A DNA stretch of 21,099 nt from positions 1 through 21,099 of the forward strand of contig JAFQIF010000175.1 in assembly GCA_017397695.1 (NCBI GenBank), given 5' to 3'. Source of the DNA: Clostridia bacterium (GTDB lineage Bacteria > Bacillota_A > Clostridia > Christensenellales > Aristaeellaceae). Shown here piece by piece: positions 1 to 21,099 of this stretch (position 1 is the first letter of the stretch; each line of letters starts with the position of its first letter). The translations under genes and the position numbers were made by a program. The notes under the pieces are model-generated. The model did no database searches, was not told where the DNA came from, and saw only the letters and a list, made by a program, of their open reading frames with translations.

Positions 1-623
1 GGCAGCTTGCGGGCGCGGTCAACGCGCACCCAGATCACGTCGTTGGAGTCGATTTCGTACTCCAGCCACGCGCCGCGGCTGGGAATGACCTGCGTGTCAA
101 GCAGGTGTTTGCCGGCCTTGTCGATGCTCTCGCGGTAGTAAACGCCCGGGGAGCGGACCAGCTGGCTGACGATGACGCGCTCGCCGCCGTTGACGATGAA
201 CGTGCCGTTCTCGGTCATCAGCGGGAAGTCGCCCATGAAGACTTCGCTCTCCTTGACCTCGCCGGTCTCGTTGTTGGTCAGGCGAACCAGAACCTTCAGC
301 GCGGTGGCATAGGTCATATCGCGCTCGCGGCATTCCGCCAGCGTGTACTTGGGCGTCTTGTCGAGGGAGTAATCGATGAACTCCAGCTTCAAGTTGCCAT
401 TAAAATCGTAAATCGGCGATACATCATTGAGGACCTCGCGGAGATCCTCCTTGAGAAAACGCTCGTAAGAATTCTTCTGAACCTCGATCAGATCGGGCAT
501 CTCCACAACTTCTTCGATGCTGGCGAAGCTCTTGCGAACCCTGCCCTTTCCCAGCTGCACGTCATGAACTCCGACGTACTTCATGATCTCAGCTTCCTCG
601 CGCGCGTCGCGGACGGTAACCAT
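1..623 (-). CDS. rpoB: DNA-directed RNA polymerase subunit beta, N-terminal part (cut by window edge)
   Basis: The gene encodes the beta subunit of RNA polymerase, which forms much of the catalytic cleft and is the rifampicin target. About 207 N-terminal residues are present, and the frame runs off the left edge without a stop. The N-terminus reads [32 protein letters not shown], followed by [42 protein letters not shown] and [16 protein letters not shown], all typical of the bacterial RpoB protrusion and lobe. The chosen ATG (623) has AGGGGTGA eight bases upstream. An in-frame ATG at 584 ([12 protein letters not shown]) would match shorter family N-termini and has GAGGA ten bases before it, while the ATG at 632 lies too close to the Shine-Dalgarno sequence. 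The gene is read from its own promoter (792-820). The gene just upstream is not rplL but an unknown membrane protein, separated by a terminator. Confidence 0.95.
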
Positions 624-683
624 GAATGCCATCACCCCTAACTTGTCTAAAGCCTTGCAAAGGATTATGCAATGTGCACGTAA

Positions 684-718
684 GCTTTGAAACTGCTCAT
701 TGCCAAACAGCTCAAAGC
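684..718 (-). promoter_or_regulatory. Hairpin in the rpoB leader
   Basis: Seven-base arms GCTTTGA (684-690) and TCAAAGC (712-718) are perfectly complementary and could be extended inward by CTG/CAG. They lie in the predicted rpoB leader of about 160 nt. The hairpin could affect translation or stability of the rpoB message, but the sequence does not show which. A smaller five-pair hairpin (ATAGC/GCTAT, 756-768) lies closer to the predicted transcript start. Confidence 0.4.
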
Positions 719-791
719 GTTGTACAATGGTCTCATGAAGCTTTGTCCCCCGGACATAGCTTCGCTATTGTGCATACTAATGCAATATAGT

Positions 792-820
792 ATTGTATCC
801 CTTTTTTAAAGGCCTGTCAA
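792..820 (-). promoter_or_regulatory. SigA-type promoter for rpoB
   Basis: On the minus strand the -35 box TTGACA (815-820) is a perfect match. A 17-nt spacer separates it from the -10 box TACAAT (792-797), which has five of six consensus bases. Transcription would start near 785, leaving a leader of about 160 nt before the rpoB start at 623. Nothing is encoded between this promoter and rpoB. Confidence 0.85.
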
Positions 821-903
821 GCATTTCCGGCACTTTTCCGTAAAAATATTTTGAAAACTGTGAAGTTCTGTAACATAAACCATCTGCCCATGGGATGACA
901 CAC

Positions 904-931
904 AAAAGGAGCGGCTTTTTCCGCTCCTTTT
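904..931 (-). terminator. Rho-independent terminator after the 937-1446 gene
   Basis: Perfect stem AAAAGGAGCGG (904-914) with CCGCTCCTTTT (921-931) and a six-base loop. On the minus strand it follows the stop codon of the membrane-protein gene within a few bases and ends in four U. The longer T run (928-934) is on the plus strand, so it could act in both directions. It separates rpoB transcription from the upstream gene. Confidence 0.8.
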
Positions 932-936
932 TTTCT

Positions 937-1446
937 TCAGTTCAGGCAGGCGGCAGCGCCCAGGGCATAGATCATCTGCTCATCTGCAGGCGCGCTGAGC
1001 AGATAAATCCGCTCGCCTTCGCGCGCGCTGAGCATGCCCTGCATTCCATGGACGCTGTATACCGCATCCATCCCGGCAAGCACAAAGCCCGTCATGCGCT
1101 GCGCCTCATAGCCCTGAGCGGCCAGGCGCTCGATATATGCCGCCGGGCTGGCCGTAACAGCCTGCGCCTGCACGCCGTCTTCCAGCTGATACACACGCGT
1201 GACGACGCTACAGATTTCACCGCCGAACGTCTGCTGCGTCTCCTCCTGGGAAAGCAGCTGTACATCGGGCAGCGCCAGCAATCCATCCTCCTGCACGGCG
1301 GAGCGCATCATATCGCTGCGCCTTTCCCCTGCCATCTGATAGGCCATCGCGCCGTAAAACACTACGCCCAGCACAAGCGCGCACAAAAGGACAGATGCCA
1401 TCCCAATGGCACTTGATATCCAATTTTTTCTTCGATTTGTCTTCAT
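937..1446 (-). CDS. Unknown single-pass membrane protein
   Basis: The product is 169 residues and I do not recognise the family. A positively charged N-terminus (MKTNRRKNW) is followed by one hydrophobic segment at about residues 13-35, then a soluble C-terminal part of about 130 residues that should lie outside the membrane. The ORF is bounded by terminators on both sides (1521-1545 and 904-931), so it is probably monocistronic. The start is uncertain: GGAGGA sits directly against the ATG at 1446, and another GGAGG lies about 12 bases upstream, so one of the two must serve at a non-ideal distance. An 18-bp inverted repeat (1473-1490) lies just upstream. Position next to rpoB gives no functional clue. 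Confidence 0.7.
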   Translation of the reverse strand: MKTNRRKNWISSAIGMASVLLCALVLGVVFYGAMAYQMAGERRSDMMRSAVQEDGLLALPDVQLLSQEETQQTFGGEICSVVTRVYQLEDGVQAQAVTASPAAYIERLAAQGYEAQRMTGFVLAGMDAVYSVHGMQGMLSAREGERIYLLSAPADEQMIYALGAAACLN

Positions 1447-1472
1447 TCCTCCACATATCCTCCACTTTCAAG

Positions 1473-1490
1473 GAATATGCGCCCATATTC
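1473..1490. promoter_or_regulatory. Inverted repeat upstream of the membrane-protein gene
   Basis: GAATATG (1473-1479) and CATATTC (1484-1490) are perfect inverted arms around the four-base centre CGCC, 27 bp before the start codon at 1446. It could be an operator or an mRNA hairpin. I found no convincing -35/-10 pair around it, so the role is open. Confidence 0.35.
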
Positions 1491-1520
1491 AATCCATTTG
1501 TTCTCCACTTTTTCAAAAAC

Positions 1521-1550
1521 GCCGCAGGAGTTATCTTCCTGCGGCTTTGC
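1521..1550 (-). terminator. Rho-independent terminator after the DUF815 ATPase gene
   Basis: Perfect nine-base stem GCCGCAGGA (1521-1529) with TCCTGCGGC (1537-1545) and a seven-base loop. On the minus strand it is followed by GTTTTTG, and it lies about 25 bp beyond the stop of the ATPase gene. Confidence 0.8.
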
Positions 1551-1571
1551 TTTTGAATGAATGATATCCGT

Positions 1572-2870
1572 TTATTCCGCCATTTCGCCCTCGATCAGGT
1601 CGACAAACTGGCGCGCGATGCGCGGCGAGCAGCCGTTGTGGCTGACCGTCCATGCGCGGGCACGCGGCATGAGCGCCTCCCAGTCGTATTCGACGCCGCG
1701 GGCGTCCAGCAGCGCCCGGCAGATGACGAAATACTCGTCCTGAGAGGGCGCCTGGAAGGTGAGGCGCAGATCAAAGCGGTCGGCCAGAGAAAACTTCTCC
1801 TCCAGCGTGTCGCGCTCGTTGACGTCGTCCTGGCGCTCGGAGAAGCGCTGGCGCACGATGTTGCGTCTGTTGCTGGTGGCGTAGACCACGACATTCTCCG
1901 GGCGCGCCTCCAGCCCACCCTCGAGCACCGTCTTGAGCGCGGTATACTCTGGGCAGGAATCGCCAAAGGCCAGATCATCGACAAAGACGATGAACTTTCC
2001 CGGCTGCTCGCGAAGGATCGAGAAGATCGCAGGCAGGTTGGTCAGATGCGCCAGCGGAACCTCGACGATGCGCAGGCCTTCCAGCCACATGCTCGTCAGC
2101 AGCGCCTTCACCGTCGCGCTCTTGCCAGTGCCTTTGTCGCCGTAGAGCAGGATGTTGCACGCCTGACGGCCCGCAAGCAGACGCTGCGTATTTTCTACCA
2201 GCACGCCGCGCTCCTTCTCATAAAGTACCATATCTTCCAAACAAATGGGGTCCGGCTTTGTGATGCCGCGCAGGCCCAGCGGATACTTCTCGCTCACACC
2301 CACCCAGGTACTGCCCGGGCAGGAAGCGAACAGGCCGGTGCCATGCTTGCGGAAGAACGCCGCCACACGCCGTGCCCCCTCGCGGGAGAGCATCTTCGCA
2401 TCCACGCGCGGATCAAACTGTGTCTCGCCCAGCGCCGGCTCCCACATCGGCAGGCGCGCCGCCATCTTGCCGGACATGCCCGCGCGCTCGCACAGCAGCA
2501 TGAACATCGCAGGATCGATATTCGTGAGCCTGCCAAGCACCTCCAGATCATGGCCCAGCGCGTTCATCACGCTGTAGGGCAGGCGGCTTGCATCCATGCG
2601 CGCGCACATCGCAGCCACCGGACTCTCCTCAAAGAGCACAGCTTCCAGCGCAGCGCGGGCAAAGCCGCCGCGGCCCGCGGATGCAGCCGCCAGCCAGGCA
2701 TTGTATACCTCGCAGTAGGCATAGACCAGCTCGTTCTCGCTTGTGCCGTCGTTTGCGCAGTCGCACACCAGGCGATACAGCGCCGCCATGGCCGGCTTGT
2801 CCATCACATGGCGCAGCACGGTCATGCATTCGATGTCCAGCATCAGTTCGCGCAGCTCGTGAATATCCAT
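1572..2870 (-). CDS. DUF815-family AAA-like ATP-binding protein
   Basis: The product has 432 residues, in the usual range for bacterial DUF815 proteins, whose cellular role is not established. The C-terminal half is a P-loop ATPase: Walker A GDKGTGKS (244-251), Walker B FIVFVDDL (293-300), then LKTVLEGGLEARPENVVVYA and the sensor-like ATSNRR (331-336), the hallmark DUF815 stretch. DRFDLRL and SPRIARQFV follow, as in AAA+ lid regions. The N-terminal 230 residues are helical and less conserved. The ATG at 2870 has AAAGGAG eight bases upstream; an open frame continues 36 codons further but runs into intergenic repeat sequence and has no better site. It lies downstream of argS on the same strand, 216 bp away across a hairpin-rich repeat, so co-transcription is possible but unproven. 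Confidence 0.9.
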   Translation of the reverse strand: MDIHELRELMLDIECMTVLRHVMDKPAMAALYRLVCDCANDGTSENELVYAYCEVYNAWLAAASAGRGGFARAALEAVLFEESPVAAMCARMDASRLPYSVMNALGHDLEVLGRLTNIDPAMFMLLCERAGMSGKMAARLPMWEPALGETQFDPRVDAKMLSREGARRVAAFFRKHGTGLFASCPGSTWVGVSEKYPLGLRGITKPDPICLEDMVLYEKERGVLVENTQRLLAGRQACNILLYGDKGTGKSATVKALLTSMWLEGLRIVEVPLAHLTNLPAIFSILREQPGKFIVFVDDLAFGDSCPEYTALKTVLEGGLEARPENVVVYATSNRRNIVRQRFSERQDDVNERDTLEEKFSLADRFDLRLTFQAPSQDEYFVICRALLDARGVEYDWEALMPRARAWTVSHNGCSPRIARQFVDLIEGEMAE

Positions 2871-2896
2871 CGCTGTGGCTCCTTTTCTTATGCAGT

Positions 2897-3072
2897 ACGT
2901 TGGGGATTTCATCCCCAACCCCCTGACAAGGGACTTCGCCCCTTGACCCCATATACGCTTCGCGGCAGTTATAAGCAAATCATCATTTTCCCTCCGCTGC
3001 GCATACGCTCAGCGAAGAAGGGGTTCGGGGACAATGTCCCCGTGCAGGTCTGGGCGGCAGCCCAGCGTCCCC
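2897..3072. repeat. Hairpin-rich intergenic repeat, copy 1 (inverted pair)
   Basis: The spacer between argS and the DUF815 gene is almost all repeat. The left unit (plus orientation, 2897-2974) starts ACGTTGGGG, contains hairpins TTGGGGATTTCATCCCCAA (2900-2918) and CAAGGG/CCCTTG (2927-2945), and ends ACGCTTCGCGGCAGTTATAA. The right unit is inverted: read on the minus strand from 3072 it has CTGGGC/GCCCAG (3050-3065), CGGGGACAATGTCCCCG (3026-3042), then GAACCCCTTCTTCGCT. The right unit matches the left half of copy 3 (11522 onward), and the left unit matches copy 4 (17052 onward). No protein is encoded. Confidence 0.8.
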
Positions 3073-3086
3073 CTCGTTTCCCGTTC

Positions 3087-4802
3087 TTACATGCGCTCCG
3101 GCGCTTCCACGCCAATGAGGTACAGACCGGTCTTGATGACGTCGCGCACAGCGTCGGTCAGGCGGACACGGGCAGCGGTCGCTGCGGCGTCGCTCTCGTC
3201 CATGATGCGGTGCTCGAAGTAATACTTGTTGTACGCCTGAGCCAGGGAGGTCACATGGCGGGTGATGAGGCACGGCTCATTCTGGTCCATGGCCTTGCGC
3301 ACGGTCTCCGGGAAGCGGGAGAGCTGCATGAGCACATCCAGCGCCTCGTCGTCGCAGAGCACGTCGTAATTGGGCTGGGCGTCCTTGTAAGCCTCGGCCT
3401 TGCGCAGCACGGAGCAGCAGCGGGCGTGGGTGTACTGGACGTACGGACCGGTCTCGCCCTCGAAGCTCAGCGCACGGTCCCAGCGGAAGTCGATATCCTT
3501 GATGCGCTCGTTGTGCAGATCGAAATAGACCACGGCGCCCACGCCGACCTGGCGCGCCACCTCGTCCTTGTTGGGCAGGTTCGGGCTCTTTTCCTCGATG
3601 ATCTCGCGCGCCTTCTCGATCGCCTTGTTAAGCAGGTCTTCGAGATAGACGACATAGCCCTCGCGGGTGGACAGGGCGCGGCCCTCGTAGGAGACCATGC
3701 CGAAGGAGACGTGCTCCATGCCCTTGTGCCACTCGTGACCCATCAGATCCAGGATTTTGAAAAGCTGCTTGAAATGCAGGTTCTGCTGATAGGCGACGAC
3801 GTAGAGGCACTTGTCAAACTTATACTCGTTGTGGCGATAGAACGCGGCGGCCAGATCGCGGGTGATATAGAGCGTAGCGCCGTCGCTGCGCAGCACCAGC
3901 GCCGGGGGCATGTTGTAGTCGTCGAGATTGACCACCTGCGCGCCCTGGCTTTCGACCAGCAAGCCCTTCTCACGCAGCTCCGCAACCACCGGATCCATCT
4001 TGTCGTTGTAGAAGGCTTCGCCGTTGTAGCTGTCAAAGCTCACGCCCAGCAGATCGTACACGCGCTGGGTATCCTTGAGGGTGACGGCCTTGAACCAGGA
4101 GAAGATTTCGAGGGCTTCCTGGTCGCCGTCCTCGATCTTCTTGAACCACGCGCGGCCCAGATCGTCAAGGCTGGGATCCTTCTCCGCCTCGGCGTGGAAC
4201 CTGACGTACAGATCAACCATCGCCTGCACGCCGCCGCGCTCGACCTCTTCGCGGTTGCCCCACAGCTTGTAAGCGGCAACCATCTTGCCGAACTGGCTGC
4301 CCCAGTCGCCCAGATGATTGATGCCCACGGTGGTGTAGCCATTGAAATCGTAGATGCGCTTAAGGCTGTGGCCGATCATCGTCGTAGAAAGATGGCCGAT
4401 GTGAAAGCGCTTGGCGATGTTGATGGAGGAATAGTCCAGGCAGACGGTCTTGCCCTCGCCCGCATTGGAAGAGCCCCATGCGCCCGGCTTGGCGAGCACG
4501 GCCTCGACGATATTCCTGGCCAGGCAGCTGCGCTTGAGGAAGATATTCATGTAGCCGCCCACAACTTCCACGTGGTCGATCTCCTCGCAGCAAACCTTCT
4601 CAGCCAGGCTGGCCGCGATCATCGGCGGCGCCTTGCGCAGGGTCTTGGCCAGGCGGAAGCACGGCAGCGCATAGTCGCCCAGCTTCTTATCCGGCGGGGT
4701 TTCCAGCATCGCCATCAGATCGGCACAGGAAAGCGCACAACCCTCAAAACACGCCTGAGCGCCGCTTGCAATGCGCTCGGCAATAACTTGTTTCATATCC
4801 AT
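3087..4802 (-). CDS. argS: Arginyl-tRNA synthetase
   Basis: This class I synthetase attaches arginine to tRNA-Arg in the cytoplasm and needs the tRNA for amino acid activation. The product is 571 residues, normal for bacterial ArgRS. The N-terminal tRNA-binding domain (about 1-105) contains KKLGDYALPCFRLAK. The catalytic domain has the signature SSINIAKRFHIGHL with HIGH at 134-137; the usual SSPN/APK context is slightly changed. The KMSKS-equivalent loop is ALSTREG (376-382), typical of ArgRS enzymes that lack the canonical KMSK lysine. WDRALSFEGETGPYVQYTHA (441-460) begins the C-terminal anticodon-binding DALR domain, which ends VEAPERM. The start at 4802 has GGGAG nine bases upstream; a second in-frame ATG at 4796 is less well placed. 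It is divergent from bioY, with its own promoter (4857-4885). Confidence 0.97.
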   Translation of the reverse strand: MDMKQVIAERIASGAQACFEGCALSCADLMAMLETPPDKKLGDYALPCFRLAKTLRKAPPMIAASLAEKVCCEEIDHVEVVGGYMNIFLKRSCLARNIVEAVLAKPGAWGSSNAGEGKTVCLDYSSINIAKRFHIGHLSTTMIGHSLKRIYDFNGYTTVGINHLGDWGSQFGKMVAAYKLWGNREEVERGGVQAMVDLYVRFHAEAEKDPSLDDLGRAWFKKIEDGDQEALEIFSWFKAVTLKDTQRVYDLLGVSFDSYNGEAFYNDKMDPVVAELREKGLLVESQGAQVVNLDDYNMPPALVLRSDGATLYITRDLAAAFYRHNEYKFDKCLYVVAYQQNLHFKQLFKILDLMGHEWHKGMEHVSFGMVSYEGRALSTREGYVVYLEDLLNKAIEKAREIIEEKSPNLPNKDEVARQVGVGAVVYFDLHNERIKDIDFRWDRALSFEGETGPYVQYTHARCCSVLRKAEAYKDAQPNYDVLCDDEALDVLMQLSRFPETVRKAMDQNEPCLITRHVTSLAQAYNKYYFEHRIMDESDAAATAARVRLTDAVRDVIKTGLYLIGVEAPERM

Positions 4803-4856
4803 AAAAAGGTTCTCCCTTCGCTTCTTGTTCCCATGATTTCCAGAGATATACAGTTT

Positions 4857-4885
4857 ATTCTAACAGATAGCCCGCAAAAACACAA
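4857..4885 (-). promoter_or_regulatory. Promoter for argS
   Basis: On the minus strand, TTGTGT (4880-4885), a 17-nt spacer and TAGAAT (4857-4862), preceded by TGT as an extended -10. The leader would be only about 45 nt, too short for a T-box, so tRNA-responsive control of argS is not supported here. Confidence 0.55.
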
Positions 4886-4902
4886 GCCAAATCAGCCTTC
4901 GC

Positions 4903-4932
4903 TTGACAGCATTTGCCCTTCCATAGTACACT
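4903..4932 (+). promoter_or_regulatory. Promoter for bioY
   Basis: Perfect -35 TTGACA (4903-4908), an 18-nt spacer and -10 TACACT (4927-4932), 35 bp before the bioY start. It is back to back with the argS promoter. I looked for a BirA-type inverted repeat around it and saw none. Confidence 0.65.
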
Positions 4933-4966
4933 GCGATCGATTCCCTTTTGCAAAGGAGGCGCGCCC

Positions 4967-5503
4967 ATGCGCACACAAGCCACCCAGAGGCTCACGCTTT
5001 CCGCGCTGCTGTGCGCGCTGTGCGCCCTGCTCGCTCAGGTTCATATCCCTTTGCCGCCGGTGCCTGTCAGCCTTTCGCTGCTCGCCGTTCATCTGTGCGG
5101 CACGCTGCTCGGGCGCAGATGGGGCGCCGCTGCCGCAGGCGCGTATGTGTTTCTCGGTGCGGCAGGCGTACCGGTCTTTGCCGGTTTTTCCGGCGGCGTG
5201 GGCGTGCTTCTGGGGCCTACGGGCGGCTTCCTCGCCGGATATATTCTGTGCGCCTGGCTGGACGGTGCGCTGCTTGAGCGTATGGGGTTTTCGCGCCGCG
5301 CGTTGCTCATCTCGATGGCCATGGGTACCGCCGGCTGTTATGCGGCGGGCGCATGCTGGTTCATGCTGACCACGGGTACGGCGCTCTGGGGCGCGTTGAG
5401 CGCCTGCGTGCTGCCGTTCATCCCCGGCGACGTTGTCAAAATCGCGCTGGCCGCCGCGCTGTGCCTGCGGCTGAAAAAGCCGCTGCGCGCTGCCGGGCTG
5501 TAG
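4967..5503 (+). CDS. bioY: Biotin transporter, BioY substrate-binding (S) component
   Basis: BioY is the membrane S-component that captures biotin, usually working with the shared ECF energizing module (EcfA, EcfA' and EcfT). The product is 178 residues, the usual BioY size, and nearly all hydrophobic, with about five to six membrane segments. Diagnostic stretches are PLPPVPVSLSLLAVHLCGTLLG near the N-terminus, VFLGAAGVPVFAGFSGG, the BioY motif LGPTGGFLAGY, and LPFIPGDVVKIALAA near the C-terminus. The start is fixed by AAAGGAGG (4952-4959), seven bases before the ATG at 4967; an upstream in-frame ATG at 4913 lies inside the promoter. No ecf or bio genes are adjacent, so it probably uses an ECF module encoded elsewhere. 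It ends at a strong terminator and appears monocistronic. Confidence 0.95.
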   Translation: MRTQATQRLTLSALLCALCALLAQVHIPLPPVPVSLSLLAVHLCGTLLGRRWGAAAAGAYVFLGAAGVPVFAGFSGGVGVLLGPTGGFLAGYILCAWLDGALLERMGFSRRALLISMAMGTAGCYAAGACWFMLTTGTALWGALSACVLPFIPGDVVKIALAAALCLRLKKPLRAAGL

Positions 5504-5513
5504 AGGCAATCAT

Positions 5514-5536
5514 AAAGAGGCAGACGCCTCTTTTTT
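5514..5536 (+). terminator. Rho-independent terminator after bioY
   Basis: Stem AGAGGC (5516-5521) with GCCTCT (5526-5531), a four-base loop and six T, about 10 bp after the bioY stop. Confidence 0.85.
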
Positions 5537-5544
5537 CTATACGC

Positions 5545-5570
5545 AAAAAGCCGGAGCTCTCGCTCCGGCT
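5545..5570 (-). terminator. Rho-independent terminator after the 50-residue ORF
   Basis: Perfect nine-base stem AGCCGGAGC (5549-5557) with GCTCCGGCT (5562-5570) and a tetraloop. On the minus strand it is followed by TTTTT (5545-5549 region). It lies 27 bp past the stop of the small membrane-peptide gene and faces the bioY terminator, so the two convergent genes have separate terminators. Its presence supports the small ORF as a real gene. Confidence 0.8.
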
Positions 5571-5596
5571 GCACTGTATATGGTGATCTCCCGAAA

Positions 5597-5749
5597 TCAA
5601 TACGGTCCGTTGGAGAGCTGATAGCTCTTCTTGAACTCAATGCGGTAGTAATCGTCAATCTGGCGGGCGACTTCGTCGCAGCGGTTATCGTAGATGGAAT
5701 AAGCGATGCTCGCAGCGACCAGCGCGGCGAAAATGATCATGGCGGTCAT
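5597..5749 (-). CDS. Small single-pass membrane protein (50 residues)
   Basis: The sequence is MTAMIIFAALVAASIAYSIY followed by a charged tail rich in Asp, Arg and Tyr (DNRCDEVARQIDDYYRIEF) and ending SNGPY. Residues 3-20 form one hydrophobic segment at the N-terminus, with the tail probably in the cytoplasm or outside depending on topology. I do not recognise the family. Support for a real gene comes from AAGGAGG seven bases before the ATG at 5749, a terminator just past the stop (5549-5570), and a possible extended -10 promoter upstream. A longer frame to 5815 exists but its extra codons cross the leader hairpin and lack a ribosome-binding site. Confidence 0.75.
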   Translation of the reverse strand: MTAMIIFAALVAASIAYSIYDNRCDEVARQIDDYYRIEFKKSYQLSNGPY

Positions 5750-5799
5750 GGCCCACCCTCCTTGAGATTCTGACGTCGGGAATGGATATTTGGATTTTC

Positions 5800-5829
5800 G
5801 AGGCGGCCTCCACATCTTTCAGCCGCCTC
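5800..5829 (-). promoter_or_regulatory. Leader hairpin upstream of the 50-residue ORF
   Basis: GAGGCGGC (5800-5807) and GCCGCCTC (5822-5829) form a perfect eight-pair GC-rich stem with a 14-nt loop. No U tract follows on either strand, so it is not a standard terminator. It would sit in the 5' leader of the small membrane-peptide gene, about 50 nt before its start. Confidence 0.4.
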
Positions 5830-5840
5830 TCGTTGCATTT

Positions 5841-5849
5841 ATTATATCA
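5841..5849 (-). promoter_or_regulatory. Possible extended -10 promoter for the 50-residue ORF
   Basis: On the minus strand TGATATAAT carries a perfect -10 hexamer (5841-5846) with an upstream TGn. No good -35 box is visible 17 bases away, so the call rests on the extended -10 alone. Confidence 0.4.
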
Positions 5850-6090
5850 TCCATCTGCCAAAATCGCACGAAAATTCTGCTATTGCTTGATTTTCAGGAA
5901 GTATTATCCCCTCCTGCAAACTCAATTGCTTCCTGCAATCTCCTGCTGGATTGCCAAATTCATTTTGCATTTTTTACATATAAAATGTTCATTTCTGCGC
6001 AAAATCCGGATATGCTTTGTATTTTCTCAAAAATTATTTTTATTGACCTTCCCTGATCTTTATCGTCCAACAAAACCCCTGTCAATTCAA
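5850..6090. other. AT-rich non-coding stretch
   Basis: This stretch is markedly richer in A and T than the surrounding genes. I see no convincing protein start, RNA gene or repeat in it. It separates the divergent small membrane-peptide gene and uvrB, and the uvrB control region begins right after it. Confidence 0.5.
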
Positions 6091-6092
6091 AA

Positions 6093-6106
6093 GGAACACT
6101 TGTTCC
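6093..6106. promoter_or_regulatory. LexA (SOS) box of uvrB
   Basis: The palindrome GGAACACTTGTTCC contains GAAC (6094-6097), four bases and GTTC (6102-6105), the core of the Gram-positive LexA site established for Bacillus. It overlaps the -35 hexamer TTGTTC (6100-6105) of the uvrB promoter, so a bound repressor would block RNA polymerase. uvrB is a classical SOS gene, which makes the assignment coherent. Confidence 0.85.
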
Positions 6107-6128
6107 CTTTTTTAATCTGTGCTATAAT
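6100..6128 (+). promoter_or_regulatory. Promoter of uvrB (and probably uvrA)
   Basis: -35 TTGTTC (6100-6105), a 17-nt spacer and a perfect -10 TATAAT (6123-6128) preceded by TGC, giving an extended -10. The -35 box is weak but the extended -10 compensates. The -35 lies inside the LexA box. Confidence 0.85.
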
Positions 6129-6166
6129 GATCAAAATCAGGACACCTTACGCTAAAGGAGGACGTT

Positions 6167-8236
6167 ATGCAGGACGGACGCTTCGTGCTCAAATCTCCCT
6201 TTAAGCCGCAGGGCGATCAGCCGCAGGCCATCGCCGCGCTTGCCGAAGGCGTAAAGGCCGGCATGCCCTGCCAGGTGCTGCTGGGCGTCACCGGCTCGGG
6301 CAAAACCTACACAATGGCCTCCGTTATCGAGCAGGTACAGCGGCCCACGCTGGTCATCGCGCATAACAAGACGCTCGCCGCGCAGCTGTGCGCGGAGTTC
6401 CGCGAGTTCTTTCCCGACAGCGCGGTGGAATACTTTGTAAGTTATTACGATTACTACCAGCCGGAGGCCTACATCGCCTCCACGGATACCTACATTGAAA
6501 AGGACGCCTCGGTCAACGAAGAAATCGAGCGCCTCAGGCACAGCGCCACGGCGGCGCTGCGCGAGCGCCGGGATGTGATTGTCGTCGCCTCCGTGTCGTG
6601 CATCTATTCCATGGGCGATCCCAGCGAATACGAAGGCATGATGATCTCCCTTCGCCCGGGCATGACCATGGAGCGCGACGATCTGCTGAAGCTCTTGGTG
6701 GAAATCCAGTACGACCGCAACGACATCGAGTTTGACCGCGGCACATTTCGCGTGCGCGGCGACGTGGTGGAGATTTTCCCAGCGGGCAACGAAAAAAACG
6801 CCATCCGCGTCGAGTTCTTCGGCGACGAGATCGACCGGATTTCGGCCATTGATACGGTCTCCGGCCATACGGTGATGAGCCTGGCGCACGTATCCATCTA
6901 CCCTGCCACGCACTACGCTACCCCGCGCGAGGCGATTGACCGCGCGATCGAGGACATTGAGCACGACCTGGACCAGCGCATTGCCGAGTTCAAGCAGGAA
7001 GGCAATCTCATCGAGGCGCAGCGCATCGCCCAGCGCACCAACTATGATATCGAGATGCTGCGCGAGCTGGGCTATTGCACGGGCATTGAAAACTACTCCC
7101 GCTACTTCGACGGACGCAAGCCCGGCGACGCCCCCTACACGCTGCTGGACTACTTCCCGGACGACTACATCGTCTTTGTAGACGAGAGCCACGTAACCCT
7201 GCCGCAGATCCGCGCGATGTACAACGGCGACCGCGCGCGCAAGGAAGCGCTGGTCAATTATGGCTTCCGCCTGCCCAGCGCATTTGACAACAGGCCGCTC
7301 AAGTTTTTCGAGTTTGAGGATCGCATCGGCCAGATCATCTGCGTGAGCGCCACACCCGCACCCTACGAAATGGAACGCACACAGCAGGTCGTCGAGCAGA
7401 TCATCCGTCCGACAGGCCTGCTCGATCCCATCATCGACGTGCGTCCGGCGACGGGCCAGGTGGACGATCTCTATGCCGAAATCATCAAGGTCACGCAGGC
7501 AGGTTATCGCGTGCTGGTTACCACGCTGACGAAAAAGATGGCCGAAAGCCTGACAACCTATCTGACTGAGATGAAGGTACGCGTGCGCTATCTGCACTCG
7601 GATGTACAGACCATGGAGCGTCAGGAGATCATCCGCGATCTGCGGCTGGGCGAATTCGACGTGCTGGTGGGCATCAACCTGCTGCGCGAGGGCCTGGATC
7701 TGCCGGAGGTCGCACTGGTCGCGATTCTCGATGCGGACAAGGAGGGCTTCCTGCGCAGCGAGGTGAGCATGATCCAGACCGTAGGCCGCGCGGCGCGCAA
7801 CGCCGAGGGCCGCGTGATCATGTACGCCGACCGAATGACCGAAAGCATCAACAAGACCATCTTCGAGACCCAGCGCAGGCGTCAGCTGCAGCAGGCATTC
7901 AACGAGGCGCACGGCATCGTACCCAAGACCGTCATGAAATCCGTACGCGATCTGCTTCAGATCGGCGGCGCACCGCAGGGCGTTCCGCCCAGAAAAGGCG
8001 CCGCCCAGAAGCCGAAAAAGCAGCTCAGCGAGGACGAGCTGCATCTGCTCATCTGCGCCACGGAGGAAAAGATGCTGCAGGCTGCAGCCAATCTCGACTT
8101 CGAGCTGGCAGCCAAGCTGCGCGACAAGCTCTTTGAACTGCAGGGCAAATCACCCGAGGAGATCGCCGAAGAGGTTGTCGCCGTGCCGCAGAGAAAGCGA
8201 CGGCAGAGAAAGCCGGGAAAGTATCTGAAGGCGTAA
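6167..8236 (+). CDS. uvrB: UvrABC excinuclease subunit B
   Basis: UvrB is the damage-verifying helicase-like subunit of nucleotide excision repair: it is loaded by UvrA, then recruits UvrC for incision. The product is 689 residues, slightly longer than typical. It has Walker A GVTGSGKT (40-47), the beta-hairpin that clamps DNA ([20 protein letters not shown], about residues 92-111), the DEAH-like motif VDESH, and the helicase motif VGRAARN with TVG before it. [13 protein letters not shown] and [23 protein letters not shown] are near invariant in the family. The C-terminal UVR domain, which contacts UvrC, is at about 626-660 ([23 protein letters not shown]), followed by a basic tail. AAAGGAGG lies five bases before the ATG. 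A LexA box overlaps the promoter, so induction by DNA damage is expected. uvrA follows on the same strand after a 363-bp repeat-filled spacer. Confidence 0.98.
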
Positions 8237-8355
8237 GGGAACGTTGGGGAACGTTAGGACTGCCGCCCTCAGACTCCCTTCTCTCGCTGCGCGAATCGCG
8301 CAGCGAGGGCGAATTCTGTTTCTTAATACCGGCGCGAAGCGAAGAAGGGTGCAGG

Positions 8356-8449
8356 GGATTGGAACCGAGCACGCCCAGTGGGCGAAACAGCGAGGTGGAA
8401 ATCGGAACTGCAAAGGAGCCCCCAAAGGCGACTATTGCGGTTCCCGGAT
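8356..8449 (+). repeat. Insertion element A with predicted RNA-like fold
   Basis: An 86-nt block (8360-8445) lies between direct repeats GGAT (8356-8359 and 8446-8449), a spacing of 90 bp. It interrupts the hairpin that is intact in copy 3 at 11622-11640. Internal structure: hairpin CGCCC-AGT-GGGCG (8372-8384), conserved CGAAACAG, then a ten-pair stem GGAACTGCAA (8404-8413) with TTGCGGTTCC (8435-8444) enclosing GGAG, a small hairpin and CGACTA. Same strand orientation as element B. Function unknown. Confidence 0.65.
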
Positions 8450-8473
8450 CAATGTCCCTGCCAGGGAAATGGG

Positions 8474-8569
8474 GGACCGAAGCCTGCTGCGTCCAGTGGA
8501 CGAAACAGGCAGGCGAAGCGTCGGGAATCGCAAGGAGCGCTTGCGCGACTATGCGAGTACCCCGGACCG
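8474..8569 (+). repeat. Insertion element B, diverged copy of element A
   Basis: This block lies between direct repeats GGACCG (8474-8479 and 8564-8569), again spaced exactly 90 bp. It interrupts the hairpin that is intact in copy 3 at 11648-11666. It shares with A the blocks ACCGA, CCAGTGG, CGAAACAG, TCGG, GGAG and GCGACTAT. Its fold has GCCTGC/GCAGGC (8482-8487, 8509-8514) around CGTCC-AGT-GGACG (8490-8502), and a second stem TCGCA/TGCGA (8528-8532, 8552-8556) enclosing GCGC-TT-GCGC. Function unknown. Confidence 0.65.
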
Positions 8570-8599
8570 GCGTCCCCATACGTATCATAAGGAGCCATT

Positions 8600-11452
8600 A
8601 TGCAGGAAAACATCGTCATCCGCGGCGCGCGTCAGAACAACTTAAAGAACATCGATCTGACGCTCCCGCGCAACAAGCTTATCGTATTCACCGGCCTGTC
8701 CGGCTGCGGCAAGTCGTCGCTCGCCTTTGATACGCTTTACGCCGAGGGACAGCGCCGCTATGTCGAATCACTCTCCTCCTATGCCCGCCAGTTTCTGGGG
8801 CAGATGGAAAAGCCAGACTGCGACTCCATTGACGGCCTTTCCCCCGCCATTTCTATCGACCAGAAGACCACCAGCAAAAACCCCCGCTCCACCGTCGGCA
8901 CGGTGACAGAGATTCACGACTATCTGCGCCTGCTCTACGCGCGCGTGGGCGTGGCGCACTGCCCCAAGTGCGGCCGGGAAATCAGCAAACAGAGCGTGGA
9001 TCAGATGGTCGATCAGATGCTGGCCCTGCCCGAGCGCACGCGCGTACAGCTGCTTGCGCCCGTTATCCGCGCCAAGAAGGGCGAGCACATCAAGGTGCTC
9101 GAGTCCATTGCCAAGCAAGGCTTTGTGCGCGCGCGCATCGACGGCGAGATTTACGACATTGCCGAAGCGCCCGCGATGAGCAAGCAGAAGAAGCACACCA
9201 TCGAGGTCGTCGTCGACCGCCTGATCCTGCGCGAGGATATCAAGGGCCGTCTGACTGACTCGCTGGAAACCGCGCTGGCGCTCTCCGGCGGCGTGGTCGT
9301 GGCGGATATCGGCCCGGGCGAGTACGAGCTGCTCTTCTCTTCGAATCTGGCCTGTCCGGATTGCGGCGTGTCCATGGAAGAGCTCGCCCCGCGCTCCTTC
9401 TCCTTCAACAGCCCGTTCGGCGCATGCTCTACCTGCGCGGGTCTGGGCGTCCAAATGAAGATCGATCCCGATCTGATCGTACCGGACTGGACAAAGTCCA
9501 TCAATGAAAACCCTTTCAACGTCATGGGCTGGACCAGCAGTGAGCCGGGCACGCAGGCGCACATGTTCTTTGCCGCGCTGAGCGAAAAATACGGCTTCTC
9601 GCTGGATACGCCGCTGTGCGATCTGCCCAGAGAAGCGCTGGACATCATCCTCTACGGCAGCAAGGGTGAGCCTTTGAAAATCGATTACACCCGTCCCAAC
9701 GGCGACCGTCACACGTTCAGCGCACCGTTTGAGGGTGTGATCACGACCACGGAGCGCCGCGCAGCCGAAACAACCAGCGATTCCACCAAGGCCTATTACG
9801 AGGGCCTCATGTCTCAAACCCCCTGCCCGGACTGCAAGGGCAATCGCCTGCGCCCGGAGATTCTCGCCGTCACGGTCGGCGGCAAGTCCATCGCAGACGT
9901 ATCCGATCTCTCTGTGAGCAAGGCTCGCGCATTCTTTTCCGGGCTCACGTTCGGCACGCAGAACGCCATGATCGCCGAGCCGATCCTCAAGGAGATCGAC
10001 GCACGATTGCGCTTCCTTTCCGACGTAGGCCTGAACTATCTCACCCTCTCCCGCGCAGCCGGCACGCTCTCCGGCGGTGAGGCACAGCGTATCCGGCTGG
10101 CGACGCAGATCGGTTCCTCGCTGGTGGGTGTTCTGTACATCCTTGACGAGCCGAGCATCGGACTGCACCAGCGCGACAATGCACAGCTCATCGGCACGCT
10201 CAAGCACCTGCGCGACATCGGCAACACGCTGATCGTCGTCGAGCACGACGAGGACACCATGATGGCCGCCGATCAGATCGTGGATATCGGCCCCGGCGCA
10301 GGCGAACACGGCGGCCAGCTCATTGCGCAGGGCACAGCGCAGGAAATCATGGCCTGCGAAGCATCCATCACCGGCGCATATCTTTCCGGCAGGCGCGGCA
10401 TTCCCGTGCCGGTCACGCGCAAGACGCCTTCGGGCTATCTGACTGTAAAGGGCGCGCGCGAGCATAACCTTAAGAATATTGATGTAAGCATCCCGTTGGG
10501 CGTGATGACGGTGGTCACAGGCGTATCCGGCAGCGGCAAGAGTTCGCTGGTCAACGAAATCGTCTACAAGACGCTGCAGCGCGACCTCAACCGCGCGCGC
10601 ACGCGTCCGGGCGAGAGCGACGGTATTACCGGCCTGGAGCAGCTGGACAAGGTGATCGCCATCGACCAGAGCCCCATCGGAAGAACGCCGCGCAGCAACC
10701 CGGCGACCTATACCGGCCTGTTCGACATGATCCGCAAGGTCTTCGCCGCCACGCCGGAAGCCAAGGCGAGAGGCTACAAGGAAAACCGGTTCTCCTTCAA
10801 CGTGCGGGGCGGCCGGTGCGAGAGCTGCTCCGGCGACGGTATCCTGCGCATTGAGATGCACTTCCTTGCAGATATCTACGTTCCCTGCGAGGTCTGCAAG
10901 GGCAGACGCTACAACCGCGAGACGCTGGAAGTGACCTACAAGGGCAAATCCATCGCCGACGTACTGGACATGACGGTAGAAGAGGCGCTGAGCTTCTTTG
11001 AGGCGTACCCTCGAATCTCGCGCAAGCTGCAGACGCTCTACGACGTGGGCCTGGGCTACATCAAGCTCGGCCAGCCCTCCACCACCCTCTCCGGCGGTGA
11101 GGCGCAGCGCGTGAAGCTGGCCACGGAGCTTTCCCGTACAAGCACAGGCAAAACCTTCTACGTGCTCGACGAGCCGACGACGGGCCTGCACATGGCCGAC
11201 TGCGAACGCCTGGTGGGCGTGCTGCGAAAGCTTTCCGAGGGCGGCAACTCCGTGCTGATCATCGAGCACAACCTGGACGTCATCAAGGCCTGCGATCATG
11301 TGATCGACCTGGGCCCGGAGGGCGGCGACGGCGGCGGCACGCTGGTGTGCCAGGGCACGCCGGAGGAGGTTGCGCAATGCGAAAGCAGCTATACCGGACA
11401 GTACCTTGCGCCCGTGCTGGCAAAGAGCCGCAGGGTGGAATACGTGGATTGA
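8600..11452 (+). CDS. uvrA: UvrABC excinuclease subunit A
   Basis: UvrA is the dimeric ABC-type ATPase that finds bulky DNA lesions and loads UvrB. The product is 950 residues, the usual size. It has two tandem ABC modules. The first has Walker A GLSGCGKS (32-39), with its signature [14 protein letters not shown] and Walker [17 protein letters not shown] much later because of the inserted UvrB-binding and DNA-binding domains. The second has Walker A GVSGSGKS, signature [15 protein letters not shown] and Walker [16 protein letters not shown]. Zinc modules are visible as CPDC...CSTC in the first half and CESC...CEVC in the second; an extra CPKC also occurs near residue 121. Start: AAGGAG sits six bases before the ATG. 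It is probably co-transcribed with uvrB under LexA control, since I see no U-tract terminator or clear promoter in the spacer, although the hairpins there could reduce read-through. Confidence 0.98.
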
Positions 11453-11458
11453 TTTCAA

Positions 11459-11489
11459 AGGGCGGCAGGATATGCCGCTCTTTTCTTTT
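11459..11489 (+). terminator. Rho-independent terminator after uvrA
   Basis: Stem AGGGCGGCA (11459-11467) with TGCCGCTCT (11473-11481), one G-T pair and a five-base loop, followed by TTTTCTTTT. It lies seven bases past the uvrA stop. Confidence 0.85.
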
Positions 11490-11500
11490 ATGCTTCATTG

Positions 11501-11509
11501 TGCTAAAAT
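11501..11509 (+). promoter_or_regulatory. Possible extended -10 promoter for the reductase-aminotransferase genes
   Basis: TGCTAAAAT gives an extended -10 (hexamer 11504-11509) just after the uvrA terminator. No good -35 is visible at the right distance. If real, repeat copy 3 would be transcribed as the leader of the downstream genes. Confidence 0.35.
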
Positions 11510-11521
11510 AAACGACCAGAT

Positions 11522-11677
11522 CACGTTGGGCTGCCGCCCAAGCCCGCTCGGAGCTATCGTTCCCGAACCCCTTCTTCGCTTCGCGGCAGTTTTAAGCTGC
11601 GTATTGCGCAGCCGAATGGGTGCAGGGACAATGTCCCTGCCAGGGGTATGGGAACGGCGTCCCCATTCGTCCCCCTG
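11522..11677. repeat. Hairpin-rich intergenic repeat, copy 3 (uninterrupted inverted pair)
   Basis: This is the clearest complete copy. The left unit (plus) starts CACGTTGGGCTGCCGCCCA with hairpin TGGGC/GCCCA (11527-11540) and runs through GAACCCCTTCTTCGCTTCGCGGCAG to TTTTAA. The right unit is inverted and carries GCTGCG/CGCAGC (around 11596-11612), GCAGGGAC-AAT-GTCCCTGC (11622-11640, perfect eight pairs) and ATGGG/CCCAT (11648-11666). It fills the space between the uvrA terminator and the reductase ribosome-binding site. It encodes no supported protein. Confidence 0.8.
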
Positions 11678-11707
11678 ATTGCAAAGAGAATATTTGGAGG
11701 TTCAATT

Positions 11708-12469
11708 ATGTCATACATTCCCGCTGAGACCCGCTACGATACGATGGAATACCGCCGCTGCGGCAAAAGCGGCCTCAAGCTGCCGGCGCTCTCGCTGGGC
11801 CTGTGGCATAACTTCGGCGACATTACGCCCTTCTCCCAGCAGCAGCAGATTCTGCGCACGGCATTTGACCACGGCATCACCCATTTTGACCTGGCCAACA
11901 ACTACGGCCCGCCCTACGGCGAGGCCGAGCGCAACTTCGGCGAGCACATGCTAAGAGACTGGAAGCCGCATCGCGATGAGCTGATCATCTCCACCAAGGC
12001 GGGCTACGACATGTGGAAAGGCCCGTACGGCGATTTTGGCAGCCGCAAGTATCTCATCGCCAGCCTCGATCAGAGCCTCAAGCGCATGAACGTCGATTAT
12101 GTCGATATCTTCTACCACCACCGTCCCGATCCGGATACGCCGATCGAAGAGACGATGGGCGCGCTGGATCACATCGTGCGCAGCGGCAAGGCGCTCTATG
12201 TCGGCATTTCCAATTACAGCGCCGAGCAGACCCGCGTTGCCGTCGACTGCCTTCGCGCCATGGGCACGCCGATGCTCATTCATCAGCCGCGCTACAACAT
12301 GCTTGACCGCTGGATCGAGAACGGCCTGACAGACGTGCTGCGCGAAAAGGGTGTGGGCGCGATCGTCTTCTCCCCGCTTGCCGGCGGCAGGCTCACGGGC
12401 AAGTATCAGCATGGCATCCCGGCGGACAGCCGCGCAGGCCATGATCCGAGATACCTGAAGCCCGAATGA
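11708..12469 (+). CDS. Aldo/keto reductase, YghZ-like, N-terminal part of a frameshifted gene
   Basis: This part encodes 253 residues of an NADPH-dependent aldo/keto reductase closest to the L-glyceraldehyde 3-phosphate reductase (YghZ) group. Catalytic elements of the TIM barrel are present: HFDLANNYGPP with Asp and Tyr, ISTKAGYDMWKGPYG with Lys, and FYHHRPD with His. GSRKYLIASLDQSLKRM and YVDIFYHH are strongly conserved in this group. The frame stops at TGA (12467-12469) in RYLKPE, exactly where relatives continue with the last barrel strands and the cofactor-binding C-terminus. That missing part lies in the next frame from 12466. TTTGGAGG is seven bases before the ATG at 11708; an earlier in-frame ATG at 11648 would lie in repeat sequence. 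The substrate cannot be told from sequence. Confidence 0.85.
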   Translation: MSYIPAETRYDTMEYRRCGKSGLKLPALSLGLWHNFGDITPFSQQQQILRTAFDHGITHFDLANNYGPPYGEAERNFGEHMLRDWKPHRDELIISTKAGYDMWKGPYGDFGSRKYLIASLDQSLKRMNVDYVDIFYHHRPDPDTPIEETMGALDHIVRSGKALYVGISNYSAEQTRVAVDCLRAMGTPMLIHQPRYNMLDRWIENGLTDVLREKGVGAIVFSPLAGGRLTGKYQHGIPADSRAGHDPRYLKPE

Positions 12470-12705
12470 TCGACGACAAGCTGAACGCAACTACTGCAGC
12501 GCTGAGCAGGATCTCGCAGGAGCGCGGGCAGACGCTGGCACAGCTTGCCCTGCAGTGGACGCTGCGCGACAGCGTGGTCACCTCCGCACTCATCGGCGCC
12601 AGCCGTCCCCAGCAGATCATCGAAAACATCGCAGCGCTCGATGCGCCTGCGCTCACCACTGAGGAACTCAGTCGGATTGAGCAGGCGCTTGCGCTCTACA
12701 GATAA
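12466..12705 (+). CDS. Aldo/keto reductase, C-terminal part of the frameshifted gene
   Basis: The 79 residues starting MIDDKLNATTAALSRI supply the missing end of the YghZ-like reductase: RGQTLAQLALQWTLRD, then SALIGASRPQQIIENIAAL, the NADP phosphate-binding end of aldo/keto reductases. Together with the upstream part the total is 332 residues, normal for the group. The ATG overlaps the upstream TGA as ATGA, so translation by termination-reinitiation is formally possible, but no Shine-Dalgarno sequence precedes it closely. Adding one A in GAATGA to read GAAATGA would join the two frames as KPEMIDDK. The most likely explanations are a recent one-base deletion or a sequencing or assembly error. 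The next gene starts 13 bp downstream. Confidence 0.75.
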   Translation: MIDDKLNATTAALSRISQERGQTLAQLALQWTLRDSVVTSALIGASRPQQIIENIAALDAPALTTEELSRIEQALALYR

Positions 12706-12718
12706 GGAGGAACTTCCC

Positions 12719-13903
12719 ATGATTTCCGAGCAATACAAGGCCATGCTCTCCGGCAAGTCCGTCATCCGCGAGCTGAGCGAATACGCCACCGCGCGCGGCA
12801 AAGAGATCGGCTACGACAACGTATTCGACTACAGCCTGGGCAATCCGTCCGTCCCCGTGCCCAAGGCCTACAACGACAAGCTCATCGAGCTGATCCAGAC
12901 GGGCGATCCCATGCTTGTGCATGGCTACAGCCCGAGCCTGGGCATCCCCGCCGTGCGCGAGAAGATTGCTGCCTCTCTCAACCGTCGCTTCGCCATGAAT
13001 TACAAGGGCGAGGACATCTTCATGACCAGCGGCGCGGCCGGCGCGCTGGCGCATGCCTTCCGCCTGGTGACCACGCCCGGCGATGAAATCCTCACCTTTG
13101 CGCCCTTCTTCCCGGAATATAATCCGTATGTGAACCTGACCGGCGCGAAGCTGCGCGTCGTTCCGGCAAGCTTTGACGATTTCCAGATCAACTTCGAAGC
13201 GTTCGAGGAGATGCTCACAGCCAGCGTACACGCCGTGCTCGTCAACACGCCCAACAACCCCTCCGGCGTCGCCTATTCCACCGAAACTCTGAAGAAGCTC
13301 GCCGAAATTCTCCTTGCCAAGGAGAAGCAGTTCGGCCACGAAATCTGGCTGATATCCGACGAGCCCTACCGCGAGATCGTCTTCAGCGGCAGCGACGCGC
13401 CCTATGTATCCAAGTTCTATCCGCGCACGCTCTCGTGCTATTCCTTCTCCAAGTCTTTGTCCCTTCCGGGCGACCGCATCGGCTATGTGGCCGTCAACCC
13501 CGCCAGCGGCGTATCCAAGATGCTCGCCACCATGTGCGGTCAGATTTCCCGCGGCATCGGCCACAACTGTCCGACCGCGCTGATGCAGCTGGCCGTAGCC
13601 GACTGCTGTGACCTAACGGCAGACCTGAGCGTATACGAGACAAACATGAACCTGCTCTTGGGCGAGCTGACAAGCCTGGGTTTTGACATCGTGCGCCCGG
13701 GCGGCACATTCTACATGTTCCCTAAGGCGCTGGAAGACGATGCCGTCGCCTTCTCCAAAAAGGCCATGAAGCACGATCTGATCCTCGTACCGGGCGACAG
13801 CTTCGGCGCGCCGGGATACTTCCGCATTGCCTACTGCGTGGATACCGCCAAGGTCGAGCGTTCGCTGGATGCATTCCGCCGCTTCGTCAAGGCTCAGTAC
13901 TGA
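12719..13903 (+). CDS. Pyridoxal phosphate-dependent aminotransferase, class I/II
   Basis: This is a fold-type I PLP enzyme that transfers an amino group between an amino acid and a 2-oxo acid in the cytoplasm. The product has 394 residues. The PLP Schiff-base lysine is K245 in SFSKSLSLPGDRIGY. NTPNNPSG (176-183) and SDEPY (213-217) bind the cofactor ring and phenol oxygen, and R369 in GYFRIAY should hold the substrate carboxylate. The opening FDYSLGNPSVPVP is typical of a clostridial AspC-like group with no assigned substrate, so I give no symbol. AAGGAGG lies eight bases before the ATG at 12719. It starts 13 bp after the split reductase gene and is probably in the same operon, ending at the terminator 13911-13941. 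The substrate is not predictable; aspartate, aromatic or branched-chain amino acids all remain possible. Confidence 0.93.
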   Translation: MISEQYKAMLSGKSVIRELSEYATARGKEIGYDNVFDYSLGNPSVPVPKAYNDKLIELIQTGDPMLVHGYSPSLGIPAVREKIAASLNRRFAMNYKGEDIFMTSGAAGALAHAFRLVTTPGDEILTFAPFFPEYNPYVNLTGAKLRVVPASFDDFQINFEAFEEMLTASVHAVLVNTPNNPSGVAYSTETLKKLAEILLAKEKQFGHEIWLISDEPYREIVFSGSDAPYVSKFYPRTLSCYSFSKSLSLPGDRIGYVAVNPASGVSKMLATMCGQISRGIGHNCPTALMQLAVADCCDLTADLSVYETNMNLLLGELTSLGFDIVRPGGTFYMFPKALEDDAVAFSKKAMKHDLILVPGDSFGAPGYFRIAYCVDTAKVERSLDAFRRFVKAQY

Positions 13904-13910
13904 ATCCCTC

Positions 13911-13941
13911 TGCCGCACCCTGCATAAAGGTGCGGCATTTT
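13911..13941 (+). terminator. Rho-independent terminator after the aminotransferase gene
   Basis: Perfect nine-pair stem TGCCGCACC (13911-13919) with GGTGCGGCA (13929-13937), a nine-base loop and TTTT, eight bases beyond the stop. Confidence 0.88.
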
Positions 13942-13983
13942 GATTAACTATACAGCATTTTGTTGCAAATATACATTCCGTTC

Positions 13984-14012
13984 TTGTGTCCGGGGTGCTT
14001 TTGTTCTATAAT
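13984..14012 (+). promoter_or_regulatory. Promoter for the ArsR-like regulator gene
   Basis: -35 TTGTGT (13984-13989), a 17-nt spacer and a perfect -10 TATAAT (14007-14012). The leader would be about 57 nt. Confidence 0.65.
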
Positions 14013-14075
14013 GATTTTTCGAAAGAGTTTCCCCATGATATCGCGTCGCGTTCCCGATGCTCAAGGAGGTGCGCC

Positions 14076-15023
14076 ATGCCCATTTCCGTCGACGAAACCC
14101 GACACATCAGCCTTTCGCTGAGCGAAATCGACCGCCTGTGCCCCGTCGCCAAGGCGCTGTCCTCTCCCATGCGCGTCAGGATGATTGCGCTCCTTGGCGT
14201 GCGCCCCATGAACGTGAACGAGTTGGCCGAGGCGCTCGCGCTGCCCGTATCCACAGCGGCGCTCAACGTGCGCCAGCTGGAAGAAGCCGGCCTGATCAGC
14301 ACCGAAATCCAGCCGGGCATCCGCGGCGCTATGAAGCTCTGCTCACGCAGAATCAATTCGGTGAGCATGCGCCTGACCAGCGAGCTGCCCAGCGGCATGA
14401 GCGCGCTCACGCTGCGTCTGCCCATCGGCAGCTATTCCAGCGCGGAGCATATCACGCCGGAATGCGGCATGGTATCCGACCACGCCTGGATCGGCGAAAC
14501 CAACGCGCCGCGCACGTTCTATCATCCGGACCGCTTTCAAGCGCAGATGCTCTGGTTCAGCTCCGGAGAGCTGGAGTATCGTTTTTCCCTGGGCGAGATT
14601 GACCCTGCCCAGGTCAGCTTCCTCGAGTTTTCCATGGAGATGTCTTCCAATGCGCCCATGTACCGCGAGGACTTCAAGAGCGACATCCACGTCGCGGTCA
14701 ATGGTACGACGCTCGGCGTATGGACCAGCCCCGGCGATTACGGCGGGCGGCGCGGCCGGCTCAATCCCTCCTGGTGGAGCGATACGGCCAGCCAGTTCGG
14801 CAGGCTCAAGACCTGGCGCGTGGACGCCGGCGGCAGCAGCCTGGACGGCGAACCGCTCTCCGGCGTGACGCTTGCAGACCTGAATCTTGACGCCCTGGAT
14901 TACATCTCTTTGCGCGTGGGCGTGGACGCCGACAGCAAAAACGTGGGCGGCATCAATCTCTTTGGCGAAAAGTTCGGCGATTTTGCGCAGGGCGTCGTCA
15001 TGCGCGTGGGCTATGAGAAGTAA
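14076..15023 (+). CDS. ArsR-like winged-helix transcriptional regulator with large C-terminal domain
   Basis: The product has 315 residues. Residues about 20-95 form a winged helix-turn-helix of the ArsR type: AKALSSPMRVRMIALL, then MNVNELAEALALPVSTAALNVRQLEEAGLI, where the second helix would read DNA. The remaining 220 residues form a separate domain, probably beta-rich, with conserved-looking FSLGEIDPAQVSFLEFSMEM and FKSDIHVAVNG; this layout fits the COG4189 group of predicted regulators. There is no obvious metal-binding Cys pair of the ArsR sensor kind in the helices, and the ligand is unknown. AAGGAGGT lies five bases before the ATG at 14076; a longer frame to 13986 overlaps the promoter. 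It stands alone between two terminators, so its targets are not indicated by an operon. Confidence 0.85.
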   Translation: MPISVDETRHISLSLSEIDRLCPVAKALSSPMRVRMIALLGVRPMNVNELAEALALPVSTAALNVRQLEEAGLISTEIQPGIRGAMKLCSRRINSVSMRLTSELPSGMSALTLRLPIGSYSSAEHITPECGMVSDHAWIGETNAPRTFYHPDRFQAQMLWFSSGELEYRFSLGEIDPAQVSFLEFSMEMSSNAPMYREDFKSDIHVAVNGTTLGVWTSPGDYGGRRGRLNPSWWSDTASQFGRLKTWRVDAGGSSLDGEPLSGVTLADLNLDALDYISLRVGVDADSKNVGGINLFGEKFGDFAQGVVMRVGYEK

Positions 15024-15048
15024 TTCGACCCCTTCACAACAGCATGCA

Positions 15049-15077
15049 AAAAGCGGGAGCATCGTCGCTCCCGCTTT
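15049..15077. terminator. Bidirectional terminator between convergent genes
   Basis: Perfect ten-pair stem AAGCGGGAGC (15051-15060) with GCTCCCGCTT (15067-15076) and a six-base loop. Plus-strand transcripts from the regulator end in TTTCTT; minus-strand transcripts from the SH3-protein gene end in TTTTT. Confidence 0.85.
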
Positions 15078-15100
15078 CTTCGTTTGCAATTGTTTTTCCG

Positions 15101-15592
15101 TTATCTGAGTTCTCCCGACAGCAGGCAGCCCACCTGGCCGCCGCCCGTAACCACATAGCAGAAATCACCGCTCACGCCGATGACCGTCACCATTTCGCCC
15201 ACGGCAAGCATCGCCACAGGATGATAGGAATTGGACGGCCTGTTGCGCAGCACAACGGATTGCGTGCCATAGGGAGAGGCCACCGCTCGGCGCTCTCTGG
15301 CATCCACGCTGCTGGAATCCTTGAGATAATCGCGCATCATATAGCCCGTCACGCCGGCGTCGCCGCTGCCGATGCGCACCAGCGCCCAGCCGTTCCCCTC
15401 GTCGGAGAGGATTTCCACCTGCGTGCCGCTGACAAACTTGCCCACAGCCTGCGCATCGCGCGAAGGGGCGCTGCGCATGTTCAGCCTGCTCGACGGATCG
15501 CTTCCGTTGTTCACCACCGCGCTCTGCGCCAGCGCCGCGCCGGGCAGCAGCAGCACCGCCAGCATCAGCGCCGCCAACCAACTTTTCTTCAT
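15101..15592 (-). CDS. Secreted protein with two bacterial SH3-like domains
   Basis: The product has 163 residues. It begins with a clear signal peptide, MKKSWLAALMLAVLLLPGAALA, with cleavage likely after ALA at residue 22. Residues about 35-91 form an SH3b-type domain (SRLNMRSAPSRDAQAVGKF, then GTQVEILSDEGNGWALVRI and GYMMRDYL). A second, weaker one spans about 112-158 (VVLRNRPSNSYHPVAML, VGEMVTVIGVSGDFCYV). Such domains often bind peptidoglycan or act as modules of cell-wall proteins; no catalytic domain is attached here, so a wall-binding or accessory role is an inference. GAGGTGA stands four to five bases before the ATG at 15592. It converges on the regulator gene and is divergent from the beta-CASP-like gene. 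A possible extended -10 (TGGTAAAAT, hexamer 15713-15718) lies upstream. Confidence 0.88.
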   Translation of the reverse strand: MKKSWLAALMLAVLLLPGAALAQSAVVNNGSDPSSRLNMRSAPSRDAQAVGKFVSGTQVEILSDEGNGWALVRIGSGDAGVTGYMMRDYLKDSSSVDARERRAVASPYGTQSVVLRNRPSNSYHPVAMLAVGEMVTVIGVSGDFCYVVTGGGQVGCLLSGELR

Positions 15593-15712
15593 ATTCTCAC
15601 CTCATCCCGAACTCATCCGGGAATCATTTCCTTTCTATTCAATAAACGGATCGTGCAGCGCTTTTCTTCCCGCTGACGCCGCAAAACCCCGCGCATTTTC
15701 CATACACGCTAC

Positions 15713-15721
15713 ATTTTACCA
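15713..15721 (-). promoter_or_regulatory. Possible extended -10 promoter for the SH3-protein gene
   Basis: The minus strand reads TGGTAAAAT, an extended -10 with hexamer TAAAAT at 15713-15718. No matching -35 is evident. The leader would be about 115 nt. Confidence 0.35.
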
Positions 15722-15773
15722 CGAACAACAGAGAATATGGAAGAGGACAGTTGTATTTTCACTCGAAATTGGA

Positions 15774-15794
15774 CAAATTGTTGAACACAATTTG
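15774..15794. promoter_or_regulatory. Inverted repeat, candidate operator between divergent genes
   Basis: CAAATTGT (15774-15781) and ACAATTTG (15787-15794) are perfect eight-base inverted arms around TGAAC. The repeat sits 22 bp upstream of the -35 box of the beta-CASP-like gene, in the space it shares with the divergent SH3-protein gene. The size fits a site for a dimeric helix-turn-helix regulator, but no regulator is identified. Confidence 0.5.
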
Positions 15795-15816
15795 AACTTT
15801 CGTGGATTTTGACGGC

Positions 15817-15845
15817 TTTACTGCCCGGTCAATTTACGCTATACT
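15817..15845 (+). promoter_or_regulatory. Promoter for the beta-CASP-like gene
   Basis: -35 TTTACT (15817-15822), a 17-nt spacer and -10 TATACT (15840-15845). The start codon lies about 60 bp downstream. Confidence 0.5.
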
Positions 15846-15908
15846 ATCTCTAATCGTTCAGATTTCCATATGGTACGCCGTGCAGCGTGCCCATACCGGG
15901 AGGCATTC

Positions 15909-17000
15909 ATGAAGCTATATCTGACAGGAGAACCATGCAGCCAGCAGCGTCACTGCTATTTTGTCAAGGCGAGCGCCGCTTCGTTCATCGTGGACTGCGG
16001 CTATCAGCGCTGCTACCCGGGCGACGAGGTGCCTCACCTGACACTCGATCAGATCCGCTCCGCACGGTACCTGTTTCTGACCCATTCCCACGAAAATCAG
16101 TCCGGCGCTCTGGCATATCTGTTTTCCAACGGTTTTTCCGGACACGTGGTCATGACCGCAGAAACCGCGCAGCAGCTGCATATCGCTGTGGATGACCCCA
16201 TCGTTCTGGAAGGTCTGAGCCTGCCCTTTACCGAGGTGGAGCTGCCCGGCGGCCTGCATCTGATCTGGGGCCGCAGCGGTCACTGTCTGGGCAGCGCCTG
16301 GTTCCGCATCCGCGACGGCGAAAAGTCCATCCTCTTCTCCGGCGATTATTACCCTGCCGCGCGCATCCACGAAACAGACGCCATTGCCGGCCTGAAGGCC
16401 GATATCGCCGTACTCGACTGCGACTACGGCACCCAATCCGCCAGCACACGCGACGAGCAGCTGGATGCGCTGGTCAGTGCCATCGCCGAAGCCATCGAGG
16501 ATAACAGGCCTGTGCTGCTGCCCGTGCCTGCCTACGGTCGCGGCTTGGGCATCATCTCCTGTGTATCCGAGCGTCTGCCCGATGTGGACATCTTTGCCGA
16601 TGAGCATCTTCGCCGCGAGCTCTCCCAGCTGGACGCTACGACCATGTGGGTCAAGCCCGAAGCCAGCGATATCCTCTCCAGCATTTTCGTGCGCCCGATT
16701 CCCGAAGAATTTGTCGCGCTGGGCGTATACTTTATCAGCGATCCTCAGCTGGACGAACCGGATTCCCTGGTGCTGCTGCGCCAGCTGCTCATCTGCGGCG
16801 CGCGCGTGTTTATGACCGGCACCGTCGAAGTAGGTACCTATGCCGCCTCGCTCATGCATTCCGGCAATGCGCGCAAGCTTCGCTACGCCATCCACTGCAC
16901 ACAGGAGGAAATGCTCTCCGTCGCCGCGCAGAATGATTTTGGCCGTATCATTGCATACCGCTCGGACTACGCGCCGACGCAGGAGATGTACGAGGTTTAA
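15909..17000 (+). CDS. Metallo-beta-lactamase-fold protein, beta-CASP-like, with altered metal motif
   Basis: The product has 363 residues. The N-terminal fold shows IVDCG (27-31), the metal-motif position THSHENQSGAL (58-68), SGHCLGSA (123-130) with H125, and FSGDYYP (143-149) with D146. These match motifs 1-4 of the beta-CASP RNA-processing group (RNase J and CPSF-like nucleases), as do the later PVLLPVPAYGRG (201-212) and IHCTQEEML (328-336) with H329. The usual HxHxDH is HSHENQ here: the metal-binding Asp and His are replaced by Asn and Gln. The fold is therefore recognisable, but one metal site looks damaged, so activity may be changed or lost. GGGAGG lies five bases before the ATG at 15909; an in-frame ATG at 15870 lacks a good site. 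It is monocistronic and ends at a shared terminator. Substrate unknown. Confidence 0.82.
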   Translation: MKLYLTGEPCSQQRHCYFVKASAASFIVDCGYQRCYPGDEVPHLTLDQIRSARYLFLTHSHENQSGALAYLFSNGFSGHVVMTAETAQQLHIAVDDPIVLEGLSLPFTEVELPGGLHLIWGRSGHCLGSAWFRIRDGEKSILFSGDYYPAARIHETDAIAGLKADIAVLDCDYGTQSASTRDEQLDALVSAIAEAIEDNRPVLLPVPAYGRGLGIISCVSERLPDVDIFADEHLRRELSQLDATTMWVKPEASDILSSIFVRPIPEEFVALGVYFISDPQLDEPDSLVLLRQLLICGARVFMTGTVEVGTYAASLMHSGNARKLRYAIHCTQEEMLSVAAQNDFGRIIAYRSDYAPTQEMYEV

Positions 17001-17015
17001 CAAAATACGCATATA

Positions 17016-17041
17016 AAAAGGACGACCGGGGTCGTCCTTTT
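17016..17041. terminator. Bidirectional terminator between the beta-CASP-like gene and thrC
   Basis: Inverted repeat AAAAGGACGAC (17016-17026) with GTCGTCCTTTT (17031-17041). Plus-strand transcripts end in TTTTAT, minus-strand transcripts in TTTTTATAT. It lies 15 bp past the plus-strand gene; for thrC it comes after repeat copy 4. Confidence 0.85.
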
Positions 17042-17051
17042 ATAATGGAGT

Positions 17052-17139
17052 CACGTTGGGCTGTGCCCGGGGACTGTGTCCCCGAATCCCTCGCAGGGGC
17101 ATTGCCCCTGCACCCCATGCTCGCTTCGCAGCGGTTTAA
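17052..17139 (+). repeat. Hairpin-rich intergenic repeat, copy 4 (single unit)
   Basis: One unit, not an inverted pair. It starts CACGTTGGGCTG as copy 3 does, has hairpins CGGGGAC-TGT-GTCCCCG (17068-17084) and GCAGGGGC-ATT-GCCCCTGC (17093-17111, perfect), and ends CACCCCATGCTCGCTTCGCAGCGGTTTAA. It aligns along its length with the left unit of copy 1, with paired changes in the stems. It ends three bases from the thrC stop codon. Confidence 0.8.
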
Positions 17140-17141
17140 AG

Positions 17142-18635
17142 TTATTTGACAGCGCTGAGCACGGCCTGCGCCATCGCGTCCCTTTCGCACACGCCTGTGT
17201 GGCGCACTTCCATCTCCGGCAGCTTGGCAATCTGATCCGGCTCACGCGTGCCGGTCATCTCGCTGAGCATCGCGCAGCAGGCAAAATCATCCTTGCCCCG
17301 GACAGCCTCGCTGCCCGCAATCGCCTCCAGCACGGACGCGCCGAACTTATACGGGCTGGCCGTGGATACGATCACGCTCGGGGTCTTGTCGCCGGTCTTT
17401 TCGACGTAAGCACGCAGCACCGCAGAAGCCACAGCCGTATGGGTGTCCATCAGGTAGTGCTCCTCCTGCCAGGTGCGCGCAATCTCCGCGCGGATACCGT
17501 CCTCATTCACATAGCCTGCGGCGTACTGCGCCTGAAGTTTCCTGAGCATATTGTCATCCACCTGGTAGCGGCGCTCAGCCTTAAGCTGCGCCATCAGATC
17601 GGCCACCTTTGCGCCGTCGCAGCCGCACAGATCAAACAGCAGGCGCTCCAGGTTGGAGGAAATCAGAATATCCATTGACGGAGAAATGGTCTTAAAGAAA
17701 TCGCGGCCGGAAATATCGTACGCACCGGTGTTGATGAAATCGGTGAGCACGTTGTTCTCGTTGCTCGCGCAGATGAGCTTGCCCACAGGCAGGCCCGCCT
17801 TGCCAGCATAGTCCGCGGCGAGGATATCGCCGAAGTTGCCCGTCGGTACGCAGAAGTTGACCTTGTCGCCCATCGCAATCGCGCCTTCCGCGAGCAGATC
17901 CGCATAAGCGGAGAAATAGTAGACAATCTGCGGCACAAGGCGGCCGAAATTGATGGAATTCGCGGAGGAGAGCACGCGGCCCTGACGATCCATCTCCGCG
18001 GCAAAATCCGGATCGGAGAAGATCTTCTTCACGCCGGTCTGCGCATCGTCAAAATTGCCCTTCACAGCAATGACATGCGTATTGCTGCCGCCGGTAGTCA
18101 CCATCTGCAGGCGCTGCGCCTGAGAGACGCCGCCGTCCGGATAGAACACGCAGCAGCGGGTACCCGGCACATCCAGGAAGCCCTCGAGCGCGGCCTTGCC
18201 CGTGTCGCCGCTGGTGGCCACCAGGATGAACACCTCGCGCTCCTCGCCGTGCTTTTTGCCGCTCATGGTCAGCAGGTACGGCAGCAGCTGCAGCGCCATA
18301 TCCTTGAAGGCCAGCGTCGGTCCGTGCCAAAGCTCCAGCGCATAGGCGCGCTCGCCCACCTTCACCATCGGAGCAATTGCCTCTGCATCAAAGCCGGTGC
18401 CATAAGCGCCGGCGATAGCCGCTTTCAGCTCTTCCTGCGTAAAATCCGGCAGGAAGCGGGCAAGCACAAAGAGGGCGCGCTCCTGATAGCTCATGGGCGC
18501 CAGCGCCTTGATTTCATCTGCGGAAAAGGACGGGAACGCGGCAGGCACATACAGGCCGCCATCGGGCGCGAGACCGCGCAGAATAGCCCTGGACGGGGAT
18601 ACAGCGGCAGCGCCGCGGGTGGAAAGCATCTGCAT
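17142..18635 (-). CDS. thrC: Threonine synthase
   Basis: This PLP enzyme converts O-phospho-L-homoserine to L-threonine, the last step of threonine synthesis. The product is 497 residues, the length of the longer bacterial ThrC class. It opens MQMLSTRGAAAVSPSRAIL and APDGGLYVP, the family N-terminus. The PLP lysine is K111 in GPTLAFKDMALQLLP. VATSGDTGKAALEGF (139-153), PTGNFGDILAADYAGKAGLPVG and SANSINFGRLVPQIVYY are strongly conserved. AGGAGG lies seven bases before the ATG at 18635; a frame open to 18728 crosses the promoter and is not used. The gene has its own promoter (18700-18728). No other threonine-pathway gene (hom, thrB) is adjacent, so the pathway is dispersed here or encoded elsewhere. 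Confidence 0.96.
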   Translation of the reverse strand: MQMLSTRGAAAVSPSRAILRGLAPDGGLYVPAAFPSFSADEIKALAPMSYQERALFVLARFLPDFTQEELKAAIAGAYGTGFDAEAIAPMVKVGERAYALELWHGPTLAFKDMALQLLPYLLTMSGKKHGEEREVFILVATSGDTGKAALEGFLDVPGTRCCVFYPDGGVSQAQRLQMVTTGGSNTHVIAVKGNFDDAQTGVKKIFSDPDFAAEMDRQGRVLSSANSINFGRLVPQIVYYFSAYADLLAEGAIAMGDKVNFCVPTGNFGDILAADYAGKAGLPVGKLICASNENNVLTDFINTGAYDISGRDFFKTISPSMDILISSNLERLLFDLCGCDGAKVADLMAQLKAERRYQVDDNMLRKLQAQYAAGYVNEDGIRAEIARTWQEEHYLMDTHTAVASAVLRAYVEKTGDKTPSVIVSTASPYKFGASVLEAIAGSEAVRGKDDFACCAMLSEMTGTREPDQIAKLPEMEVRHTGVCERDAMAQAVLSAVK

Positions 18636-18699
18636 AGAGATTCCTCCTCTTGTATTGAACGGGCAAAACCCAATCATATTTAGAAAAAATTGTCTCTTC

Positions 18700-18728
18700 A
18701 TTATACAAGAAAGCCGCTTCCCCGTCAA
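18700..18728 (-). promoter_or_regulatory. Promoter for thrC
   Basis: On the minus strand, -35 TTGACG (18723-18728), a 17-nt spacer and a perfect -10 TATAAT (18700-18705). The leader is about 58 nt, too short for a T-box. The -35 box lies in the loop of the upstream gene's terminator hairpin (18713-18744). Confidence 0.85.
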
Positions 18729-18744
18729 GTGACAAGGAAGCGGC
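18707..18744 (-). terminator. Terminator of the small P-loop ATPase gene, overlapping the thrC promoter
   Basis: Perfect nine-pair stem: on the minus strand GCCGCTTCC (18744-18736) pairs with GGAAGCGGC (18721-18713) around a 14-nt loop, followed by the weak U tract TTTCTT. It lies about 40 bp past the stop of the 18785-19195 gene. Confidence 0.65.
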
Positions 18745-18784
18745 CCGATGTTTGATTGTACGGCGCCGCAGGGCGCAGTCAGAA

Positions 18785-19195
18785 TCAGATCTGGTACTTG
18801 CGGATGCTCTCCGGCACGTTCGCAGCGTCTTCGCTGAAGCTGATGATCATGTCGCAGCCAGCGTTGGCAACGAGCGTCTCGAGCTTGGCAAAGAAGTCAA
18901 CCAGGTCAGCAGCGTCGGTCTTCACGAGCTTGAGGAACTCGTCCACATAGATCACGCTGATGTCGTAGTTGCCGGCGAGAATGCCCGCCAGGAAGCCGTA
19001 GAAGGAGTCCTCGCCCTTCACGGAATACTCGCTCGCATCCACAAAACGAACCTGGGGCTTGAGGCTGAGGGTGTAGCTCTTATCGTCGTCCACAAAGAGC
19101 ACGTTGCCCTTCGCTTCCTTCACGGAAGCATTCGCCATATCCAAAATACGCTTGGTCTTGCCGGAACCCTTCTTGCCAAAGATGATCTGGATCAC
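18785..19195 (-). CDS. Small P-loop ATP-binding protein, function unknown
   Basis: The product has only 136 residues and is almost entirely one nucleotide-binding core. It starts MIQIIFGKKGSGKT with Walker A GKKGSGKT (7-14). ISVIYVDEFLKL near residues 79-90 looks like Walker B, followed by a helix with LVDFFAKLETLVANAG and the strand MIISFSED. The start is chosen as GTG at 19195 because GGGAGGG is seven bases upstream; a TTG at 19201 would sit directly against the Shine-Dalgarno sequence. Similar small clostridial proteins are often labelled as PilT-like ATPases, but no pilus genes are near and no hexamer-forming N-domain is present, so I would not give that name. It has its own promoter and terminator and appears monocistronic. 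Confidence 0.88.
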   Translation of the reverse strand: MIQIIFGKKGSGKTKRILDMANASVKEAKGNVLFVDDDKSYTLSLKPQVRFVDASEYSVKGEDSFYGFLAGILAGNYDISVIYVDEFLKLVKTDAADLVDFFAKLETLVANAGCDMIISFSEDAANVPESIRKYQI

Positions 19196-19233
19196 GGTCA
19201 ATCCCTCCCTTTCATGTTTTTCTAGCTGTCCCC

Positions 19234-19262
19234 ATTATAGCCTAAATCACCCCCCATGACTA
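19234..19262 (-). promoter_or_regulatory. Promoter for the small P-loop ATPase gene
   Basis: On the minus strand, -35 TAGTCA (19257-19262, four of six consensus bases), a 17-nt spacer and a perfect -10 TATAAT (19234-19239). The leader is about 30 nt. Confidence 0.65.
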
Positions 19263-19335
19263 GCCCTATTTTTGAATAAATTTTATAATTCCGATACGCA
19301 CACAGCCGCAAATTTCCAGTTTTTTTAGTGAATAC

Positions 19336-19364
19336 TTGCTTTTTTTGTCCGAACATGCTATAAA
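19336..19364 (+). promoter_or_regulatory. Promoter for the secreted Thr-Pro protein gene
   Basis: -35 TTGCTT (19336-19341), a 17-nt spacer and -10 TATAAA (19359-19364) preceded by TGC as an extended -10. The leader is about 65 nt. Confidence 0.6.
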
Positions 19365-19436
19365 TAAAATGTTACATTTTCCCAACGGGGAATGCGCATA
19401 TCCTGCCGGAGATGCGTATGGAAAGGAGCTCCCGTC

Positions 19437-21099
19437 ATGAAGAACATCCTGCGTGTCCTGGCGCTGTGCATGGTGCTGCTGCTGCCCGCCCTCGCGCTGG
19501 CCGGCGGCGAAACCGCCTGCTACTGGCAGCTGGAAGCCATCGAAGTGGACAACCAGGCAAGCGGCGCCTATGGCCCCGCCAGCGCACAAACCAGTGCATC
19601 CGCCGTCACGGAAACGGATCCTGCGGCGATGACCGAAATCGTGCGCGGCGTGAAGGACGTTACGCTTGATATCACGCGCGCCGCCGGCGGCTACAACGCC
19701 CACGGCGAATATACGCTTGCCGGCGTACCCGCCGTCGTTCCTGGCGCGGCGAGCGCCAGGCTGACCATCACCGCCAATACGAAGGCGGATGATCATTCCT
19801 TCTACCTCTATTCCTCCATTCTCGTGGATGGCCGCCGCACCCTGCGCGTGCGCAATACCGGCGCGTGGGTGCATCGCGTGTATTTCCCGCGCAAGGCAGC
19901 CGAGGGTGCTGAGCGCCGCATCACGCTGGATTCCCGCGAGATGCACGACCTCGTGCGCTCACAGGTCACGTATGTGTACCGCGCGCATCCAGGCGTCATG
20001 ATCGTCGATTCGACCGGCGACGTGGTCCTCTACGATCTGGACGGCAATGAGATCCAGCGCATCACCCAGACGGTGGACGATATCCTGCCTGTCTTCGCCG
20101 GCGCTTCCGCCGACGACGGCAAGACCATCTTCGCCGCCGAGGAGCAGGAAGACGGCTCCATGATCGTGCGCTATGATCCCCAGAGCGACCTGTCCGAGGA
20201 TGAGCTGATCCGTCTGATCCGCGCCGCAACCGCGGGCGAGACCGACGCTTCCTCTTCCGCCACGTTCGTTTCCTCCCTGGAGGCTGACGACGAGGATGCG
20301 ACCCTCTACATCGCGCCGAACACCGAGTTGTCCGACGATGTGCTGCGTGCACTGCTGCGCGCCGCAGAAGGCAAAGCGCTCAGCGTGGACGCCGTGTCCG
20401 ATGCGGTCAACAGCGGCGATGTGGCGCTCGTGGCCGAGCCCACCGCCACCCCTGCGCCGCTGACCTTTGCTCAGCTGCGCGAGAAGGCGCTTAACCCGCA
20501 GGCGTTTGAAACCCCTGCGCCGGACAATGCCGCGCTTTCCGAGACTGCCGAAGGCGCCGCTGCCGCGCAGGCACTGGTGCTCTACGACGATCATGGCGTG
20601 CAGGGCATCGTGCTCACGCCGGGCGCGCAGGCCACCGGCAGCGACCTGCTGGATACCATTGACAAGGTTATCAAGGCAGACGGCCTGAAGGATACCTTTG
20701 CCGCCACCTTTGGCGACGAAGCCACCGTGGACGGCGTGGTTACCGATGAGAAGAGCATCGAGATTGTACCCTCCGGCGCTGATACGGCAGGTCTGTATGC
20801 CGCTGCCGCCGGTTCCAGCACGCTGCTGAGCGTGATGCCGGGCAGCGTGGATGCGCTGCTGGAGCAGCTGGACGGCGCGTTGGTCGAGCTGAGCGCTACG
20901 CCGACCCCGACCCCCACGCCGACTCCGACTCCCACGCCGACCCCGACCCCCACGCCGACTCCGACCCCCACGCCGACTCCGACCCCCACGCCGACTCCGA
21001 CCCCCACGCCGACTCCGACCCCCACACCGACTCCGACCCCCACGCCGACTCCGACTCCCACGCCGACTCCGACCCCCACGCCGACTCCGACTCCGGAAC
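19437..21099 (+). CDS. Secreted protein with long Thr-Pro tract (cut by window end)
   Basis: 554 residues are visible and the frame runs off the right edge. It begins with a signal peptide, [22 protein letters not shown], cleavage likely after residue 22. Residues 23 to about 487 form a large extracytoplasmic part that I do not recognise; it is acidic, poor in Cys, and has low-complexity Ala/Asp/Glu-rich stretches and a short Pro-rich linker (EPTATPAPL). Residues 488-553 are an unbroken Thr-Pro tract, after which the frame reads Glu at the edge, so another domain or a wall anchor probably follows. Thr-Pro tracts commonly form stiff extended linkers, often glycosylated, in clostridial surface proteins. 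AAAGGAG stands eight bases before the ATG at 19437. Function unknown. Confidence 0.88.
20898..21095 (+). repeat. Tandem 18-bp repeat encoding (Thr-Pro)33
   Basis: Eleven units of ACGCCGACYCCGACYCCC, in frame, encode 33 Thr-Pro pairs. Units differ only by silent third-base changes (act/acc, one aca, and a final ccg). The near identity of the units suggests recent expansion by slippage or unequal recombination; it also makes the true copy number sensitive to assembly. Confidence 0.95.

What the first reader, a model, noticed from the sequence alone, without database searches (positions are those of the whole stretch)
8356..8569. Two related elements, each with 90-bp repeat spacing, inserted into hairpins of an intergenic repeat
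Copy 2 of the intergenic repeat (uvrB-uvrA spacer) matches the uninterrupted copy 3 except for two extra blocks. Element A splits the hairpin that copy 3 keeps intact at 11622-11640; element B splits the one at 11648-11666. Each lies between short direct repeats: GGAT at 8356 and 8446, GGACCG at 8474 and 8564. Both spacings are exactly 90 bp. Removing one spacing unit from each restores sequences close to copy 3 (GCAGGG-GATC-AATGTCCCTGCC, and ATGGGGGACCGGCGTCCCCAT). A and B are related and in the same orientation. This is the pattern of a tiny mobile element that targets hairpin loops and duplicates a few bases. No transposase is present, so a partner in trans would be needed.
Basis: partly seen in the sequence, partly recalled or inferred. 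Interest (0 to 1): 0.75.

Follow-up and report, generated by a model that had tools for sequence, protein, structure and literature searches.

The report
Self-nesting hairpin-tip DNA repeat
Some gut bacteria of the class Clostridia carry dozens of copies of a tiny gene-free DNA element that sits in the tips of other DNA hairpins, including its own hairpins up to three deep like Russian dolls, and the enzyme that would move it has not been found.

Summary
Elements A (8356-8447) and B (8474-8565) split two hairpins of an intergenic repeat between uvrB and uvrA. They belong to a family of ~90-100 bp two-hairpin repeats (model R1) with strong covariation: 24 of 29 pairs have changes on both sides.

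Eight relatives held 17 to 117 matches each. Matches occur in 39 of 150 genomes sampled from one family, 3 of 196 from its class.

Orthologous spacers differ: the window has both elements, relative G002 the same repeat with both hairpins intact; elsewhere the reverse. Eleven of 123 copies sit in a hairpin cap of the element's own type, two in three-level nests. An identical 94-nt inner copy lies in outer copies 75% alike. This supports insertion into hairpin tips.

The 'duplicated bases' are rejected: left and right 4-mers match in 21 of 91 copies versus 19.0 by chance, and the 5' bases pair inside the element. No Y1, IS110 or reverse-transcriptase gene is shared by the carriers tested. The mover is unknown; recombination between repeats also contributes.

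The parts
8356..8447 (+). Element A (R1 family member), inserted in the first (Y) hairpin of the repeat
   Evidence: read; R1 match 8356-8450, 83.6 bits, E 1.3e-16
8356..8403 (+). A, hairpin 1 (base GAT/ATC, conserved cap)
8372..8390 (+). A, cap CGCCCAGTGGGCG, its last G beginning the invariant GAAACAG
8404..8445 (+). A, hairpin 2 with conserved GGAG .. CGACTAT internal loop
8474..8565 (+). Element B (R1 family member), inserted in the second (X) hairpin of the repeat
   Evidence: read; R1 match 8474-8567, 105.4 bits, E 1.4e-21
8474..8522 (+). B, hairpin 1 (base GAC/GTC, cap CGTCCAGTGGACG at 8490-8502)
8523..8563 (+). B, hairpin 2
8351..8356 (.). Left arm (GCAGGG) of host Y hairpin; right arm GTCCCTGC at 8454-8461
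   Evidence: intact version at 11622-11640
8469..8474 (.). Left arm (ATGGGG) of host X hairpin; right arm GTCCCCAT at 8572-8579
   Evidence: intact version at 11648-11666
8237..8585 (.). Host repeat copy 2 in the uvrB-uvrA spacer (filled)
11523..11680 (.). Host repeat copy 3, both right-half hairpins empty; the corresponding (longer) spacer of genome G004 carries an R1 element (L233)
2894..3086 (-). Host repeat copy 1, hairpins empty; the corresponding spacer of genome G001 carries an R1 element in the X hairpin (L232)
17064..17142 (-). Host repeat copy 4 (half unit), no R1 match

Best explanation
A and B are two copies of a non-coding, two-hairpin DNA repeat of about 90-100 bp that spreads within genomes of one bacterial family by inserting into the tips of DNA hairpins. 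Shown: family, copy number, covarying structure, positions in hairpin tips, presence/absence between orthologous spacers, nesting in its own cap up to three deep. Inferred: it moves as folded single-stranded DNA, joined into the exposed loop of a hairpin without target duplication, by an activity supplied in trans (unknown recombinase, or the cell's own replication/repair machinery). Once in a host repeat it is further copied and shuffled with that repeat by recombination between repeats (junctions with the left flank of the Y hairpin and the right flank of the X hairpin suggest this).
For: Structure: 96.5% of 3349 cells paired, 24 of 29 pairs with two-sided changes, 0 of 500 shuffles as high. 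Matches at E <= 1e-3: G003 117, G001 77, G002 64, G004 45, G007 36, G006 30, G008 23, G010 17 (150 candidates scored per genome, so lower bounds). Presence/absence: uvrB-uvrA filled twice in the window, same repeat with both hairpins intact in G002 (L213), one element in G003 (L215), no R1 match in the other 7 of the 9 uvrA-upstream loci held; window copies 1 and 3 empty versus an element in the corresponding spacers of G001 and G004; G002 and G008 filled in opposite halves of one orthologous repeat; G007 filled versus G003, G002, G008 without. Nesting: 11 of 123 copies lie in own-type caps in six genomes, 10 beginning directly after GTG and one (L120) a base later; two of them are in three-level nests in G003. 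A further inner copy lies in the apical part of hairpin 2 of an element (L197). Identical 94-nt inner copies lie in outer copies 75% alike. Flanks form a Watson-Crick stem of 6 or more in 24 of 94 copies versus 3.9 (max 12 of 500 rounds) when re-paired. Both orientations occur in host hairpins. G.T and A.C mismatches are equally rare (40 and 39 of 3010 cells), which fits DNA better than a sense RNA.
Against: No candidate recombinase is shared by the carriers tested. No autonomous parent element was seen in the loci held (a limited scan). Host hairpin sequences differ between orthologous spacers, so gene conversion can also make filled/empty differences. With one fixed choice of element ends, removing it restores the expected empty sequence exactly in nested case L236 (by eye); most other sites I looked at are off by one to a few bases. 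An energy-based test of flank pairing was modest: mean -9.18 versus -8.11 (lowest of 300 re-pairings -8.91), and 33 of 91 at -10 kcal/mol or lower versus mean 26%, max 37%. Some of the 28 'other' copies of 123 are not obviously in a hairpin. 55 of 94 copies lie inside a stop-to-stop open frame of 130 codons or more; in such G+C-rich DNA this says little, but I had no gene caller to settle it. The genomes G001-G004 and most others named are metagenome assemblies.
Confidence: 0.6

Rival explanations
1. No transposition: A and B are optional tips of a large palindromic repeat, exchanged between repeat copies by homologous recombination and gene conversion; 'insertion' is only module swapping.
For: Orthologous hairpins differ wholesale in stem and loop sequence. 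Some copies carry the left flank of the Y hairpin and the right flank of the X hairpin (12 of 123 by a rough text rule that mislabels some), as recombination between neighbours predicts. An identical outer+inner unit occurs at different loci (L342/L344).
Against: Copies lie in their own cap loops, in hairpins of a 5S-like repeat and in a different CCTTC..GAAGG hairpin, where I see no shared host flank to recombine. Both orientations occur in the same kind of host hairpin.
Confidence: 0.25
2. Transposase-free spread: replication template switching at stalled hairpins copies one hairpin into the tip of another, making nested and covarying stems.
For: Stems are nearly perfect Watson-Crick (2870 of 3010 cells), as hairpin-templated correction would give; no common recombinase found.
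Against: In own-type caps the left joint is the same base step in 10 of 11 copies and letters in the internal loops are invariant in the 42-sequence alignment, which looks like recognition by a protein.
Confidence: 0.12
3. A structured non-coding RNA or riboregulator whose domains duplicate.
For: Strong covariation, conserved internal loops, GGA/GGA and GA/GA steps.
Against: No Rfam family at gathering score; G.T and A.C mismatches equally rare; no orientation bias to neighbouring open frames in a crude test; nesting would be expected to disturb an RNA's fold (inference).
Confidence: 0.08

Closest known systems
REP/REPIN elements with REP-associated tyrosine transposases (RAYT, TnpA-REP)
   Same: Short palindromes in many copies, two hairpins as the unit, folded single strand as the likely substrate, a GGAG tetranucleotide at the foot of a stem (compare the GTAG tag of REPs), no genes. 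Some REPs are reported inside palindromes (T. roseum GTAG-23, A. variabilis GTAG-15 dimers, H. neapolitanus CGTC-1 dimers; PMC3733652, section 7 read whole).
   Different: The tag is GGAG inside hairpin 2, not GTAG at an end; 11 of 16 carriers have no Y1 transposase match; recursive insertion in its own cap is not in the passages I read.
Insertion sequences that target REP palindromes (IS1397, ISKpn1, IS621 and others)
   Same: Palindromic extragenic repeats as the target (PMC1525189, passages only).
   Different: Those are insertion sequences with transposases; these are ~90-100 bp without genes, and 12 of 16 carriers have no IS110-type (PF01548) match.
MITEs
   Same: Small dispersed repeats that fold into secondary structures (70-300 bp; PMC3733652 background passage).
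   Different: No target duplication and no pairing of the two ends with each other; two side-by-side hairpins instead. That MITEs have terminal inverted repeats and target duplications is recalled.

Membership tests
REP/REPIN with RAYT | GTAG (or CGTC) tetranucleotide at one end of a palindrome (PMC3733652, passages) | tested here: not met
   Invariant tetranucleotide is GGAG at the foot of the apical stem of hairpin 2 (42 sequences); the commonest ends are GGAC.. and ..CCC followed by GGAT or GGAC
REP/REPIN with RAYT | A Y1 (PF01797) transposase gene in the genome | tested here: not met
   No match in 11 of 16 carriers, incl. G002 with 64 R1 matches; full length only in G006 and G007, partial (29-32 bits) in G008, G001, G003; metagenome assemblies may be incomplete
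REP/REPIN with RAYT | High copy number and hairpin-forming | tested here: met
REP/REPIN with RAYT | Extragenic position | tested here: inconclusive
   A and B lie between uvrB and uvrA; for the other copies only stop-to-stop frames were examined (55 of 94 inside one)
MITE | Terminal inverted repeats (recalled) | tested here: not met
   Two separate hairpins; the two ends do not pair with each other in the consensus fold
MITE | Target-site duplication (recalled) | tested here: not met
   21 of 91 4-mers identical versus 19.0 expected
IS110 / bridge-RNA derived element | DEDD transposase (PF01548) in the genome | tested here: not met
   4 of 16 carriers have a match, 3 over the cut-off
Retro-element / group II intron product | Reverse transcriptase (PF00078) in the genome | tested here: not met
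   match in 2 of 11 carriers
Known structured RNA (Rfam 15) | Match at gathering score | tested here: not met
   0 matches in the window; at a relaxed threshold four matches with E 0.87 to 9.9, all far below gathering score
IS200/IS605-type non-autonomous element | Excision as a single-stranded circle and rejoining | not testable with these tools
   needs reads or an assay

The most novel reading that the evidence does not exclude
A gene-free, self-targeting element class: each copy carries in its own hairpin cap the preferred insertion site for the next copy, so the family grows as nested hairpins (three levels seen) and also colonises the tips of other repeat families; its mobiliser is a yet unknown single-strand hairpin recombinase, or none at all.
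Probability: 0.4. Interest if true: 0.85.

Novelty: new variant of a known kind. Interest (0 to 1): 0.72.

Why it matters
Insertion at the tip of folded DNA, recursively and without target duplication, is a recombination outcome for which I found few described parallels. The conserved cap and the hairpin-2 internal loop give concrete bait sequences for finding the enzyme. The family is abundant (17 to 117 matches per genome in eight relatives), so it may shape intergenic regions and complicate assembly of gut Clostridia.

Tried and rejected
Y1 transposase as general partner: not supported. IS110 and reverse transcriptase: not supported. Known RNA family: rejected. Hammerhead-like reading of the cap (recalled likeness to stem II plus GAAA): dropped, no cleavage site or other core seen. 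Autonomous parent with hairpins 1 and 2 far apart: none recognised in the loci held (text patterns). The short core in viral contigs gave 90 stretches; by eye only L004, L055 and L080 looked related, and L373 looks like a coding chance match. Distant blastn of 8340-8590 found 2 plasmid records (best E 0.8) and 6 phage records, of which only MT838321.1 (E 9e-7, at the end of a human-faecal contig) is likely real. Orientation relative to genes used open frames only: upstream neighbour same strand 37, opposite 35, the rest of 94 without one; weak.

Rfam did not confirm the 5S likeness of the fragments in L125 and L170 (gathering) or L349 and L350 (E up to 1), so that name rests on my recall. Literature: the searches listed no title or abstract describing this element; the library is open-access only and I read passages of four papers and one section.

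Rows and counts: one search found 45 seed contexts; 44 were kept, 43 were distinct, and 42 went into the alignment (a truncated one and an overlapping nested one left out). One search used a hand-made list without repeated places of the same locus and without the short partial matches (94 distinct copies). Searches used 123 copies found by a text rule in the loci held, 85 used 91 after removing flanks over 80% alike; copies near a contig end were dropped. All over-represent the best-scoring copies of a few genomes. The site classes come from text rules and mislabel some rows.

Full report
What was checked. Both lie in the spacer between uvrB and uvrA, and both interrupt hairpins that copy 3 of the same intergenic repeat keeps intact. 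They share a core with two exact matches in the window, and each folds as two side-by-side hairpins.

The family. No genome is held for the window, so I scanned species genomes for CGYCCAGTGGRCGAAACAG. The matches include more than one repeat family sharing the cap. Those with hairpin 2 of the window type were aligned (42 sequences) and made into model R1. On 126 matches (119 distinct) from 98 chosen sources the structure, with a three-pair base added to hairpin 1, has 96.5% of 3349 cells paired. Twenty-four of 29 pairs have changes on both sides, and no measure was reached by any of 500 shuffles. That alignment was fitted to the model, which favours the structure; the MAFFT alignment of the 42 seeds gave 17 of 26 pairs with two-sided changes. 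Invariant letters lie in two internal loops: GAAACAG beside the cap, and GGAG with CGA..T in hairpin 2.

Copy number and range. At E <= 1e-3 the matches are G002 64, G001 77, G003 117, G004 45, G007 36, G006 30, G008 23 and G010 17 (150 candidates scored per genome). In samples scored with stricter filters, 39 of 150 genomes of the family have a match, and 3 of 196 of the class, one of them G002 itself and two weak.

Presence and absence. uvrA of the window is found at 82-88% DNA identity in nine of ten genomes tested, one of them over a part only. Its upstream spacer in G002 (L213) has the same repeat with both hairpins uninterrupted. In G003 (L215) one hairpin is filled. The other seven of nine loci have no R1 match. 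Window copies 1 and 3, empty, correspond to spacers with an element in G001 (L232) and G004 (L233; a longer spacer with other content). One repeat shared by G002 (L277) and G008 (L129) is filled in opposite halves. A G007 copy (L298) lies in a CCTTC..GAAGG-type hairpin of a spacer that lacks it in G003, G002 and G008. The host hairpins themselves differ in sequence between orthologues, so recombination between repeats is also at work. Several copies join the left flank of one hairpin to the right flank of the other.

Nesting. Eleven of 123 distinct copies lie in a cap of the element's own type, in six genomes; ten start directly after GTG of the cap and one (L120) a base later. Seven of these caps belong to R1 elements. 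Four belong to hairpins in fragments that look to me like the 3' half of 5S rRNA (recalled likeness, not confirmed by Rfam). L343 and L345 of G003 are three levels deep. L197 of G001 has an inner copy in the cap and another in the apical part of hairpin 2. An inner copy of 94 identical nucleotides lies in outer copies 75% alike (L342 and L343). Conversely, the same outer-plus-inner unit occurs twice (L342 and L344, outer pieces 98 of 98 identical) where the 200 bp beyond on each side align at only 60 and 66%, so composites spread too.

Hairpin tips as targets. Flanks form a Watson-Crick stem of 6 or more in 24 of 94 copies, against a mean of 3.9 (maximum 12 in 500 rounds) when right flanks are dealt out anew. 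A looser energy test is only modestly above control. Rough sorting of 123 copies gives 84 in hairpins of the host repeat (10 of them reversed, 12 with mixed Y/X labels), 11 in own-type caps and 28 elsewhere or unsorted.

No target duplication. Left and right 4-mers are identical in 21 of 91 copies against 19.0 expected. The left end pairs with the 3' base of hairpin 1.

Mechanism. G.T and A.C mismatches are equally rare (40 and 39 of 3010 cells; 34 and 25 without one pair that looks misaligned), which favours DNA over a sense RNA (inference). No Y1, IS110 or reverse-transcriptase family is common to the carriers tested, and in the family sample Y1 matches are no commoner with R1 (11 of 39) than without (44 of 111; tally). 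I infer movement of a folded single strand into exposed loops by an unknown activity in trans, followed by spread with host repeats through recombination. The strongest rival is recombination alone.

Known relatives. REPs inside palindromes are described in PMC3733652 (section 7 read; passages), and insertion sequences that target REPs in PMC1525189 (passages). REPINs and TnpA-REP (PMC3116915 and PMC8266576, passages) are the nearest working model, but two defining features (terminal GTAG tag, transposase gene) are not met here.

Noticed in passing
L125 (G001), L170 (G009), L349 and L350 (G003), L308 (G010): Repeated fragments resembling the 3' half of 5S rRNA, in L349 in tandem, contain the same kind of cap hairpin, and some carry an R1 element in it. 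Rfam gave no 5S match for L125, L170, L349, L350, so the likeness is recalled.
   Followed up: partly
L094, L104, L105 (Faecalibacterium) and L096, L132, L168 (SIG528 and similar MAGs): Other repeat families share the cap CGYCCAGTGGRCGAAACAG but have a different second hairpin ending in ..CGCAAGAG.
   Followed up: no
L266 1665-1732, L270, L323, L197: A repeat GAATCTCAG..TTGAGATTC in G001/G002 carries hairpin 2 alone inside another hairpin, so the two hairpins may move separately.
   Followed up: no
L174 near its end; L099: Units about 137 bp apart with pieces resembling a tRNA-Arg 3' end around the cap (likeness by eye).
   Followed up: no
L238, L242, L246, L249, L252, L256 (other genomes of the family): Divergent relatives with hairpin 2 of the form ..GA..GCAAAGGAG..CGACTATTGC..GA.., suggesting a larger superfamily.
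   Followed up: partly
window 20855-21094: 18-bp tandem repeat (CCGACTCCGACCCCCACG-like), about 9 or more units.
   Followed up: no
L004, L374, L375 (IMG/VR contigs); L091 (phage record MT838321.1, end of contig): R1 copies or a piece of one on contigs filed as viral; could be prophage flanks or misfiled host DNA.
   Followed up: no
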